From Tsuneonella rigui (GTDB lineage: Bacteria > Pseudomonadota > Alphaproteobacteria > Sphingomonadales > Sphingomonadaceae), in NCBI RefSeq assembly GCF_003958625.1, contig NZ_RSEL01000015.1, forward strand, positions 1-64,000: a stretch of 64,000 bases of DNA, read 5' to 3'. Below are positions 1-64,000 of this stretch, one piece after another; the first letter of the stretch is position 1, and each line of letters begins with the position of its first letter. The notes beneath the pieces are model-generated. The model was not told where the DNA came from and made no database searches. It saw only the letters and a program-made list of their open reading frames with translations. A program made the position numbers and the translations under genes.

Positions 1-1
1 G

Positions 2-469
2 CGCCGCCAGCTCGCCGCGCTGCCCGGCCCGATCTTGCGCCCGCCGCGCCCGGGCGCGAGCGAGGTGATCGACCCCGGCCCCGCACCGCTCGCATCTCCC
101 ACCGCCACGCCCGCGTTCCAGCTTCCGGTCACCGGGCGCACGATCGCTGGTTTCGGTGAGGCGCGCGACGACGGCGGCCGCTCGCGCGGGCTGTCGCTGT
201 CGCCCGCCGACGCCGCGCAGATCGTCGCCCCCGCCGCGGGCCGCGTGGCGTTTGCCGGTCCGTTCCGCGGGTTCGACCGGATCGTCATCATCGAGCACCC
301 GGGCGGGTTCACCAGTCTCGTCACCGGTCTTGCCCGGGTGGACGTCACCGTCGGCGAGGAACTGGTCGCCGGCGCGCCGCTGGGTGTTGCTGGCTCGGGC
401 CGCGCGATCGTCGGGTTCGAGCTGCGGCGCGCGGGACAGCCGGTCAACCCGCTCGAATTCCTGCGCTGA
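2..469 (+). CDS. EnvC-like murein hydrolase activator (M23/LytM domain), 3' part only
   Basis: The reading frame is open from base 2, so the gene starts upstream of the window and only its last 155 residues are seen. The fragment is a LytM/M23 beta-fold: residues reading PAAGRVAFAGPFRGFD and a terminal PVNPLEFL are typical of the family. The metal ligands of active M23 endopeptidases are not kept: the position of the usual HxH reads GFELR. This suggests a non-catalytic EnvC-type activator of N-acetylmuramyl-L-alanine amidases that acts in the periplasm at cell separation. The next gene, a CtpA-type protease 78 bp downstream on the same strand, is a common alphaproteobacterial neighbour. The N-terminal coiled coil expected of EnvC cannot be checked here. 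Confidence 0.8.
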   Translation, partial: RRQLAALPGPILRPPRPGASEVIDPGPAPLASPTATPAFQLPVTGRTIAGFGEARDDGGRSRGLSLSPADAAQIVAPAAGRVAFAGPFRGFDRIVIIEHPGGFTSLVTGLARVDVTVGEELVAGAPLGVAGSGRAIVGFELRRAGQPVNPLEFLR

Positions 470-489
470 GACAGGTGCCAAGCCTCATC

Positions 490-503
490 TGGCGTTAACG
501 CCA
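490..503. promoter_or_regulatory. 14-bp perfect palindrome upstream of the S41 protease
   Basis: TGGCGTTAACGCCA is a perfect 14-bp inverted repeat in the 78-bp gap between the EnvC-like gene and the S41 protease gene, 44 bp before the start codon. Its size and place suit an operator for a dimeric regulator. No terminator-like T tract follows it. The binding protein is unknown. Confidence 0.3.
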
Positions 504-547
504 CCCGCACGATAGAACATGCGCGAAACCTACCGGGATATCACGCG

Positions 548-1882
548 ATGAAATTTGCCGCTCTCATCCGCTCCGCCGCGCTGGTCAGCGCGGTCGCGCT
601 GCTCCCCGCCACCACCGCCGGGCTCGCCCAGGTCGATGGCCGCGCGGGGCCGGAGTTCGCCAAGCTGTTCGCGGTCTACCAGCGGATCAAGGCGAGCTAC
701 GTCGAGCCGGTCGACGACGACAAGCTGATCCGCGGCGCGATCGACGGGATGCTCGCCAGCCTCGATCCGCACTCGGCCTACCTCGACGGCGGCGATCTCC
801 AGCGGTTGGAGACGATGATCGACGGCAACTATTCGGGTCTCGGCCTGTCGGTCGTGATGGACGACGGTGCGGTCAAGGTGGTGAGCCCGTTCAAGGGCAG
901 CCCGGCGGACAAGATGGGCATCAAGGCGGGCGACTACATCACCCACCTCGACGGCACGCTGGTCTACGGCGGGGAGCTCGACGACGCGGTCGCCAAGATG
1001 CGCGGGCCCGCCGGCAGCTCGATCCGCCTGACCATCTTCCGACCCGGCCGCGACGAGCCGTTCGACGTCACCGTCACCCGCGGCACGATCGATCTCGAAC
1101 CGGTCACCAGCAAGCTCGAGGCGGCCAACATCGGTTACATCTCGGTCAACGAGTTCAGCCGCGATGTCGGCTCGGACGTGTTCGCCGAGTGGCAGAAACT
1201 GAAGCGCGAGGCGGGCGGCCGGATGAACGGCCTGGTGCTCGATCTGCGGCAGAACCCGGGCGGCTCGCTCGACGAAGCGGTCGCGCTCTCCGACCTGTTC
1301 CTCGACAAGGGCCAGATCGTCTCGCAGCGCGGCCGCGCGAAAGGCGAATCGATCGTCTACGACGCCGAGAGCGTGTTCAAGGGCGACATGGCGGGCGGGG
1401 TGCCGCTGATCGTGCTGATCGACGCCGGTTCAGCCTCGGCGAGCGAGATCGTCGCCGGCGCGCTGCAGGATCACCGCCGGGCGCTGGTGATGGGCGAGCG
1501 TAGCTTCGGCAAGGGCAGCGTACAGACGCTGCTGCCGCTCGGCCAAACCGCCGCGCTCAAGCTGACCACCGCGCGCTACTACACGCCGTCGGGCCACTCG
1601 GTGCAGGAAGGCGGGATCGATCCCGACATCGCGGTGCCGCAGCTCTCTGATCCCGATCTGGCCAAGAAGGACAAGTTCCGCCTGCGCGAATCCGACCTGC
1701 GCGGGCATTTGGTCAACGAGGCGGCGCTGAAGGACGAGGACCTGGAAAAGGATCGCAAGGACGATCCGCGCTTCACCCTCACCGCCGCCGAAGTGAAGGC
1801 CAAGGGAATCGAGGACTTCCAATTGAACTACGCGCTCGAAACGCTGCGCCGCACCTCGCCGAATGCGATGGCGCGCCGCTGA
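548..1882 (+). CDS. ctpA: S41 family C-terminal processing peptidase (CtpA type)
   Basis: 444 aa. It is a periplasmic serine protease that trims or degrades envelope proteins from their C-terminus. The first 28 residues form a signal peptide ending in TTAGLAQ. A PDZ domain follows at about residues 95-170 (SGLGLSVVMDDG through the GGELDDAVAKM stretch). The S41 catalytic core carries the nucleophile in GSASASE, with Ser297 most likely, and the general base Lys322 in SFGKGS; the 25-residue spacing is the same as in plant CtpA. The length fits the family. It follows the EnvC-like gene and its last base is the first base of the DsbB gene (TGATG), so the two are probably co-transcribed. Confidence 0.93.
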   Translation: MKFAALIRSAALVSAVALLPATTAGLAQVDGRAGPEFAKLFAVYQRIKASYVEPVDDDKLIRGAIDGMLASLDPHSAYLDGGDLQRLETMIDGNYSGLGLSVVMDDGAVKVVSPFKGSPADKMGIKAGDYITHLDGTLVYGGELDDAVAKMRGPAGSSIRLTIFRPGRDEPFDVTVTRGTIDLEPVTSKLEAANIGYISVNEFSRDVGSDVFAEWQKLKREAGGRMNGLVLDLRQNPGGSLDEAVALSDLFLDKGQIVSQRGRAKGESIVYDAESVFKGDMAGGVPLIVLIDAGSASASEIVAGALQDHRRALVMGERSFGKGSVQTLLPLGQTAALKLTTARYYTPSGHSVQEGGIDPDIAVPQLSDPDLAKKDKFRLRESDLRGHLVNEAALKDEDLEKDRKDDPRFTLTAAEVKAKGIEDFQLNYALETLRRTSPNAMARR

Positions 1883-2352
1883 TGGCGCTGACTTCGTCGG
1901 AGAAACTCGCCCAGCGGCTCGCGCTGGGGGTGCCCGCGCTGTTGCTCGGCGGGGCGTATCTCTCGGAATACGGCTTCGGGCTGGTGCCGTGCGAGATGTG
2001 CTGGTGGCAGCGTTATGCCCACTTCGCCGCGCTCGGGATCGCGCTGTTGTCGACGGTGGCGGCGCCCAAGCGGGTATGGATCGGCCTTGCCGGGCTGGCG
2101 ATCCTGGTCGCGGGGCTGATCGGCGGGTTTCACGCCGGGGTAGAATACGGCTGGTGGGAAGGGCTCACCGCCTGCAGCACGCCCAGTCTTGGCGGCGGCG
2201 ATCCCTTGGAAGCGATCATGAACGCGCCGCTGGTGCGCTGTGACGAAGTGCAGTGGAGCTTGGCCGGGATTTCGCTCGCCGGGTGGAACTTCCTCATCTC
2301 GAGCGTTAGCGGAATAGCGATCCTGCTCCTGCTGCGCCGAAAGACCCGATGA
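1882..2352 (+). CDS. dsbB: Disulfide bond formation protein DsbB family
   Basis: 156 aa inner-membrane protein with about four transmembrane helices. DsbB proteins reoxidise the periplasmic DsbA and pass electrons to quinone. The first redox pair is Cys37-Glu-Met-Cys40 (CEMCWWQR), which is the classic CxxC followed by aromatic and basic residues. The second pair is Cys98 and Cys120 in the second periplasmic loop. The ATG overlaps the stop of the protease gene by one base, and the end overlaps the Coq7-like gene by 4 bp (ATGA). This tight packing suggests one transcript for the three genes. A DsbA partner is not present in the window. Confidence 0.92.
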   Translation: MALTSSEKLAQRLALGVPALLLGGAYLSEYGFGLVPCEMCWWQRYAHFAALGIALLSTVAAPKRVWIGLAGLAILVAGLIGGFHAGVEYGWWEGLTACSTPSLGGGDPLEAIMNAPLVRCDEVQWSLAGISLAGWNFLISSVSGIAILLLLRRKTR

Positions 2353-2870
2353 CCGAAGCCCCCTCGCACCGCATGATCCGCGTCGACCAGGCAGGCGAAT
2401 ACGGTGCGACCCGCATATACGCCGGCCAGCTCGCGGTGATGGGCGACCGTGCTCCCCACGCCGGCGAGATCGCCGCGATGGCGCGCCAGGAAGCGGCGCA
2501 CCGGGCGAAGTTCGATGCCCTGATGGCGGCGCGCGGCGTCCGCCCGACCGCGCTGCAGCCGTTCTGGTCGGTCGCCGGCTTCGCGCTCGGGGCTGCGACT
2601 GCCCTGATCGGCCCCGAAGCTGCGATGGCCTGCACCGCCGCGGTCGAGGAAGAGATCGACAAGCATTATTCCGCCCAGCTCGACGAGCTCGAGAAAACCA
2701 ACGACGATCCCGAGCTGACCGCGATGGTCGCCGAATTCCGCGAAGACGAACGCGCCCATCACGCCGCCGCGCTCGCCGCCGGGGCGGAGCGGGCGCCCGC
2801 CTACCCCCTCCTGTCGGGCGCGATCCGGCTGGGTTGCCGGGTCGCGATCCGGCTGGCCGAGCGGATTTGA
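2349..2870 (+). CDS. coq7: Coq7-type demethoxyubiquinone hydroxylase
   Basis: 173 aa di-iron carboxylate protein. Coq7 hydroxylates the demethoxyquinone ring in the penultimate stage of ubiquinone synthesis at the inner membrane. The expected ligand motifs are visible: the first Glu in DQAGEYGA, ExxH in QEAAHRAKF, a Glu in EEEIDKHY and a final ExxH in EDERAHH. The alphaproteobacterial enzymes are this short. The ATG lies inside the end of the DsbB gene. Having DsbB and a quinone-biosynthesis enzyme side by side is mechanistically sensible because DsbB uses quinone as electron acceptor, but a functional link is inference. Confidence 0.92.
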   Translation: MTEAPSHRMIRVDQAGEYGATRIYAGQLAVMGDRAPHAGEIAAMARQEAAHRAKFDALMAARGVRPTALQPFWSVAGFALGAATALIGPEAAMACTAAVEEEIDKHYSAQLDELEKTNDDPELTAMVAEFREDERAHHAAALAAGAERAPAYPLLSGAIRLGCRVAIRLAERI

Positions 2871-2959
2871 GGAACCTTGCCCGCGCCTGGCGCGCTTCAG
2901 CAGTAGTTCAGTGCCCGAGGTTGAACCATTTGTGCGCCGACCAAGATAGGACGAAACCG

Positions 2960-3529
2960 ATGATCCGCCGCCTGCTTCCCGTGCTCGCGCTTGCCGCCGT
3001 CGCCGCTCCCGTCGCGGCACAGGACACCGGCGGCGACAAGGTCCGCATGGTCATCGCCTACGGCAACGACGAGGTGGCCCCGCCGCAGGGCGACGAGATC
3101 GTCGTCGTCGCGCGCCTGCCCGAGGGCGACCGCTACCGCATTCCGGAGGCGCTCCGCTTCAGCGACGATCCCGCCAATATGGCCTGGGCCCGCCGGGTCG
3201 AGCGGCTCGACATGGTCGGCGCGTTCGGCACGATGTCATGCTCGCCCGCCGGGCTGGGCGGCTTCACCGGCTGCACTCAGCAGCTGATCAACGCCGCCGC
3301 CGCCGACAAGCGCGAGGGCTCCGCAGCCCGTTTCTCCGAACTGATCGCCGCCGCCCGTGCCGAGCGCCTCTCGACCATCGATGCCGATGCCGCCGCCGAG
3401 CAGGGCCGGGTCGAGCAGATCGAGAAGGAATACATGGACCGCCTCGAACGCGAGCGCGAAGGCGTGTTGCCTGGCGAACAGGCGCCTACGACCAGCACCA
3501 CCACGCCGCTGACCCAGCCGCCCCAGTGA
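2960..3529 (+). CDS. Exported hypothetical protein, 189 aa
   Basis: The protein begins with a clear Sec signal peptide (MIRRLLPVLALAAVAAPVAAQ, cleavage expected after AAQ at residue 21), so it is periplasmic or outer-membrane associated. The mature part has an acidic N-terminal half with a DEIVVVARLPEGDRYRIPE segment, two cysteines about 14 residues apart that could form a disulfide, a charged helical region near residues 130-165, and a low-complexity Thr/Pro/Gln tail. I do not recognise a named domain. The ATG at 2960 was chosen because it is followed at once by the signal peptide; a longer in-frame extension upstream has none. Similar small exported proteins occur in sphingomonads; function unknown. 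Confidence 0.75.
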   Translation: MIRRLLPVLALAAVAAPVAAQDTGGDKVRMVIAYGNDEVAPPQGDEIVVVARLPEGDRYRIPEALRFSDDPANMAWARRVERLDMVGAFGTMSCSPAGLGGFTGCTQQLINAAAADKREGSAARFSELIAAARAERLSTIDADAAAEQGRVEQIEKEYMDRLEREREGVLPGEQAPTTSTTTPLTQPPQ

Positions 3530-3582
3530 TCGGCGCGCGGGCGGATAGCCGCTCTTAATCTTTCGTGGTTAATGCGCCTCGC

Positions 3583-4701
3583 ATGACGGCGCGCAAAATC
3601 CTCACCGTGTTCGGGACCCGTCCCGAGGCGATCAAGCTGTTCCCGCTGATCCACGCGCTCGACGCCGACGATCGCTTCGACAGCCGCGTGTGCGTGTCGG
3701 GCCAGCATCGCGGGATGCTCGACCAGGTGCTCGAGATCGCCGGCATCCGACCGGACCACGATCTCGACCTGATGCGGCCCGATCAGACGCTTGATGCGCT
3801 CACCGCCGCGCTGCTGACCGGCATCGGCAAAGTGCTCGATGAAGAGCGGCCCGATTGGGTGGTGGTCCAGGGCGACACCGCCACCGCGATGGCCGGGGCG
3901 CTCGCCGCCTACTACCGCAAGATTCCGGTCGCCCACGTCGAGGCGGGCCTCAGGAGTGGCAACATCCACCATCCGTGGCCCGAAGAGGTCAACCGCAAGA
4001 TCGTCGGCAGCTTCGCCGCGCTCCATCTCGCCCCAACCGAAACCGCGGCCGAGGCACTCCGGCGCGAAAACGTTGATCCGGCGACGATCTATGTCACCGG
4101 CAACACAGTGATCGATGCGCTGCATTGGGTGACGGCGAAGGTTGCGCGCGAACCGGCGCTGGCCTCAGGTCTGGCTCACCTTGAGGCACGCTTCGCGGGC
4201 AAGCGGATCATCGGTATGACCAGCCATCGGCGCGAGAACTTCGGTGAGGGCATGGAGGCGATAGCCGAGGCGGTCACCCGCCTGGCCGCGCGGGCCGATG
4301 TGGCGGTGATCTTCCCCGTGCACCTCAACCCCAACGTGCGCGCGGTGATGAATGCTCGGCTTCCGGACCTCGACAACATCGCGCTGATCGAGCCGCTCGA
4401 CTACCCGCATTTCGCCCGTCTGCTCGACATCAGCACGCTGATGCTGACCGACAGCGGCGGGGTGCAGGAAGAGGCGCCCGCGCTCGGCAAGCCGGTGCTG
4501 GTGATGCGCGAGACGACCGAACGGCCCGAGGGGGTGGAGGCCGGGACCGCCAAGCTGGTCGGGACCGATGCCGACCGCATCGTCGCCCAAGCTACGCGCT
4601 TGCTCGATGACCCGGAAGCCTACGCCGCCATGGCCCGCGCGCACAATCCGTTCGGCGATGGGCGCGCGGTCGAGCGAATCGTGGAGCTGCTCGCGCGCTA
4701 G
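3583..4701 (+). CDS. wecB: UDP-N-acetylglucosamine 2-epimerase (non-hydrolysing)
   Basis: 372 aa. It interconverts UDP-GlcNAc and UDP-ManNAc, or a related UDP-2-acetamido sugar, in the cytoplasm. Family motifs are strong: FGTRPEAIKLFPL at the N-terminus, GDTATAMAG, HVEAGLRSG, and near the C-terminus TDSGGVQEEAPALGKP with RETTERPEG. The ATG at 3583 gives the normal family start; a GTG 18 bp upstream is possible. It opens the polysaccharide locus. A WbpI-type role in a diamino-uronate pathway cannot be excluded, because WbpG/HisH/HisF-like genes occur 15 kb away. Its stop codon shares the palindrome CTAG with the convergent epimerase gene. Confidence 0.93.
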   Translation: MTARKILTVFGTRPEAIKLFPLIHALDADDRFDSRVCVSGQHRGMLDQVLEIAGIRPDHDLDLMRPDQTLDALTAALLTGIGKVLDEERPDWVVVQGDTATAMAGALAAYYRKIPVAHVEAGLRSGNIHHPWPEEVNRKIVGSFAALHLAPTETAAEALRRENVDPATIYVTGNTVIDALHWVTAKVAREPALASGLAHLEARFAGKRIIGMTSHRRENFGEGMEAIAEAVTRLAARADVAVIFPVHLNPNVRAVMNARLPDLDNIALIEPLDYPHFARLLDISTLMLTDSGGVQEEAPALGKPVLVMRETTERPEGVEAGTAKLVGTDADRIVAQATRLLDDPEAYAAMARAHNPFGDGRAVERIVELLAR

Positions 4702-5696
4702 AGCCCGTGGTAATCGCGAAACCAGTCAACGAAGCGCGGGAAACCCACCTCGACCGGCGTGGTCGGCGCGTAGCCGGTGTCGCGGGTGATGGCGTCAATA
4801 TCGGCGTAGGTCTGCGGCACATCGCCGGGCTGCATGGGTCGGAAATCGATCTCCGCCTTGCGCCCGCAGGCGTCCTCGATCACGCCGATGACCTTCATCA
4901 GCGGTTCGGGCCGGTTGTTACCGATGTTGTAGATCGCGTGCGGGGTCACACTTCCACCCGGTTTCGACGCGCCATCGTCCGCAGGCGGGCGATCCAGACA
5001 AGCGAGCACGCCCGCGACGATATCGTCGATGTAGGTAAAATCGCGCCGCATGTCGCCGTGGTTGAACACCGGGATGGGCTCGCCCTTGAGGATTCTAGAG
5101 GTGAAGATCCACGGCATCATGTCGGGCCGTCCCCACGGTCCGTACACGGTGAAGAACCGCAAGCCGGTGAGCGGGAGACGATAGAGGTGCGCGTAGGTCT
5201 CGCTGAACAGCTCGTCGGTCTTTTTGGTCGCCGCATAGAGTGACCATGGGCGATCCACCCGATCCTCGACCGCGAACGGCACCTTGTCGTTCCCGCCGTA
5301 CACCGAGCTGGAACTCGCGTAGACCATGTGCGCGATCTGCCGCGCGCGCGCGACTTCAAGGACGTTGAGGTGCCCGACCACGTTGGATTCGACGTAGGCG
5401 TGCGGATTTTCGAGGCTGTAGCGGACCCCAGGCTGCGCACCGAGGTGCACGATAGCGTCGAAACTCTCGCCAGCGAGAGCGGCGTCCAATGCGCTGCGGT
5501 CGGCAAAGTCGACCTGCATGAACGCAAAGGCATCTCCCGCTGCAGCCGCGACACGCGCCAGCCGGTCGCGCTTGAGCGACACCGGATAGTAATGGTTGAG
5601 GCTGTCGATCCCGAGCACGCGGTCGCCGCGGGCGGCGAGCTCTTCGCTGACTGCGGCGCCGATGAAGCCGGCCGCACCCGTGACCAGCACGCGCAT
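4698..5696 (-). CDS. UDP-glucuronate 4-epimerase family (extended SDR)
   Basis: 332 aa NAD-dependent epimerase of the extended short-chain dehydrogenase fold. The Rossmann motif TGAAGFIG lies at the N-terminus, and the catalytic Tyr/Lys pair is in YAATKKTDE. The stretch FFTVYGPWGRPDMMPW is typical of UDP-glucuronate/UDP-galacturonate 4-epimerases (LspL/Cap1J group), so UDP-GalA is the likely product. The ATG at 5696 starts directly at MRVLVTG; an upstream in-frame extension would overlap the preceding gene. It is the last gene of the minus-strand run that begins with the Wzx-like gene, one base after the acetyltransferase stop. Its own stop is formed by the CTAG shared with wecB. Confidence 0.9.
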   Translation of the reverse strand: MRVLVTGAAGFIGAAVSEELAARGDRVLGIDSLNHYYPVSLKRDRLARVAAAAGDAFAFMQVDFADRSALDAALAGESFDAIVHLGAQPGVRYSLENPHAYVESNVVGHLNVLEVARARQIAHMVYASSSSVYGGNDKVPFAVEDRVDRPWSLYAATKKTDELFSETYAHLYRLPLTGLRFFTVYGPWGRPDMMPWIFTSRILKGEPIPVFNHGDMRRDFTYIDDIVAGVLACLDRPPADDGASKPGGSVTPHAIYNIGNNRPEPLMKVIGVIEDACGRKAEIDFRPMQPGDVPQTYADIDAITRDTGYAPTTPVEVGFPRFVDWFRDYHGL

Positions 5697-5697
5697 T

Positions 5698-6270
5698 CTA
5701 GAGTTCGTCGCCGCTGAGGGCACGTGGCTTTGCACTGGCGGGAATGCCGGTCAGCGTGACGGCATCGCCGCATGAGCGCGTAACGACCGCGTTTGCGCCA
5801 ACCACTACGTCATTGCCCAGGGCGATCGGGCCGATCACCTTCGCGCCCGAAGCGATGAACGCGCGGTCGCCCACCGTGGGGCGCTGTTCGTGTGCGGACT
5901 CGATCTCCTTCGCCCCCAGCGTAACCTGGTGGTAGATCACCGCGTAGGCGCCAATGCGGTTCGCGCCTATCACCGTGCCCGCGACATGCGGCATGAAGAA
6001 ATGCGGCCCGATCTCGCAGGCGGATGAGATTTCCAGCCCGTGGAGGTAGAAGTTGAACCACGTCAGCAGCTTCGCGATCGCGCTGTTCCGGCGCCGGTGC
6101 GCGGCATGCGCGAGACGGTAGAGCGCGACCGGCAAGCAGCGCGGGTTGAGGAAATTGCGCCACAAATCGCGTTTGCGCACGCGCCGCCCGGGCTGGCCGT
6201 AGTAGAAAAAATAGCGCTCGAGGTCCGACGCGAGAAGTTCGCCGAGCGACCGCTGTTGATACCCTGGCAC
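5698..6270 (-). CDS. Serine acetyltransferase-like hexapeptide (LbH) acetyltransferase
   Basis: 190 aa if it starts at the GTG at 6270, which overlaps the stop of the upstream gene (TAGTG); a longer ATG start at 6339 would intrude 70 bp into that gene. The C-terminal half is a left-handed parallel beta-helix: repeating hexapeptides such as IGANRI, VGDRAF, IGPIAL and VGANAV. The pattern resembles CysE-type enzymes (GPHFFMPHVAGTVIGA, LGAKE). In this setting an acetyl-CoA dependent O- or N-acetyltransferase that decorates a sugar is more likely than a cysteine-synthesis enzyme, but this is inferred from context. It lies between a glycosyltransferase-like gene and a sugar epimerase. Confidence 0.78.
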   Translation of the reverse strand: MPGYQQRSLGELLASDLERYFFYYGQPGRRVRKRDLWRNFLNPRCLPVALYRLAHAAHRRRNSAIAKLLTWFNFYLHGLEISSACEIGPHFFMPHVAGTVIGANRIGAYAVIYHQVTLGAKEIESAHEQRPTVGDRAFIASGAKVIGPIALGNDVVVGANAVVTRSCGDAVTLTGIPASAKPRALSGDEL

Positions 6271-7334
6271 TACGGCCACGGGCCCGACTTCAAGTGGACC
6301 GCCGACTGGTCCTCGTCGCTCAGCAGTTCGTCGATCCATCCCGCCAGGCTGTAGCGGTAGCGGACTTCCGGTGCCAGCGGCGCCGCATCGGTGCGTAAAA
6401 AGCTATCCGGAACGCGCGGGCAGGCTCGATCGATCACTTCGATCCGTGCGGGGTCGTAAAAAGCGTAGTCGCGGATCGCAGCATTGGTGGTGACAAGCTT
6501 CTTGCCCGCGCCGAGCACCTCCAGCGTGCGCATTGTCAGGCCAGTCTGGCGCAGATGCTCGATATCGAGGATCGCCCGGCTGGTCTCGAACACCCGCTGA
6601 CTTTCGGCGCGGCTGAGCGGGGCGAAGCGAAATTGTTCGGCTTGCGCACCGCGGAAGTGAGGATTGGTCAGGCGGTATGCACGCAGGACCCACGGTGCCT
6701 GCAGGTAGAGATACCAGAAGCGCCGCAAATCGGGCGCGAGCGTTGCGTTCAGGCGCTCGACCACGCGGTGGCGATCGGTGTGCGCAGTGCCAATAAACGA
6801 TATGTCGTACTCGTTCGCGTGCCCACTCGTCTCGCTCGCGTGATCGTCGAAGAACAGGGGGCGGAAGCGCAAGCCATGGCGCCGGGCCGCCTCCGGTTCG
6901 AAGCTGAAGGCGCGATCGAAGAACGGTACCAGTTCCAGCGCACTCGCGCGGTTTGCGAGTGAGTCCCACAGGTAAAACGTGAACCGTGCGCCCGGGTGCT
7001 TGCGCCGAAGCTCGGCGATGAGGCCAGGGGAAACCGTCTGGCCATTTACGACCAGCACGTGATCGTAGGAAGAGCGGGCGAAACCCGCGAGCAGTTTGCG
7101 GTAGTGCCGTTCGGTGATCCCGCGAATCTGGCTCGGCAGGAAACGTGCGGCGGCGTGATACCAAGGCGAGGAGAGCGGCCGGTCGGCCATCGCATCGACG
7201 TGCGCGCCGCGCCGCGTGAGCTCGCGGGCCATCGCTTCGTCGTAGCCGAAGAATCTCGGGGCAATCAGGAGCACCCGCGCGCCGGCGAGCGAGAGATCTT
7301 CGGCGGGCATCTTGGATTGCGAGACGCCGATCAC
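6270..7334 (-). CDS. CgeB-like glycosyltransferase/glycan biosynthesis protein
   Basis: 354 aa. The protein looks like a GT-B style glycosyltransferase of the CgeB/spore-maturation type. The N-terminal Rossmann-like half starts with GARVLLIAPRFFGYDEAMARELTRRG, and the C-terminal half carries LTMRTLEVLGAGKKLVTTN, the usual acceptor/donor switch region of such enzymes. It starts with a GTG that overlaps the upstream epimerase stop (GTGA), so translation is probably coupled. Donor and acceptor cannot be read from the sequence. Its place between sugar-nucleotide enzymes and downstream of Wzx/Wzy supports transfer of one residue of the repeat unit. Confidence 0.7.
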   Translation of the reverse strand: MIGVSQSKMPAEDLSLAGARVLLIAPRFFGYDEAMARELTRRGAHVDAMADRPLSSPWYHAAARFLPSQIRGITERHYRKLLAGFARSSYDHVLVVNGQTVSPGLIAELRRKHPGARFTFYLWDSLANRASALELVPFFDRAFSFEPEAARRHGLRFRPLFFDDHASETSGHANEYDISFIGTAHTDRHRVVERLNATLAPDLRRFWYLYLQAPWVLRAYRLTNPHFRGAQAEQFRFAPLSRAESQRVFETSRAILDIEHLRQTGLTMRTLEVLGAGKKLVTTNAAIRDYAFYDPARIEVIDRACPRVPDSFLRTDAAPLAPEVRYRYSLAGWIDELLSDEDQSAVHLKSGPWP

Positions 7335-8455
7335 TCGGCGGATGCGAGGTTACGCGCGCGCAACTCCGCGAGCGCCTTGTTGGAGCCGTCTTCGAACACC
7401 GGCTGGCTTTCTGCCCAAGCGCAGAACCGGGCGAGGCCTGTGGCGAGCGACACTTGCGGAACGATCCCCAGACGCTCCTTCGCGCGCCGCATGTCGGCGA
7501 AGCAGTGCCGGATGTCGCCCACGCGGTACTGACCGGTCACGGTAATGGGCACCTGGTGCCCACTCGCGGCGACCAGCGCTTCGGCCAGTTCGGTGACTGT
7601 CGTCGGGGTCCCGGCTCCGAGGTTGATCGCCAAACCATCAGGTAAGTCGGCATCAAGTGCGGCCACGAGTCCGGCGACGATGTCGTCGATGTGGATGAAG
7701 TCGCGGCTCTCGAACCCATCCTCGTAGAGGGGAATGCCGAGGCCCTGGCGCGCGCGATTGAAGAAGATCGAGATGATGCCGGTGTACGGGTTCTGCAGCG
7801 ATTGCCCCTCACCGTACACATTCTGGAAGCGCAAGATCACAGGCTTGATACCGAGTGCCGGTGCGCTGGCACGCAGCAGCAGTTCTTGTGCGGCCTTGGT
7901 CGCGGCATAGACCGAACCGGGAGCGAACGGCAGGTCTTCGGCGGTCGGGACTGGGGTGAGGGGATAGCCATCAGGAGCTTGCAATTCCCACCCATGAGCG
8001 GCGAGCTGCTCGGCTGAACGGCTCGGCGGCTGAAGCATCTGATCTGGTGCGCGCGGATCGACGTAGGCACCTTCTCCGTAGACGCTGCGGCTGGAGGCGA
8101 GGATTACCCGACGCGGCCGCTTGGCGCATGCGGCCAAGGCCTCGAGGAGCGCGGCAGTCCCGAACTCATTGACCCCGACATAGTGGCGGACGCGGTACAT
8201 CGATTGCGCCGTGCCGGTCTCCGCGGCGAGGTGGTACACCGCGTCGCACCCGTCCAGCAGGGCCGGCTGATCTGCGATTTCGCGCACGTCTAGGCGCTTG
8301 AGCGACGATCCCTCTGGGACTGACAACGTGGGCAGTTCGCCGTGGATTTGTGGCGAGAGATTGTCGACCAGCACGACGACGTGACCCGCGCCGATCAACC
8401 GTCGCGCCAGCGCCTGGCCGATGAAGCCCATCCCTCCGGTGATGACGATACGCAC
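7331..8455 (-). CDS. dTDP-L-rhamnose 4-epimerase-like NAD-dependent epimerase
   Basis: 374 aa extended SDR. The Rossmann motif is TGGMGFIG and the catalytic pair lies in YAATKAAQE. Two stretches are characteristic of the Tle/WbiB-type dTDP-L-rhamnose 4-epimerases: DNLSPQIHG near residue 35 and RFQNVYGEGQSLQNPYTG with EDGFESRDFIHIDD. Such enzymes make dTDP-6-deoxy-L-talose from dTDP-L-rhamnose. The window also encodes RfbA, RfbB and RfbC, which would provide most of the precursor pathway, but no RfbD. It overlaps the following gene by 4 bp and follows the Wzy-like gene by 18 bp. Confidence 0.8.
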   Translation of the reverse strand: MRIVITGGMGFIGQALARRLIGAGHVVVLVDNLSPQIHGELPTLSVPEGSSLKRLDVREIADQPALLDGCDAVYHLAAETGTAQSMYRVRHYVGVNEFGTAALLEALAACAKRPRRVILASSRSVYGEGAYVDPRAPDQMLQPPSRSAEQLAAHGWELQAPDGYPLTPVPTAEDLPFAPGSVYAATKAAQELLLRASAPALGIKPVILRFQNVYGEGQSLQNPYTGIISIFFNRARQGLGIPLYEDGFESRDFIHIDDIVAGLVAALDADLPDGLAINLGAGTPTTVTELAEALVAASGHQVPITVTGQYRVGDIRHCFADMRRAKERLGIVPQVSLATGLARFCAWAESQPVFEDGSNKALAELRARNLASAE

Positions 8456-8473
8456 TGTCTTCGGGCCTTCGAT

Positions 8474-9745
8474 CTATGCCTCTACGGGCGTCGCATAAGG
8501 ATGGCGCTGCCGGTGCTGTACCCTCGCCGCGACATATGAGTCGCCGCGGTTGGTGGAGGCAATACCGACCTGTCGGCGAGCCAGCGCGAGTCCGTAAAGC
8601 AAGCCAAACCCCGGCGTTGAAATCAAATACTGGGAGAAGAACACGAAGACCGCGGCGCAGATCAACAGCGTTTCGAAATGGGAGCGGAGTCCAGTGAGAA
8701 GCCGATAAAGGAGGAACCCCAGGAGCAACAGACCGAAAATGCCGATCTGATAGATAACGATCAGTATTCCCGAAGGTATTCCGCTGTAGCTCAAATTCAT
8801 CAGCCACAGGTTCTCCGACATGATCGGTCCTACCCGGGCGAGCCACGTTTCGCTGCTGAGCCCTGCGGGTAAGAATAGATTCTTGAAGATTTCTTGAACG
8901 CCGACGTAGATGCCGCCCAGCCGCGCGTTGGTGCTCGCGTCGCTGGTGACCAGATACAGCGGGTCTTGATAGAACTCGGTCAGCAGGCTGGTGATGCGAA
9001 GATCGGCAGGAAGAGCTCCGCTGTGAACGATTGCTCCGACCATCAAATAAAACGGGACGATCAGCAGCAGCCCGAGACGCGCCCACTTGGCGAACAGGCA
9101 TAAGAAAATGAAGCCCCCCAGCGCCAACGAGAGCACCGCGCTCGATGATCGCGCGATTAGGACCGCAGTTACCAGACACGCGATAGCCATCCCATTCCGG
9201 CCACCTACTAGCAGCAATGCGGCCGCCAAGATGATCATGTGGAAGCCGAAGTGGGTCGGTTCCGGCGCCAAGCCCAGTGTGCCGCGGCCGGAGTCGACGA
9301 TGTCACCTGCAGCGTTGCCGAACACCCCGACCAGACCGGTCGCGAAGTCCGGCTGAAAAAGGGTCTGGACCAGGCCTACGAAAATCCATGCGACGGCCGC
9401 GAACAGCACGGCGCGATCGGCTTGCTTTGGATACAGGATAACGGTTGCAAAGCCGGCCGCAGCGAAAATGGCGGGCGAAAGATAGATGAGAAGGTATTTC
9501 ACCTCTTGCGCGTTGGGCCGGGGCAAACATGTCAGAACGAACGCCAACAGCCCGATCACCGCTAGTGTGATCAACGCCAGAGCATCCATCCGCGGAAATC
9601 GCTCGACCAACAATGGCCACGTGACCACCACCGTCAGGCCGGCGAAGATACTTGCGTAAGGCTGGTTGTAAGTCTCCAGCGGTATGACCTGCGTGTAGGG
9701 GAACAGGCAGAACAACAGCCCCGCAATGCAGATTAGCAGTTTCAA
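8474..9745 (-). CDS. Wzy-like polysaccharide polymerase / O-antigen ligase-like membrane protein
   Basis: 423 aa, very hydrophobic, with roughly ten predicted transmembrane segments and a larger periplasmic loop around residues 240-330 (DLRITSLLTEFYQDPLYLV through TWLARVGPIMSENL). This layout is that of Wzy polymerases and O-antigen ligases, whose sequences are too variable to name the sugar. It starts with TTG that overlaps the flippase stop (TTGA), so it is probably translated together with the Wzx-like gene. Wzx/Wzy adjacency is the best evidence for a polymerase role. A second, clearer Wzy_C/ligase family protein is encoded at 31437-32837, so the two may serve polymerisation and ligation, or two polymers. 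Confidence 0.7.
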   Translation of the reverse strand: MKLLICIAGLLFCLFPYTQVIPLETYNQPYASIFAGLTVVVTWPLLVERFPRMDALALITLAVIGLLAFVLTCLPRPNAQEVKYLLIYLSPAIFAAAGFATVILYPKQADRAVLFAAVAWIFVGLVQTLFQPDFATGLVGVFGNAAGDIVDSGRGTLGLAPEPTHFGFHMIILAAALLLVGGRNGMAIACLVTAVLIARSSSAVLSLALGGFIFLCLFAKWARLGLLLIVPFYLMVGAIVHSGALPADLRITSLLTEFYQDPLYLVTSDASTNARLGGIYVGVQEIFKNLFLPAGLSSETWLARVGPIMSENLWLMNLSYSGIPSGILIVIYQIGIFGLLLLGFLLYRLLTGLRSHFETLLICAAVFVFFSQYLISTPGFGLLYGLALARRQVGIASTNRGDSYVAARVQHRQRHPYATPVEA

Positions 9746-11094
9746 CGACTTGTGCTCCTGCGCCCCGCGGGGTGCGTGCCCTGCTGCGCGTCCTCCGTGC
9801 GTCTATCCGCGGATAGCGAAAGGCGCAACGCGGCGATCAACAGCAGCGCATATAGCAGGCGCGAAGCGGCCATCGCCCACATAAGCGTCTCCAAACCTGC
9901 TCCCGACAGCGCAATCGCCAATGCGACCACCATCGTGGCGGCCAGAAAGCCCAAGGCTGCCTGCAAGAGTGCCTTCTCGCGGTCGAGCGCGATGAGCAGA
10001 AACTCGAGCAGAGCGGTGTTCAGCAGGATTCCCGACAGTGCAATCGGGGCCAGCATCCGCGGCTCGATCGCGTATCGAGCGATCGCTTCTGGTATTTCCG
10101 GCCGGTCAAATAGGAAAGCCGCGATCGCGATCCCCACGGTCCAAAAGGCGGCACAAAGTCCGATCCAGGTAACTAGGTGCCGCGTCGCGCTGCGCGCGGA
10201 TCCTTCCCTTTTTACAAGCCGGATCGCGTCCGGCCCGATGCGCTGGGCGAGAGTGTTCACTACCAGCGATGCGGCAGTCAGGAACAAAGCCAGAACGGCG
10301 TAACGGCCCGCCACTTCGCCGCCGAATACGGCCGAGACGTAAACGCGGTCGAGATAGAAAGGCACGTTGATCGCGCTGAAGGCGAGAAATACCGCAACCC
10401 CACCGGTAGCGGGTGGGTCCAAACTGTCGGCATACTCGGAAACGCCGAGTGGCGCGCGCGCGACCGGCACGAACCACCAGACCGAGAACAGGCACACCAC
10501 CGCCGTCGCGATCAGCTCGGTCGCCAAGACGAGGCCCAGACCGGAGGAAGTGGCAGCAAGGGCGACGCAGCCGAAGACCACGGCGGTGCGCAACAGAGTT
10601 CCGGCGGCGAGTTTGCGCGAATCGCTCATCGCCCGTTGCATCGATGCGACAAGCGCCATCCCCGCAGTGACCAGCGCATAGACGCCCGAGATTGCCAGAT
10701 CGCTCAGCCAACCGATCCCGGTCGCTTCTCCCACGATAAAAAAGGGCAGACTCAGGAGTACGGTGCGCGTGGTGAGGAGGCGAAAGATCTCGACACACCG
10801 CGCGCGCATCAGATGGCCGAGACCTTCCTCGACCAGCCGCGGGAAGCCCTTGATGGTTTGCTCGACCGCGCCGAAGCTGATGATGGTAGCAAGGAATGCG
10901 CCGGAGGCGGCGATGGTTGCGTATCGCGCGAAGTCGGAGGTCGGCAGCAGTCCGGCGACCAAGGCCATTCGAGCCATGGTCAGTCCCGACGCCGACAGCA
11001 TCACGATCAGGAACGCAAGGCTGCCAATGCCCGGGCGCATCAGGCCGTGCGGATTCAACTCCGCGTCGGCGGCAGACGGGACCTCGGACTTCAC
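9742..11094 (-). CDS. Wzx-like oligosaccharide flippase (MOP superfamily)
   Basis: 450 aa polytopic membrane protein with about twelve hydrophobic segments, for example LAFLIVMLSASGLTMARMAL at the N-terminus. Length and hydropathy match polysaccharide biosynthesis (Wzx) transporters, which move lipid-linked repeat units across the inner membrane. The track start is a GTG at 11094; an in-frame ATG at 11040 would drop an 18-residue polar leader and is a fair alternative. It is the first gene of the minus-strand run down to 4698 and is divergent from pseF, so the 95-bp gap between them probably carries both promoters. Confidence 0.75.
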   Translation of the reverse strand: MKSEVPSAADAELNPHGLMRPGIGSLAFLIVMLSASGLTMARMALVAGLLPTSDFARYATIAASGAFLATIISFGAVEQTIKGFPRLVEEGLGHLMRARCVEIFRLLTTRTVLLSLPFFIVGEATGIGWLSDLAISGVYALVTAGMALVASMQRAMSDSRKLAAGTLLRTAVVFGCVALAATSSGLGLVLATELIATAVVCLFSVWWFVPVARAPLGVSEYADSLDPPATGGVAVFLAFSAINVPFYLDRVYVSAVFGGEVAGRYAVLALFLTAASLVVNTLAQRIGPDAIRLVKREGSARSATRHLVTWIGLCAAFWTVGIAIAAFLFDRPEIPEAIARYAIEPRMLAPIALSGILLNTALLEFLLIALDREKALLQAALGFLAATMVVALAIALSGAGLETLMWAMAASRLLYALLLIAALRLSLSADRRTEDAQQGTHPAGRRSTSR

Positions 11095-11189
11095 GCCGAA
11101 CGCATTAGCCGAATCCAGAGCGAGAGCGAGAGCAATTGCACTCGATGGACCGCGCGCTTAGTGGATCGCGCCGCAGCAAAGGGGTCATT

Positions 11190-11909
11190 ATGAGCGAGGT
11201 ATCCAGGGGATCGGCATTGGCGGTCATCCCCGCGAGAGGTGGCAGCAAACGAATCTTGCGCAAGAACGTCCGCTTGTTCGCGGGTCGGCCGATGATTGCG
11301 TATGCCATTGCCGCGGCGCGAGAGTCCGCCCTGTTTTCACACATCGTGGTGACGACCGACGATCCCGAGATTGCCGAGATTGCCGTCGCCGAGGGAGCCG
11401 AAGTGCCGTTTGTGCGGCCTGCTGAACTCGCGGACGACTTCACCCCGACAGTGCCAGTGATCAAGCACGCCGTTGTCGCCTGCCAGGAGCTGGGTTGGCA
11501 TGCATCGCGCGTTTGCTGCATCTATCCTGGCGTCCCCTTCATCCAATCCGACGACTTGCGCGAAGCACTTGCGTTGCTCGACGCTTCGGGCGGCGACGAC
11601 TACGTTTTTCCGGTCGCCCATTTCGCGTCGCCCATTCAACGAGCGCTGCGCCGTGGTCCCGGCGGCGAAGTCGGGCCGTTCGACCCTCAGTATGCGGCCA
11701 CCCGGACACAGGACCTCGAGCCGGCGTATTTTGACGCGGGCCAGTTCTATTGGGGCGCCGCCGAAAACTGGCTGGCCGAGAAGAACATCCACGCCAACGG
11801 GCGCGCGATCGTCCTGCCCTCGTGGCGGGCGGTCGATATCGACACGCCTGAAGACTGGGAGCGAGCCGAAGCCTTGTGGCGCGCGAGCCGCCTTCCCGTC
11901 GGCGAATGA
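11190..11909 (+). CDS. pseF: Pseudaminic acid cytidylyltransferase
   Basis: 239 aa. It activates pseudaminic acid with CTP to give CMP-Pse, the donor for glycosyltransferases. The CMP-sialate synthetase fold is shown by AVIPARGGSKRILRKN at the N-terminus (nucleotide loop), GRPMIAYAI, TTDDPEIAEIA and a C-terminal DIDTPEDWERAE. Length is typical for PseF/NeuA. The ATG at 11190 has an AAGGGG Shine-Dalgarno 6 bases before it; an upstream extension lacks homology. It is the first gene of the plus-strand run and overlaps the PseG-PseH gene by 4 bp (ATGA). PseG, PseI, PseB and PseC in the locus favour pseudaminic over legionaminic acid. Confidence 0.9.
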   Translation: MSEVSRGSALAVIPARGGSKRILRKNVRLFAGRPMIAYAIAAARESALFSHIVVTTDDPEIAEIAVAEGAEVPFVRPAELADDFTPTVPVIKHAVVACQELGWHASRVCCIYPGVPFIQSDDLREALALLDASGGDDYVFPVAHFASPIQRALRRGPGGEVGPFDPQYAATRTQDLEPAYFDAGQFYWGAAENWLAEKNIHANGRAIVLPSWRAVDIDTPEDWERAEALWRASRLPVGE

Positions 11910-13396
11910 AGGTTGCTATCAGGGTTGATGCCTCCCCGGTCATCGGCATCGGTCATGCCCGGCGTTGCCTCGCTCTAGCGGCGGGCTTGCGAGAGATCGG
12001 GGCGGAGGTGCGCTTCGTTACCCGAAACCTCGGTTTGCCGATCGAGGATGAAGTACGCGCGGCGGGATTTGCCGCGACAGTGTTGCCCCGGCCGACGACG
12101 CCGAATAGCCCTGATCCCATCATCGCGCACTCCGCGTGGGCGGAAGTCTCAACCGAGCGCGACATAGCCGAAACCGCGGCGGCTTTGGCAGACTGGCCAG
12201 TCGAGTGGATGGTAGTCGACTCGTATGCGTTCGACGCCACCTGGCATCGAGGAATACGCGCAGTTCTAAAGAGCCGGGTGGCTGTCGTCGACGATCTCGC
12301 CGACCGCGCGCTCGATGCTGAAATGGTGATCGATCCTAACTTCGGCGCCGGGCAGACCGGCAAGTATGGCGCCGTCCTGCAGAGAAAAGCCCGCATCCTG
12401 GCGGGATCCCGGTTTGCGTTACTCGGCCCGGTCTATACGGCGGCAAAGCCGCTGGATCGCGTCGCCGAGGTGACCAGCATCGGCGTTTTTATGGGTGGGT
12501 TCGATCAGCTGGGCATCTCCGCTGTCGCCCTTAGCGCGGTGCGAGATGCGGGGTTCGAAGGTGCGGTTGAAGTGGTGGCGAGCACGAACGATCCACGGCT
12601 GGCGGAGATTCAAGCCGCGGTTACCGCCGATCCGAATGCGATGCTGTCATGCGATCTGCCCGATCTCGCCGGTTTCTTTGCCCGTCACGGGCTCCAAGTG
12701 GGCGCGGGTGGGGGAGCGACCTGGGAACGTTGCTGCCTTGGCGCGCCGAGCGTGCTGGTGATGACTGCCGAAAACCAGCGCGCAGTCATCCCCGCCCTTG
12801 CGGCAGCGGGAATTGTTGCCGCTTGCGAGCCCTCGCGGGCCGCCATCGCCGTGGAAGTGCGCGCGCTACTGGCCGATCCCGCCCGGCGGCAATCCATGGC
12901 GGACAACGCACGGCGACTGGTCGATGGACAAGGCGCCCGCCGTACGGCGCTTGCCCTGGCCGCTTCGACTCTGTCCGTACGCCCCGCCAGCATGGCTGAT
13001 GCGGCCATCATGCATCGATGGCGCAACGATCCGGTAACCCGCGCGGTTTCGCGCCAGGGCGAACCAATCGAGTTGGCCGCGCATATGGAGTGGTTGGACC
13101 GGGCGCTTGGCGATCCTGACCGGCAGGTGTTTGTCGGCATGATCGGCCCAGTTACAATCGGCGTTATCAGATTCGACCGGGCCGACGAAAGCTCGTGCGA
13201 GGTCTCGCTGTATCTGGATCCCGACCTGCACGGCCTCGGCCTGGGCGAGTATTTGCTCGCCGCGGGAGAACGGACCGTAGGGCGTGGATTGTGCATCGTA
13301 GCAGAGGTGCTAGAAGACAACCCCGGTTCGGCACGGCTGTTCGAGAAGAGCGGCTATCAGCGCGTGGCTTCAGGCTTCTTTCGTAAGCTGCGGTAA
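11906..13396 (+). CDS. pseG: PseG-PseH fusion: UDP-sugar hydrolase plus GNAT N-acetyltransferase
   Basis: 496 aa, two domains. Residues 1 to about 350 are a PseG-type UDP-2,4-diacetamido-2,4,6-trideoxy-beta-L-altropyranose hydrolase: the N-terminal MKVAIRVDASPVIGIGHARR contains the family GxGHxxR motif, and a later GGGATWERCCLGAPSVL fits the MurG-like C-lobe. From about residue 355 (LSVRPASMADAAI) to the end is a GNAT fold, with the acetyl-CoA region around LHGLGLGEYLLAAGE and the end typical of PseH (NPGSARLFEKSGYQR). Thus one polypeptide probably does the 4-N-acetylation and the next hydrolysis step. PseH and PseG are separate proteins in Campylobacter and Helicobacter. A second, free GNAT lies at 16738. 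Confidence 0.88.
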   Translation: MKVAIRVDASPVIGIGHARRCLALAAGLREIGAEVRFVTRNLGLPIEDEVRAAGFAATVLPRPTTPNSPDPIIAHSAWAEVSTERDIAETAAALADWPVEWMVVDSYAFDATWHRGIRAVLKSRVAVVDDLADRALDAEMVIDPNFGAGQTGKYGAVLQRKARILAGSRFALLGPVYTAAKPLDRVAEVTSIGVFMGGFDQLGISAVALSAVRDAGFEGAVEVVASTNDPRLAEIQAAVTADPNAMLSCDLPDLAGFFARHGLQVGAGGGATWERCCLGAPSVLVMTAENQRAVIPALAAAGIVAACEPSRAAIAVEVRALLADPARRQSMADNARRLVDGQGARRTALALAASTLSVRPASMADAAIMHRWRNDPVTRAVSRQGEPIELAAHMEWLDRALGDPDRQVFVGMIGPVTIGVIRFDRADESSCEVSLYLDPDLHGLGLGEYLLAAGERTVGRGLCIVAEVLEDNPGSARLFEKSGYQRVASGFFRKLR

Positions 13397-13422
13397 GCCG
13401 CCCTCGGAGCAAGAGTGAGATC

Positions 13423-14466
13423 ATGAAAATCGGAGACCGGCAGGTCGGGCACGGCATGCGGCCTTACCTCATCGCTGAGATGTCGGGGAACCATAACCAG
13501 TCGCTGGATCGCGCACTCGAGATCGTCGAGGCCGCAGCAGCAAGCGGCGCCGACGCGATCAAGCTGCAGACCTATACCGCCGATACGATGACGCTCGACA
13601 TTCGCGCGCCGGGGTTCGTGATCGAGGATCCCGACAGCCTGTGGGCCGGTCGGCAACTGTACGAGCTTTACGACGAAGCGCACACCCCGTGGGAATGGCA
13701 TGCGCCGATCATGCAGCGGGCGCATGAGTTGGGAATAGCCTGCTTCTCCACGCCGTTCGATAACTCTGCGGTCGATTTTCTTGAGCAGCTCGGCGCGCCT
13801 GCTTACAAGATCGCCAGCTTCGAGGTGACTGACCTTCCGCTCATCAAGAAGGCTGCAGCTACCGGGAAGCCATTGATCCTCTCGACAGGGATGGCCACCA
13901 TGGCCGAGATCCAGGAGGCGGTCGATGCAGCGAAATCTGCGGGCAATAACGACATCGTGATTCTCAAGTGCACCAGCACGTATCCTGCAACGCCTGACAA
14001 CACGAACATCTCCACCATTCCCGACATGCGAGAAACGTTCGGGGTGGAGGTCGGCCTGAGCGATCACACAATGGGTTGCGGAGTGGCCGTGGCCGCGGTC
14101 GGCATGGGCGCGATTCTGATCGAAAAACATTTCACCCTGCGGCGAGCGGACGGCGGTGTCGATTCAAGTTTCAGCCTAGAGCCGAGCGAGTTTCGCATGC
14201 TGCGCGAAGAAAGCGACCGGGCCTGGCAGGCGATCGGCAAAGTCACGTATGGTGGTACGAACGCGGAAGACAAATCGCGCGCTTTCCGCCGTTCGCTGTA
14301 CATCGCCAAGGACATGGACGCGGGTGAAGAACTGACACCTGAAACTCTGCGGATCATTCGACCGGGTTTTGGCCTGCCGCCGAAGTTCTACGATGAAATG
14401 CTCGGCAAAAAGGTTCTCCGCCACGTAACCGCCGGCACGCCGCTCGCGTGGGACCTGGTGTCCTGA
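13423..14466 (+). CDS. pseI: Pseudaminic acid synthase
   Basis: 347 aa. It condenses 6-deoxy-AltdiNAc with phosphoenolpyruvate to form pseudaminic acid. The NeuB-type TIM barrel begins with YLIAEMSGNHNQSLDRAL and contains DAIKLQTYTADTMTLD, CFSTPFDNSAVDFLE, ILSTGMA and LIEKHFTL, all conserved in NeuB/PseI proteins. The last 60 residues are the SAF/antifreeze-like domain (RRSLYIAKDMDAGEELT to AGTPLAWDLV). KLQTYT with TLDI and the AxxMxGNHN motif suit PseI better than LegI or NeuB. It starts 26 bp after the PseG-PseH gene. Confidence 0.92.
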   Translation: MKIGDRQVGHGMRPYLIAEMSGNHNQSLDRALEIVEAAAASGADAIKLQTYTADTMTLDIRAPGFVIEDPDSLWAGRQLYELYDEAHTPWEWHAPIMQRAHELGIACFSTPFDNSAVDFLEQLGAPAYKIASFEVTDLPLIKKAAATGKPLILSTGMATMAEIQEAVDAAKSAGNNDIVILKCTSTYPATPDNTNISTIPDMRETFGVEVGLSDHTMGCGVAVAAVGMGAILIEKHFTLRRADGGVDSSFSLEPSEFRMLREESDRAWQAIGKVTYGGTNAEDKSRAFRRSLYIAKDMDAGEELTPETLRIIRPGFGLPPKFYDEMLGKKVLRHVTAGTPLAWDLVS

Positions 14467-14468
14467 GG
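14465..14468 (+). promoter_or_regulatory. Shine-Dalgarno GAGG that supports a CTG start
   Basis: GAGG, overlapping the pseI stop codon, stands 5 bases before the CTG at 14474. It is the only ribosome-binding signal placed to give an oxidoreductase with an intact Rossmann motif. Confidence 0.5.
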
Positions 14469-14473
14469 CCAAC

Positions 14474-15445
14474 CTGCATCGCGTTCTGATCATAGGCTGC
14501 GGCGCGATCGCCGGAGGCTTCGATGCTGATCGATCGGCAAATGATCCTGTGCGCACGCATGCCGCCGCGTATCTAGCAAACGGCGGCTTCCAACTGGCGG
14601 GATGCGTCGATCCTGACGAGGGGGCGCGGCGAGCGTTTGCCGCACGGTGGTCGGTTGCGGCCAGTGCGCCGTCAATCGAGGAGTTTGCGCCCGGCGAGTT
14701 TGACGTCATCTCTATCTGCTCGCCCACATGGAGCCATGCCGGCGATGTCGAAGCCGCGCTGGAACTTCGGCCGCGGTTGCTGTTTTGTGAAAAACCGGTG
14801 ACCGAAAGCGTTCGCGCCACCGAGGAGTTGGTAGCGCGTTGCGCAGCCCACGGCGTATTGCTGGGAGTCAACTACACGCGGCGATGGGCGCCCGACGTTG
14901 TGGAACTGGCGCACGGTCTTCGCGCGGGCCATTGGGGAGCGGTCCGCTCCGCAGTGGGCACGTATACCAAGGGCGTGCTCCACAACGGCGGTCATATGGT
15001 CGACCTGCTGCAGATGCTGCTGGGGCCGCTGGAGCTGGTCGCCACGGGCATGCCCGTCAACGATTTTTGGGACGACGATCCTTCGGTTCCGGCGATCCTC
15101 CGGTCGGGAGATGGGGTGTCAGTACAAATGGCACTCGGCGACGCTCGCGATTATGCGTTGTTCGAGGTTGTCCTGACGACTGAACGGGGCGAGATCGTCA
15201 TGCGCGACGGGGGTTTGTCTTGGACCGTCCGGCGACCGCAACCAAGCCTCGCATTTGCGGGTTACACAACGCTCGGCGCGCCGGAGCACACCAGCGGACG
15301 CTACTATGAAGCGATGCCCGCGGCCGTGACCAATATCGCGGCGGCGCTCGACCATGGTGTCGCGCTGGCATCAACGGGCCAATCCGCTCTTGCCGCCCAG
15401 CGTTTGTGCGAGCAGATGCGCGACGCCAGCAAGTACCACGCATAA
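14474..15445 (+). CDS. Gfo/Idh/MocA family NAD(P)-dependent oxidoreductase, probable CTG start
   Basis: About 323 aa when read from a CTG at 14474. The conventional GTG at 14549 gives only 298 aa and cuts off the dinucleotide-binding motif, because the upstream in-frame codons read RVLIIGCGAIAGGFD, a complete GxGxxAGG Rossmann loop. A GAGG Shine-Dalgarno at 14465-14468 stands 5 bases before the CTG, and no ATG, GTG or TTG lies between it and the previous gene in this frame. Further family marks are FCEKPVTES (the conserved EKP) and HNGGHMVDLL. Such enzymes oxidise or reduce a ring carbon of a nucleotide sugar. The DegT aminotransferase and GNAT that follow suggest oxidation, transamination and acylation of one position. 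Confidence 0.82.
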   Translation: MHRVLIIGCGAIAGGFDADRSANDPVRTHAAAYLANGGFQLAGCVDPDEGARRAFAARWSVAASAPSIEEFAPGEFDVISICSPTWSHAGDVEAALELRPRLLFCEKPVTESVRATEELVARCAAHGVLLGVNYTRRWAPDVVELAHGLRAGHWGAVRSAVGTYTKGVLHNGGHMVDLLQMLLGPLELVATGMPVNDFWDDDPSVPAILRSGDGVSVQMALGDARDYALFEVVLTTERGEIVMRDGGLSWTVRRPQPSLAFAGYTTLGAPEHTSGRYYEAMPAAVTNIAAALDHGVALASTGQSALAAQRLCEQMRDASKYHA

Positions 15446-15463
15446 TTACAGGATGCCGTTCCT

Positions 15464-16741
15464 ATGACGTCCGCGCTCGCCCTGTTGGGCGGACCCAAAT
15501 CGATCGATCGCCCGCTCGAACTGTTTCAAGCCATGGGAGAGGACGAAGTCGAGGCCGCTGCCCGCGTGGTCCGCTCGGGCGTGCTCTCGGCCTTCATCGG
15601 TGCGCCGGGGGAATTTTTCCTGGGCGGTCCCGAAGTGCGTGCTTTCGAAGCGAAGGCGGCGGACTATTTCGGGGTCAAGCACGCTATCAGCGTCAATTCG
15701 TGGACCTCTGGACTAATCTGCGCAATCGGAGCGGTGGGTATCGCACCGGGTGATGAAATCATCACCACCCCGTGGACGATGTCGGCGACTGCCATGGCGA
15801 TCCTGCATTGGAACGCGATCCCGGTCTTCGCGGACATCGATCCGGTCACCTTCAACATCGATCCTGCCAGCGTCGAGCGGTGCATCGGGCCCAAGACAAA
15901 AGCCATCATGGCAGTCGATATCTTCGGCCAATCCGCCGACATGGTGGAACTTCGCCAGATCGCCGAGCGCCATAATCTGGCGCTACTGAGCGATACGGCT
16001 CAGGGACCAGGTGCCAAAGTAGGAAACCGCTTCGCGGGTACAGTGGCGGATATCGGCGGCTTCAGCCTCAATTATCACAAGCATATCCACTGCGGTGAAG
16101 GCGGCGTCCTGGTCACCGATAATGATCGGCTGGCGGAGCGGATGCAGCTCTTACGCAATCATGCTGAATCCGTGCTCAAGAGCGACGACCCGGCCGAATA
16201 CGTCAACATGATCGGATACAACTTCCGCATGGGCGAAATCGAGGCGGCGATTGCCGCACTCCAGCTCGACAAACTGAAAGCCCGGGTGGAAAGCCGGCAG
16301 CGCGCCGCTCGCCAGTTGGATGAAGGTCTGGCCGGCTTGGAGGGGCTTACCACGCCGCAGACCACCGATGGCGCCACGCACGTTTATTATGTTTATGGGA
16401 TGAAGCTCGATACCGAGAAGCTGGGAGTCACGCGCGAACAACTGGTGGCGGCCTTGCAGGCTGAGGGCGTCCCCGGCTTGTTCGCGGGTTATCAAAACCT
16501 GCACCTTCTCCCGATCTTCCAGCATCGGATCGCCTACGGCCCGGACCATTTCCCCTGGAGTCTCGCGTCGAGAGAGATCGCCTATGGACCCGGCACATGC
16601 CCGGTGGCGGAGGAACTCCATACTCGTTCGTTCATGGGGCTTAATCTCTGCATGTGCGAATACCCGCCCGAAGATGTTGCGGCCGTGATCACCGCGTTTC
16701 GCAAGGTTTGGAGCGGACTGGGCGAACTCCGCCTGCGATGA
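15464..16741 (+). CDS. DegT/DnrJ/EryC1/StrS family aminotransferase
   Basis: 425 aa PLP-dependent sugar aminotransferase. The PLP lysine is Lys206 in NYHKHIHCGEGG, the usual K-x4-GEGG context, and DTAQGPGA precedes it as the cofactor-ring Asp region. It starts with the LALLGGPKSI leader of the longer members (type VI/StsC-like), about 40-60 residues longer than PseC. It is therefore not a second PseC but probably transaminates the keto-sugar made by the neighbouring MocA oxidoreductase, which ends 18 bp upstream. The end overlaps the GNAT gene by 4 bp. Substrate unknown; amino donor is normally glutamate. Confidence 0.88.
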   Translation: MTSALALLGGPKSIDRPLELFQAMGEDEVEAAARVVRSGVLSAFIGAPGEFFLGGPEVRAFEAKAADYFGVKHAISVNSWTSGLICAIGAVGIAPGDEIITTPWTMSATAMAILHWNAIPVFADIDPVTFNIDPASVERCIGPKTKAIMAVDIFGQSADMVELRQIAERHNLALLSDTAQGPGAKVGNRFAGTVADIGGFSLNYHKHIHCGEGGVLVTDNDRLAERMQLLRNHAESVLKSDDPAEYVNMIGYNFRMGEIEAAIAALQLDKLKARVESRQRAARQLDEGLAGLEGLTTPQTTDGATHVYYVYGMKLDTEKLGVTREQLVAALQAEGVPGLFAGYQNLHLLPIFQHRIAYGPDHFPWSLASREIAYGPGTCPVAEELHTRSFMGLNLCMCEYPPEDVAAVITAFRKVWSGLGELRLR

Positions 16742-17265
16742 AGGAGCCAGTGCATCTCGAGGGAGCGTTGGTCCGGATTGAGCGATTCGAAGAACGTGAC
16801 CTGAGCGAGCGATATCTGGGCTGGCTCAATGATCCTGAAACGATGCGGTTCTCCAATCAGCGATTCCGCGATCACGATCTCGCGAGCTGCCGGCACTATT
16901 TCGACACGTTCGCTGACAGCGAGAATGATTTCCTCTCAGTGCGTCGCCGCGGCGGTGGCGATGCGATCGGCACGATGACCGTGTACCACAACCAGCATCA
17001 CGGCACCGCAGACGTGGGGATCATGATCGGGGACCGATCTTGCTGGGGACGCGGCTTCGGGCAGGATGCCTGGGACACCGTGCTTTCCTGGCTGCTGGGC
17101 CCGCGCGGAACGCGCAAGGTGACTGCCGGGACTGTGGCGTCCAATCGGGGAATGGTCCGCTTGATGGAACGTTCCGGAATGACGCTCGAAGGGGTCCGTC
17201 GAGGGCAGGAACTGATCGACGGTACGCCAGAAGACATCGTTCTCTACGGCAAATTTGCTCGATGA
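16738..17265 (+). CDS. GNAT family N-acetyltransferase
   Basis: 175 aa of the RimJ/RimL-like GNAT type (Acetyltransf_3). Visible marks are VRIERFEERDLSERYLGWLNDPE at the N-terminus, VGIMIGDRSCWGRGFGQDAW for the beta4/acetyl-CoA loop, and RKVTAGTVASNRGMVRLMERSGM for the C-terminal part. The starting ATG overlaps the aminotransferase stop (ATGA), which ties the two together: aminotransferase followed by acylase of the new amine. Since PseH activity can be supplied by the domain fused to PseG, this enzyme probably acylates another amine or an alternative acyl group. Alternatively this one is PseH and the fused domain does the extra step. Confidence 0.85.
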   Translation: MKEPVHLEGALVRIERFEERDLSERYLGWLNDPETMRFSNQRFRDHDLASCRHYFDTFADSENDFLSVRRRGGGDAIGTMTVYHNQHHGTADVGIMIGDRSCWGRGFGQDAWDTVLSWLLGPRGTRKVTAGTVASNRGMVRLMERSGMTLEGVRRGQELIDGTPEDIVLYGKFAR

Positions 17266-18125
17266 TGGGGTTGGCCGAACCGGTCGCCGTCGTCGCGCAC
17301 GATGCAGGGGCGGCGAACATCATGCTGGCTTGGCTCGAGGCGGAGGAAAGCGCCGGTACCAGGGCCGTGATGGCCGGGCCTGCACAAGAGCTCTGGCACG
17401 CCAAATTCGGAAATACACCGCTGTGCGAGTCGGTCGATCAGGCCCTCGACGGTTCTGCCGCGCTCTTGAGCGGCACCGGCTGGGCGGCCACAATTGAGCA
17501 CGATGCCCGCATTGCTGCACGCGAGCGTGGAATTGAATCGATCGCGGTGATCGACCACTGGGTCAATTATCGGGAGCGCTTTGAGCGTGATGGCGTAACC
17601 GTGTTGCCGGATCGCGTTTGGGTGACCGATCTCGAAGCATTGGCGATCGCTCAGCGCACGCTGCCCGAGGTCGTGGCAGAGCTCAAACCCAACGCCTATC
17701 TGCAGGAACAAGCTGCGGGGGCGGGTCCGGTGCCCGCTGATGGTGACTTGCTATTCTTCGCCGAGCCTGCGCGTGCCGATTGGGGACAGGGGTTGCCAGG
17801 TGAGTTCCAGGCGCTGGAATTTCTCTACAGTCACGCTGTCCTTGCGGGAGTGCCGGAGGACACGCCGTTGCGGATCAGGCTGCACCCATCAGACCCCGCG
17901 GGCAAGTACGATGAATGGCTCTCGCGCCATCCCTCGGCTACTCTCGATCAATCGCCGGACGTCTCGTCCGCGTTGGCAAGTGCCCGTTTCGCGGCGGGGA
18001 TGAACTCGGCCGCGCTCGCAATCGCGCTCGCCGCGGGACGCAGCACGATCGTTGCGCTGCCTCCGGCCGCGCCCCCATGTGTCCTCCCGCACGCTGGCCT
18101 GCTGCACTTGCGCGATCGGGTCTGA
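17262..18125 (+). CDS. Unknown protein, possibly GT-B-like glycosyltransferase, 287 aa
   Basis: The start ATG at 17262 (or the next ATG at 17265) overlaps the GNAT stop. The sequence begins EPVAVVAHDAGAANIMLAWL, a Rossmann-like start with an HDAGAA motif. Its C-terminal half contains PLRIRLHPSDPAGKYDEWL, the RLHPsD pattern seen in polysialyltransferase-like and capsule GT-B proteins, followed by ARFAAGMNSAALAIALAAGRSTIVALP, which resembles a nucleotide-sugar-binding lobe. No family can be assigned with certainty. The gene lies inside the nonulosonate run, so a transferase using CMP-Pse or the modified sugar is a reasonable guess. Confidence 0.55.
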   Translation: MMGLAEPVAVVAHDAGAANIMLAWLEAEESAGTRAVMAGPAQELWHAKFGNTPLCESVDQALDGSAALLSGTGWAATIEHDARIAARERGIESIAVIDHWVNYRERFERDGVTVLPDRVWVTDLEALAIAQRTLPEVVAELKPNAYLQEQAAGAGPVPADGDLLFFAEPARADWGQGLPGEFQALEFLYSHAVLAGVPEDTPLRIRLHPSDPAGKYDEWLSRHPSATLDQSPDVSSALASARFAAGMNSAALAIALAAGRSTIVALPPAAPPCVLPHAGLLHLRDRV

Positions 18126-18188
18126 TTGCCCGGCGGGGTACCGCTTTTTCCTAGAATTGCCCGGAAGCCTTCGCCAAAGCGCCTCTCA

Positions 18189-19316
18189 ATGAAATACTGC
18201 ATTCGTTGCCTGCAGCCGGATACGCGGCCCAACACCCAGTTTTCGCCAGCCGGTGTATGCCCCGCGTGCGACTATTTCGAGCGGTTGCAAGAAGTCGATT
18301 GGCACGAACGCTACGAGATTCTCGAAGATTTGCTGGCTGGATATAAACGCCGCCCCGGACAGCAATGGGACTGTATAATTGGAGTGTCGGGTGGCAAGGA
18401 TTCGACCCGTCAAGCTTTGTGGGTGCGCGATAAATTGGGGCTCAACCCGCTCCTGGTTTGCCTGAGTTACCCGCCAGAGCAGGTAACCGAGCGTGGGGTG
18501 GAAAATCTCTCGACTTTGATCGAGGCCGGGTTCGACCTGGTGATGAGCGGGCCCGCACCGCAAACCTGGCGCAAGCTGATGCGCGAAGCGTTTGCCCAGT
18601 TCACCAACTGGGCCCGATCGACTGAATTGGCCCTGTTCAGCTCGGTACCTCAGCTGGCGATCCGGTATCAAATTCCATTGATACTATGGGGTGAGAATCC
18701 GGGCCTGCAGTTGGGCGATCTCAAGACGCTCGGCCGCACCGGATATGATGGCAACAACTTGCGGTACATGAATACGCTCTCGGGGGGCGGGCTCGATTGG
18801 ATGCTCGACGTGGCCGAGATGAAGTCAATGATCCCCTATCAGTATCCGAGTCCGGAAGACTTCGACGCACATTCGTTGCAGATCGTCTATTTGGGCTGGT
18901 TCCTGGGCGATTGGTCGCTGACTAACAACGGTCTTTACGCTGCGGTGAACGGCCTAGAGTTGCGCACCGACACCGTGAAGAACACCGGCGATTTGCGCGG
19001 GGTCACGTCGCTCGACGAGGATTGGGTAACGCTCAATCAGATGATCAAGTTTTACAAGTTCGGCTTCGGTCGAGTGACCGATTACGTCAACGAGGAAATC
19101 CGCCTCAAGCGGCTGACGCGTGCGGAAGGCATCGACCTGGTTACCCGGTACGATGACAGTTGCTCGCCGGAATACATCGCTCAATTCTGCGACTACATCG
19201 GGATTTCGGTCGATCAGTTCTGGGAGCAGGTGCGGACTTCGATCAACAAGGATTTGTTCGATGTACGACCCAACGGCTTGATCGAACGCAAGTATGAAGT
19301 GGGAGTCGGATTGTGA
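18189..19316 (+). CDS. pseA: N-acetyl sugar amidotransferase (PseA/WbpG type)
   Basis: 375 aa PP-loop ATPase that, with a HisH/HisF-type ammonia supply, turns an N-acetyl group into an acetamidino group. The N-terminus has a zinc-type pair, CIRC at the start and CPAC about 24 residues later. The ATP-binding PP-loop SGGKDS occupies residues 67-72. RYQIPLILWGENPG and IPYQYP are further family stretches. The ATG at 18189 was chosen because homology begins at MKYCIRC; an upstream in-frame extension is not family-like. It overlaps the HisH-like gene by 4 bp (GTGA), which supports the three-protein unit known from Pseudomonas WbpG-HisH2-HisF2. Confidence 0.88.
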   Translation: MKYCIRCLQPDTRPNTQFSPAGVCPACDYFERLQEVDWHERYEILEDLLAGYKRRPGQQWDCIIGVSGGKDSTRQALWVRDKLGLNPLLVCLSYPPEQVTERGVENLSTLIEAGFDLVMSGPAPQTWRKLMREAFAQFTNWARSTELALFSSVPQLAIRYQIPLILWGENPGLQLGDLKTLGRTGYDGNNLRYMNTLSGGGLDWMLDVAEMKSMIPYQYPSPEDFDAHSLQIVYLGWFLGDWSLTNNGLYAAVNGLELRTDTVKNTGDLRGVTSLDEDWVTLNQMIKFYKFGFGRVTDYVNEEIRLKRLTRAEGIDLVTRYDDSCSPEYIAQFCDYIGISVDQFWEQVRTSINKDLFDVRPNGLIERKYEVGVGL

Positions 19317-19921
19317 TCCGCCGGACCATCGGCATCGTCGACTACGGAGTCGGCAACCATGCGTCGGTTCGGCAGACGCTATATTCGATCGGCTACCGGT
19401 GCAGGGTCAGCGGCGATCGCGACGTGCTCGCCGATGCCGACCTGCTGGTGTTGCCCGGGGTGGGTGCCTTCGGGGCGGCGATGGAGAAAATTCACGCGCT
19501 GAACCTTGCAGGTTTCCTGTGCGATCAAGCCCGCAGCGGACAGCCGATGATCGGGCTCTGTCTCGGCATGCAGCTATTGGCGGACGGATCGCTGGAGCAT
19601 GGCTACCATGCCGGACTTGGACTTATCCCTGGTGAGGTGATGCCCCTCGAGCAGGCGCGGTGGCATATCGGCTGGAATACCATTGAAGTCATCGGCGGCG
19701 ACCCCATGCTGCAAGGTGCCGATCGCAAATCGATGTACTTCAATCACAGCTATTATTTTCAGGCGGCGCCCGAGTTCACTGTCTGCATGGCCCGGATCGA
19801 GCAGCCGTTTACGGTCGGCGTGCGACGGCGCAACATCGTAGGCCTGCAATTCCATCCTGAAAAGAGCCAGGATGCAGGCCGTGACTTGTTGCAAAACGTC
19901 GTTGAAGGGCTCTGCGCATGA
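19313..19921 (+). CDS. hisH: HisH-like glutamine amidotransferase subunit
   Basis: 202 aa class-I glutamine amidotransferase. It hydrolyses glutamine and hands ammonia to the HisF-like partner. The catalytic triad is complete: Cys83 in GLCLGMQ, His181 and Glu183 in FHPEKS. The oxyanion region LPGVGAFGAAM is also present. It starts with GTG overlapping the PP-loop amidotransferase and ends 4 bp inside the HisF-like gene. Standing between amidotransferases in a glycan locus and without any his gene nearby, it most likely serves sugar amidination rather than histidine synthesis. Confidence 0.88.
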   Translation: MIRRTIGIVDYGVGNHASVRQTLYSIGYRCRVSGDRDVLADADLLVLPGVGAFGAAMEKIHALNLAGFLCDQARSGQPMIGLCLGMQLLADGSLEHGYHAGLGLIPGEVMPLEQARWHIGWNTIEVIGGDPMLQGADRKSMYFNHSYYFQAAPEFTVCMARIEQPFTVGVRRRNIVGLQFHPEKSQDAGRDLLQNVVEGLCA

Positions 19922-20676
19922 TCGGCAAGCGCATAGTCGGCGTAGTGACGGTGAAGGACGGCTGGGCCGTCCAGTCATTCGGATACAATCGCTACCTCCC
20001 GTTAGGGAGACCCGAGGTGCTGGTCGAAAACCTGGACCGTTGGGGAGCCGACGAGATCCTGCTGCAGTGCATAGATCGCAGCGCCGCCGGCCTCGGACCG
20101 GACATGGCGCTGCTTGATCGCATCGGACGGCGGGGGCTCTCGACGCCGATGATCTACGCCGGCGGCGTGCGCCACGACCAGGACGCGGTCGACGTCGTCA
20201 ATGCAGCTGCCGATCGCGTTGCGGTCGATGCATTGCTGCGCGACGATCTGGACGCGATCGCGCGCGCCGGAGCCCGCCTCGGTAACCAGGCGATGATCGC
20301 ATCGGTGCCCCTGACGGTCGATGGCTGGTTCGACTATCGGACCAGGCAGGTCGGCGGAGTCCCGTCGGCCATCCTGGACGCACTTGCGTCGGGCATCCTG
20401 TCCGAGACTCTGGCGATAGATGCGGTCCATGAAGGAACGCCGGGGTCCTTCAACGATGAGCTGTTCCGAGCCTTACCGGGGACATTCCCGTTGATCGCAT
20501 TCGGCGGTATCTCAGAGCCGGCACAAATCCGATCCCTCCTTACCAATCCGCGCGTGGTCGCAGTGTGTGTGGGCAACTTCCTTTCTTACCGAGAGAATGC
20601 CGTGAATCTTCTGAAGGAAGCGGTGCCGGGCGTTCCGGTTCGCCCTGCCGCCTATCACGCGACCCGGTACGGCTGA
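19918..20676 (+). CDS. hisF: HisF-like ammonia-channelling barrel, cyclase residues lost
   Basis: 252 aa (beta/alpha)8 barrel of the HisF family. The N-terminus MIGKRIVGVVTVKDGWAVQS aligns without gaps to HisF, but the catalytic aspartate at position 11 (LDVKDG in Thermotoga HisF) is Thr11 here. The second catalytic aspartate, in the AID strand near residue 130, is also missing: the region reads QAMIASVPLTVDG. The phosphate-binding parts (YAGGVRH, FGGISEPAQ) are recognisable though altered. An intact barrel with both cyclase acids gone fits a protein that only conducts ammonia from HisH to an amidotransferase. Overlaps the HisH-like gene by 4 bp; one base separates it from the second amidotransferase. 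Confidence 0.85.
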   Translation: MIGKRIVGVVTVKDGWAVQSFGYNRYLPLGRPEVLVENLDRWGADEILLQCIDRSAAGLGPDMALLDRIGRRGLSTPMIYAGGVRHDQDAVDVVNAAADRVAVDALLRDDLDAIARAGARLGNQAMIASVPLTVDGWFDYRTRQVGGVPSAILDALASGILSETLAIDAVHEGTPGSFNDELFRALPGTFPLIAFGGISEPAQIRSLLTNPRVVAVCVGNFLSYRENAVNLLKEAVPGVPVRPAAYHATRYG

Positions 20677-20677
20677 C

Positions 20678-21922
20678 ATGACCTTATCGTCTGCGCGCGC
20701 GTGTGCCCGCTGCCTCTATACCACTCGCCACCCGCTCGGTCTTGTCCTGGACGATGACGGCATCTGCTCAGGGTGCCGGGTTCATGAAGAGAAGGATCGC
20801 CTGGACTTCGATGCGCGCTGGCGAAGACTACTGGAAATTGTCGAGCCGTATCGTGCGAAAAGCGGCACCACATACGATTGCATCGTGCCTGTAAGCGGCG
20901 CCGGCGACAGCCACTGGATCGTTCATCTCGTCAAGGAACGGCTCGGCCTGAACCCCCTCCTGGTGACGTACAACAAGTACTTCAACACCCCGCTAGGGGT
21001 TCGCAATCTTGCCAATCTGCGCATCAAATTCGATTGCGATATTCTGGTCCAGAACGTGAATCCGGTGTCCGTGAGGAATATAACCCGGACGACCCTCCGG
21101 ATGTTCGGATCGATGTATTGGCCCTGTCTGGCGGGACAGACGGTGTTCCCGGTGCAAACCGCTGTGCGATACCAGGTGCCCTTGATCATCTGGGGCGCGC
21201 ACCAAGGGCTCGAGCAGGTGGGGATGTTCAGTCACGAGCACGAAGTCGAGATGACCCGCCGGCATCGCAAGGACCATGACCTGATGGGCCATGAGGCGGA
21301 CGACCTGCTCTCGATCTTCGACACCCTGAACGAGCGTGACATCTGGCAATACCGCTACCCGGACGATGCGGACCTCCGTGCGGTGGGGGTGCGCGGAATC
21401 TACCTCGGCAACTATGTTCGCTGGGATCCGAAGGCGCAGCACGAGCAGATGGTGGCAACGCATGGATATGAAGGCGCGCGCTTCGCGCGGACCTTCGACA
21501 CCTACGACTACGTCGATTGCTTCAACTACATGGGTATCCATGATGCGCTGAAGATGGCCAAGCATGGCTATTCCAAAGTCACCGATCACGCATGCCGGGA
21601 AATCCGCTTCGGTCGTCTGACCCGTGACGAAGGGCTGGCGCTGGTCCGGAAGTACGAAGGCGGACAGACGCAATATCTCGATCTCTTTCGGGAATGGCTC
21701 GGCATCGAGCAAAGCGGTTTGAACTTCGTGATCAACGAGCACCGCAATCGCAATTTCTGGATGGAGGCGGCCCCTGGAGAATGGACCCGGCTTCCGGTGG
21801 CCGAGGCCCCGGCATGCGATATCGCCGCGGTGGAAGAGCGGCTCGATTTCCGCGCTCAGCGCGCGCTCGATTACACCGAGCGGGGCCGTTACATCACCAT
21901 CGGCAAGGGTTACCCGCTCTGA
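20678..21922 (+). CDS. Second N-acetyl sugar amidotransferase (WbpG-like), variant PP-loop
   Basis: 414 aa, clearly related in layout to the protein encoded at 18189: an N-terminal pair CARC and CSGC, a PP-loop near residue 73, and a C-terminal part rich in aromatic residues (YVDCFNYMGIHDALKMAKHGYSKVTD). The PP-loop reads SGAGDS (residues 73-78) instead of SGGKDS, so the lysine is replaced by glycine. YRYPDDADLRAVGVRGIYLGNYVRWD matches the family's mid region. It begins one base after the HisF-like stop. It may be a second amidotransferase using the same ammonia supply at another N-acetyl position, or a diverged partner subunit. The two are paralogues, not duplicates: lengths and motifs differ. 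Confidence 0.83.
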   Translation: MTLSSARACARCLYTTRHPLGLVLDDDGICSGCRVHEEKDRLDFDARWRRLLEIVEPYRAKSGTTYDCIVPVSGAGDSHWIVHLVKERLGLNPLLVTYNKYFNTPLGVRNLANLRIKFDCDILVQNVNPVSVRNITRTTLRMFGSMYWPCLAGQTVFPVQTAVRYQVPLIIWGAHQGLEQVGMFSHEHEVEMTRRHRKDHDLMGHEADDLLSIFDTLNERDIWQYRYPDDADLRAVGVRGIYLGNYVRWDPKAQHEQMVATHGYEGARFARTFDTYDYVDCFNYMGIHDALKMAKHGYSKVTDHACREIRFGRLTRDEGLALVRKYEGGQTQYLDLFREWLGIEQSGLNFVINEHRNRNFWMEAAPGEWTRLPVAEAPACDIAAVEERLDFRAQRALDYTERGRYITIGKGYPL

Positions 21923-21985
21923 CATGACGGATTTGCGCGCAAATGCGGTCTCGCGCCGAATGGCGTTTATGCCTATAGCGCTCCG

Positions 21986-22861
21986 ATGAATCCCGTCCGT
22001 AAACTGTATAGCACGTTGAGATGGCGACTGATTCCGGTGCGCTATGCCGGGAAGATGGTGCGTCAGTTGACCGCACGGTCCGTTCCTGCACGGATGGCGT
22101 CGGGCGCCGCGAACGATACCGGCTACGCATCTTGCAGCGATGAGATGCACCGGTGTGGCTTCGCTTCGGGTCCGACAATCCCTGCGCCGGATCTCGCCGC
22201 GATGCAGGATATCTACGGCTCGCGCAGCAAGGCGGTCGTGCCCAAGGCGGGCGGGCACCCGTTCACCAATCTCTTTCGGGAAGACGATCTCTCGGCGGAC
22301 AATCCGGTCTTTCGGTTTGCTTTGTCCCCCGCTGTGCTCGACGCTGCTCACGCCTATTTCGATGGGCGTTTCCAGTTCGATTCGATTCAGGTCCTCTACT
22401 CGTGGCCGACCGATGGAGACCTGCTGGAAAGTCAGCTCTGGCATAAGGACTACGGCGATTCGAGCGCGTTCCACTGTGTCGCCTATCTGAACGACGTCGT
22501 CACACCGGAAGACGGCCCCTTCGTGTTCGTCGATCGGCAAGACTCGGCGCGGATACGCAGCTCGATCTTCATTCGGCGTATCGACGACAGCACTTTTGCC
22601 CAAGAGCTGTCGGGGGGCGAGGTGCGGAGCTTTTTGGCGCCGGCGGGTCATTCGGTCCTGGTCGATCCATCGGTCTGCTATCACTACGGCAGCCGCTGCC
22701 GGCGGCCGCGGCTGGCGATCTTCGCGACATTCAGCACCGACAAACCGTACGTGGGAGCACAGCCGCTGATACGCCGCAATGCCCGCCGGGCCGCTTCGGC
22801 CGCAAAGCTGGTCAGACCTGATCTCTCGGCAGCCTATCTCGACCGCCTGTTTGGCGCATAG
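21986..22861 (+). CDS. PhyH-like 2-oxoglutarate/Fe(II) dioxygenase
   Basis: 291 aa. The double-stranded beta-helix of phytanoyl-CoA dioxygenase-like enzymes is suggested by the facial triad: His153 and Asp155 in WHKDYGDS, and His233 in VCYHYGSRC, followed by Arg residues (RRPRLAIF) fit to bind 2-oxoglutarate. The loop YLNDVVTPEDGPFVFV between them is typical of the family, where it carries the GP motif. The first 50 residues are basic and unlike the domain. No transmembrane helix or signal is seen. In this position it could hydroxylate a sugar or a lipid carrier part; substrate unknown. Confidence 0.78.
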   Translation: MNPVRKLYSTLRWRLIPVRYAGKMVRQLTARSVPARMASGAANDTGYASCSDEMHRCGFASGPTIPAPDLAAMQDIYGSRSKAVVPKAGGHPFTNLFREDDLSADNPVFRFALSPAVLDAAHAYFDGRFQFDSIQVLYSWPTDGDLLESQLWHKDYGDSSAFHCVAYLNDVVTPEDGPFVFVDRQDSARIRSSIFIRRIDDSTFAQELSGGEVRSFLAPAGHSVLVDPSVCYHYGSRCRRPRLAIFATFSTDKPYVGAQPLIRRNARRAASAAKLVRPDLSAAYLDRLFGA

Positions 22862-22968
22862 GCGCCATCTCCTGCAGCAATAGAACGTGAAGGGCAGGAG
22901 GGCGCGCGCGTTGGGCACTCTGATCCAAACACGTGTCACGCGCGCCGCGCGCCTTTGAGGACCGCTCA

Positions 22969-24426
22969 ATGTCAAGCGAAGCAGCTTCGCTAACCATCCT
23001 TTGCCTTTCGAGGGCGTATCTGTCGCGACTGTTCCCGGCCATGGCGGAACGCCATCCGGGCGCGCGATACCTGCACATCGTCCAGACCGATCGTGAGCGT
23101 GCGTTCATCGAAAGCCGCGGCGGCGAAGTGGTGTTGTCGATGGAAAGTGCGGTGCGAAGCGCACTGCGCGAAGGCGCGGCCGCGTGGAAGGAGCCGGGCG
23201 ATTTTCGCGAAGTGACGGGCTTCCCTTGGTCGCCCATCTTAGCCGATCGTTACCTACCGAGTTTCGCGGGCCCGGTTCGCGATCGTATCGCAGGGGCGCT
23301 GTATCGAGCGCTCGAAGATGTGTTCGACAGATATCGGATCGACGCGTTCCTTTCGGAGCCAGTCGCTTTGTTCGTCACGCACTGCCTGTTCTACCTCGCA
23401 CGCAAGCGTGGCGCACGCAGGCTCCTGTGGGCTAATGCCTGGTTTCCCGGATGGTTCTATTTCGCAGATGGGATCGACATCAGCTGTCCCGTCCGTTCCG
23501 CTCCTATGTCATCAGGGGACCGGGCCGCACTGTCGACCGACGTGTCAAGTTATCTCGACGGTGTGATCGAGGATCGACGCGGACCTGCCTATCACCACTC
23601 GTTCCTCGAGCGGAAGCTCTCGCCGTTGTCCTTCTTCAAGCAACGGCGTGGGACGGAGCCCTTAGTGATCCAACCGGGCCTCCTCAGCCGAATGATTCAG
23701 CGTGGCAGGTTAACCCGGGCGTGGCTTACGCGCGCCGCATTCCCCCGGCGAGGTGATTTCATGACGGCAGGAGCGGTGGACGAGCACCGCGCCTATCTGC
23801 ATGCGCAATTGACGGGAAACGGCGGGTACGACGTGCCGCCTGTACAGTTCGACGAGCGCCGCGTCGTTTACCCGCTGCAGTACGAGCCTGAGGCGTCACT
23901 GCTCTACTTCGCTCCCGATTTCCGCCATCAGCCTGCTCTGGTCGAGGCGGCGTTGCGGGCGCTGCCCGACGGGCATACCTTGTGGGTCAAAGAGCACCCC
24001 AATCAATGCGGGGCGCTCGGTGCGCCAATCTGGCGACAGTTGAAGAAACAACACAGCGCGTTGCGGTTCATTCGGGGCCGGCAAAGTGGCCGCGATCTCA
24101 TGCGCAACGCGGGCCTCGTGCTCACCGTCTCGAGCAGTGCGGGGATGGACGCGCTGGCGTTAGGCCGTCGGGCCTTGGTCACCGGACAGGTGTTCTATCG
24201 CCATTTTGCAGGCGCCCTGCCGGTGAATTCCTACAGTGAGCTGGCGCAAGCTCTCAATGTTCCGGAAAACTATCGGCCCCTGGACAACCGCGCGAGCCTG
24301 ACGGAGCAGCTCGTCGACTTTGGCACGCGTTGCTATCCAGGCGATCCTCAGCCGCGGCACGATCTGTTCAGCCCCGAGAACCTTGACCTCCTGGTCGCCG
24401 CCGTCGCAAGCGAATGTGCACTATGA
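22969..24426 (+). CDS. Capsule polysaccharide biosynthesis-like protein (Capsule_synth/KpsS-like)
   Basis: 485 aa. The C-terminal third has LWVKEHPNQCGALGAP, a KEHP motif, and LVLTVSSSAGMDALALGRRALVTGQVFYRHFAG, the pattern of Capsule_synth proteins and related GT-B glycosyltransferases. The central region (VYPLQYEPEASLLYFAP) is also typical. The N-terminal part, with FLSEPVALFVTHCLFYLARKRGARRLLWAN, looks like a Rossmann lobe. The ATG at 22969 follows a GAGGA stretch. KpsS/LipB-type proteins add Kdo to a lipid anchor; this relative, inside a CMP-Pse locus, may transfer the nonulosonate, but that is inference. Its 3' end overlaps the next gene by 4 bp. Confidence 0.72.
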   Translation: MSSEAASLTILCLSRAYLSRLFPAMAERHPGARYLHIVQTDRERAFIESRGGEVVLSMESAVRSALREGAAAWKEPGDFREVTGFPWSPILADRYLPSFAGPVRDRIAGALYRALEDVFDRYRIDAFLSEPVALFVTHCLFYLARKRGARRLLWANAWFPGWFYFADGIDISCPVRSAPMSSGDRAALSTDVSSYLDGVIEDRRGPAYHHSFLERKLSPLSFFKQRRGTEPLVIQPGLLSRMIQRGRLTRAWLTRAAFPRRGDFMTAGAVDEHRAYLHAQLTGNGGYDVPPVQFDERRVVYPLQYEPEASLLYFAPDFRHQPALVEAALRALPDGHTLWVKEHPNQCGALGAPIWRQLKKQHSALRFIRGRQSGRDLMRNAGLVLTVSSSAGMDALALGRRALVTGQVFYRHFAGALPVNSYSELAQALNVPENYRPLDNRASLTEQLVDFGTRCYPGDPQPRHDLFSPENLDLLVAAVASECAL

Positions 24427-24974
24427 AACGGCACTTGCGCCCATTGTGGATGATCGAATCTCATGTGCGCGGTGCGATGGCTATGTCACGCTGGTTACAG
24501 CGGCACATTCCGATCGTCGGCCCAGCCGCTGCCCTGCTCGTGGATCGCATGCTGCTGATCGCATACGGGCTCGATGTCACCTCGAAGAGCGTCAACATCG
24601 GCTGTCTATCGATCAGCCATCCGGGGGGGATTCTTCTCGGCGGTAACGGCATCGTGTCGCCCGGCCGGGTAGCCGTGATGGCGGGCGTCAAGTTTGTCGG
24701 TCGCAGCCCCAACGACCCGCGCTACGTGGCCGCCGCTCGCGAAGGCGTAACTTTCCGGCTCGGCGACAATGTGGTGATCGGCGCCAATAGCGTTGTCGTC
24801 GGTCCGGTGGAGATTTGCGACGATGTCGTGATTGGCGCGATGTCGTTGGTCAACAGCTCGATCACCGAACCGGGCGTCTATGTCGGCTGCCCGGCGCGAC
24901 GGATTGCCGAAGCGTTGACTGACGAATGGGTCGCTCATCTGCCCGCGCCCAAGCGTGCCCAACGCGACCGTTAG
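24423..24974 (+). CDS. Hexapeptide-repeat acyltransferase (LbH)
   Basis: 183 aa from the ATG at 24423, which overlaps the stop of the previous gene (ATGA); an ATG at 24414 is also in frame. A hydrophobic N-terminal stretch (IPIVGPAAALLVDRMLLIAYGL) is followed by left-handed beta-helix repeats: GNGIVSPGRVAVMAG, LGDNVVIGANSVVVGPVEI, DDVVIGAMSLVNSSI and the closing GVYVGCPARRIAE. This is the shape of O-acetyltransferases of the CatB/NodL/WbbJ group. It is the last gene of the plus-strand run and ends 3 bp before the convergent pseC stop. It probably O-acetylates a sugar of the polymer. Confidence 0.78.
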   Translation: MKRHLRPLWMIESHVRGAMAMSRWLQRHIPIVGPAAALLVDRMLLIAYGLDVTSKSVNIGCLSISHPGGILLGGNGIVSPGRVAVMAGVKFVGRSPNDPRYVAAAREGVTFRLGDNVVIGANSVVVGPVEICDDVVIGAMSLVNSSITEPGVYVGCPARRIAEALTDEWVAHLPAPKRAQRDR

Positions 24975-24977
24975 TGA

Positions 24978-26165
24978 TCAGAGGGCGACCGCCAACTCTC
25001 GTGCGACCCGATCCTGCGATTCCTCTGACAGCCGCGGATAAAGCGGGAGAGAGACGGCGTTGGCATAATAGGCTTCCGCTGCGGGGTAATCGCCTGGCTT
25101 GAAACCCAGCCGCTGATAATAGGGCTGCAAGTGGATCGGGATATAATGAACGTTTACTCCGATCCCTGCCTCCCGCAGCCGAGCGAACAGACTCGCTCTC
25201 GTGGCGGAAGTCCCGGCGGGATCGATCTCGACCACATATAGGTGATGGGCTGACACGGCATTAGGCCGGGCTGACGGCAGCTTGAGCGGCATATCGGCGA
25301 GCAGGCGGTTGTAACGATTCACCAAGCTCTCCCTGCGCGCCTGCATACTGGGCAAGCGGGCAAGCTGCGACCGTCCCAATGCCGCCTGAAGATCGGTCAT
25401 GCGGTAGTTGTAACCCAGCAGGACCTGCTCGTAGTACCAGTCTCCAGGCACCGGCTCTTCCATCAGATCGCGATCGCGCGTTATCCCGTGGCTGGCCAAC
25501 AAGCGCATACGCTGCGCCAAACCGGCATCGTCGGTCGCACATAGCCCGCCTTCGGCAGTGGTGACGATTTTGACGGCGTGGAAACTGAACACGGTGATAT
25601 CGGCCCAGGCGCTTCCGACCATATTGCCGTCGAGCGACGCGCCCACCGCGTGCGATGCGTCCTCGACTATCTTGAAGCCGTACCGGTCTGCAAGTGTCCG
25701 GATGGCGGGCATATCGGACGGCATTCCCGCGAAGTCGACCGGGATCACGATCTTCGGCAATTCACCGGACGATTCCGCCGCCGCGAGCTTTTCGGCGAGT
25801 GCTGCCACACTCATCGTGCGGCTGATAGGATCGATATCAACGAAATCGGCCTCGGCGCCGCAATACCGGATGCAATTGGCGGAAGCGACGAAGCTGTTCG
25901 GCACGGTCCAAGCGCGATCACCCGGACCGAGGCCGAGCGCGAGGCAGGCGATGTGCAGGCCGGCCGTCGCATTCGAGACAGCTATGCAATGCGCAATGTC
26001 ATGCAACTCGGCGAACGCCCGTTCGAACGCGGGAATTTCCGGCCCCTGGGTGAGGAAGGGACTTTTAAGGGCGCCGACGACCGCAGCGACGTCCTCATCC
26101 TCGATCGTTTGACAGGAGTACGGGATATAGGCGTTCGCCGGGCTTGCATTGGCGTCAGTCGCCAT
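24978..26165 (-). CDS. pseC: UDP-4-amino-4,6-dideoxy-N-acetyl-beta-L-altrosamine transaminase
   Basis: 395 aa PLP aminotransferase that converts the 4-keto product of PseB into the 4-amino sugar. N-terminal AYIPYSCQTIEDEDVAAVV with LKSPFLTQGPEIPAFE is the signature of PseC. The PLP lysine is Lys199 in HAVKIVTTAEGG, and DASHAVGAS holds the Asp that binds the pyridine ring. The ATG at 26165 overlaps the pseB stop by 11 bp and starts just before the conserved part; longer in-frame starts lie within pseB. Although needed early in the pathway, pseB and pseC sit at the far end of the minus-strand export operon, convergent with the other pse genes. Confidence 0.92.
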   Translation of the reverse strand: MATDANASPANAYIPYSCQTIEDEDVAAVVGALKSPFLTQGPEIPAFERAFAELHDIAHCIAVSNATAGLHIACLALGLGPGDRAWTVPNSFVASANCIRYCGAEADFVDIDPISRTMSVAALAEKLAAAESSGELPKIVIPVDFAGMPSDMPAIRTLADRYGFKIVEDASHAVGASLDGNMVGSAWADITVFSFHAVKIVTTAEGGLCATDDAGLAQRMRLLASHGITRDRDLMEEPVPGDWYYEQVLLGYNYRMTDLQAALGRSQLARLPSMQARRESLVNRYNRLLADMPLKLPSARPNAVSAHHLYVVEIDPAGTSATRASLFARLREAGIGVNVHYIPIHLQPYYQRLGFKPGDYPAAEAYYANAVSLPLYPRLSEESQDRVARELAVAL

Positions 26166-27177
26166 AAGACAGGTCCGGAACATGCCGCGCGATGAGATCT
26201 CGCAGCGCATCGACCGAGAGAAAATCCGTGTTGTCGCCGCTGTTGTACGCAAAGCCTGGCGGAACCATGGTGACTCCTTGGCGGGCGCAGTACTCAGCGA
26301 TCAGATCAGCGTTGCCGGAGGGCAGGATGGCATAATAGGGCCCGAGATCGACGGTGTTGGGGCTGTCGGAGCTGGTGATCATCTCTTCATGGATCTTCTC
26401 GCCCGGACGTATCCCGACCACGTCATGCGCAGCATCTGGAGCGATTGCCGTCGCGACATCGGTAATTCGGTACGACGGGATCTTGGGAACGAAGATTTCT
26501 CCGCCCGTCGCATGGGCAATGGCCCACAACACCATGTCCACTCCGTCGTCGAGCGAGATGTTGAAGCGCGTCATGGCGGGATCGGTGATCGGCAGAACGC
26601 CATCGTCGCGCCGCGAAAGGAAGAACGGGATCACCGATCCGCGGCTACCCATCACGTTGCCGTAGCGCACCACGCTGAAGTTGATGTCGCGATCACCGCG
26701 GATGTTGTTTGCCGCAATGAATAGCTTGTCCGAACACAGCTTGGTTGCGCCATACAGGTTTACCGGCGCCGCGGCCTTGTCCGTGCTGAGCGCCACGACC
26801 TTCCGCACGCCGTTGTCGAGTGCAGCATCGATCAGGTTCTGCGCCCCGATGACATTCGTCTTGATGCATTCGAAAGGATTGTATTCCGCCGCGGGCACCT
26901 GCTTCAGCGCGGCCGCGTGGACTACGATGTCGATGCCTTCGAGCGCCCGACGTAAGCGCGCCTCGTCACGGATGTCGCCGATAAAGAACCGGAGCGCCTG
27001 ATGCCGGTCGGTCGGAAACTGTTGTTGCATCTCAAACTGTTTAAGTTCGTCGCGCGAGTAGATCACCAGCCGGCGGACGTCCGGATATTCGGCCAGCACG
27101 CGGCGAACGAATGCCTTGCCGAACGAACCAGTGCCGCCAGTCACGAGAATCGTTTTTTCGTTAAGTCCTTCAGTCAC
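26155..27177 (-). CDS. pseB: UDP-N-acetylglucosamine 4,6-dehydratase (inverting)
   Basis: 340 aa SDR that makes UDP-2-acetamido-2,6-dideoxy-beta-L-arabino-hexos-4-ulose, the first step to pseudaminic acid. Motifs: TGGTGSFGKAFV (Rossmann), YSRDELKQFEMQ (typical PseB/FlaA1 soluble group), and catalytic Tyr142 and Lys146 in NLYGATK. A tyrosine at this place fits the short soluble PseB enzymes; the large membrane dehydratase at 36952 has methionine instead. It starts with GTG, preceded by an AAGAAGA purine run. The 46-bp gap upstream is unusually AT-rich (CAAATAAATTTGG) for this region. Confidence 0.93.
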   Translation of the reverse strand: MTEGLNEKTILVTGGTGSFGKAFVRRVLAEYPDVRRLVIYSRDELKQFEMQQQFPTDRHQALRFFIGDIRDEARLRRALEGIDIVVHAAALKQVPAAEYNPFECIKTNVIGAQNLIDAALDNGVRKVVALSTDKAAAPVNLYGATKLCSDKLFIAANNIRGDRDINFSVVRYGNVMGSRGSVIPFFLSRRDDGVLPITDPAMTRFNISLDDGVDMVLWAIAHATGGEIFVPKIPSYRITDVATAIAPDAAHDVVGIRPGEKIHEEMITSSDSPNTVDLGPYYAILPSGNADLIAEYCARQGVTMVPPGFAYNSGDNTDFLSVDALRDLIARHVPDLSYGD

Positions 27178-27223
27178 AAGATCTTCTTTTCAAATAAATT
27201 TGGAGGCTGGGGAGCCTGAGGGT

Positions 27224-28444
27224 TCACTGCGCGCCGTTGCCGCGGTTCCGATCGATCTTGATTGAGCGGATCGTGAGGTCGACCGACGGCTGTCCGAAGG
27301 GGACGTTGACGACCAGGTCAAGCCGCTGGCCGCGGCACCCCGGCGGTATAGCAAAAGTGCCGGCGATGTCCTGCTTCGAGTTCAGCACAAGGGGACCGCT
27401 GTGCCAGATTTCGCCGCCGTCCGCGCAGCTGACCCGCCATATCGCACTGGCATCGGCTTGTGGCGCGGTCGATGATGCCTGCTGGCTGAGGCGATAGCTT
27501 CCGGCCGGCAGCAAAAGGAACTTGCTAGCGAGCACGTCATGCGCACCGCCGGACGCATAAATCGAAAACGCATCGACTTTTGTGCCCTTGCCGCTGGCGG
27601 CGCTCGCCGAGCCGGTTGACGTGCTGCTTAACTGCCAAGAGGCCAGGCCATAGGCCGGATCGAGAGAGTGGGCGGTAATCGCCGCGCTCTCGAACAAGCT
27701 TGCGCTACCGCCCGGGATCAGGGGGAGGAGGCTGCGCGCGGCTGAGTAATACCCGTTTTGAAAAGCACGCGTGATCATGGGGCCGGCAAAGATCGCGCGG
27801 TCGTCGGGCGGGATTTTGGTGCCAGCTCGCAGCATAACGTCGGCCGCGTGCCCGGTGGACGAAGCGTCGTTGCTCGCAAACGTCAGAAAATCCATCACCC
27901 AGGGCGAATCTTGCGCCGCCAGATCGGCGATGGCGGCACGTATGTCGCTCTTTACCAGAGCCTTCTTTAGATAGGGGAAGAATAGCGATGTCGCTTCGGG
28001 TCGCGCCCGCAGCACTGCGTCGAAGCGGTCGATAGATCCAGGGACGTCGCCACGCTGAAGCGAGACCGCGGTCATCGCCAACTGCGAAAAGGTCATCCGC
28101 TTGGAAACTTGGGTGGCCAGCTCAGCGTAGCGCGTGCCCGCGCCCGACCGGCCCGTGGGGTCGGAGGCATAAGCCATGACGTTGAGCGCACCAGGATCAA
28201 GCGGTTCGTCGCGCAACCGCGCGCGGGCCGTCGCAAAGACTTGGTTCTTAGGTGGCATCCGCGCAGGTTGACCAAGCGACAGCGAGAGCAAATCAACCTG
28301 CGCACCTTCGCTTCCGTACATTCGAGCGGCTAGCGCGGGATTGAGTTCGGTCATCACATTGCGCGCGGCATCGATTGCGGCGAGCCCGGCGAGGACCAGC
28401 GCGCCCAGCAGCACGATCAGCGCCCGCGGTCGGCTCATTGTCAT
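27224..28444 (-). CDS. Unknown exported protein of the polysaccharide locus, 406 aa
   Basis: The N-terminus has a positively charged start and one hydrophobic segment (ALIVLLGALVLAGLAAIDAA), so it is either exported or anchored with the bulk in the periplasm. A Leu/Ala-rich middle (about residues 55-260) looks helical and repeat-like, possibly TPR-like. The last 130 residues are rich in beta-strand patterns (KFLLLPAGSYRLSQQ, QRLDLVVNVPFGQPSVDLTIRSIKID) with two cysteines, like a carbohydrate-binding or jelly-roll module. I do not recognise a family. The start ATGACAATG at 28444 lies 7 bp after the BY-kinase stop, so it is almost certainly co-transcribed with the export genes. Confidence 0.65.
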   Translation of the reverse strand: MTMSRPRALIVLLGALVLAGLAAIDAARNVMTELNPALAARMYGSEGAQVDLLSLSLGQPARMPPKNQVFATARARLRDEPLDPGALNVMAYASDPTGRSGAGTRYAELATQVSKRMTFSQLAMTAVSLQRGDVPGSIDRFDAVLRARPEATSLFFPYLKKALVKSDIRAAIADLAAQDSPWVMDFLTFASNDASSTGHAADVMLRAGTKIPPDDRAIFAGPMITRAFQNGYYSAARSLLPLIPGGSASLFESAAITAHSLDPAYGLASWQLSSTSTGSASAASGKGTKVDAFSIYASGGAHDVLASKFLLLPAGSYRLSQQASSTAPQADASAIWRVSCADGGEIWHSGPLVLNSKQDIAGTFAIPPGCRGQRLDLVVNVPFGQPSVDLTIRSIKIDRNRGNGAQ

Positions 28445-28451
28445 GTCCGGA

Positions 28452-30644
28452 TCACTCAGCTGCGACGGGCTCGCTGTCCTTCGAACGCCCGTATCCGTAC
28501 CCGTATCCGTAACCATAGCCGTAGCCGTAGTTTTCCCGGGTTAGCTTGGTAAGCACCGCGCCGACCACATTGGCCTGCGAATCGCGGAGGCGTCCAAGAG
28601 CCGAGCGTAGGCCGCGCACCGCGGGGCCGTTGGCCTCGACCACGAACACGCTCGCTTCGACTGCGCGGGCGATCACCGGTGAATCGGCCAGGCCAAGCAC
28701 CGGCGGAGCATCGATCACAACGTGGTCGAACCGCTGACTGGCCTCCTCCAGCACTTCGGCCAGACGGACACCGCTCAACAACTCGGCCGCGCTCGGCGGA
28801 GTGGGACCGGCAGTCAGCACGTTGAAGCGACCGGTATGATCCGTGTGCACATAGCTGGGCCATGCACTGTCACCCGTCAGCGCGTTGCTCAGACCGCGCG
28901 CATTGGGCGTCCCGTCGAGCTCGTGGATCGATGGAGAGCGCATATCGCCATCGATCAGGAGCACGTTCTTGCCGGTGCGTGCGAGCACCGAGGCGAGCGC
29001 GTAGGCGGTCAGGCTCTTGCCTTCGGCCGGTCGCGAACTGGTGACCATCAGCGTACGCGGCACGCCGTGATCGGTCGCGAAGGCCAGGCTGGTCTGGACG
29101 CTGAGATAGGCCTCCGACAGCTCCGACTTGGGATCCGCCAGCTCTTCCGCCGGCACTTCCTTGGACGACATCGGCACAGTGCCAAGCAGCGGCAGATGCA
29201 GCAGGCGGCGAACGTCCGCAGGTTCACGCAACCCTTCGTCAATCTGCTCCAGCACCACTACAACCAGTCCCGCGAGGCCGAGACCGAGGAACAGCGCGAC
29301 CAGAAGGTTGATTGCCAGCACCGGCGAGGAAGGTGAGGTCGGGACGTCAGCACGGTCGACGACCGAGATGTTGTTGGCCGCGATACCGGCGACGCCGATT
29401 TCTTTGTAGCTCTGCAACAGGCTGTCGTAGAGCTGGCGGGTAGTATCGGCATCGCGCTGGTAGATGTTGTATTGAATTTCGTCGCGGTTTTCCTGGCCGA
29501 GCCTGCCCGACAGACGATCGACCTGCGCCCGCAAAGCATTCTCACGACGGGCGGCTTCGGCATAGCTGGTGCTGCGCGCGCGGTTGACCCGCGATTCTTC
29601 GCCCGCAATTGCCTTGTCTAGCGATGCGATCTTGTTCTGGAGCGCTCGAGCTGCCGGGAATCCGGGCTCGAACTTCTCCATCAGCGTGGCGTAGTCAGCG
29701 GCGGCCTGTGCGCGCTGGGCGCGAAGGGCCGCCACGGTCGAGTTCTCGACCATCGCGGTGTTGGTCCCGCCGATAGTCTGCGCTTCGGCCGCGATCCGAT
29801 CGGCGGTTGCGGCCGCCAGGGCGCTGCTGATCGCCGAGAGCTGAGCACCTGCGAGAGTTTGCTCGTTCTGAGTCTTCCCGTCCGCGGACACCGTGGTGTT
29901 GAGGGGAACGATGCCCTTCTGCGCCGCAAACTCGGCGGCCTGCCGTTCCGATTGCTCGAGCTTTACGGCCAGGTCGGCCAGGCGCCCTTCGAGGAACTTT
30001 CGCGCACCGAGGGTCGACGTGAAGCGGCGATCCGAAGTCGCCTGGATGAAATTTTCCACCCACGCATTGGCGATCCGCGCCGAAAGCTCCGGCGACCCGC
30101 TGGTGTATTTAACATTGACCAGTCGGGAGCGCGCGATCGGTGCGATTTCGACGTGGTCGAGCAAGAGGTCGCCCGCGGCACGCACGCGCGACCGGGCATC
30201 CTGACCCGCGGCCGGTGGCTCGAGCCCATGCGCCGCGTAAAATTCGGCGCTGCCGGAAAGATTGAGTTGCTGTGCGACCCGCTCCGCCAGCGAGCGGGAT
30301 TGCAGCAGGGTATATTGTGTCTGGTAGAATTCCTGGTCCTGCATCGACGCGTCGGAATCGATGCTTTCGATCTTGGTCGGATTGCGCTCGTCGCGGCTGA
30401 TCTCGATCTGCGCGGTGGCGACATACATCGGCCGCGACAGCAGAGTGACGATCACCCCCGCCGCCAGCGCCAGTAGAACGATCGCCAGGATGATCCATTT
30501 ACGGCGCAGTGCCGCGTTCAGATACTGCACCAGGATCGGCGCGTCACCGATGTCGTGATTGCGGACCACCGCCACCGTATCATGCGGCATGCCGCCCGCG
30601 GGCTGCAGGTCTGCGATACCTTGAGAAAAGAGCGTCTTGTTCAT
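28452..30644 (-). CDS. Polysaccharide co-polymerase / tyrosine autokinase (Wzc/ExoP)
   Basis: 730 aa. PCP-2a inner-membrane protein that controls chain length and export of capsule or exopolysaccharide. A Wzz domain with a first membrane helix near residues 50-70 (KWIILAIVLLALAAGVIVT) is followed by a long periplasmic coiled-coil region, a second helix near 450 (LAINLLVALFLGLGLAGLVVV) and a cytoplasmic BY-kinase. The kinase has Walker A (SSRPAEGKS, about 535-542), Walker A' (VLLIDGDMRSPS) and Walker B (VIDAPPVLGLADS). The C-terminal tyrosine cluster is a regular run of seven Tyr-Gly pairs (about residues 705-718), the presumed autophosphorylation tail. The OPX gene lies directly upstream. Confidence 0.93.
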   Translation of the reverse strand: MNKTLFSQGIADLQPAGGMPHDTVAVVRNHDIGDAPILVQYLNAALRRKWIILAIVLLALAAGVIVTLLSRPMYVATAQIEISRDERNPTKIESIDSDASMQDQEFYQTQYTLLQSRSLAERVAQQLNLSGSAEFYAAHGLEPPAAGQDARSRVRAAGDLLLDHVEIAPIARSRLVNVKYTSGSPELSARIANAWVENFIQATSDRRFTSTLGARKFLEGRLADLAVKLEQSERQAAEFAAQKGIVPLNTTVSADGKTQNEQTLAGAQLSAISSALAAATADRIAAEAQTIGGTNTAMVENSTVAALRAQRAQAAADYATLMEKFEPGFPAARALQNKIASLDKAIAGEESRVNRARSTSYAEAARRENALRAQVDRLSGRLGQENRDEIQYNIYQRDADTTRQLYDSLLQSYKEIGVAGIAANNISVVDRADVPTSPSSPVLAINLLVALFLGLGLAGLVVVVLEQIDEGLREPADVRRLLHLPLLGTVPMSSKEVPAEELADPKSELSEAYLSVQTSLAFATDHGVPRTLMVTSSRPAEGKSLTAYALASVLARTGKNVLLIDGDMRSPSIHELDGTPNARGLSNALTGDSAWPSYVHTDHTGRFNVLTAGPTPPSAAELLSGVRLAEVLEEASQRFDHVVIDAPPVLGLADSPVIARAVEASVFVVEANGPAVRGLRSALGRLRDSQANVVGAVLTKLTRENYGYGYGYGYGYGYGRSKDSEPVAAE

Positions 30645-30664
30645 GCGCGGGACCGAATTCGCAC

Positions 30665-31381
30665 CTATTTCTGGACGATGGCGACCAGCGGGTAGCTGAG
30701 CGTCGAAAACACCGACAGCGCCTGTCCGAAGTAGCGCATGGCGACGTTCTGATCGACGAAGACCATGTCGTTGGGATAGATCGCCGGGTCGGCGTAGACC
30801 CCGCGGTTGATTGCCGTGAGATTGTAGAGGGCGGCCATCTTCTGGCCGTTGACAGTGCGCACCACCACCACTGACGAAGGCTTGGCAAACTCCTTCAGGC
30901 CTCTGGCGGTGGCGATCGTCTTGCCCAGGGTCATATCGGCTACCACCGGATAATTGCCCGGTTGGTTCACCTCTCCGTTGACCGTGACGACTTGGGTCAC
31001 CGTCTCGAGCATGTTCACCTTGACCTGCGGATCGCGGATATAGGCGGCCTGTAAGCGGTTGCGCAGCAGACCCTCGATCTCGGTGGTGGTCAGGCCCGAC
31101 ACTGGCATCTCGCCAGCCAAGGGATAGGTGAGCTTGCCGTCGGCGCCGACTTGAACCTTGGCGATCGACAACTCGGGCATGTCGTACACCTGCACCGAAA
31201 GCGTATCGTACGGCGCTACCAGATAGGTGCGGCTGTTGTGCGTATCGGCAAGGGTTGGCGCAGGCAGTGCTTCGCCCGAGATGGCCTGCGCGGCCGAGCC
31301 CGGCGCGCCGAACTTGGGTCCGGTCGAGCAGGCGCCGAGCAGCGCAAGCGCGAAGATCGCCAGAATACCGCGGAAACGCAT
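30665..31381 (-). CDS. Polysaccharide export lipoprotein (OPX family, Wza/GumB type)
   Basis: 238 aa. The N-terminus is a lipoprotein signal with lipobox LLGAC, so Cys is lipidated and the protein sits in the outer membrane or its periplasmic face. The Poly_export domain starts at YLVAPYDTLSVQVYDMPEL, followed by SLBB-like segments (VTVNGEVNQPGNYPV). It forms the outer-membrane exit channel together with the BY-kinase/PCP encoded 20 bp downstream. The ATG at 31381 has GGAGGG 4 bases before it and begins the signal sequence. The C-terminal membrane helix of long Wza is not obvious; the length matches GumB-like short forms. Confidence 0.9.
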   Translation of the reverse strand: MRFRGILAIFALALLGACSTGPKFGAPGSAAQAISGEALPAPTLADTHNSRTYLVAPYDTLSVQVYDMPELSIAKVQVGADGKLTYPLAGEMPVSGLTTTEIEGLLRNRLQAAYIRDPQVKVNMLETVTQVVTVNGEVNQPGNYPVVADMTLGKTIATARGLKEFAKPSSVVVVRTVNGQKMAALYNLTAINRGVYADPAIYPNDMVFVDQNVAMRYFGQALSVFSTLSYPLVAIVQK

Positions 31382-31436
31382 CGAACCCTCCAATTAACTT
31401 TCGGCCTAGCCGAGCTTCGCCCGGAAGACCATAGGC

Positions 31437-32837
31437 TTAACGCCTCGCCCGGTCGGCATTGCCGGAGCGCGAAAGCCAGAATGCGATGAGCATTGCGGAC
31501 GCCGAAAGCGATGGCACGCGCAAGGGATAGTCGACGGCGCTCGCCGCGATCAACACTGCCAGCGCCAGCGAAGCCGACCGCGCAAGTCGTGCGCCCTGGC
31601 CGTGCCCTCCGAAATCGCGCCACGCGACCCAGGTGCGTCGCGCGACAAACATCAGGAACGCCAGGACCAGAAGAATGCCCGGGATGCCCAGGGTCAGCGC
31701 AAGCTCCAGGAAATCGTTGTGCGCATGGTTGATGTACTTCTCCATCATTTGGCGAGGCGGCTCGCCGACCAGATAGGTCTCAACGAACGATCCGATCCCC
31801 GAGCCGAAAGGGAGATAGTGCGGTATGAGCGAGACTGTCGTTCGCCAGACCTCGGGTCGAAAGTCGCCTGTTCCGCTTTCGGTAAGGCGACCGACTGCGC
31901 CGGTGTCACCGAGGCGACTGCCGACAAACAACAGCGCGAGCGGGACGACGATGACTGCCGCGGCCAGCGCAGCCGTGCGAATGCCGCCAAAGCGATCCAG
32001 ACCCGATCGGCGACCGCCTGTCGGCTGCGGCCGGGAGGGCCAGGGCAACATGAATGCCGCTCCGACCAGCGCGGCCGCGAGCATGATAACCCCCGCGCGC
32101 GACCCGCTGACGAGTACGACGACCACCGCCAGCAACGTCGCGGCCACCGCCAGCGCCCGCTTGAGGGCCGTAAGGCGTCCTTCACGCAATCCAGTCGCCC
32201 AGGCTGCAGCGAGCGGGATCATCGCGGCCAGGAATACTGCGTTGTGGTTCCGGTTCGCAAACACTCCGACCGGCGAGCCGGTATTTGATATACGATAGAA
32301 CCACAGCATCGAAGCGGACGGCGCCAGCATCTGCAACAGCGACAGGAGAAGCGAGACGCCGGCGAGCGCCAGTACCACCGGTACCATCGCGCGTCGGCCC
32401 ACACTATCGAGATGCACCATGCCAAGCCCCGCCGCGAGCGGCACGAACAGCGACCAGAAGGCGTTGTGCGCGGCATCGGGTGCGATCGTGAGCGGCCGCC
32501 ACACGCTACCGAGCGCGGTCACGCTGTCGATCCGCTGGATCAGGTCATGGCCCGGCAGCGCGTGCCACACCACCGGAGGCAGCGGCACGATATGGAGAAG
32601 AGCGAGCGCAAAGGTCGCTCCGCTGAAGGCGAAGAACCAGCGGTCGGCGGCGATCTGCTCGCGGGTCAGCCGGATCGCCCACCACGCAGCAAGGAGTACC
32701 GCGACCGGCCGGATGATCACCAGGCTGGCCAAGTCCGCACGCGCGCCGCCGCCGCAGAGGAACAGCAGGGAGACGAATCCGGCGAGCACGCGAAAGTCGC
32801 GCGTCTGTCGCTTGGTAGTGGCTTGAGGCGAGCGCAT
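31437..32837 (-). CDS. O-antigen ligase / Wzy_C family membrane protein
   Basis: 466 aa with about twelve hydrophobic segments. The core signature of the Wzy_C family is visible: GVFANRNHNAVFLAAMIPLA in the middle and, in the big periplasmic loop, PFGSGIGSFVETY with INHAHNDFLELALTLGIPG, which contains the conserved His-Asn motif. Such proteins ligate or polymerise lipid-linked glycans. The ATG at 32837 shares a base with the rfbB stop (TGATG), so the two genes are transcribed together; an upstream in-frame start would lie inside rfbB. The window holds a second, more diverged polymerase-like gene at 8474. Confidence 0.88.
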   Translation of the reverse strand: MRSPQATTKRQTRDFRVLAGFVSLLFLCGGGARADLASLVIIRPVAVLLAAWWAIRLTREQIAADRWFFAFSGATFALALLHIVPLPPVVWHALPGHDLIQRIDSVTALGSVWRPLTIAPDAAHNAFWSLFVPLAAGLGMVHLDSVGRRAMVPVVLALAGVSLLLSLLQMLAPSASMLWFYRISNTGSPVGVFANRNHNAVFLAAMIPLAAAWATGLREGRLTALKRALAVAATLLAVVVVLVSGSRAGVIMLAAALVGAAFMLPWPSRPQPTGGRRSGLDRFGGIRTAALAAAVIVVPLALLFVGSRLGDTGAVGRLTESGTGDFRPEVWRTTVSLIPHYLPFGSGIGSFVETYLVGEPPRQMMEKYINHAHNDFLELALTLGIPGILLVLAFLMFVARRTWVAWRDFGGHGQGARLARSASLALAVLIAASAVDYPLRVPSLSASAMLIAFWLSRSGNADRARR

Positions 32838-33892
32838 CAGCCGTTGCCGAGCCGCTCGCCGGCATAGGCGCCCGAGCGAATCGGCTCCCACCACCAGCGG
32901 TTGTCGAGGTACCAGTCGATCGTCTTGGCGAGCCCGCTGTCGAAGGTTTCCTCGGGCCGCCAGTCGAGCTCGCGCGCAATCTTCGAAGCGTCGATCGCGT
33001 AGCGCCGATCATGTCCGGGACGATCGGTCACGAACGCGATCAGGTCACGCCGGCTCCCGCCGCCAGCGAGCGGCAGGCGCGCGTCCAGCGCATCGCAGAT
33101 CGCCTCGACCACCTCGAGGTTTGTGCGTTCCTGATTGCCGCCGACGTTGTAGCTCTCGCCCACCCGCCCGCGCGTAAGGACCGCCTCCAGCGCCGCCGCG
33201 TGATCGTCGACGTAGAGCCAGTCGCGCACGTTCTCACCCTTGCCGTAAACAGGCAGCGGCTTGCCTTCGAGCGCGTTGAGCAGGACCAGCGGGATCAGCT
33301 TCTCGGGGAAGTGATAGGGCCCGTAGTTGTTCGAGCAGTTCGACAGTACCACCGGCAACCCGTAGGTTTCATGCCACGCGCGCACGAAGTGATCGCTTGC
33401 CGCCTTGGATGCCGAATAGGGGCTCGACGGCGCATAGGGCGTCGCCTCGGTGAACTGGCTATCGTCGAACGGCAGATCACCGAATACCTCGTCGGTCGAG
33501 ATGTGATGGAAGCGAAACGCCTCCTTCGCCGCGCCGTCCAGCCCGCGCCAGTATTCGAGCGCCGCGCTGAGGAGGCGGAAAGTGCCGACGACGTTGGTTT
33601 CGACGAAGGCGCCGGGCCCATCGATCGAGCGGTCGACGTGGCTTTCGGCGGCAAGATGCATGATTCCGTCGACCGCGTGCTCGCGCAGCAGCCGCAGGAC
33701 AAGCTCGCTATCGGCGATATCGCCTTCGACGAGGACGTGATTGGGCGCGTTCTCGATCAGCTTGAGCGAGGCGGGATTGCCGGCATACGTCAGCTTGTCG
33801 AGATTGATGACGGTGCGGCCCTGGCGGACCAGCCGTCGGACCACCGCCGACCCGATGAAGCCGGCGCCGCCGGTGACGAGGATGGTCTGCAC
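32837..33892 (-). CDS. rfbB: dTDP-glucose 4,6-dehydratase
   Basis: 351 aa SDR converting dTDP-glucose into dTDP-4-keto-6-deoxyglucose. Motifs: [12 protein letters not shown] at the N-terminus, [15 protein letters not shown], the STDEVFGDL stretch carrying the catalytic Asp-Glu pair, [10 protein letters not shown] with the Tyr/Lys pair, and [15 protein letters not shown]. Length is typical. It lies 4 bp after rfbC and is part of the tight rfbA-rfbC-rfbB set. RfbD, the usual fourth member, is missing from the window. Confidence 0.96.
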
Positions 33893-33896
33893 CGCC

Positions 33897-34459
33897 TTAT
33901 CCCTCGTACTCGAACGGACTGTCGAAGTCCGCCAGCAAGGGCGCGACGCGGTCCTTATCCGACAGGGTCGGCGCGGTGGCGAGATCGGGCCAGTCGATAC
34001 CGATCGCGGGATCGTCCCAGCGGATCGCGCGCTCGTGTTCCTGCGACCAGGGCGCGCTTACCTTGTAAAGCACCTCGGTGTCGGGGACGAGGGTCATGAA
34101 ACAGTGCGCGAAGCCGATCGGGACCAGCAACTGGTTCCACTGGTCGGCCGACAGCTCGCGGCCGACCCATTTGCCGTAACTGGGCGAGCCGCGCCGCAGA
34201 TCGACCGCGACATCGTAGATGGCGCCGCGCAGCACGCGCACAAGCTTGTGCTGCGCGACGGGCGGCAGCTGGAAGTGCAGCCCGCGCACCGTCCCCGCGG
34301 GCGCGGAGAAGGACTGGTTGTCCTGCATCCAGTCGATGTCGATGCCCGCCGCCGCGAAGGCCGGACGCTTGTAGACTTCGGAGAAGAAGCCGCGATGATC
34401 GCCGAACTTGGGCGGCACGATCTCGATCACCGCCGGGATCTCGGTCGGATGGAACGCGG

Positions 34460-34463
<4 letters not shown>
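33897..34463 (-). CDS. rfbC: dTDP-4-dehydrorhamnose 3,5-epimerase
   Basis: 188 aa cupin-fold epimerase. Conserved parts are [43 protein letters not shown], which contains the catalytic His, the [17 protein letters not shown] strand and [11 protein letters not shown]. It acts after RfbB. The start overlaps the rfbA stop by 4 bp. With RfbA and RfbB it yields dTDP-4-keto-L-rhamnose. Confidence 0.95.
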
Positions 34464-35341
<878 letters not shown>

Positions 35342-35412
35342 GTGACCTCGAACCCTTTTGTCAGGCCGATCGCGTTCGGCTCGGCGCGCCTCTTAGGGGC
35401 GGGGGGTATGGC

Positions 35413-36321
35413 TTACAACCCGCCAACTTGCCCAGCTTGACGAAGGAGTCGGGTGACGACTTCGTCCGTTCGCTCGAATGGGAGATACGCCACCGCCGCG
35501 TTGTCCTTTTCCGCGAGCAGGTTGGGCTCAAACAGGCTGGCATGAAGCCCCGGCGCGGCTCGGCGGAGGAGCGCGAGCACGAACGACGGCACGGTCACGA
35601 TGCGCGCCCGCAAGGCGAGTGCTTGCGCCGCATCGCGCATCATGGCCGGGGTGTAAGGCAGCGGATCGGCTGCGGCGAAGGTGCCGCCCCGGCCTGCCGC
35701 GATCAGGCCCGCGATCGTCGCCGCGAGCCCGTCGTAACTCAGCATCGAGCGCGGCGTGGGCCAGGGGGCGGCAGGGATCACGCCAGTTCGGCAGGTCAGG
35801 CGAACCAACTGCGCGAGCTTGTCCGTGCCGCCCCCGATCAGGATCGGCACGCGCAGGATGGTCAGTCTGTCGCCCAGCCCGCATTCGCGCAGGCGCTCTT
35901 CGGCGGCGAGCTTCGAACGGCCGTAGTCGCCAGTCGGTTGCGTCGGCGCGTCGCTGCCCACCGCGTGCGCCGCGCCGAACACCGAGAACGATGAGATCTG
36001 CACAAAGCGCGCCGCGCCCTCCTCGGCTGCGCGGCGAGCCCAGGCGAGCGGTACTTCGCAGTTGGCTCGGGTCAGCGTCGCTACGTCGCCATCGGGTGTG
36101 CCGGCGCAGTTCACGATCGTGGCGCCACTCAGTGATGCATCGGTCGGCACCTGATCGTAGGCTTCGACGATGATTTCGCCCATTACCCCGGTTGGCCGGC
36201 GGACAACCGGCAGTGTCGTCGCGAGGGGAAGGCAATTCATCAGCGCCCGCGCCGCCCGGCTCGCCCCTCCTATCAGGATCACCGGCCCGTCCTGCCTCTC
36301 GTGCGCACTTTCTTGTGACAT
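35413..36321 (-). CDS. NAD-dependent SDR, WbpV-like 4-reductase candidate
   Basis: 302 aa extended SDR. The N-terminal Rossmann motif is atypical (ILIGGASRAARAL) but the catalytic pair is clear in GDYGRSKLAAEE, and FVQISSFSVFG and RVPILIGGG are typical of the sugar 4-reductases/epimerases of the WbpV/WcaG type. It is divergent from the phosphoglycosyl transferase at 36350 and close to the WbpM-type dehydratase. In Pseudomonas, WbpM, WbpV and WbpL form UDP-FucNAc/QuiNAc and load it on undecaprenyl phosphate; this gene trio looks equivalent. It could instead be the missing RfbD-like reductase, but the sequence lacks the usual RfbD motifs. Confidence 0.7.
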   Translation of the reverse strand: MSQESAHERQDGPVILIGGASRAARALMNCLPLATTLPVVRRPTGVMGEIIVEAYDQVPTDASLSGATIVNCAGTPDGDVATLTRANCEVPLAWARRAAEEGAARFVQISSFSVFGAAHAVGSDAPTQPTGDYGRSKLAAEERLRECGLGDRLTILRVPILIGGGTDKLAQLVRLTCRTGVIPAAPWPTPRSMLSYDGLAATIAGLIAAGRGGTFAAADPLPYTPAMMRDAAQALALRARIVTVPSFVLALLRRAAPGLHASLFEPNLLAEKDNAAVAYLPFERTDEVVTRLLRQAGQVGGL

Positions 36322-36349
36322 GGCGGGCGTGAAGCTAAGGCCTCGCGCG

Positions 36350-36955
36350 ATGTCAATCCGGGCCGCACCCCTCCAACGCGCGTTCGATCTCGCGATCGCC
36401 GTGCCCGCGGCGCTTGTCGCCGTGGTTCCCTGTCTCCTTCTGCTCGCGGCGATTCGCTTGGAATCGCCCGGCTCGCCGCTGTTCGTTCAGCGCCGGGTCG
36501 GTCGCGGGCAGCGGCCTTTCGCCATGCTCAAGTTGCGCACGATGCGCGCGGGCACCGCCAATGCCGCCTCGCATGAGGTGGGCACCGCCAGCGTCACCCG
36601 GCTGGGCGGGCTGCTGCGCCATCTCAAGCTCGACGAGCTGCCGCAGCTATGGAACGTGATCGCGGGCGACATGAGCCTTGTCGGTCCGCGGCCATGCCTG
36701 CCCAACCAGGCCGAATTGGTAGCGGCGCGCGCCCGGCGCGGGCTCTACGCGATCCGCCCGGGAGTGACCGGACCGGCGCAGCTCGCCGGCATCGACATGT
36801 CCGATCCGGAGCGTCTCGCCGCTTACGAAGAGGCCTATTACGGGGCCCCGCGCTCGGTCGCGGACTGGCCGCTGCTATGGCGCACGCTGGCGGGCGGAGG
36901 TCGCGGCGATGCGGCCGCGACTGTCGCTGCCTCCGAACGGAGAAAGCGCCCATGA
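36350..36955 (+). CDS. Undecaprenyl-phosphate sugar phosphotransferase (monotopic PGT)
   Basis: 201 aa. Small phosphoglycosyl transferase of the PglC/WbpL-partner/WcaJ-core type. It has one N-terminal membrane segment (FDLAIAVPAALVAVVPCLLLLAAI), then PFAMLKLRTM, HLKLDELPQLWNVIAGDMSLVGPRPCL and YAIRPGVTGPAQLAG, the hallmark of this family, including the Asp-Glu dyad in KLDELPQ. It starts repeat-unit assembly by transferring a phospho-sugar onto undecaprenyl phosphate. The ATG at 36350 is preferred; another in-frame ATG at 36320 overlaps the start of the divergent reductase gene. The end overlaps the dehydratase gene by 4 bp (ATGA). Confidence 0.92.
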   Translation: MSIRAAPLQRAFDLAIAVPAALVAVVPCLLLLAAIRLESPGSPLFVQRRVGRGQRPFAMLKLRTMRAGTANAASHEVGTASVTRLGGLLRHLKLDELPQLWNVIAGDMSLVGPRPCLPNQAELVAARARRGLYAIRPGVTGPAQLAGIDMSDPERLAAYEEAYYGAPRSVADWPLLWRTLAGGGRGDAAATVAASERRKRP

Positions 36956-38892
36956 ACCGCGAAGCGCCGATCTTCGCGGCGATCCTGTCGCTCCCGCGCG
37001 AAGCGAAACGGGTGGTCGCGCTCGCCGCCGACATCGTCATGTGCGTGCTGTCGGTCTACATCGCGTTCTACTTGCGGTTGGGCTTCTGGCCCCCGATCAC
37101 GTCGTATCCGTTGCAGCCGATCGTGGTCTCGATCGCGCTCGCGCTGCCGATCTTCGTCACCTTCGGTCTTTATCGCGCGATCTTCCGTCATGCCGGCGCG
37201 GAGGCGCTGATCGCGATCTTCCGTGCGGTGGCGGTCTACACGATCCCGTTCGCCACCCTCTACACCCTGATCGGAGTCGCCAGTATCCCGCGCACCGTCG
37301 GCCTGATCCAGCCGATCCTGCTCGCCCTGATGGTGAGCGCAACGCGGGTCGGCGTGCGGTTCCTGTTCGCCGAAACGTACACCGAGCGCTGGCGCAAGGA
37401 CCGGGTGCCGCGAGTGGCCATCTACGGCGCGGGCAATGCGGGGCTCGAGCTCGCGGCGGCAATCACCGCGTCGCGGGCGATGCGCGCGATCGCTTTCATC
37501 GACGACGACCCGGCGCTGTGGGGCTCGACCTTGCGCGGCCTGCCGATTCTGCCGCCGGGCAATATGGCGCAGCTGATCGACCGCCACCGGATCGAGGACA
37601 TCCTGCTGGCGATCCCCTCGGCCTCGCGCCGGCGGCGGCTCGAGATTCTCGAATCGTTACGCGGACTGCCGATCCACGTCCGCACCCTGCCCAGCTTCAT
37701 GGACATTGCCCGCGGCACCATCTCGGTCGGCGACTTGCGTGAGCTCGACATCGAGGATTTGCTCGGCCGCGCGACGATCCCGCCCGACGAAGCCTTGCTG
37801 CGGCAGAACGTCACCGGCAAAGTGATCATGGTGACCGGCGCGGGCGGCTCGATCGGCAGCGAGCTATGTCGCCAGATCATCCGCTTCCAGCCAGGCGCGC
37901 TGCTGCTGGTCGATCACTCCGAATACAACCTCTATGCGATCCATCACGAACTGACCGCGCTGGTGGCCGACTCCGCGAACGAGGACGGGGAGGCGCCCGC
38001 ATTGGTGCCGCTGCTCGCGTCGGTCGCGGATACTCGGCGGATGGACGAAATTCTTGCCGCCTGGCGCCCAACCACCGTGGTCCATGCCGCGGCCTACAAG
38101 CACGTCCCGTTGGTCGAGCAGAACGTGCTCGAGGGGATTCGCAACAACGTGTTCGGCACGCGCACGCTGGTCGACGCCGCCCGCCGCGCCGGGGTGGGGC
38201 GATTCATCCTCGTTTCGACCGACAAGGCGGTGCGCCCGACCAACGTGATGGGCGCGACCAAGCGCCTGGCGGAGATGATCCTGCAGGCGGTGCAGGAGGA
38301 AGACCGCTCGATCGTGCTGTCGATGGTCCGCTTCGGCAACGTGCTCGGTTCGAGCGGCTCGGTCATCCCGCTGTTCCGCGAGCAGATCGCCGCCGGCGGG
38401 CCGATCACCATTACCCACCCGGACGTGACCCGCTTCTTCATGACCGTGCCTGAAGCTGCGCAGCTGGTGCTGCAGGCGGGCAGCATGGCGCGCGGCGGCG
38501 AGGTGTTTCTGCTCGACATGGGCGAGCCGGTGCGGATCGTCGATCTGGCGCGCAACATGGTGGAGCTGTCGGGGCTCAAGGTCAGCGACGATGACGACGG
38601 TGACATCGAGATTGTCTTCACCGGCCTGCGTCCGGGCGAGAAGCTTTACGAAGAGCTGCTGATCGGTGACGGCGGAGAGCCGTCGGACCACCCGCGGATC
38701 GTGCGCGCCAACGAAGCCGCGCTGAGCTGGGCAGAACTCGCGCCCGAGTTGGCCGCGCTCGAAGCTACGATCGCGAGCGGCGATTCGGGAGAGGCGCGCG
38801 CGATCCTCGGCCGGCTGGTGACGGGATATCGTCCTGCGGCCGAGATGTTCGACCTGACGTTGGTGCGCGACCGACGCTCGGCCGCGCGCTAG
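36952..38892 (+). CDS. Membrane-bound nucleoside-diphosphate-sugar 4,6-dehydratase (WbpM/PglF/CapD type)
   Basis: 646 aa. Four N-terminal membrane helices (residues about 20-130), a first Rossmann region (RVAIYGAGNAGLELA) and a C-terminal SDR domain (MVTGAGGSIGSELCRQI). In the catalytic loop the usual tyrosine is replaced by methionine: Met433 and Lys437 in NVMGATK, as in WbpM, PglF and other non-inverting dehydratases. The likely reaction is UDP-GlcNAc to UDP-2-acetamido-2,6-dideoxy-4-keto-glucose, the precursor of QuiNAc, FucNAc or bacillosamine. Co-translation with the phosphoglycosyl transferase supports synthesis of the initiating sugar. The stop shares CTAG with the convergent fabI. Confidence 0.92.
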   Translation: MNREAPIFAAILSLPREAKRVVALAADIVMCVLSVYIAFYLRLGFWPPITSYPLQPIVVSIALALPIFVTFGLYRAIFRHAGAEALIAIFRAVAVYTIPFATLYTLIGVASIPRTVGLIQPILLALMVSATRVGVRFLFAETYTERWRKDRVPRVAIYGAGNAGLELAAAITASRAMRAIAFIDDDPALWGSTLRGLPILPPGNMAQLIDRHRIEDILLAIPSASRRRRLEILESLRGLPIHVRTLPSFMDIARGTISVGDLRELDIEDLLGRATIPPDEALLRQNVTGKVIMVTGAGGSIGSELCRQIIRFQPGALLLVDHSEYNLYAIHHELTALVADSANEDGEAPALVPLLASVADTRRMDEILAAWRPTTVVHAAAYKHVPLVEQNVLEGIRNNVFGTRTLVDAARRAGVGRFILVSTDKAVRPTNVMGATKRLAEMILQAVQEEDRSIVLSMVRFGNVLGSSGSVIPLFREQIAAGGPITITHPDVTRFFMTVPEAAQLVLQAGSMARGGEVFLLDMGEPVRIVDLARNMVELSGLKVSDDDDGDIEIVFTGLRPGEKLYEELLIGDGGEPSDHPRIVRANEAALSWAELAPELAALEATIASGDSGEARAILGRLVTGYRPAAEMFDLTLVRDRRSAAR

Positions 38893-39713
38893 CTCAGCGC
38901 GATATCGGGCGCGTCTTCTTGCTTCATGCCGACGAGGTGATAGCCCGCGTCGACGTGGTGCACCTCGCCGGTGACGCCGCTCGCCAGGTCCGACAGCAGG
39001 TAGAGCCCCGCGCCGCCGACGTCCTCGATCGTCACGTTGCGGCGCAGCGGCGAGTTGAGCTCGTTCCACTTGAGGATGTAGCGGAAGTCGCCGATCCCGC
39101 TCGCGGCAAGGGTCTTGATCGGCCCCGCGCTGAGCGCATTCACGCGGATGCCGTCAGGGCCCAGATCATTGGCGAGATACTTCACGCTGGTTTCCAGCGC
39201 CGCCTTGGCCACGCCCATCACGTTGTAGTGCGGGACGACCTTCTCCGCGCCGTAATAGCTCAGCGTCACGATCGAGCCGCCGCCGGTGCCGTCCTCCCCC
39301 AGCGGCTTCATCATCCGCGCCGCGCGCTGGGCGACCGCGACCAGGCTGTAGGCGCTGATGTTCATCGTCATGATGAAGTTGTCGAGGCTGGTGTCGACGT
39401 ACTTGCCGCGCAGCTCGTTCTTGTCGGAAAAGCCGATCGCGTGGACCACGAAGTCGATCGTCTCCCACCGGTCCTTGAGCGTGTCGAACGCCCGGTCGAG
39501 CGCGGCCATGTCGGACACGTCGCAATCGAAGCAGAAGTTGCTGCCGAGTTGCTCGGCGAGCGGCACCACCCGCTTGGCGAGCGCATCGCCCTGGTAGGAG
39601 AACGCGAGCTCCGCGCCGTGCTCGGCCAACTTCTGCGCGATCCCCCAGGCCAGCGACTTGTCGTTGGCGAGACCCATGATCAGGCCCCGTTTGCCTGCCA
39701 TCAGCTTGCTCAT
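38889..39713 (-). CDS. fabI: Enoyl-[acyl-carrier-protein] reductase (FabI)
   Basis: 274 aa SDR that reduces enoyl-ACP in the last step of the fatty acid elongation cycle. GLIMGLANDKSLAWGIA is the typical FabI dinucleotide site, and the catalytic motif Tyr-x6-Lys is in YYGAEKVVPHYNVMGVAKAAL. The end (EVHHVDAGYHLVGM) is also typical. The real start is the ATG at 39713 (MSKLMAGKRG); a far longer open frame upstream reads through the BrkB gene in another frame and is not coding. It overlaps the upstream YihY/BrkB gene by 4 bp. It marks the end of the polysaccharide locus. Confidence 0.95.
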   Translation of the reverse strand: MSKLMAGKRGLIMGLANDKSLAWGIAQKLAEHGAELAFSYQGDALAKRVVPLAEQLGSNFCFDCDVSDMAALDRAFDTLKDRWETIDFVVHAIGFSDKNELRGKYVDTSLDNFIMTMNISAYSLVAVAQRAARMMKPLGEDGTGGGSIVTLSYYGAEKVVPHYNVMGVAKAALETSVKYLANDLGPDGIRVNALSAGPIKTLAASGIGDFRYILKWNELNSPLRRNVTIEDVGGAGLYLLSDLASGVTGEVHHVDAGYHLVGMKQEDAPDIALS

Positions 39714-40750
39714 CCGATACCCTTTTCCTGCATTCGTTCCAGCTCGCGTGCGGCCGCCCTGCGCGCCCGGTCGTCGGCCTGGCCGATGCGGTTTTCCGCC
39801 TCTTCGGGCGTTTCGGCCAGCGCCGCGTTGAGCTCGGCACCGATGACCATCCCTAGGCCCACGAGGTAGAAAAAGAAAAGCGCGATCATGATGCCGGCAA
39901 GGCTGCCGTAGGTCGCGTCGTAGCTGAAGAAGCTGCGGATCGCCGACGGCAGCGCGACGGTGACGCCAATCCACCACAGAGTCGTCGCCAGCGCGCCGGG
40001 CCACTTGGGATAGCGCCGCTTGCGGTACTGTTTGGGGGTCAGGGTGTAGAACAGCAGGTACAGCGAGCCGAACAGGCCAAACGCCGGGATGATACGGCTG
40101 AGGCGCAGCTCGCCGATCGCATGGCTGAACCCGGGCAGGTAAGCGTCGATCACCTCTTGCGCGGTGCCGATCACCACTTGGGCAAGCAGGCTGACCATCA
40201 GCAGCACCACCGCGCCGCCGATCACCCCGGCGGAGAACAGGCGATACTTCCAGAACGCGTGGGTCGCCTTGGTGCCGTAGGCGCGGCGGAGGATGTCGCG
40301 GATGGTCTCGATCAGGCTGGACACGGTCCACAGCCCGACCAGGCCGCCGAGCCACAGGAACCACCCGCTGCGCTCCTCGATCACGCTGCGCGCCACGGGC
40401 TCGATCACGTTCCCGACCAGCGGCGGCAGGGCATAGAGCACCGCGTTGATCGTCGCCGCGCGCTCGCCCTCCTCGCCGATGATCGAGAACACCGCCGCGC
40501 CGAGGATGAAGAAGGGGAAGATCGCCAGGATCGCCATGTAGGCCAGGTTCCCGGCGTGGATGAAGCCGTCGTTGTAGGCGCCAATCAGCACCCGCTTGGC
40601 GATCTCGAACGCCTTGGTGCCGGGCCCCACTTCGCTCAACATCCGGCTGCGGAAGCCGGGCCGGTGATGGAGCGCATCCTTGCGCCGCTCTTCCGGAGAA
40701 AGCGTGTGGACCACGCGTTCCTCGGGGGCGGGCAGGATTTCTTCGCTCAT
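39710..40750 (-). CDS. YihY/BrkB family inner-membrane protein
   Basis: 346 aa with about six membrane helices. IHAGNLAYMAILAIFPFFILGAAVF and the central LWTVSSLIETIRDILRRAYG with PYLLFYTLTP-type regions are characteristic of the Virul_fac_BrkB family. The precise function of the family is unsettled; the former RNase BN assignment is wrong. The start ATG at 40750 leaves a 60-residue charged cytoplasmic head. The C-terminus (EELERM-like charged tail) is rich in Glu/Arg. The gene precedes fabI and overlaps it by 4 bp. Confidence 0.9.
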   Translation of the reverse strand: MSEEILPAPEERVVHTLSPEERRKDALHHRPGFRSRMLSEVGPGTKAFEIAKRVLIGAYNDGFIHAGNLAYMAILAIFPFFILGAAVFSIIGEEGERAATINAVLYALPPLVGNVIEPVARSVIEERSGWFLWLGGLVGLWTVSSLIETIRDILRRAYGTKATHAFWKYRLFSAGVIGGAVVLLMVSLLAQVVIGTAQEVIDAYLPGFSHAIGELRLSRIIPAFGLFGSLYLLFYTLTPKQYRKRRYPKWPGALATTLWWIGVTVALPSAIRSFFSYDATYGSLAGIMIALFFFYLVGLGMVIGAELNAALAETPEEAENRIGQADDRARRAAARELERMQEKGIG

Positions 40751-40794
40751 CGGTTCCTTTGTCGGCCTGCCGCTCTTGTGAAGGCCAAAAGGGC

Positions 40795-41790
40795 CTAAAC
40801 GCCGAGCTTCGAGCGTGGGTTGCGCGTGTCCTGCCAACCTTCGAGCCGCTTGGCCAGTTCCGCGACGTCGTCGGGCAGGTCGATCTCGAGCGTGACCAGT
40901 TGGTCGCCGCGCCCGCCGGCCTTCTTGGAAAAGCCCTTGCCGCCCAGCCGCATGGTGGTGCCGCTGCTAGTGCCCGGCTTGATCGTCAGCATGACCGGCC
41001 CGTCGACCGTCGGCACCTTGACCTTGGCTCCTACGATCGCCTCGTCGAGCGTGATCGGCAGGTCGAGCCTGACATTGTCGCCCTCGCGCCGGAAAAAGGC
41101 GTGGCCGTCGACCGAGATCGTCACGATCCCGTCGCCCGCGCCGCCTGGCCCCACCTGACCCTTGCCCTTGAGACGCATCGTGGTGCCGTCCTCGACGCCG
41201 GCGGGCAGCTTGAGGTCGATCGTCTTGCCGTCGGCGAGCGTGATGCGCTGGTCGGCACGCCGCGCGGCATCGACAAACGAAACGCGCAGGCGATAGGCGA
41301 TGTCGGCGCCCTTCTGCGGCGGAGCCTGCCGCCGCTGCTGGCCGCCGAAGCCGCCGCCCCCAAACGGGCTCGAACGACCGCCACCGCCGCCGAACAAGCC
41401 TTCGAACAGGTCGCCGAGATCGACGCCTTCCGCGCCGCCCCCGAATCCCCCTTGGCCCATGCCCTGCAGGTCTTCAGGCCGGAAACCGCCGCTGCGGCCG
41501 CCGCCGAACCCGCCTCCGCCGAAACCGCCGTTGAAGCCCCCGCCCGTGCCGGCAAACGGGTTGGCCGGGTTGCCATCGGCGTCGATCTCGCCGCGATCGA
41601 ACTGGGCGCGCTTGTCCTTGTCGGACAGCAGGTCGTAGGCGCGGGTGACTTCCGAAAAGCGCTCCGCCGCCTTGGGATTGTCCTTGTTGCGGTCGGGATG
41701 CAGCTCCTTGGCGAGCTTGCGGTAGGCGCTCTTGATCGCCTTGTCGTCGGCGCCGCGCGCTACTCCGAGTGTTGCATAAGGATCAGCCAT
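40795..41790 (-). CDS. DnaJ-like co-chaperone (CbpA type)
   Basis: 331 aa. An N-terminal J domain (PYATLGVARGADDKAIKSAYRKL followed by HPDRNKD with the essential HPD) is joined by a long Gly/Phe-rich linker (residues about 80-165, e.g. GGGFNGGFGGGGFGG) to the DnaJ C-terminal substrate-binding domains. The cysteine-rich zinc finger of DnaJ is absent, which makes it a type-II/CbpA protein. It stimulates Hsp70 ATPase in the cytoplasm. The start is MADPYATLG at 41790; upstream in-frame sequence has no homology. Divergent from pdxH. Confidence 0.93.
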   Translation of the reverse strand: MADPYATLGVARGADDKAIKSAYRKLAKELHPDRNKDNPKAAERFSEVTRAYDLLSDKDKRAQFDRGEIDADGNPANPFAGTGGGFNGGFGGGGFGGGRSGGFRPEDLQGMGQGGFGGGAEGVDLGDLFEGLFGGGGGRSSPFGGGGFGGQQRRQAPPQKGADIAYRLRVSFVDAARRADQRITLADGKTIDLKLPAGVEDGTTMRLKGKGQVGPGGAGDGIVTISVDGHAFFRREGDNVRLDLPITLDEAIVGAKVKVPTVDGPVMLTIKPGTSSGTTMRLGGKGFSKKAGGRGDQLVTLEIDLPDDVAELAKRLEGWQDTRNPRSKLGV

Positions 41791-41960
41791 CGCCGTGTTA
41801 GCTAGGTGAGGCACCGCGCGGGCGCAAGCGAGGCCAAGCTTTCCTACTATTGTGCGGCATTGTAGGGCCGCACGCATGGTGTCCCGTGCGCTCCTCCGAC
41901 AGCCGATCTTTCTCGTCTCCGAAATGGCCACGGGCGGAGCCCGATTTTCTTCGCCAGAAC

Positions 41961-41978
41961 AGTGTGACAAGTGTGACA
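41961..41978. repeat. Tandem 9-bp direct repeat upstream of pdxH
   Basis: AGTGTGACA occurs twice in direct tandem (41961-41969 and 41970-41978), 18 bp before the pdxH ATG in the 206-bp dnaJ-like/pdxH divergent gap. One-turn spacing suggests a regulator binding two equal half-sites, or a promoter element. No more copies were noticed nearby. The rest of the gap shows nothing that I can name. Confidence 0.4.
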
Positions 41979-41996
41979 CGTCCAACGGAGGCAGCG

Positions 41997-42602
41997 ATGG
42001 ACGCTGATAAGTCGGTCCTGCCGGATAGCGATCCGCTGGGCCTGTTCGCAGCCTGGTTTGCCGAGGCGCGCGAGAGCGAGCCCAACGATGCCAACGCGAT
42101 GTCGCTGGCAACCGCTACCCCTGACGGCGCGCCATCGGTGCGGATGGTGCTGCTGAAGGAGTTCGGGGAGCGGGGCTTCACGTTCTACACCAACGCGCAG
42201 AGCCGCAAGGGCGGCGAAATCCTCGCCAATCCACGCGCCGCGCTGCTGTTCCACTGGAAAAGCCTGCGCCGCCAAATCCGCATCGAAGGTCCGCTGAGCG
42301 AGGTCTCGCCCGAACAGGCCGACGATTACTTCCATTCGCGCGCGTTCGTCAGCCAGGTCGGCTCAGCGGCGAGCGACCAGTCGCGTCCGCTCGACGATCG
42401 CCGCACCTACATCGAGCGGGTCGAGGCGCTGGAGGATGCCTGCAAGGCGGCCGGCGAGGTGCCGCGTCCGCCGTACTGGACGGGCTTTACGCTCGATCCG
42501 CAAGCGATCGAGTTCTGGCTCGACCGGCCCAACCGCCTCCACGACCGCCGCCGCTTTACGCGCGTCGGCGAAAGCTGGGCCAGCACGTTGCTCTACCCGT
42601 GA
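41997..42602 (+). CDS. pdxH: Pyridoxamine 5'-phosphate oxidase
   Basis: 201 aa FMN enzyme that oxidises PNP or PMP to the cofactor pyridoxal 5'-phosphate. Characteristic parts are NAMSLATATPDGAPSVRMVLLKEF, FTFYTNAQSRKGGEILANP, FHWKSLRRQIRIEGP and the C-terminal FTLDPQAIEFWLDRPNRLHDRRRF. The ATG at 41997 has GGAGG 5 bases upstream and matches the usual family start; an in-frame extension to 41850 is not family-like. Its 3' end overlaps the CDF transporter start by 4 bp. Confidence 0.95.
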   Translation: MDADKSVLPDSDPLGLFAAWFAEARESEPNDANAMSLATATPDGAPSVRMVLLKEFGERGFTFYTNAQSRKGGEILANPRAALLFHWKSLRRQIRIEGPLSEVSPEQADDYFHSRAFVSQVGSAASDQSRPLDDRRTYIERVEALEDACKAAGEVPRPPYWTGFTLDPQAIEFWLDRPNRLHDRRRFTRVGESWASTLLYP

Positions 42603-43552
42603 GCATCGACCTCGCCGCGACCGAGGCGCGCGCCAGGCTGACCCGCAGCGCCGCGTTCGCCTCGATCGCGATGGCGCTGTTCCTGCTCGCGCTGAAGGCT
42701 TGGGCGACCTGGCGCACCGGTTCGACTGCGATGCTCGGCAGCCTTGCTGACACTGGGCTCGACCTCGTCGCGAGTTGCGCGACACTGTGGGGCGTGTGGT
42801 TCGCCGCCCAGCCCGCCGATGCCGAGCACCGCTTCGGCCACGGCAAGGCCGAGGCATTGGCGGCGATCTTCCAGGTCATGCTGATCGTCGTCTCGGCGAC
42901 CGCGATCCTGTTTCGCGCCGTGAGCCGGCTGGCGTCCGGCGCCGACACGAGCGCCGCGAACGACGGCATCGTCGTCTCGCTGATCGCCATCGCCGCGACG
43001 TTCGTGCTGCTGTGGTGGCAGCGGCGGGTGATCCGCGGCACCGGCAGCGTCGCGATCAAGGCGGACAATGTCCACTACCAGTCGGACCTGCTGCTCAACC
43101 TCGCTGTGATCGCCGCGCTGGTGCTCGACCAGTATTTGGGCTTCGCGCAGGCCGATCCGCTGTTCGGCATCGCCATCGCCGCGTGGCTGATGTGGGGCGC
43201 GTGGCGCGCGGCGAGCGAGGCGATCGACCAGCTGCTCGACCGCGAGTGGCCGGAAGAGAAGCGCCAACGCTTCGTCGAGATCGCCGCCAAGCATCCCGAG
43301 CTGAGCAACCTCCACGACCTGCGCACTCGCACCAGCGGCGCGCACGATTTCGTGCAATTCCACGTCGATCTTCCTGGAGGCATGACCGTGGGCGAGGCGC
43401 ACGAGGTGATCGAGCGGGTCGAGGAGGATTTGTGCCATCACTTCCCCGACATGGAGCTGCTGATCCACATCGACCCCGAGGGGCACGTCGACGAGCCCGA
43501 CAATCCGCTGGTCGAGGAAGACGAATTCGCCAAGCTGGACAAGGAAGCCTGA
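42599..43552 (+). CDS. Cation diffusion facilitator transporter (FieF type)
   Basis: 317 aa. Six membrane helices carry the CDF metal site in the second and fifth helices (SLADTGLDLVAS and the later VHYQSDLLLNLAVI), and HRFGHGKAEALAAIFQ is the family signature before helix 3. The C-terminal ferredoxin-like domain (DLRTRTSGAHDFVQFHVDLP) is present, followed by an acidic tail. It probably exports Fe(II), Zn(II) or Mn(II) against protons. It starts with GTG overlapping the pdxH stop. Confidence 0.92.
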   Translation: MSIDLAATEARARLTRSAAFASIAMALFLLALKAWATWRTGSTAMLGSLADTGLDLVASCATLWGVWFAAQPADAEHRFGHGKAEALAAIFQVMLIVVSATAILFRAVSRLASGADTSAANDGIVVSLIAIAATFVLLWWQRRVIRGTGSVAIKADNVHYQSDLLLNLAVIAALVLDQYLGFAQADPLFGIAIAAWLMWGAWRAASEAIDQLLDREWPEEKRQRFVEIAAKHPELSNLHDLRTRTSGAHDFVQFHVDLPGGMTVGEAHEVIERVEEDLCHHFPDMELLIHIDPEGHVDEPDNPLVEEDEFAKLDKEA

Positions 43553-43553
43553 C

Positions 43554-44348
43554 GTGAAGCTGCCCTATTGGCATGTCGATGCCTTCGCCGCGCGGCCCTT
43601 CGCGGGCAACCAGGCCGCGGTCATGCCGCTCGAAGAATGGCTCCCTGACGAGGTGCTGCAGGCGATCGGCGAGGAGAATAACTTCGCCGAGACCGCCTTC
43701 GTGGTGCGCGACGCGACCGGCGAGTGTGACTGGGAGCTGCGCTGGTTCACGCCCACCACCGAGATCCGCCTGTGCGGCCACGCGACGCTGGCGAGCGGGC
43801 ACGTGCTCCTCGAGCGGGATGGCGGCGAACGGGTCACCTTGCGGACCCGGCGGGCCGGCAACCTCGAAGTGCGCCGGGCGGGTGCGGGCTACGAACTCGC
43901 GCTTCCGGCGATCCCGACTGAGCGCGGCAAGTTTCCCGAAGCGGTCGCGTTACTCGGCGCGACCCCGCAGGAAACCTGGCTCAGCGACGACCGCTACGGC
44001 ATCTACCTGTTCGCCAGCGAGGACGAAGTGCGGGCGCTCCAGCCCGACTTGCGCGGACTCGGCGCACTGGGCGATCACCAGTACATCTGCACCGCACCCG
44101 GCCGCGAGACCGACATCGTCAGCCGGGTGTTCGTCCCCGGCGGCGGGGTGGACGAGGACTCGGTCACCGGCTCGGCCCACGCGGCGCTGACGCATTTCTG
44201 GGCGGCGCGGCTGGGGCGGGACAGCTTCACCGCGCACCAGGCCTCGAAGCGCGGAGGAGACCTGACCTGCCGGCTGGAAGGCGACCGCGCGTGGCTCGGC
44301 GGGCCGTGCGTTACCGTGGTGGAGGGCTCGTTCTACCTGCCGGGGTAA
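43554..44348 (+). CDS. PhzF family isomerase/epimerase-like protein
   Basis: 264 aa. The diaminopimelate-epimerase-like fold of PhzF is shown by VDAFAARPFAGNQAAVMPLEEWLPD, where FxGNxA is the family motif, and ENNFAETAFVV with the conserved Glu. Later come IRLCGHATLASGHVLL and GVDEDSVTGSAHAALTHFW. The family includes the phenazine enzyme PhzF and many uncharacterised isomerases; there are no phenazine genes here. The GTG start lies one base after the CDF stop. Its end overlaps the convergent serine hydrolase gene by 16 bp. Confidence 0.9.
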   Translation: MKLPYWHVDAFAARPFAGNQAAVMPLEEWLPDEVLQAIGEENNFAETAFVVRDATGECDWELRWFTPTTEIRLCGHATLASGHVLLERDGGERVTLRTRRAGNLEVRRAGAGYELALPAIPTERGKFPEAVALLGATPQETWLSDDRYGIYLFASEDEVRALQPDLRGLGALGDHQYICTAPGRETDIVSRVFVPGGGVDEDSVTGSAHAALTHFWAARLGRDSFTAHQASKRGGDLTCRLEGDRAWLGGPCVTVVEGSFYLPG

Positions 44349-45454
44349 AGCTCGACGATATCCGCCAGCTCCTGCACCTCCCGCGGGATCTGCTCGCTGT
44401 CCGAATGACCGAGGCGGACGACCACCAGCTTGCGGTCGGGCGCGACCAGCACGAACTGGCCCATGTGCCCGATCATCGCGAACAGGCTCTTGGGCCCGCG
44501 CGCGGTGAACAGCGGATCGTCATCCTTGGGCGCGCCGCGGTTGAGCCAGGTCTGCGCGCCGTAGTTGGCGCGCCGCGGGCTGGAGGTAGTCATGAACTCG
44601 ACCCACCGTCGCGGGACGAGTTGGGTGCCCTTGTAGGAGCCCTCGTTGCGCAGGAAGTCGCCGAACCGCGCCCAGTCGCGCGCGGTGCCGTGGATCAGGC
44701 TGCCGCCGATGAGCGTGCCGGAACGGTCGAATTCGGGCACCATCGAGGTCATGCCGAGCGGCCCGAACAGGCGGCTATGCAGGTAGTCGGCGACCGCGCG
44801 CCGGCGCAGCTCGGGATCGGTGCTGCGGGTCAGCACCCGCGCGGCGATATCGGCGAGGATGACGGTGGTGCTGCTCGAATATTCGAACTGCGATCCCGGT
44901 TCTGCTTCCAGCGGCTGGCTCTCGGCGAAGTCCGCCATGTTGTCGCGCCCGTCGAGGAACAGCATGCGCACTTCGCTCGATTCGTACGGCGGGTCGCAGG
45001 CTTCGCAGTGTCTCAGCCCGCTGCGCATCTGCAGCAACTGGCGCAGGGTGATCTCGCCGCGCGGATCGCCCGGGCGCCGCCAGCGCGGCACCGGCGGGGT
45101 CTCGTCAAGCTGCAGGCGCCCGTCGGCGATCAGCATGCCGATCATCACCGCGGTCACGGTCTTGGCCATCGACCAGCTGACGAAGCGGGTCTTGGGGCCA
45201 TAGCCCGGTGCGTAGCGCTCGGCGGCGATCTGACCGCCGTGCAGCACCACGATCGCGCGGGTCTCGCCCACGCCGTCCTTGGTGAACGCCTCGTCGACCG
45301 CGCGCGCCAATTCCTCGGTCGGCGCGCCCGGATTGGCGTCGACCGCGGCCAGCGCCTCCTTGCTCAGCGGCGGAGGCGCCGCGGGCTGCGACGAACAGCC
45401 GGCAAGTACTGGCAGCGCTGCGAGAGGAGCGATAAGGCGAGGAGAGAAGCGCAT
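44333..45454 (-). CDS. Serine hydrolase, beta-lactamase/penicillin-binding-like lipoprotein
   Basis: 373 aa. An N-terminal lipoprotein signal (MRFSPRLIAPLAALPVLAGC) anchors it to a membrane. The class-C beta-lactamase fold shows the catalytic SxxK in VSWSMAKTVTAV, followed by LRQLLQMRSGLRH and the YSSST region at the place of the YxN motif. GSLIHGTARDWARFGDFLRNEG is typical of 6-aminohexanoate-dimer-hydrolase and esterase relatives. It probably cleaves esters or amides in the periplasm; substrate unknown. The ATG at 45454 begins the lipobox signal and lies only 20 bp from the divergent small gene. Confidence 0.88.
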   Translation of the reverse strand: MRFSPRLIAPLAALPVLAGCSSQPAAPPPLSKEALAAVDANPGAPTEELARAVDEAFTKDGVGETRAIVVLHGGQIAAERYAPGYGPKTRFVSWSMAKTVTAVMIGMLIADGRLQLDETPPVPRWRRPGDPRGEITLRQLLQMRSGLRHCEACDPPYESSEVRMLFLDGRDNMADFAESQPLEAEPGSQFEYSSSTTVILADIAARVLTRSTDPELRRRAVADYLHSRLFGPLGMTSMVPEFDRSGTLIGGSLIHGTARDWARFGDFLRNEGSYKGTQLVPRRWVEFMTTSSPRRANYGAQTWLNRGAPKDDDPLFTARGPKSLFAMIGHMGQFVLVAPDRKLVVVRLGHSDSEQIPREVQELADIVELYPGR

Positions 45455-45473
45455 CGGCGGGTGCGCGAATGGC

Positions 45474-45836
45474 ATGGAGGATTCCCGCTTGGCAACGGCA
45501 AAGGCTCGTCGTGGGGCACGCCGATCGAACCGGCTGCTATGGACCACCGGTATACTGGTCGCGCTGCTCACACTGTGGGCAGCGTTTGGCTCGGCCGCGC
45601 TCGGTTATGCGCGGGCGGGCACGGCCTACGGCGCGCGGGTCGCGTGCTCGTGCCGCTACGTCGCGGGGCGGAGCCTGGAGGATTGCACCAAGGACAAGCT
45701 CGCCGGGATGGAACTGGTCACGCTGTCCGACGACGACGAAGCCAAGAGCGTCACTGCGCGCATGCTGATCCTCGCCAGCGACACCGCGACTTACCGAAAG
45801 GGCTACGGGTGCGTGCTGCAACCGTGGGAGAGCTGA
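45474..45836 (+). CDS. Small membrane-anchored hypothetical protein, 120 aa
   Basis: A basic N-terminus (residues 1-20, several Arg/Lys) is followed by one membrane helix (LLWTTGILVALLTLWAAFGSAAL) and a small presumably periplasmic domain with four cysteines (ACSCRYVAGRSLEDCTK and GYGCVLQ), which could form two disulfides. No family recognised. It is transcribed away from the serine hydrolase and ends base-to-base against the convergent mnmA (TGATCA forms both stops). In several annotations such proteins neighbour the serine hydrolase, so a joint periplasmic function is possible but not shown. Confidence 0.65.
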   Translation: MEDSRLATAKARRGARRSNRLLWTTGILVALLTLWAAFGSAALGYARAGTAYGARVACSCRYVAGRSLEDCTKDKLAGMELVTLSDDDEAKSVTARMLILASDTATYRKGYGCVLQPWES

Positions 45837-46961
45837 TCAGGCAGCCGCTTCGGTTCCGTCGATCCAGCCACCGCCGATAACCCGCTCGCCGGCATAGAGC
45901 ACCGCCGCCTGACCCGGCGCGACCCCGAATTCGGGGGCGGCAAAGCGGATCGTGGTCGCGACGCCGTCGCCAAACGGCCCGTCGAGCGTGACCGGCACCG
46001 GCTTGGCGAGGCTCCGGACCTTCGCCGTGAGCGCTCCGGATGGGACGGGGCCAATGCGGTTGGTCTCGCTCAGCCGCGCTCCTGAGACTGCCAGCATCGT
46101 CTTGGGACCGACGCGCACCTCGGCGCTCTCCGCGTCGAGCCCGATGACATAAAGCGGCTCGGGCTGGCCGCCGATCTCCAGCCCGCGGCGCTGGCCAACG
46201 GTGAAGTGGATCACGCCCTTGTGCTGGCCGAGCGTCTGGCCGGTCGCGGCGTGGACGATAGTCCCGGGCCGCGCACCCTCGGGCCGCAGCTTCTCGACGA
46301 TCCGCGCATAGTCGCCGTCGGGCACGAAGCAGATGTCCTGGCTGTCGGGCTTGGCCGCATTGCGCAGGCCCGCAGCCGCTGCGAGCCGGCGGACCTCGGA
46401 CTTCTCAAGCCCCCCTAGCGGGAAGCGCAGGAAATCGAGCTGCGCTTCGGTGGTGCCGTAGAGGAAGTACGACTGGTCGCGCGCGGGATCGACCGCGCGG
46501 TGAAGTTCGCCGCCCACGCGCTGGACGTAATGCCCTGTTGCCAGGCAGTCCGCGCCCAGCTCCCTCGCCATTCGCAGCAAGTCGGTGAACTTCGGTCCCA
46601 TGTTGCAGCGGATGCAGGGCACCGGAGTGCGCCCGGCGAGGTAATCGTCGGCGAAGCGCTCGACCACGTCCTCGCGGAATGCGCTCTCGTGATCGAACAC
46701 GTAGTGCGCGATGCCGAGGCGGTCGGCGACCGCGCGCGCGTCGCGGATATCGTCGCCCGCGCAGCAGGCGCCCTTGCGGCCGGTCGCCGCGCCGTAGTCG
46801 TAGAGCTGTAGCGTGATGCCGATGGTCTCGGCACCGCTCGCGGCCGCCAGCGCCGCCACCACGGAGCTGTCGACCCCGCCCGACATTGCCACCACGATGC
46901 GGCACTCGGCGGCCGGGCGCGGCAGATCGAACAAGGCTGCAGCCTCTGACGCAGAGAGCAT
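45837..46961 (-). CDS. mnmA: tRNA 2-thiouridine(34) synthase MnmA
   Basis: 374 aa from the ATG at 46961; an in-frame GTG at 46988 is also possible and neither has a strong ribosome-binding site. The PP-loop is [35 protein letters not shown] is typical of the alphaproteobacterial enzyme. [10 protein letters not shown] holds the first catalytic cysteine, and [10 protein letters not shown] the second. It thiolates the wobble uridine of tRNAs for Lys, Glu and Gln. The C-terminal beta-barrel ([14 protein letters not shown] onward) is complete. Confidence 0.94.
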
Positions 46962-47108
46962 CGTGGGAATGTTGGCGGGAGCGTTCACGGCGGCGGCCCA
47001 TACACGCGGGGCACGCACTACGCCAGAATTGCGGGGCGGTGATGTCCTAATAGAGCGTAACCCCGGGCTTTACCGGTTCTTGACCCCTCATTGGCTAAGA
47101 GAGCGGTC

Positions 47109-47399
47109 ATGTTCGAAGCAGCCAACACCTTCCGCATGCCGGAACCGGGAGCCGAGGGCGCCCTGCGCACGCTCGACTGGGCGGAAATCGTCGCCCGGCT
47201 GGCGGCGGTGCGCGATCTGCGCGCGGTTTTGTCGCGGCCCGCGCTCGCCGGCGGCGGCTTCGTGCCCCAAGCGGCCGCGGGAATTGCCGGTGTCGGCGAA
47301 CCCGCTGTTAACCTTGCTGCTTTAGCAGGTGGCAAATGGGTAGACGCCAAGACAGTCGCCACCGCCGGATCGGCGGCCACAGGCGACCGGGATAAGTGA
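47109..47399 (+). CDS. Small hypothetical protein upstream of sciP, 96 aa
   Basis: MFEAANTFRMPEPGAEGALRTL at the start; the middle WAEIVARLAAVRDLRAVLSRP looks like an amphipathic helix, and the rest is Gly/Ala rich. No signal peptide, no membrane helix, no known domain. It overlaps the sciP-like gene by one base (TGATG), so the two are probably co-transcribed and it may be linked to cell-cycle regulation by position only. Confidence 0.6.
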   Translation: MFEAANTFRMPEPGAEGALRTLDWAEIVARLAAVRDLRAVLSRPALAGGGFVPQAAAGIAGVGEPAVNLAALAGGKWVDAKTVATAGSAATGDRDK

Positions 47400-47698
47400 T
47401 GATCGAGAACCAGAAAATCCGTCCGGCCCAGGTGATCGGCCCGCTCGGCGAACCGCTGGGCATCGCCGATCTGCCGCCGCCCAACACCCAGCGCTGGGTC
47501 GTCCGCCGCAAGGCCGAGGTCGTGGCCGCGGTCAATGGCGGCCTGCTGTCGATCGACGAGGTGTGCGAACGCTACAACCTCACGCTCGAGGAGTTCGCCT
47601 CCTGGCAGCGCGCGGTCGACCGTTCGGGCATGCAGGGGCTGCGGGTCACCCGCATCCAGCACTACCGCGATCTCTACGAGCGCCAGCTCAAGTACTGA
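47399..47698 (+). CDS. sciP: DUF1153 family CtrA inhibitor SciP
   Basis: 99 aa. The sequence contains the conserved DUF1153 core: LPPPNTQRWVVRRKAEVVAAV, GLLSIDEVCERYNLTLEEFASWQ (a helix-turn-helix) and the terminal TRIQHYRDLYERQ. In Caulobacter, SciP binds the master regulator CtrA and represses CtrA-dependent promoters in early cell-cycle stages. The ATG at 47399 overlaps the preceding stop; a GTG one codon earlier is equally possible. The family is restricted to alphaproteobacteria and is a good taxonomic marker here. Confidence 0.9.
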   Translation: MIENQKIRPAQVIGPLGEPLGIADLPPPNTQRWVVRRKAEVVAAVNGGLLSIDEVCERYNLTLEEFASWQRAVDRSGMQGLRVTRIQHYRDLYERQLKY

Positions 47699-47803
47699 CT
47701 CACCTCGATAGCGCTCCCTCACCGGTCACCTTCGGGCGGCCGGCCGATTAGGATTTCCGAATCGATTGGGTTACACCTCCGTCCACCGGTTCATCGCAAC
47801 CGG

Positions 47804-47828
47804 GGAACGCTCTGCGGTGCGCGCCGTT
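47804..47828 (+). promoter_or_regulatory. Sigma-EcfG-type general stress promoter
   Basis: GGAAC at 47804-47808 and CGTT at 47825-47828 are separated by exactly 16 bases, which agrees with the alphaproteobacterial sigma-EcfG consensus (GGAAC, N16-17, CGTT). Transcription would start about 7 bases further on and give a leader of about 45 bases to the GlsB-type stress gene at 47880. Confidence 0.7.
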
Positions 47829-47879
47829 TAAGGCGGCGTGTGGCGCTTACACAGGGCGCAATAACAGGAGGAATGCCTT

Positions 47880-48146
47880 ATGGGTTGGATTATTGCTATC
47901 ATCGTCGGCGGCGTAGCCGGCTGGCTTGCGAGCATGGTCATGGCGCGTGACGCCTCGATGGGCATCATCATGAACATCATCGTCGGCATCATCGGCGCGA
48001 TCATCGGCAATCTGCTCGCGGGTCCGCTGTTCGGTATCGACACCACCATCCAGACGTTCAACCTTCCGGGGTTCCTCGTCGCCATCGTCGGGGCCATCGT
48101 GCTGCTGGCGATCGCCAACCTCGTCCAGCGCGGCCGAGTCCGCTAA
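47880..48146 (+). CDS. GlsB/YeaQ/YmgE family stress-response membrane protein
   Basis: 88 aa, with three membrane segments: GWIIAIIVGGVAGWLASMVM, MNIIVGIIGAIIGNLLAG and FLVAIVGAIVLLAIANLV. The Gly-rich helices are typical of the transglycosylase-associated (Transgly_assoc) family found under general stress control. The family function is not known at molecular level. AGGAGG lies 7-8 bases before the ATG. A sigma-EcfG-like promoter precedes it and a strong terminator follows, so it is a single-gene unit. Confidence 0.92.
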   Translation: MGWIIAIIVGGVAGWLASMVMARDASMGIIMNIIVGIIGAIIGNLLAGPLFGIDTTIQTFNLPGFLVAIVGAIVLLAIANLVQRGRVR

Positions 48147-48170
48147 TCGGCGAGAGCTGAGAAACAAGAC

Positions 48171-48202
48171 GGCGGCGGGGCTTCGGCTCCGCCGCCTTTT
48201 TT
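48171..48202 (+). terminator. Rho-independent terminator after the GlsB-type gene
   Basis: An 11-bp stem (GGCGGCGGGGC at 48171-48181 with GCTCCGCCGCC at 48186-48196, one G-U pair) encloses a TTCG tetraloop and is followed by six T residues (48197-48202). It lies 25 bp past the GlsB stop. On the minus strand the same hairpin follows the msrB stop and may end that transcript as well. Confidence 0.92.
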
Positions 48203-48215
48203 GTGTCCGGAGTTG

Positions 48216-48707
48216 TTAGGCGGTGCGGAACACCATCGCGCCGCCGTTCATGCAGTAGCGCTTGCCGGTCGGCTTGGGGCCGTCATTGAACACGTGCCCC
48301 AGATGCCCGCCGCAATCGGCGCACAGCACCTCGGTGCGCGGGTAGCCGAGCTTATAGTCGGTGTCGGTTACCACCGCCCCGGCGAGCGGCTGGTAGAAGC
48401 TCGGCCAGCCGGTCCCGCTTTCGAACTTGGTCGCCGAGGAATAGAGCGCGTTGCTGCACCCCGCGCAGTAGAATGTGCCCTTGCGATGCTCCTTGTTGAG
48501 CGGGGAGGTACCCGGCCGCTCGGTGCCCGCTTCGCGCAGGATCCAGTACTGGTTCTTGCTAAGCTTGGCCTTCCACTGCGCGTCGGTCAGCCCCTTGGGC
48601 CAGGCGCGTGCCTGGGCGGGCGAACCGCCGCAAGCGGCGAGCACGGGGACGGCCGCCGTGGCGCCGAGCCATGACAGAAACGAGCGGCGACTGGAAGCGA
48701 GAGGCAT
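48216..48707 (-). CDS. msrB: Peptide-methionine (R)-S-oxide reductase, exported
   Basis: 163 aa. The N-terminus carries a twin-arginine-like signal (SSRRSFLSWLGATAAVPVLAAC) that also contains a possible lipobox, so the enzyme works outside the cytoplasm. The MsrB domain is complete: two zinc CxxC pairs (CAGC and CADC), SGTGWPSFYQP, GHLGHVFNDGPKPTGKRYCMNG with the catalytic cysteine in RYCMNG. It repairs oxidised methionine in envelope proteins. The ATG at 48707 begins the signal; a longer in-frame extension lies inside the P450 region and is not coding. Confidence 0.93.
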   Translation of the reverse strand: MPLASSRRSFLSWLGATAAVPVLAACGGSPAQARAWPKGLTDAQWKAKLSKNQYWILREAGTERPGTSPLNKEHRKGTFYCAGCSNALYSSATKFESGTGWPSFYQPLAGAVVTDTDYKLGYPRTEVLCADCGGHLGHVFNDGPKPTGKRYCMNGGAMVFRTA

Positions 48708-48769
48708 GCTTCCTCCTAGCACAAGAGGTTCAACCTCGCCTGAATGGGTCCATTTGCGCTGGCCGCGCG

Positions 48770-50098
48770 TCAGAACTCGGTGATCTCGACCTCGAGCTTG
48801 CGGAAACCGTGGACGAAGTTCGCCCGCACCCGCTCGACATCGCCGGCGACATGCACGCGCATGCGACGCTTGTGCATCTCTTCGAGCAGCACTCGCAATT
48901 GCAGCTCGGCGAGGCGGGCACCAACGCAGCGGTGGATGCCGTAGCCAAACGCGAGGTTGCGGCGGGCGTTCTCGCGGGTGATGTCGAGCTTGTCGGCATC
49001 TTCGAACACCGCCTCGTCGCGATTGGCGCTGATGTACCACAGCACCAGCCGCTCGCCCGCCTTGACGGTCTGCCCGAACAGCTCGCTGTCCTCGGTCGCG
49101 ACGCGGCGCATGTGCGCAAGCGGGGTCTGATAGCGGATGCATTCCTGCACCGCGTTGGGGATGAGCGACGGGTCCTGCTCGAACAGCTTGCGCTGGTCGG
49201 GGAACTTGTCGAACGCGTGGATGATCCCGCTCATGGTGTTGCGGGTGGTGTCGTTGCCGCCGACGATCAGCAGCACCAGGTTGCCCATGAATTCTTCCGG
49301 GCTCATCTGGTTCATCGCCGGCGAGTGGATCATCATCGAGATGAGGTCGCCAGTCGGCGGCTGGTTCGCGCGCTCCTGCCATAGCTGGTAGAAATAGGCG
49401 CCCATCTCGCGCAGGATGCCCTGGCGCTGCTCGTCGAGCTCGCGCACCAGTGCGATCTCGGTGTCGCCCGCCCAGTCGGACCAGAAGGTCAGCAGGCGGC
49501 GGTCTTCCCACGGGAAATCGAACAGCAGCGCGAGCATGCCGGTGGTGAGCTCGATGGAGACGGTATCGACCCAGTCGAACACCTCGCCGCGCGGCAGGGT
49601 GTCGAGCAGTTCGCCGGTGCGGTGGCGGATGTCGGCTTCCATCGCCTCCATGTTGGACGGCGTAAACTTGGGCGCGACCGTACGGCGCTGGCCGGTGTGC
49701 TTGGGCCGGTCCATGGCGATGAACATCGGCAGCTCGAACCGCTCGCGGCCCAGCTCCGCGAGCTTCTCGTCGCTCATCGCCTCGAGGATGGTGATCCCGC
49801 CGGCCGAGGAATAGAGCTCGGGCAGTGCCTCGATGTGCTGGATCGCGCGGTGCGACACGACGTTCCAGAAGGAACCGAACGGGCTGTCGTTGACCTTGTG
49901 GAGGTCGCCTGCCGCGCGCATCTCCTTGAAGATCGGCTGCCAGCGGTCTTCAACGTAGATGTCGGAGCGGCTGACGTCCCACTTCTCGGTGTGCTCAGGG
50001 ATGACCTGCGGATTCTCGCGCAGCGCCTTGTCGAGCGCATCGACCGCGCGCGGCTCGCGGGTCCATTGGGTCGGCGCCTCGAGGGGCTGGGTCGCCAT
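48770..50098 (-). CDS. Cytochrome P450, CYP153 alkane hydroxylase family
   Basis: 442 aa soluble P450. The heme ligand is Cys391 in FGYGIHRCVGARLAE, the I-helix is VGGNDTTRNTMSG, and the ExxR motif is in QECIRYQT. The stretches GGITILEAMSD, LPMFIAMDRPKHTGQRRTVAP and FDWVDTVSIELTTGMLALLFDFPWEDR match CYP153 proteins, which hydroxylate medium-chain alkanes or terpenes at the chain end. ATG at 50098 follows CAGGAGAG. Electrons should come from a ferredoxin and reductase; a reductase candidate lies at 54648 but I see no ferredoxin gene. It is 115 bp behind the ABC permease gene on the same strand. Confidence 0.9.
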   Translation of the reverse strand: MATQPLEAPTQWTREPRAVDALDKALRENPQVIPEHTEKWDVSRSDIYVEDRWQPIFKEMRAAGDLHKVNDSPFGSFWNVVSHRAIQHIEALPELYSSAGGITILEAMSDEKLAELGRERFELPMFIAMDRPKHTGQRRTVAPKFTPSNMEAMEADIRHRTGELLDTLPRGEVFDWVDTVSIELTTGMLALLFDFPWEDRRLLTFWSDWAGDTEIALVRELDEQRQGILREMGAYFYQLWQERANQPPTGDLISMMIHSPAMNQMSPEEFMGNLVLLIVGGNDTTRNTMSGIIHAFDKFPDQRKLFEQDPSLIPNAVQECIRYQTPLAHMRRVATEDSELFGQTVKAGERLVLWYISANRDEAVFEDADKLDITRENARRNLAFGYGIHRCVGARLAELQLRVLLEEMHKRRMRVHVAGDVERVRANFVHGFRKLEVEITEF

Positions 50099-50213
50099 CG
50101 CAAAACTCTCCTGCTGGGGCGACTCAAGTCCGGCCGCCTCTCGTCCGGCCGGTATCCTGCGCTTGCTTACCGCAGTGTCAATAGTGCGTTGCGATTTGCG
50201 ACCGAAATGCGGG

Positions 50214-51421
50214 TCAAGTTGCGGCGCGAGCGCGGCCCCAGCGGCGGGCACGCGGTTGCTGCGGTCCCGACTTCATCACTCGCCGGCGGAACAGCGTCGC
50301 ACCCATGCGCACGAACAGCAGTACCCACAGCGCCTGCCACGCGAGCGCAGCGAAGTGCGGCCACAGCGCGGGCTGCTGCGCCGCTCGCGAGATCATCGCG
50401 TAGGGCGAACTGAACGGCACTGCGACTGCCGCCAGCTCGACCGGCGAGCCGAGATCGCTGGTTGCATACGTAGCGAGGAAGAACACGCCGAGCTGCAGCA
50501 TAGTCGCCGGCAGCGACAGCGTCTGTACGTCGCGCACCGTCGGCGCCATCGCCCCGATGGTGAGGAAGATCGACCCGATCAATAGGTACGCCATTGCAAA
50601 ATAGACCAGGAACAATGCGGCAAAGACGGGCCATCCGACCGCCGGGGCGGTAAGCTCGGCCAGGCTCCGGCCGCCCGCGGCCATGATCGTTCCGCCAATC
50701 CCGCCCCACACCGCAAGGCCGACGAAGCTTACCCCCAGCATGGCAAACAGTTTGCCGAGGAACACCGCATCCATCGGGATCGCGGCAGCGAGGATCTCGA
50801 TGATTTTGTTCGCCTTTTCCTCGACCAGGTTCGACATCACCATGCCCGCGAGCAGCATCGTCAGCAGGAACATCAGCGTAACCGTCGCGGTCGCGGTGCC
50901 GACGAGGCTGCGCTTGGCGCTCGCGCCGCTGGTCGCGGTGGGCTGGAGCGTCACTTCGGGATAGTTGGACCCGCGTCCTTTGGCGACGCCGGCGGTCAGC
51001 GCGACCTCGCCGCGCCAGCGCTCGATGCTTTCCGGAGTACCGGTGAGGCGCGGTTCATCGAGGGTGCCCGTGAGCACGCCGCCGTAATTGCGCGAGCGGT
51101 CGGCTAGCACTTTCGCCGGGTCGGCCCCTGTATCGACCCGCTCCATGCGCGGCAGGTCGACCATGTCCTGCAGCCGGTTACGCGCGACCTCGATGGCGGC
51201 GGCATCGGCAGGGTCCATCGACACCGCGAGTACCGGCGGCTCGCGGTTTTCTACGGTCTTTTGGCTGACAGAAGCAGCGCCTCCAGCGACCAGGAGGAAA
51301 AAGACCGGGCCGAGCAGGAAAAACAGGAACGCCTTGGAAAACAGGATCGCGCGAAGATCGCGCCGGGCGACGACGTAGGCGGCCTGCGCCAGGCCGAGGC
51401 GGGCGTTTTCGGTGTGCTCGC

Positions 51422-51425
<4 letters not shown>
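50214..51425 (-). CDS. ABC transporter permease (NatB/ABC-2 type)
   Basis: 403 aa. A first membrane helix (AFLFFLLGPVFFLLVAGGA), a periplasmic domain of about 140 residues, then five more helices starting at VTLMFLLTMLLAGMVMSNLVEEKANKIIE, the hallmark of ABC-2 permeases of the Na+ efflux NatB group. It overlaps the ATPase gene by 4 bp, so the two form one transporter. Exported substrate unknown; the NatB family name should not be read as proof of sodium transport. Confidence 0.9.
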
Positions 51426-52405
<980 letters not shown>

Positions 52406-52450
52406 CGCAGGCGCGTTAACTCTGCCGCGTGAACGGGAGCAACCCAAACC

Positions 52451-53500
52451 TTGGTTAACGGTGCGCCAACCGATGCCCTGCGCGCGGCGCTGGTCGAGCG
52501 GGCGCGGGCCGAAGGGTTCGTCGCGGTGGGCATCGCCTCGGCCGCGCCCGATGCGCCGCGTGGGGAGCGGCTGGCCGAGTGGCTTGGGGATGAGCGGCAC
52601 GGGTCGATGGAGTGGATGGCGCGCCGCGTGGCCGAGCGCGCCTCGCCGCAAGGGCTGTGGCCGGAGGCGAAGAGCGTCATCGCGCTCGGCATGAGTTACG
52701 CTCCGGAGCACGATCCGCTGGCGCTCGCCGATGCGCCGGAGCGGGCCCGTATTTCCGTCTATGCGCAAGGGCGCGACTATCATGACACGGTCAAGAAGGC
52801 ATTGAAGCGGCTCGCGCGCTGGCTGGTCGAGCAGGCGCCCGGTGAACAGGTGAAGGTGTTCGTCGACACCGCGCCGGTGATGGAGAAGCCGCTGGGGGAG
52901 GCGGCGGGGCTCGGCTGGCAGGGCAAGCACACCAACATGGTCAGCCGCGCGCACGGCTCGTGGCTGTTCCTGGGATCGATCTACACCACTATCGAATTTA
53001 CCGCCGACTACAGCCATGCGCCGCGCTGCGGATCGTGCAGCGCCTGCCTCGATGCCTGCCCGACCGACGCCTTCCCCGCGCCGTTCCAGCTCGATGCGCG
53101 GCGGTGCATCTCGTACCTGACGATCGAGCATGCTGGACCGATCCCGGTCGAGTTCCGCAAGGCGATGGGCAACCGCATCTACGGCTGCGACGATTGCCTC
53201 GCCGTGTGCCCGTGGAACAGCTTCGCGCAGTCGGCCGCAGCCAACGCCGCGTTCCTGCCGCGCGCGGAACTGGTCGCGCCGCGGTTGGCCGAACTACTCG
53301 CGCTCGACGACGCGGGCTTCCGAGCGCTGTTTTCGGGCAGCCCGATCAAGCGCATCGGGCGCAACCGATTTGTACGCAACTGCCTGATCGCTGCCGGCAA
53401 CTCGGGCGATCCAGCACTGCGTCCGGCGGTCGACGCATTGCGAAGCGATCCCGACCCGGTCGTCGCCGAAGCGGCGGAGTGGGCGCTGGCGGAACTCTAG
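52451..53500 (+). CDS. queG: Epoxyqueuosine reductase QueG
   Basis: 349 aa. Two ferredoxin-type 4Fe-4S motifs are clear: [16 protein letters not shown] and [11 protein letters not shown]. The N-terminal cobalamin-binding part includes [20 protein letters not shown], with the usual RYxxGxDYH-like pattern, and the Asp/Glu region around [16 protein letters not shown]. It reduces epoxyqueuosine to queuosine in tRNA and needs cobalamin. The only start at the right place is TTG at 52451; a GGGAG lies rather far (11 bases) upstream. The stop shares CTAG with the convergent CoA transferase. Confidence 0.92.
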
Positions 53501-54651
53501 CCGAATTCCTCGCCGTGCTCGCCGATCAGCGGCGCGGGTGCGGGCTCGGGCATCTCCCAACCCGAAAAGCGCGAAGGCTCGCGCATCTGCAGCACCTGTC
53601 CCTCGCTCGGATGCTCGCTGTGCCAGAAGAAACCGGCTTGGGCGAGGTGCGGATCGCCCGGCACCTCGGCGATGTCGCGTGCAGGCATCGCAGGCATCTC
53701 GGCCTCGCGCATGATCGCCAGCACCTCCTCAGTGGTGCGCGTCGCGGTTAGCTCGCCGATGCGTGTGTAGAGTTCGGGCATGTGGCGGATCGAGCCTTCG
53801 ATCCCGGCGAAGCGCTCCTGCGCGGCGAACTCTGGGTCCCCGAGCAAGGCGATCACCCGCTGCGCGTGGCCGGGGCGATAGGGGACGATGCTGATGTGCC
53901 CGTCGCTTGTCGGGAACGGCTGGCGATAGGGATCGACCTGCCGCGCGTAGCACGCGTCGCCCACCGGCGGATCGAAGGTCAGCCCGGCGAGATGCTCCTT
54001 GAGCATGAAGTTGGCGAAGGCCTCGAACATCGGCACCTCGACGAACTGCCCCTCGCCGGTCCGCAGGCGGTGGATCACCGCCGCCATCGTCGCGTAGGCG
54101 GCGTGGAGGCCCGCGACCTTGTCGGCGATCAGCGAGGGCAGGTAGCGCGGGCGCGGGTCGCCATCGACGCGGCTCAGGAGACTGGTGGTGCCGGTCAGCG
54201 CCTGGATCACGTCGTCATAGGCCTGCAGGCCCGCGTACGGCCCGTTCGAGCCGAAGCCGACGCAGTGGACGTAAATCACGTCGGGCTTAAGCGCGCGCAC
54301 CGCCTCGTAGCCGAACCCCAGCCGGTCGATCGCCTCGGTACGGACGTTGTGAAGGAATACGTCGCAGGTAGCGGTAAGGTCGCGCAGCCGCTGGCGCTCG
54401 CTCTCCTGCTTCAGGTCGAGCACCACGCTTTTCTTGTTGCGGTTGAGCGCGATGTGCGCCGGGCCCATGCCGACCGACTTGGCTGGCCGGCCGGCGTGGC
54501 GGAAGCCGTCGCCGCCGGGCGCCTCGACCTTGATCACCTCGGCGCCGAAGTCGGCCAGGATCTGGGTCGCGTAGGGGCCGAAGACGACCGTGCTCAGATC
54601 GACCACGCGGATGCCGGAGAGCATGGGCTTCCCGTCACCTGCGGCGATCAT
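53497..54651 (-). CDS. Class III CoA transferase (CaiB/BaiF family)
   Basis: 384 aa. The N-terminus [36 protein letters not shown] is the CaiB/BaiF signature, followed by [12 protein letters not shown], the catalytic Asp region and [19 protein letters not shown]. It moves CoA between carboxylic acids. The ATG at 54651 overlaps the reductase stop by 4 bp, which suggests a shared catabolic operon. Since a CYP153 lies 3.4 kb further, a role in the breakdown of an oxidised hydrocarbon is possible but unproven. Confidence 0.92.
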
Positions 54652-55874
54652 GCGAGTTCCTTGAGCGGGACCGCGGGATCGGCGAGCACCGCCTTGTCGG
54701 GGCTGGCGCCCGCCTCGACCAGCTTGCGGCCCTGAACGTAGTCCTTGGTCGCGTTCACGCAGTCGAGCGCAATCACCCGCCCTTCCTTGAGGTAGATGAC
54801 CGAAAACTTGGCATGGGCCGGATCGCCTCTGACTACCGTGTCGTCGTACCCCAGCGACAGGCCCGCGGTCTGCAGCTTGAGATCGTACTGGTTGGACCAG
54901 AACCACGGGAACGCGCGGTAGGGCTCGTCGATGCAGACGATGTGCTTGGCGGCGGTGGTCGCCATATCGTGGGCGTTCTGGACCGATTCCACGCGGATCA
55001 CCGCGCCATTGGCCCACTGGTTGGCGTGCGCCGCGCAGTCGCCGATCGCATAGATGTCCGGCAGCGAGGTGCGGCAGAACTCGTCGACGTCGACCCCGTT
55101 CGCGCCCGCCGCGCCGGCGGCGATCAACGGCCCGGCGGCGGGCACGATGCCGATGCCGACCACGACCATGTCGCACGGGATCGCGCCGCCGTCATCGAGG
55201 ACGACCTGGCGGACCCAGCCGTTCTCGCCTTCCAGCCGATCGAGCTTGGCCTCGAGCCGCAGGTCGACCCCGTGCGCCCGATGCTGATCCTGGTAGAATT
55301 CGCTCAGCACCTCGCCCGCGACACGCGCCAGCACGCGCGGGAGTGCTTCGACCACCGTGACCTGGCAGCCGAGCTTGGTCAGCACGGCGGCCGCCTCCAG
55401 CCCGATATAGCCGCCGCCGATCACCACCACCCGCCGCGCGCCGTTGTCGAGCTCGCCCATCAGGCGGTCCACATCGGCCTTGTCGCGAATGGCGTGGATG
55501 CCGCTCAAATCGGCGCCGCCGCAAGAAAGCCGCCGCGGATCGCCGCCGGCGGCCCAGATCAGCATGCCGTAGCCGACCTCCTCCCCGCTCGCGAGCTTGA
55601 GGGTGTGCGCCTGCGGGTCAACGCTCGTCACGACGCTCGCGGGGCGCAGCGTCACCTGCCGCTCCTCCCAGAACGCCGCCGGACGGATCATGATCCGCTC
55701 GAATGGCTTGTCGCGCGCGAGGTACTCCTTCGACAGCGGCGGGCGCTCGTAAGGCGGTTCGGGGTCGCGCCCGATCATCAGGATCGAGCCTTCGAAGCCC
55801 TGCTGGCGCAACGCGATCGCGGCTTGCGCGCCGCCGTGCCCGCTTCCGACGATGACGACTTCGGCCCGGTCCAT
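54648..55874 (-). CDS. FAD-dependent ferredoxin/rubredoxin reductase
   Basis: 408 aa. Two dinucleotide motifs are present, [17 protein letters not shown] (FAD) and [17 protein letters not shown] (NADH), plus [12 protein letters not shown] for FAD at the C-terminal side and [10 protein letters not shown], the usual mark of P450-type ferredoxin reductases. It probably passes NADH electrons to a [2Fe-2S] ferredoxin that serves a P450 or a ring hydroxylase. The CYP153 encoded at 48770 is a natural partner, but the ferredoxin gene is not nearby. The ATG at 55874 begins [10 protein letters not shown]; longer starts have no homology. Confidence 0.9.
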
Positions 55875-55958
55875 GCCTTGCGGACTTGCCGCAAAGCGGA
55901 CCGGCGTCAAGCGGGCAGGCGCTCAAGCAGCCGAAGGCGATGGCGCGCCAAGAAGCTC

Positions 55959-58900
55959 CTACCGGCCGAGCAGGTTGCGCGCCTGGCTGGCAATCTGCGC
56001 GAGCATCGCGGGTGCCACCGGGCTCTGGCCCTGCGCCCGCCCGATCATGCCGCGGAACTGCTTGATCGCCGCCGCGTGCTCTTCCGACCAGTTCGCCACC
56101 GCGCCCGCCGGATCCTCCTTCGCGCCCTTGCGGCGCGAGAGCCGGCGGAGGAATTCGAGCCGCATCTGCTGGAACTCGCGCGACAGGCCCGCGACCAGCA
56201 GTCGCTCCCACACGTCGGACGGGTTCATCATCGCCGCGGTGCTCTGGGCCCAATCGAGGCCCAGGCGCTGGCCGAGGTCGGTGAAGGCGGAGGTCAGGTC
56301 GCGCGCGCCGATCTCGGCATCGCGCGATAGCGCGGCGAGACCAATCACCCCATCGATGTCGTAGAGGTGCGCGACCTTGGCCGCGATCTTCTCGGGTGCG
56401 CCGAGCTGGACGAACTCGTCGATGAGCCGGTCCGACTGTTCGCGCGCGGCGGACGCCAGCAGGGTGCCGGTGGCCGCCGACAGGTCCTGCACGCCCGTAT
56501 CGAGCGCAGCGATCAGTTCGCTCGGCAGGCGCGAGCTGGCCCCGGCACGGATGAGGTCGGCCATCTGGCTGCGCAGCGCGCCGGCGGTGTGCCGGAACAG
56601 GTAGATGCGCGCGTCTTCGGGCATCCTGGCGGACTCGATCTCGGCCCACAGCGCGCCCGCGCCGAATAGCTTCTCCGCCGCGACGAAGGCAGCGCAGATC
56701 TGCGCGAGACCGACGCCTTCTTCCTCGGACAGCTCGAACGGATGGACGATGCCCATCCGGTTGACGATCAGGTTGGCGAGTTGGGTCGCGATGATCGCGC
56801 GGCGCAGTTGGTGCCCTTCGATCTGCGCGCGATAGGTCTTGCGCATGGCCGAGGGGAAATAGCTGACCAGCAGATCGGTCAGGACCGGATCGTCGGGCAG
56901 CGACGAGTTCTCGATCGCATCCTGCAGCACCAGCTTGGTCGAGGACAGCAGCACGGCGAGCTCGGGGCGGGTGAGGCCCATCCCGTCGGTGGCACGGCGG
57001 GCGAGCGCTTCGCCCGAAGCGAGCCCCTCGGTCTGCCGGTCGAGCGCGCCCAGGTCTTCCAACGCCTCGATCAGGTGGAGCTGAGCGGCGACCGCCGGAG
57101 CCCCGCCAGCCTTGGCGATCGACAACGCCAGTGCCTGCAGCCGATTGTTCTCCAGCACCAGTTCGCCGACCTCGTCGGTCATCGATTCCAGAAGCGTGAT
57201 GCGCTTGGGCTCGGTCAGCTTGCCCTCGCGCTTGGCGGCGGCGAGCGCGATCTTGATGTTCACCTCGTTGTCCGAGCAGTTCACGCCCGCCGAGTTGTCG
57301 ATGAAGTCGGTGTTGATCCGCCCGCCACCCAGCGCGAACTCGATCCGTCCGGCCTGCGTGACGCCGAGATTGGCGCCTTCGCCGATCACCTTGGCGCGCA
57401 GATCGGCGCCGTTGATGCGCAGCGAATCGTTCGCGGGGTCACCGACCTGCGCGTTATTCTCGGCCGCGGCCTTGATGTAGGTGCCGATCCCGCCGAACCA
57501 CAGCAGGTCGACCGGCGCCTTGAGGATCGCGGTGATCAGCGCCTCGGGCTCGAGCTCGGTGGCCTCGATGCCGAGCACTTCGCGCACCTGCTTCGAGAGC
57601 GGAATCGTCTTCAGACTGCGTGCGAACACGCCGCCGCCCTTGCTGATCAGCTTGGGATTGTAGTCCTCCCAGCTCGACCGCGGCAGGTCGAACATCCGCC
57701 GACGCTCCTTCCAGCTCGCCGCCGGATCGGGATCGGGATCGAGGAAGATGTGCCGGTGATCGAACGCCGCGACCAGCTTGATCGCCTTCGACAGCAGCAT
57801 GCCGTTGCCGAACACGTCGCCCGACATGTCGCCGCAGCCCGCCACGCGGACCGGCTCGCGCTGCACGTCGACACCCATTTCGAGGAAATGGCGCTGGACC
57901 GAGACCCACGCGCCCTTGGCGGTGATGCCCATGGCCTTGTGGTCGTAGCCCTTGGAGCCGCCGCTGGCGAAGGCATCGTCGAGCCAGAAGTCCTTCGATT
58001 CGGCGATCGCGTTGGCGACGTCGGAGAAAGTCGCGGTGCCCTTGTCGGCGGCGACCACGAAGTACGGATCCTCGCCGTCGTGGATCACCACGCTTTCGGG
58101 ATGCACGACCTTGCCGCCGACGATGTTGTCGGTGACCGACAGCAGCGTGCGGATGAATACCTGGTAGCTCGCCTTGCCCTCAGCCGCCCAGCCTTCGCGA
58201 TCGCGCGAGGGGTCAGGCAGCTGCTTGGGATAGAACCCGCCCTTGGCGCCGGTCGGCACGATGACTGCGTTCTTGACCCGCTGCGCCTTCATCAGGCCGA
58301 GCACTTCGGTGCGGAAGTCGTCGCGCCGGTCGGACCAGCGCAGGCCGCCGCGCGCGACCGGGCCGGCGCGCAAGTGGATGCCCTCGACCCGGCGCGAATA
58401 GACGAAGATCTCGCGCCATGGCACCGGCTTGGGCAGGCCGGGGACGAGCGAGGAATCGAGCTTGAACGCGACCGCCTCGCGCGCGGCGGGGGCGAACGCA
58501 TTGGTCCGCAGCACCGCGTCGATCGTCGCGTGGTAGAGCCGCAGCATACGGTCGTCGTTGATCGCGGCGACCTGGCTCAGCCCGCGGCGGATGGCCTGGT
58601 TGCAGTCCTCGGCCGCCTGCGCGCGGTCGCCGGTGAAGGCGGGATCGTGCCGGGCGGCAAACAGGCCGACGAGCGGACGCGTCACTTGCGGCGCACGGCG
58701 GAGCGCGTCGACGACGGTCTGGATCGCGAAGCCGACGCCGGCCTGGCGCAGGTAGCGGTAGAACGCGCGCAGCCAGTCGGCTTCCCGAGCGGTCAGCGCG
58801 GTGCCGGCCACCAAGCGGTTGAATGGATCGTCCTCGGCCGCGCCGTTGAGCACCGCGGCGATCGCTTCCTCGATCGCGTCGGCGCGTTCGAGCAACTCGT

Positions 58901-60683
58901 CGAGGCCGTCGCCGTCTTCGAGCGCGATGGTGAAATCGTGGATCGTGCCGAGGTTGCCCGTGCCGGCTTCGCGGCTCTCGAGCGTGGTCGGCAATTCCTG
59001 CAGCACGCGGAAGCCGAAGTGCTCGAGCGCGGGCACCGCATCCGATAGCGCGAGCGCCCCTTCCTGCTGATAGACCTTCAGGCGCAGCCGGTCGGGCTCG
59101 TCACCGTCGAAGCGATAGAGGCGAACGCCGCGCAGAGCCCCAATGGCTTCGCTGTCGCCCGATCCGAGTCGGCGCAGGCGGCGGATGTCCTGCGCCGCTT
59201 CGGCCGCGCCGTAATTCGTGCGGTAGCTGGTCGGGAAACTGTCGGCGTAGCGTCCGGCGAGCGCGGCCGCGCGGGCTGCCTCTTCGTCCGCCGCCAACTC
59301 GCTTTCGACTGCTTCGCCCCAGCCGCGCAGCAGCGCCTGGATCTGCGCCTCGATTGCATCGGCGTCGTGCTTGCCGGCATTGTCGCGATAATCGAGCACG
59401 TAGCGCAGCAGCGCGAGGTTGCCGCCTTCGACCTGCAGGCTCCAGTCAAGCGCCTTGGCCCCGGCTCCTTCCTCCAGCATGTGCTCGATCCGCAGGCGCA
59501 CCTGGGTCGAGAGCATGTCGCGCGGCAGCCAGACGAACGCGAACAGGTGGCGGCTCAAGGGCGCCTCGACCAGCACCAGGCGCGGGCGCGGGCGGTCGAC
59601 CAGGCTCATCATGGTGGTCGCAACGCGTTCAATGTCGGCATCGGAGAAGCCGATCACGAGGTCGTGCGGCAGCGCGGTCAGCGCGTGCACCAACGCCTTA
59701 CCGGTGTGGCCCGCGGGATCGAACCCGAACTTCGCATTGAGCGCGGCGAGCTGCGCGCGCAGCAGCGGCACTTGCGCCGGGGGGGTGGCGAGCGAGGCGC
59801 TGGTCCACACGCCCGCGTGGATCGAAAGCCCGGTCAGCTTCCCCTTCTCGTGCAGCGGGGTGATGAAGAGATCGAGCGGCACCCGGCGGTGCACGTTCGA
59901 AATGCGGTTCGCCTTGATGATCAGCGGCGCGCGGCCGCCCTTGTCGAACCAATCGAAGGCGCGCTCGAACGAGGCGTCGGCGAGGATCGCCTTCGCGCTC
60001 GTGCGGCAGATGCCGAGCATGTTCGAGCGGCTGCCGTCGCGGTTGCGGGTGACGTGACCGAGCTGGGTCAGCATCCCGCCCTCGAGCCAGCGGAGCAGCG
60101 CGCCGCCTTCGCTGTCGCCCAGCCGTTCGGCGTCGGCGAGCAGCGCTTCGCGCATCTTCGGCCAGTCGCGCACCGCGGCGCGCACGTCGGTGAAGGTGGT
60201 CGCCAGGTCCTGTTCGAGCGCGCGGCGTTCCTTCGCGTCGACGCGCGGGGTCTCGATGTAGATCATCGATTCGCGGCAGGCCGCAGCGTCAGGCTTCTCG
60301 GGCAGACCGGTCAGCCTGCCCTCGGCATCGCGTTCGACCGCGACCACCGGATGGACCAGCCGATCGATCGCGAGGCCCTGCGCGGCGACCGTCGCGGCGA
60401 CCGAATCGACCAGGAACGGCATGTCGTCATTGATCAGCGCGATGCGCATGAAGCGGCGGCCCTCGGCGGCCGAGGAGATGGCGATCACCGGCTCGCCGGG
60501 CGTGCGGGAGGCGGCGGCGTCGAGCACGAAGCGCGCGGCTTCGTCGAGATGGTCGGGAGAGAAGGCGATGTCGCCGGGGAGCAGCGAGCCCGCGATCCGC
60601 TTGGCGAGCGGGCCAACAAGCTTGTCGCCGCCTCCGTTACGAGCGGTTTTCGATGAACTCGATTGCGCGGCTTCGGTCGCCAT
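55959..60683 (-). CDS. NAD-specific glutamate dehydrogenase, 180-kDa class
   Basis: 1574 aa. It is the very large GDH family (GDH_180) found in Pseudomonas, Streptomyces and alphaproteobacteria; it deaminates glutamate to 2-oxoglutarate. The long N-terminal region (to about residue 740) holds regulatory ACT-like parts. The catalytic core from about 740 contains GGLRWSDRRDDFRTEVLGLMKAQ, the lysine-rich TGAKGGFYPK loop, CGDMSGDVFGNGML and GGGRINTDFIDNSAGVNCSDNEVN, all conserved. The length is near the family norm. The start ATG at 60683 follows two purine runs. Large antisense open frames over it are shadows of its GC-rich codons. Confidence 0.95.
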   Translation of the reverse strand: MATEAAQSSSSKTARNGGGDKLVGPLAKRIAGSLLPGDIAFSPDHLDEAARFVLDAAASRTPGEPVIAISSAAEGRRFMRIALINDDMPFLVDSVAATVAAQGLAIDRLVHPVVAVERDAEGRLTGLPEKPDAAACRESMIYIETPRVDAKERRALEQDLATTFTDVRAAVRDWPKMREALLADAERLGDSEGGALLRWLEGGMLTQLGHVTRNRDGSRSNMLGICRTSAKAILADASFERAFDWFDKGGRAPLIIKANRISNVHRRVPLDLFITPLHEKGKLTGLSIHAGVWTSASLATPPAQVPLLRAQLAALNAKFGFDPAGHTGKALVHALTALPHDLVIGFSDADIERVATTMMSLVDRPRPRLVLVEAPLSRHLFAFVWLPRDMLSTQVRLRIEHMLEEGAGAKALDWSLQVEGGNLALLRYVLDYRDNAGKHDADAIEAQIQALLRGWGEAVESELAADEEAARAAALAGRYADSFPTSYRTNYGAAEAAQDIRRLRRLGSGDSEAIGALRGVRLYRFDGDEPDRLRLKVYQQEGALALSDAVPALEHFGFRVLQELPTTLESREAGTGNLGTIHDFTIALEDGDGLDELLERADAIEEAIAAVLNGAAEDDPFNRLVAGTALTAREADWLRAFYRYLRQAGVGFAIQTVVDALRRAPQVTRPLVGLFAARHDPAFTGDRAQAAEDCNQAIRRGLSQVAAINDDRMLRLYHATIDAVLRTNAFAPAAREAVAFKLDSSLVPGLPKPVPWREIFVYSRRVEGIHLRAGPVARGGLRWSDRRDDFRTEVLGLMKAQRVKNAVIVPTGAKGGFYPKQLPDPSRDREGWAAEGKASYQVFIRTLLSVTDNIVGGKVVHPESVVIHDGEDPYFVVAADKGTATFSDVANAIAESKDFWLDDAFASGGSKGYDHKAMGITAKGAWVSVQRHFLEMGVDVQREPVRVAGCGDMSGDVFGNGMLLSKAIKLVAAFDHRHIFLDPDPDPAASWKERRRMFDLPRSSWEDYNPKLISKGGGVFARSLKTIPLSKQVREVLGIEATELEPEALITAILKAPVDLLWFGGIGTYIKAAAENNAQVGDPANDSLRINGADLRAKVIGEGANLGVTQAGRIEFALGGGRINTDFIDNSAGVNCSDNEVNIKIALAAAKREGKLTEPKRITLLESMTDEVGELVLENNRLQALALSIAKAGGAPAVAAQLHLIEALEDLGALDRQTEGLASGEALARRATDGMGLTRPELAVLLSSTKLVLQDAIENSSLPDDPVLTDLLVSYFPSAMRKTYRAQIEGHQLRRAIIATQLANLIVNRMGIVHPFELSEEEGVGLAQICAAFVAAEKLFGAGALWAEIESARMPEDARIYLFRHTAGALRSQMADLIRAGASSRLPSELIAALDTGVQDLSAATGTLLASAAREQSDRLIDEFVQLGAPEKIAAKVAHLYDIDGVIGLAALSRDAEIGARDLTSAFTDLGQRLGLDWAQSTAAMMNPSDVWERLLVAGLSREFQQMRLEFLRRLSRRKGAKEDPAGAVANWSEEHAAAIKQFRGMIGRAQGQSPVAPAMLAQIASQARNLLGR

Positions 60684-60746
60684 CCTGCGTGCTCCTGAGC
60701 CCGCCGCCTGACACTGAAAAAGGGGCGGGGCCCGTTGTTATATTGT

Positions 60747-60763
60747 TGCTGCCCGTTGCAGCA
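60747..60763. other. Small hairpin in the leader region of the GDH gene
   Basis: TGCTGC (60747-60752) and GCAGCA (60758-60763) form a perfect 6-bp stem with a 5-base loop in the 150-bp gap upstream of the GDH gene. On the minus strand it is followed by an AT-rich run and then a GC-rich block. It may be a weak end signal for the upstream oxidoreductase gene or a leader structure. The rest of the gap shows nothing that I can name. Confidence 0.3.
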
Positions 60764-60833
60764 TTCTGGCGCGATAGGCTTTTGCCCGCCGGGCCGCAAC
60801 CCGTGTGCAGATTAGCGCGACAGAGCGCCAGCC

Positions 60834-61817
60834 TTATCCGGCGAGCGCCTCGACGGTGAGTTCCAGCGAGCGCTCGCGAACGGCCGGATCGTAGGTTGCG
60901 CCGGAGACGATGATCTCGTCGGCCTGGGTACGTTCGACAAAGCGCCTGATCGCATCGCGCACGGTCGCGGGCGAACCGATTGCGCTCGCTTGGCCGATAT
61001 GCGCGAGCAGACTCTGCGCCTGGAGCGGGAGCGTGTCGCGGTAGCCGGCGACCGGCGGCGGCACTTGGCCCGGATTGCCCGTGCGCAGCCGGACGAAGCT
61101 CTGTTGCTGCGAACTTGAGATCAACTCCGCCTCGGCATCCGTCTCCGCGGCGAACACCGTCATCGCCGCCATCACGTGCGGCCTCTCGAGCCATTCGGAG
61201 GGGCGGAACCGCTGCCGGTAGTGCGCCAGCGCGGCATCGAGATGGTCGGGCGCGAAGTGCGAGGCGAAGGCGTAGGGCATGCCGAGTTGCGCTGCGAGAT
61301 CGGCACCGAACAGGCTCGATCCCAGCATCCACATCTCGACCTCGGTCCCAAAGCCGGGGGTCGGCCGCGTGCTCATCGCGGGATCGCCGCTGAGGTATGC
61401 GCGCAGCTCGACCACGTCCTGCGGGAAGAACTCGGCCGCCTGGTGCAGGTTCTTGCGCAGCGCGCGCTGCAGCTCCGGCCCCGCACCCGGCGCGCGGCCG
61501 AGGCCGAGGTCGATCCGGCCCGGGAACAGCGCGTCGAGGGTGCCGAACTGCTCGGCGATCACGAACGGATTGTGATTGGGCAGCATGATCCCGCCCGATC
61601 CGATGCGGATCGTCGAGGTCGCGTTGCCGACATGCGCCAGCACCACCGAGGTCGCGCCGCCGGCGATGCCGTCCATCGCATGGTGCTCGGCGACCCAGAA
61701 GCGCTTGTAGCCCTGCGCCTCCGCCACCTGTGCCAGTCGCGCGGTCGCCGCGTAGGCCTCTTGCAGCGTGCCGCCTTCGCGGACGGGGACCAGATCGAGG
61801 ACCGAAAGCGGGATCAT
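60834..61817 (-). CDS. LLM class flavin-dependent oxidoreductase (luciferase-like)
   Basis: 327 aa. Bacterial-luciferase-like barrel: [25 protein letters not shown] at the start, [38 protein letters not shown] and GLGRAPG are typical of the YhbW/limB-like group (MsnO8 family). It should use FMNH2 and oxygen, but its substrate cannot be read from the sequence. The ATG at 61817 overlaps the TPR gene by 4 bp. Confidence 0.92.
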
Positions 61818-62629
61818 GGTTGCGTAAGCTGCGCCAAGTACTGCTTGGCCGCCAGGCCTTGCGCCGAATCCGGCGAGGCGGCGATCACCGATTCGAACGA
61901 TTTCTTCGCCGCCTCGTCGCGTCCTGCGAGGGCGGCGATGACGCCCGCCTCGAGCCCGATCGCGGGATCGCGCGGGTCGAGCGTGGCCGCCTGCTCGACC
62001 TGGCTTTGCGCCATCGCAAGATCTCCGGTGCGCCGCGAAAGGGTCGCCGACAGCAACCACGCTTGCGCATCCTCAGGAACAGCAGCGCGTGCTTCGGCCA
62101 GCGCCGAGGCGGCCTCACCCTCGCGGCCCAGTGCGACCAAGGCGCTCGCCCGGTCCAGCGCAATCGCGCCCGTGAGCTCGGCATCGCCGGCGGCATCGGC
62201 CTTGCCGGCGTCGAGCGCGCTCAGGGCCTGGTCTGCCTGGGCCTCGGCGAGGAAGGCGCTGCCGGCGAGCGCGCTCATCCGGGCGCGGAAACGCGGCTCG
62301 CTGGCGTCGTCGCGCGCGGCGAGGAAGGCCGCTGCCGCCGCGCTCCAGTCGCCCCCATTGCCCGCCGCGATGCCGAGGCAGTGCCGCCCCGCTGCGCGCT
62401 GTGGACCGGTGGTGCGCGAGACCCACTCCTCCGCCAGTTCGCGCGCCTTGGCGGGATCGCTCTTGGCGATGGCGAGGCACACGTCGATTGCGTTCGCGCT
62501 CGGCGCGCGATCGGGCATCGGCGCATTGCGCGTCGGCCGGTCGCGCAGCTCGGGCGGCACCGCGCTGACGGGCGAAGCGGTCGGCGCGATGCCGACCTGT
62601 GCGATGAGCGGGAGGAGAATCGAGAACAT
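61814..62629 (-). CDS. Exported TPR-like protein, 271 aa
   Basis: The N-terminus is a short signal ([21 protein letters not shown]), then an extended Pro-rich linker and repeated helix pairs of about 34 residues rich in Ala/Leu, such as [32 protein letters not shown] and [21 protein letters not shown], which fit tetratricopeptide repeats. It is probably periplasmic and mediates protein contacts. The ATG at 62629 was chosen because the signal follows; a longer frame upstream runs over the hydrolase gene. Partners unknown. Confidence 0.8.
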
Positions 62630-62655
62630 GGTCGCGCCTTGAGATGGTGGCGCCG

Positions 62656-63378
62656 CTAGAACGACGCCAGCGTGCCTAGCAGCAGCGCAATGTCCTCGTC
62701 GCGGCTCAGGTTGTGGTCGCCATCCTTGACCAGCGTCAGGTGAACCTCGGTCGAACGCAGCGCCTGCTGCAGCCGCAGTGACACGTCCCACGGCACCGCG
62801 TTGTCGCGCATCCCGTGCACTAGCCGGACGGGGCAATCGATAGCGATCTCGCCCGTCAGCCGGCGTTGCGCCTGGCCGTCGTTCCAGAAACCCGGGTAGA
62901 ACGGGACCGAGCCGTAGGGGCTGACGTCGTGAACCACTTCCCCCGCGGCAAGGCGCGCCTTGTCGTCGTCGGAGCGGCCCCAATCGGTGAAATCGGGCGC
63001 GGCGGCGATGCCCATCAGGCCGTGGAGCCGGGAACCCAGGCGCTCCGCCACCAGCAGCATTAGCCACCCGCCCATCGACGACCCGATCGGCAGGATTGGG
63101 CCGTCCGTCACCGCGTCGACGACGGCAAGCACCTCGTCGCGCCAGCGGGAGAGCGTTCCGTTCGCAAACTCCCCGTCCGACTGCCCGCAGCCCGAATAGT
63201 CGAGCAGCAGGCAAGCGCCGCCCTGTTCCTCGGCCCAACGATAGAATGCCCCGGCCTTGATGCCGGACATGTCGGATCGGTAGCCAGGCAGGAATACGAG
63301 CGTGGGCCGGGAACCGGGCAGGTAGCGATAGGCGATCCGCCGGCCGTCCGGCATCGCGTGGTAGGAGGGCGCGTCCAT
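62656..63378 (-). CDS. Alpha/beta hydrolase
   Basis: 240 aa. The nucleophile elbow is IGSSMGGW (GxSxG-like, Ser in the centre), the oxyanion region LVFLPGYRSDMSG, the acid likely in LVHGMRDNAVPW and the final His in KDGDHNLSR. This fits serine hydrolases related to palmitoyl-protein thioesterase-like ABHD10 proteins. Cytoplasmic (no signal peptide). The ATG at 63378 starts MDAPSYHAM. It is 26 bp upstream of the TPR gene; substrate unknown. Confidence 0.88.
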   Translation of the reverse strand: MDAPSYHAMPDGRRIAYRYLPGSRPTLVFLPGYRSDMSGIKAGAFYRWAEEQGGACLLLDYSGCGQSDGEFANGTLSRWRDEVLAVVDAVTDGPILPIGSSMGGWLMLLVAERLGSRLHGLMGIAAAPDFTDWGRSDDDKARLAAGEVVHDVSPYGSVPFYPGFWNDGQAQRRLTGEIAIDCPVRLVHGMRDNAVPWDVSLRLQQALRSTEVHLTLVKDGDHNLSRDEDIALLLGTLASF

Positions 63379-63386
63379 CGGCGCGG

Positions 63387-63641
63387 TCAGATCACCCAAT
63401 CCACCGTCGAGAGTTGGGTAACCGCCTGACCCTTCGCGCGGCGCTGCTCGACCATGATGCGGTTGAGCCGCTGGATCGTGTCGCTCCCCGTGGTCACGCA
63501 CCACCCCGGCACCACTGCGTGGACCAGCGCGCACATCCCGCCGCGAATCATCGTCAGGCCGAAGCGCGAGGCGACGCCGAAATGCTCGGCATAGGTCTCG
63601 TCGACCGAGCGCGGGTGGTCGATGAACAGGCGGCTGATCAT
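63387..63641 (-). CDS. DUF6356 family small protein
   Basis: 84 aa. ISRLFIDHPRSVDETYAEHFGVASRFGLTMIRGGMCALVHAVVPGWC and a C-terminal basic helix are typical of this short sphingomonad family. One membrane-like segment (LTMIRGGMCALVHAVVPG) is visible. The ATG at 63641 matches the family start; a longer frame to 63731 is unlikely. Function unknown. It lies 8 bp before the hydrolase and probably shares its transcript. Confidence 0.8.
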   Translation of the reverse strand: MISRLFIDHPRSVDETYAEHFGVASRFGLTMIRGGMCALVHAVVPGWCVTTGSDTIQRLNRIMVEQRRAKGQAVTQLSTVDWVI

Positions 63642-63771
63642 GGCGGGCTCCGGGTTGGCGGCTACGGCGGCCTTAACAAATTGCGCGTGCGCTATCCAAG
63701 CGGCCGATAAGCGCTTGTCACCGGCGCGCAACCGGCGTCATCTACGGTCCGTTCGAGAGAGGGATCGCTTC

Positions 63772-64000
63772 ATGCCGCCAACACCGCCGCCATTGCCGAT
63801 GACCGCCGTCGATCGCCGCAGCCTGCTGACGGGCGGCATGCTCGGGCTGGGCTTGATCGCCGCCCCACTCAGCGCGCAGGCGGCGAGCGGCTTCACCCAC
63901 GGCGTGGCGAGCGGAGAGCCGTCGGCGCGCTCGGTGCTGCTGTGGACGCGCTATGCCGGTAAGCAGGACGCGAAGCTGCGCTGGGAAGTATCCGAGAGCG
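63772..64000 (+). CDS. Alkaline phosphatase D-like protein (PhoD family), 5' part only
   Basis: Only the first 76 residues are in the window. A twin-arginine signal (VDRRSLLTGGMLGLGLIAAPLSAQA) is followed by SGFTHGVASGEPSARSVLLWTRY, the N-terminal signature of PhoD-type phosphatases/phosphodiesterases, and the open frame runs off the end. It would be folded in the cytoplasm and exported by Tat. GAGAGAGGGAT lies upstream of the ATG. Divergent from the DUF6356 gene with 130 bp between. Confidence 0.88.
   Translation, partial: MPPTPPPLPMTAVDRRSLLTGGMLGLGLIAAPLSAQAASGFTHGVASGEPSARSVLLWTRYAGKQDAKLRWEVSES

Follow-up and report, generated by a model that had tools for sequence, protein, structure and literature searches.

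Why does a pseudaminic-acid gene cluster encode two sugar amidotransferases around a single HisH/HisF-like pair? The question is raised by a 64,000-nucleotide stretch of DNA from Tsuneonella rigui (GCF_003958625.1, contig NZ_RSEL01000015.1, positions 1-64,000, forward strand), hereafter referred to as the window. An initial annotation of the window had proposed that one ammonia source serves two PP-loop amidotransferases here, either within a heteromeric enzyme or in making a sugar with two acetamidino groups. Acetamidino groups give bacterial surface sugars a positive charge, and to our knowledge the mechanism of the N-acetyl sugar amidotransferases (NASATs), which convert acetamido into acetamidino groups, is hardly understood, with one crystal structure and little biochemistry to draw on.

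Four packed genes within a pseudaminic-acid cluster

The unit consists of four closely packed genes on the plus strand, A1-HisH-HisF-A2, that lie within a pseudaminic-acid cluster (Table 1). A1 starts with ATG and its stop codon ends at 19316; HisH starts with GTG and overlaps A1 by 4 bp (GTGA), HisF starts with ATG and overlaps the HisH stop by 4 bp (ATGA), and A2, again starting with ATG, is separated from the HisF stop by a single base. Open reading frames and junctions thus agree with the tight packing that had been described at the outset. The assignment of two NASAT-family proteins around one HisH/HisF pair is also upheld, as both A1 and A2 pass the curated cut-off of TIGR03573 (WbuX/NASAT, 203.2 bits). 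PDB entry 8wex is a PDB relative of each protein and the top fold match for both predicted structures (pLDDT 89 for A1 and 83.7 for A2; E 5.7e-23 and 1.6e-22 for the two models), indicating a NASAT fold. Both proteins also carry a zinc tetracysteine (C4-C7...C24-C27 in A1, C9-C12...C30-C33 in A2), all four cysteines of which are invariant across the A1 clade and the A2 clade.

The HisH-like glutaminase lies above its TIGR01855 cut-off (105.4 bits) with intact catalytic Cys and His-Pro-Glu motifs and conserved catalytic columns. The HisF-like protein falls far under the equivalog cut-offs (69.3 vs 299.7 bits for WbuZ, 55.5 vs 310 for AglZ/HisF2), and the HisF proteins of four-gene units have invariant residues of their own; this HisF is probably an ammonia conduit. 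Separate, true HisF and HisH genes are present elsewhere in the same genome (contig C20).

The surroundings of the unit form a complete pseudaminic-acid pathway, with PseB, PseC, PseF, PseG and PseI each scoring above the NCBIfam cut-off. In the PseG-PseH fusion, the C-terminal part matches TIGR03585 (PseH) at 52.6 bits, under the cut-off of 93.1. The pseudaminic-acid genes adjoin Wzc, export and Wzy-type genes. The protein encoded immediately upstream of A1 has neither a Pfam nor an NCBIfam match and is glycosyltransferase-like by inspection only.

Table 1. The four-gene unit and the neighbouring pseudaminic-acid genes in the window. Fractions are counts among the 61 loci with at least 9 kb available upstream.
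Feature	Position	Strand	Basis
PseF, CMP-pseudaminate synthase	11190..11909	+	TIGR03584 273.6 bits, above cut-off
PseG-PseH fusion (hydrolase + N-acetyltransferase)	11906..13396	+	TIGR03590 213 bits, above cut-off
PseI, pseudaminic acid synthase	13423..14466	+	TIGR03586 495 bits, above cut-off
GFO/IDH/MocA oxidoreductase	14468..15445	+	PF01408; present in 36/61 loci
DegT-type aminotransferase, PseC-like	15464..16741	+	TIGR03588 222 bits, under PseC cut-off 423.5; 38/61 loci
GNAT acetyltransferase	16732..17265	+	PF13302; 32/61 loci
Unclassified protein immediately upstream of A1	17262..18125	+	Conserved in 31/61 loci
A1, NASAT/WbuX paralogue 1, 375 aa	18189..19316	+	TIGR03573 271 bits
HisH-like glutaminase, 202 aa	19313..19921	+	TIGR01855 186 bits
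HisF-like barrel, divergent, 252 aa	19918..20676	+	PF00977; weak WbuZ/HisF matches
A2, NASAT/WbuX paralogue 2, 414 aa	20678..21922	+	TIGR03573 309.5 bits
PseC transaminase	24978..26189	-	TIGR03588 502.5 bits, above cut-off
PseB, UDP-GlcNAc 4,6-dehydratase (inverting)	26155..27177	-	TIGR03589 516.9 bits, above cut-off

Gene order is conserved across phyla

A survey of the four-gene order, as the initial annotation had proposed, indicates that the unit is widespread rather than an isolated oddity. A search with A2, limited to one genome per species, returned 131 relatives, and among the best 80 of these 131 (51-77% identity) the order A1-HisH-HisF-A2 occurs at 78 of the 80 loci, 75 of which have exactly these four genes while 3 carry extra His genes downstream. 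Of the two exceptions, L048 ends at a contig edge and L109 has A2 and A1 with no HisHF nearby. The 80 loci belong to Pseudomonadota, Cyanobacteria (Pseudanabaena, Prochlorococcus), Bacteroidota, Chlorobiota, Verrucomicrobiota and several candidate phyla, and one archaeal locus comes from a Woesearchaeota MAG, with the proviso that the taxon of single loci could be wrong because many of them are MAGs. Since the order is kept at 78/80 A2 loci and in many phyla, the arrangement is not due to chance.

The distribution is patchy at closer range, with the unit present in 3 of about 120 near relatives (the genome of the window counted in) and in 4 of 385 genomes drawn at random from the class. Within this draw, all four genomes with an A1-type protein also encode an A2-type protein about 2.5 kb away, and A1-type proteins occur in 4 of the 5 A2-type genomes; the fifth (G676) has the A2-type gene followed by an adjacent canonical NASAT with an SGGKDS loop. 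The pair is even kept in a genome with the rearranged order HisH-HisF-A2-A1 (G442). Plasmids, considered as a possible location of further copies of the unit, hold only distant NASATs.

The association with nonulosonic acid synthesis extends beyond the window, as a PseI-type synthase is present in 56 of the 61 loci, PseI-scoring in most of them and nearer NeuB in some. GFO and DegT genes occur together in 36/61 loci, and in 22/61 the GFO, DegT and GNAT genes and the upstream protein are all missing while A1 and A2 are kept. In several of these 22 loci another open reading frame precedes A1, encoding a methyltransferase in the two that were tested.

Complementary divergence of A1 and A2

The complementary divergence of the paired NASATs, as read from aligned sequences, is the new point of this analysis. 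Relative to 47 ordinary NASATs from relatives, we compared 81 A1 and 82 A2 sequences. In the ordinary NASATs (n=47), the third glycine of the PP-loop is conserved to 100% and a Glu or Asp is found at alignment column 269, after the GEN motif, in about 96%, the latter being a criterion derived in this analysis rather than a published one. A1 retains the loop (SGGKDS, residues 67-72, invariant in 81/81) and has Gln174 at the position of the family acid, where its clade has Gln in 73/81 (90%) and Glu/Asp in 0/81. A2 keeps the family acid (Glu179 in the window), but its loop reads SGAGDS (residues 73-78) and departs from SGGxDS, so that the description of two PP-loop amidotransferases is accurate for A1 and needs amending for A2. 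Neither the altered loop of A2 nor the missing acid of A1 had been noticed in the initial annotation. Throughout the A2 clade the loop follows the pattern [S/T]G[A/G/S]xDS, with Ala (80%), Gly (14%, 12/82) or Ser (4%) at the third position, and the loop lysine is missing in 81 of 82 sequences. Moreover, a His that is kept by A2 is Asn in all A1. In a direct comparison of the A1 and A2 profiles, a one-residue gap renders the alignment ambiguous where A1 has Gln and A2 has Glu, and the reading given here comes from aligning each of them to canonical NASATs and A2-like singletons.

A1 and A2 form separate clades with long stems, share about 30% identity and have different invariant pocket residues. 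They are distant paralogues, and the separate, long-branched clades and low identity rule out a recent tandem duplication. GGKDS is present in every one of the unpaired relatives closest to A2, and in the tree the lysine disappears on the branch from which the paired A2 proteins descend (support 99). The loop change and the acid change each occurred essentially once in evolution and therefore come without independent replicates. Three viral contigs encode a lone A1-like protein that lacks the acid, with neither A2 nor HisH on the contig, and the acid loss therefore does not require A2. That A2 is a plain pseudoenzyme is unsupported, as its loop Asp and Ser and many of its pocket residues are invariant. 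Since the loop Asp (100%) and Ser (97%) and the pocket are strongly conserved, A2 may bind ATP and be active. A canonical NASAT subgroup with SGG[V/L/I]DS is likewise devoid of the lysine and yet is found as the sole NASAT beside HisHF, and the loss of this residue alone thus does not equate with a loss of activity.

One interdependent enzyme or two separate ones

We favour the view that A1 and A2 are functionally interdependent and possibly constitute a heteromeric amidotransferase fed by HisH-HisF, to which we assign a probability of roughly 45%. It is preferred over two independent enzymes that yield a doubly amidinated nonulosonic acid because the pairing is near-obligate and the losses of family residues are complementary, and because the Ctu1/Ctu2 proteins discussed below offer a parallel. 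Of the two possibilities that had been raised for the locus, the evidence therefore leans towards interdependence or a heteromer, and neither is proven. In such an enzyme, HisH would hydrolyse glutamine, the divergent HisF would pass the ammonia on to the NASATs, and ATP would activate the acetamido oxygen that is then replaced by ammonia. The latter would be two mutually dependent paralogues, joined most likely in a heteromeric enzyme. The intact ATP loop would come from A1, while A2, having given up the canonical loop and kept the acidic and histidine pocket residues that are missing from A1, would make the substrate site complete or bring it into position. The unit would in this way add one or more acetamidino groups to a nonulosonic acid, which in the window is most likely pseudaminic acid, and the modified sugar would be bound for a Wzx/Wzy-type surface polysaccharide. 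Family membership, the near-obligate pairing, the complementary residue changes and the pathway context are established by the present analysis, whereas the ammonia channelling, the chemistry, the substrate and a physical complex of A1 and A2 are inferred. The columns that form the dimer interface in the LpNASAT crystal are not conserved above other columns in A1 or A2, so that a heterodimer is putative. It is also conceivable that co-transfer as an operon could explain part of the linkage between A1 and A2. Interdependence is further weakened by the conserved loop residues and pocket of A2, the lysine-free sole NASATs, the lone viral A1-like proteins and the single origin of each change.

A serious, if somewhat less probable, rival scenario is that A1 and A2 are independent NASATs that share one HisHF and differ in positional specificity. 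Their product would then carry a pair of acetamidino groups, with C5 and C7 of pseudaminic acid as conceivable sites and C8 as another if a third amino group is added by the GFO-DegT-GNAT set. Pseudaminic acid has two N-acyl groups, and both proteins are full length with a zinc tetracysteine, the loop Asp and Ser, and different invariant pocket residues. A shared ammonia source is plausible as well, because G428 and L145 have two canonical NASATs near one HisHF. However, independent enzymes should frequently be lost singly, which is almost never seen, and complementary residue losses would not be expected of them. A third amino group is discounted as the reason for having two NASATs, given the 22/61 clusters without the GFO-DegT-GNAT set, and our search of the open literature found no doubly acetamidino nonulosonic acid, which is weak evidence. 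The same 22 clusters speak against another scenario, in which A1 and A2 each modify a different sugar within the polymer, much as Campylobacter uses PseA and PtmG. Although a second amino sugar could be produced by the additional oxidoreductase, aminotransferase and GNAT genes that many clusters contain, A1 and A2 are retained without them, and we regard this scenario as very improbable.

It is unlikely, though slightly less so, that A1 performs no ordinary amidination and instead carries out another ATP-dependent sugar reaction (with another amine donor or N-substituent) or has a regulatory role, leaving A2-HisHF alone to make the acetamidino group. The loss of the acid does define the whole A1 clade, including the lone viral A1-like proteins on loci where no HisH/HisF was found. 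However, these viral contigs are fragments, and A1 has a perfect ATP loop, a zinc site and many invariant residues, lies directly ahead of HisH, which it overlaps by 4 bp, and hardly ever occurs without A2.

Returning to the interdependent pair, we tentatively propose that it represents an undescribed two-paralogue sugar amidotransferase with a dedicated HisH-HisF, in which ATP site and acidic pocket would be divided between A1 and A2 and which would be widespread, occurring in different bacterial phyla as well as one or more archaeal MAGs. The parts of the unit are already known, and the conserved four-gene unit with the divided pair is the new element. The initial annotation knew of no described example, and we likewise found no published description of such a unit in the open literature, most subscription journals being outside the search. 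The unit marks a class of surface sugars that many environmental bacteria share, Prochlorococcus and relatives of SAR11 among them; the structure of these sugars becomes predictable, and mass spectrometry offers a check on the prediction.

Relation to known systems

A close parallel in organisation is provided by WbpG/WbuX with HisH2-HisF2 in Pseudomonas aeruginosa and E. coli O145, where a NASAT likewise resides beside HisH/HisF in a surface polysaccharide cluster. These systems have one NASAT whereas the present unit has two, and the present HisF scores far under the WbuZ and AglZ/HisF2 models. Campylobacter also has two NASATs per genome, PseA and PtmG, that function in nonulosonic acid modification. 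They are described as serving different sugars, PseA pseudaminic and PtmG legionaminic acid. Consistent with this, ptmG has been linked to legionaminic acid (PMC13130089). A paralogous PP-loop pair with one loosened loop and zinc sites in both members is known from the tRNA thiolase Ctu1/Ctu2 (Ncs6/Ncs2), in which Ctu1 has SGGKDS and Ctu2 the looser SGGXXS, both proteins are required and a heterodimer has been proposed (PMC10067955, PMC4014090). As reaction and substrate differ from those of A1/A2, the analogy is one of organisation only.

LpNASAT from Legionella pneumophila (PDB 8WEX) shares its fold and zinc tetracysteine with both A1 and A2 and the SGGKDS loop with A1. It is a single protein that forms a homodimer in the crystal, whereas in the present pair the loop of A2 is altered and the acid of A1 is lost. 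The LpNASAT study assigns ATP binding to the PP-loop and regards conserved acidic residues that line the pocket on its tetracysteine side as probably catalytic (PMC10607449). If these assignments hold, the A1/A2 pair splits features that are combined in a single NASAT, and such a naturally divided pair provides a handle on the residue-by-residue roles in this family.

Genes flanking the amidotransferase unit

Immediately 5' of A1, the first of the two NASAT/WbuX-family paralogues that bracket HisH and HisF, the window encodes an unclassified protein, kept in 31 of the 61 A2-bearing loci with at least 9 kb upstream available, which on inspection is possibly a glycosyltransferase. Five clusters lacking GFO/DegT also carry an ORF here; those of L059 and L060 match methyltransferase families, while those of L063, L066 and L093 resemble them as judged from their first residues only. 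Legionaminic acid is known to bear N-methylacetimidoyl groups. The protein encoded downstream of A2, the second paralogue, matches neither Pfam nor NCBIfam, and its HKDYGDS stretch resembles, by eye, a 2-oxoglutarate dioxygenase motif. In about 10 of the 61 loci this protein is again found close to the unit, accompanied by CapS and a hexapeptide acetyltransferase.

Features adjoining the unit
Window position	Feature
11906-13396	PseG and PseH, fused in a single reading frame
14468-17265	GFO oxidoreductase, DegT aminotransferase and GNAT, adjoining PseI
17262-18125	ORF before A1
21986-22861	ORF downstream of A2

Occurrence elsewhere and comparison with known systems

A Pelagibacteraceae single-cell contig (L101) carries the unit twice, inverted and with one copy incomplete, an arrangement that may be an assembly artefact. 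Three viral contigs (L158, L159, L160) encode a lone A1-like NASAT beside PseB-, PseI- and DegT-like genes, and HisH is absent from these contigs themselves; six others (L165, L166, L169, L174, L178, L182) encode a canonical NASAT with HisF-like, PseB-like and PseI-like proteins.

The GFO-DegT-GNAT set could yield a third amino group, by analogy with Flexibacter (Tenacibaculum) maritimus, for which an 8-amino nonulosonic acid is on record (PMC3210612).
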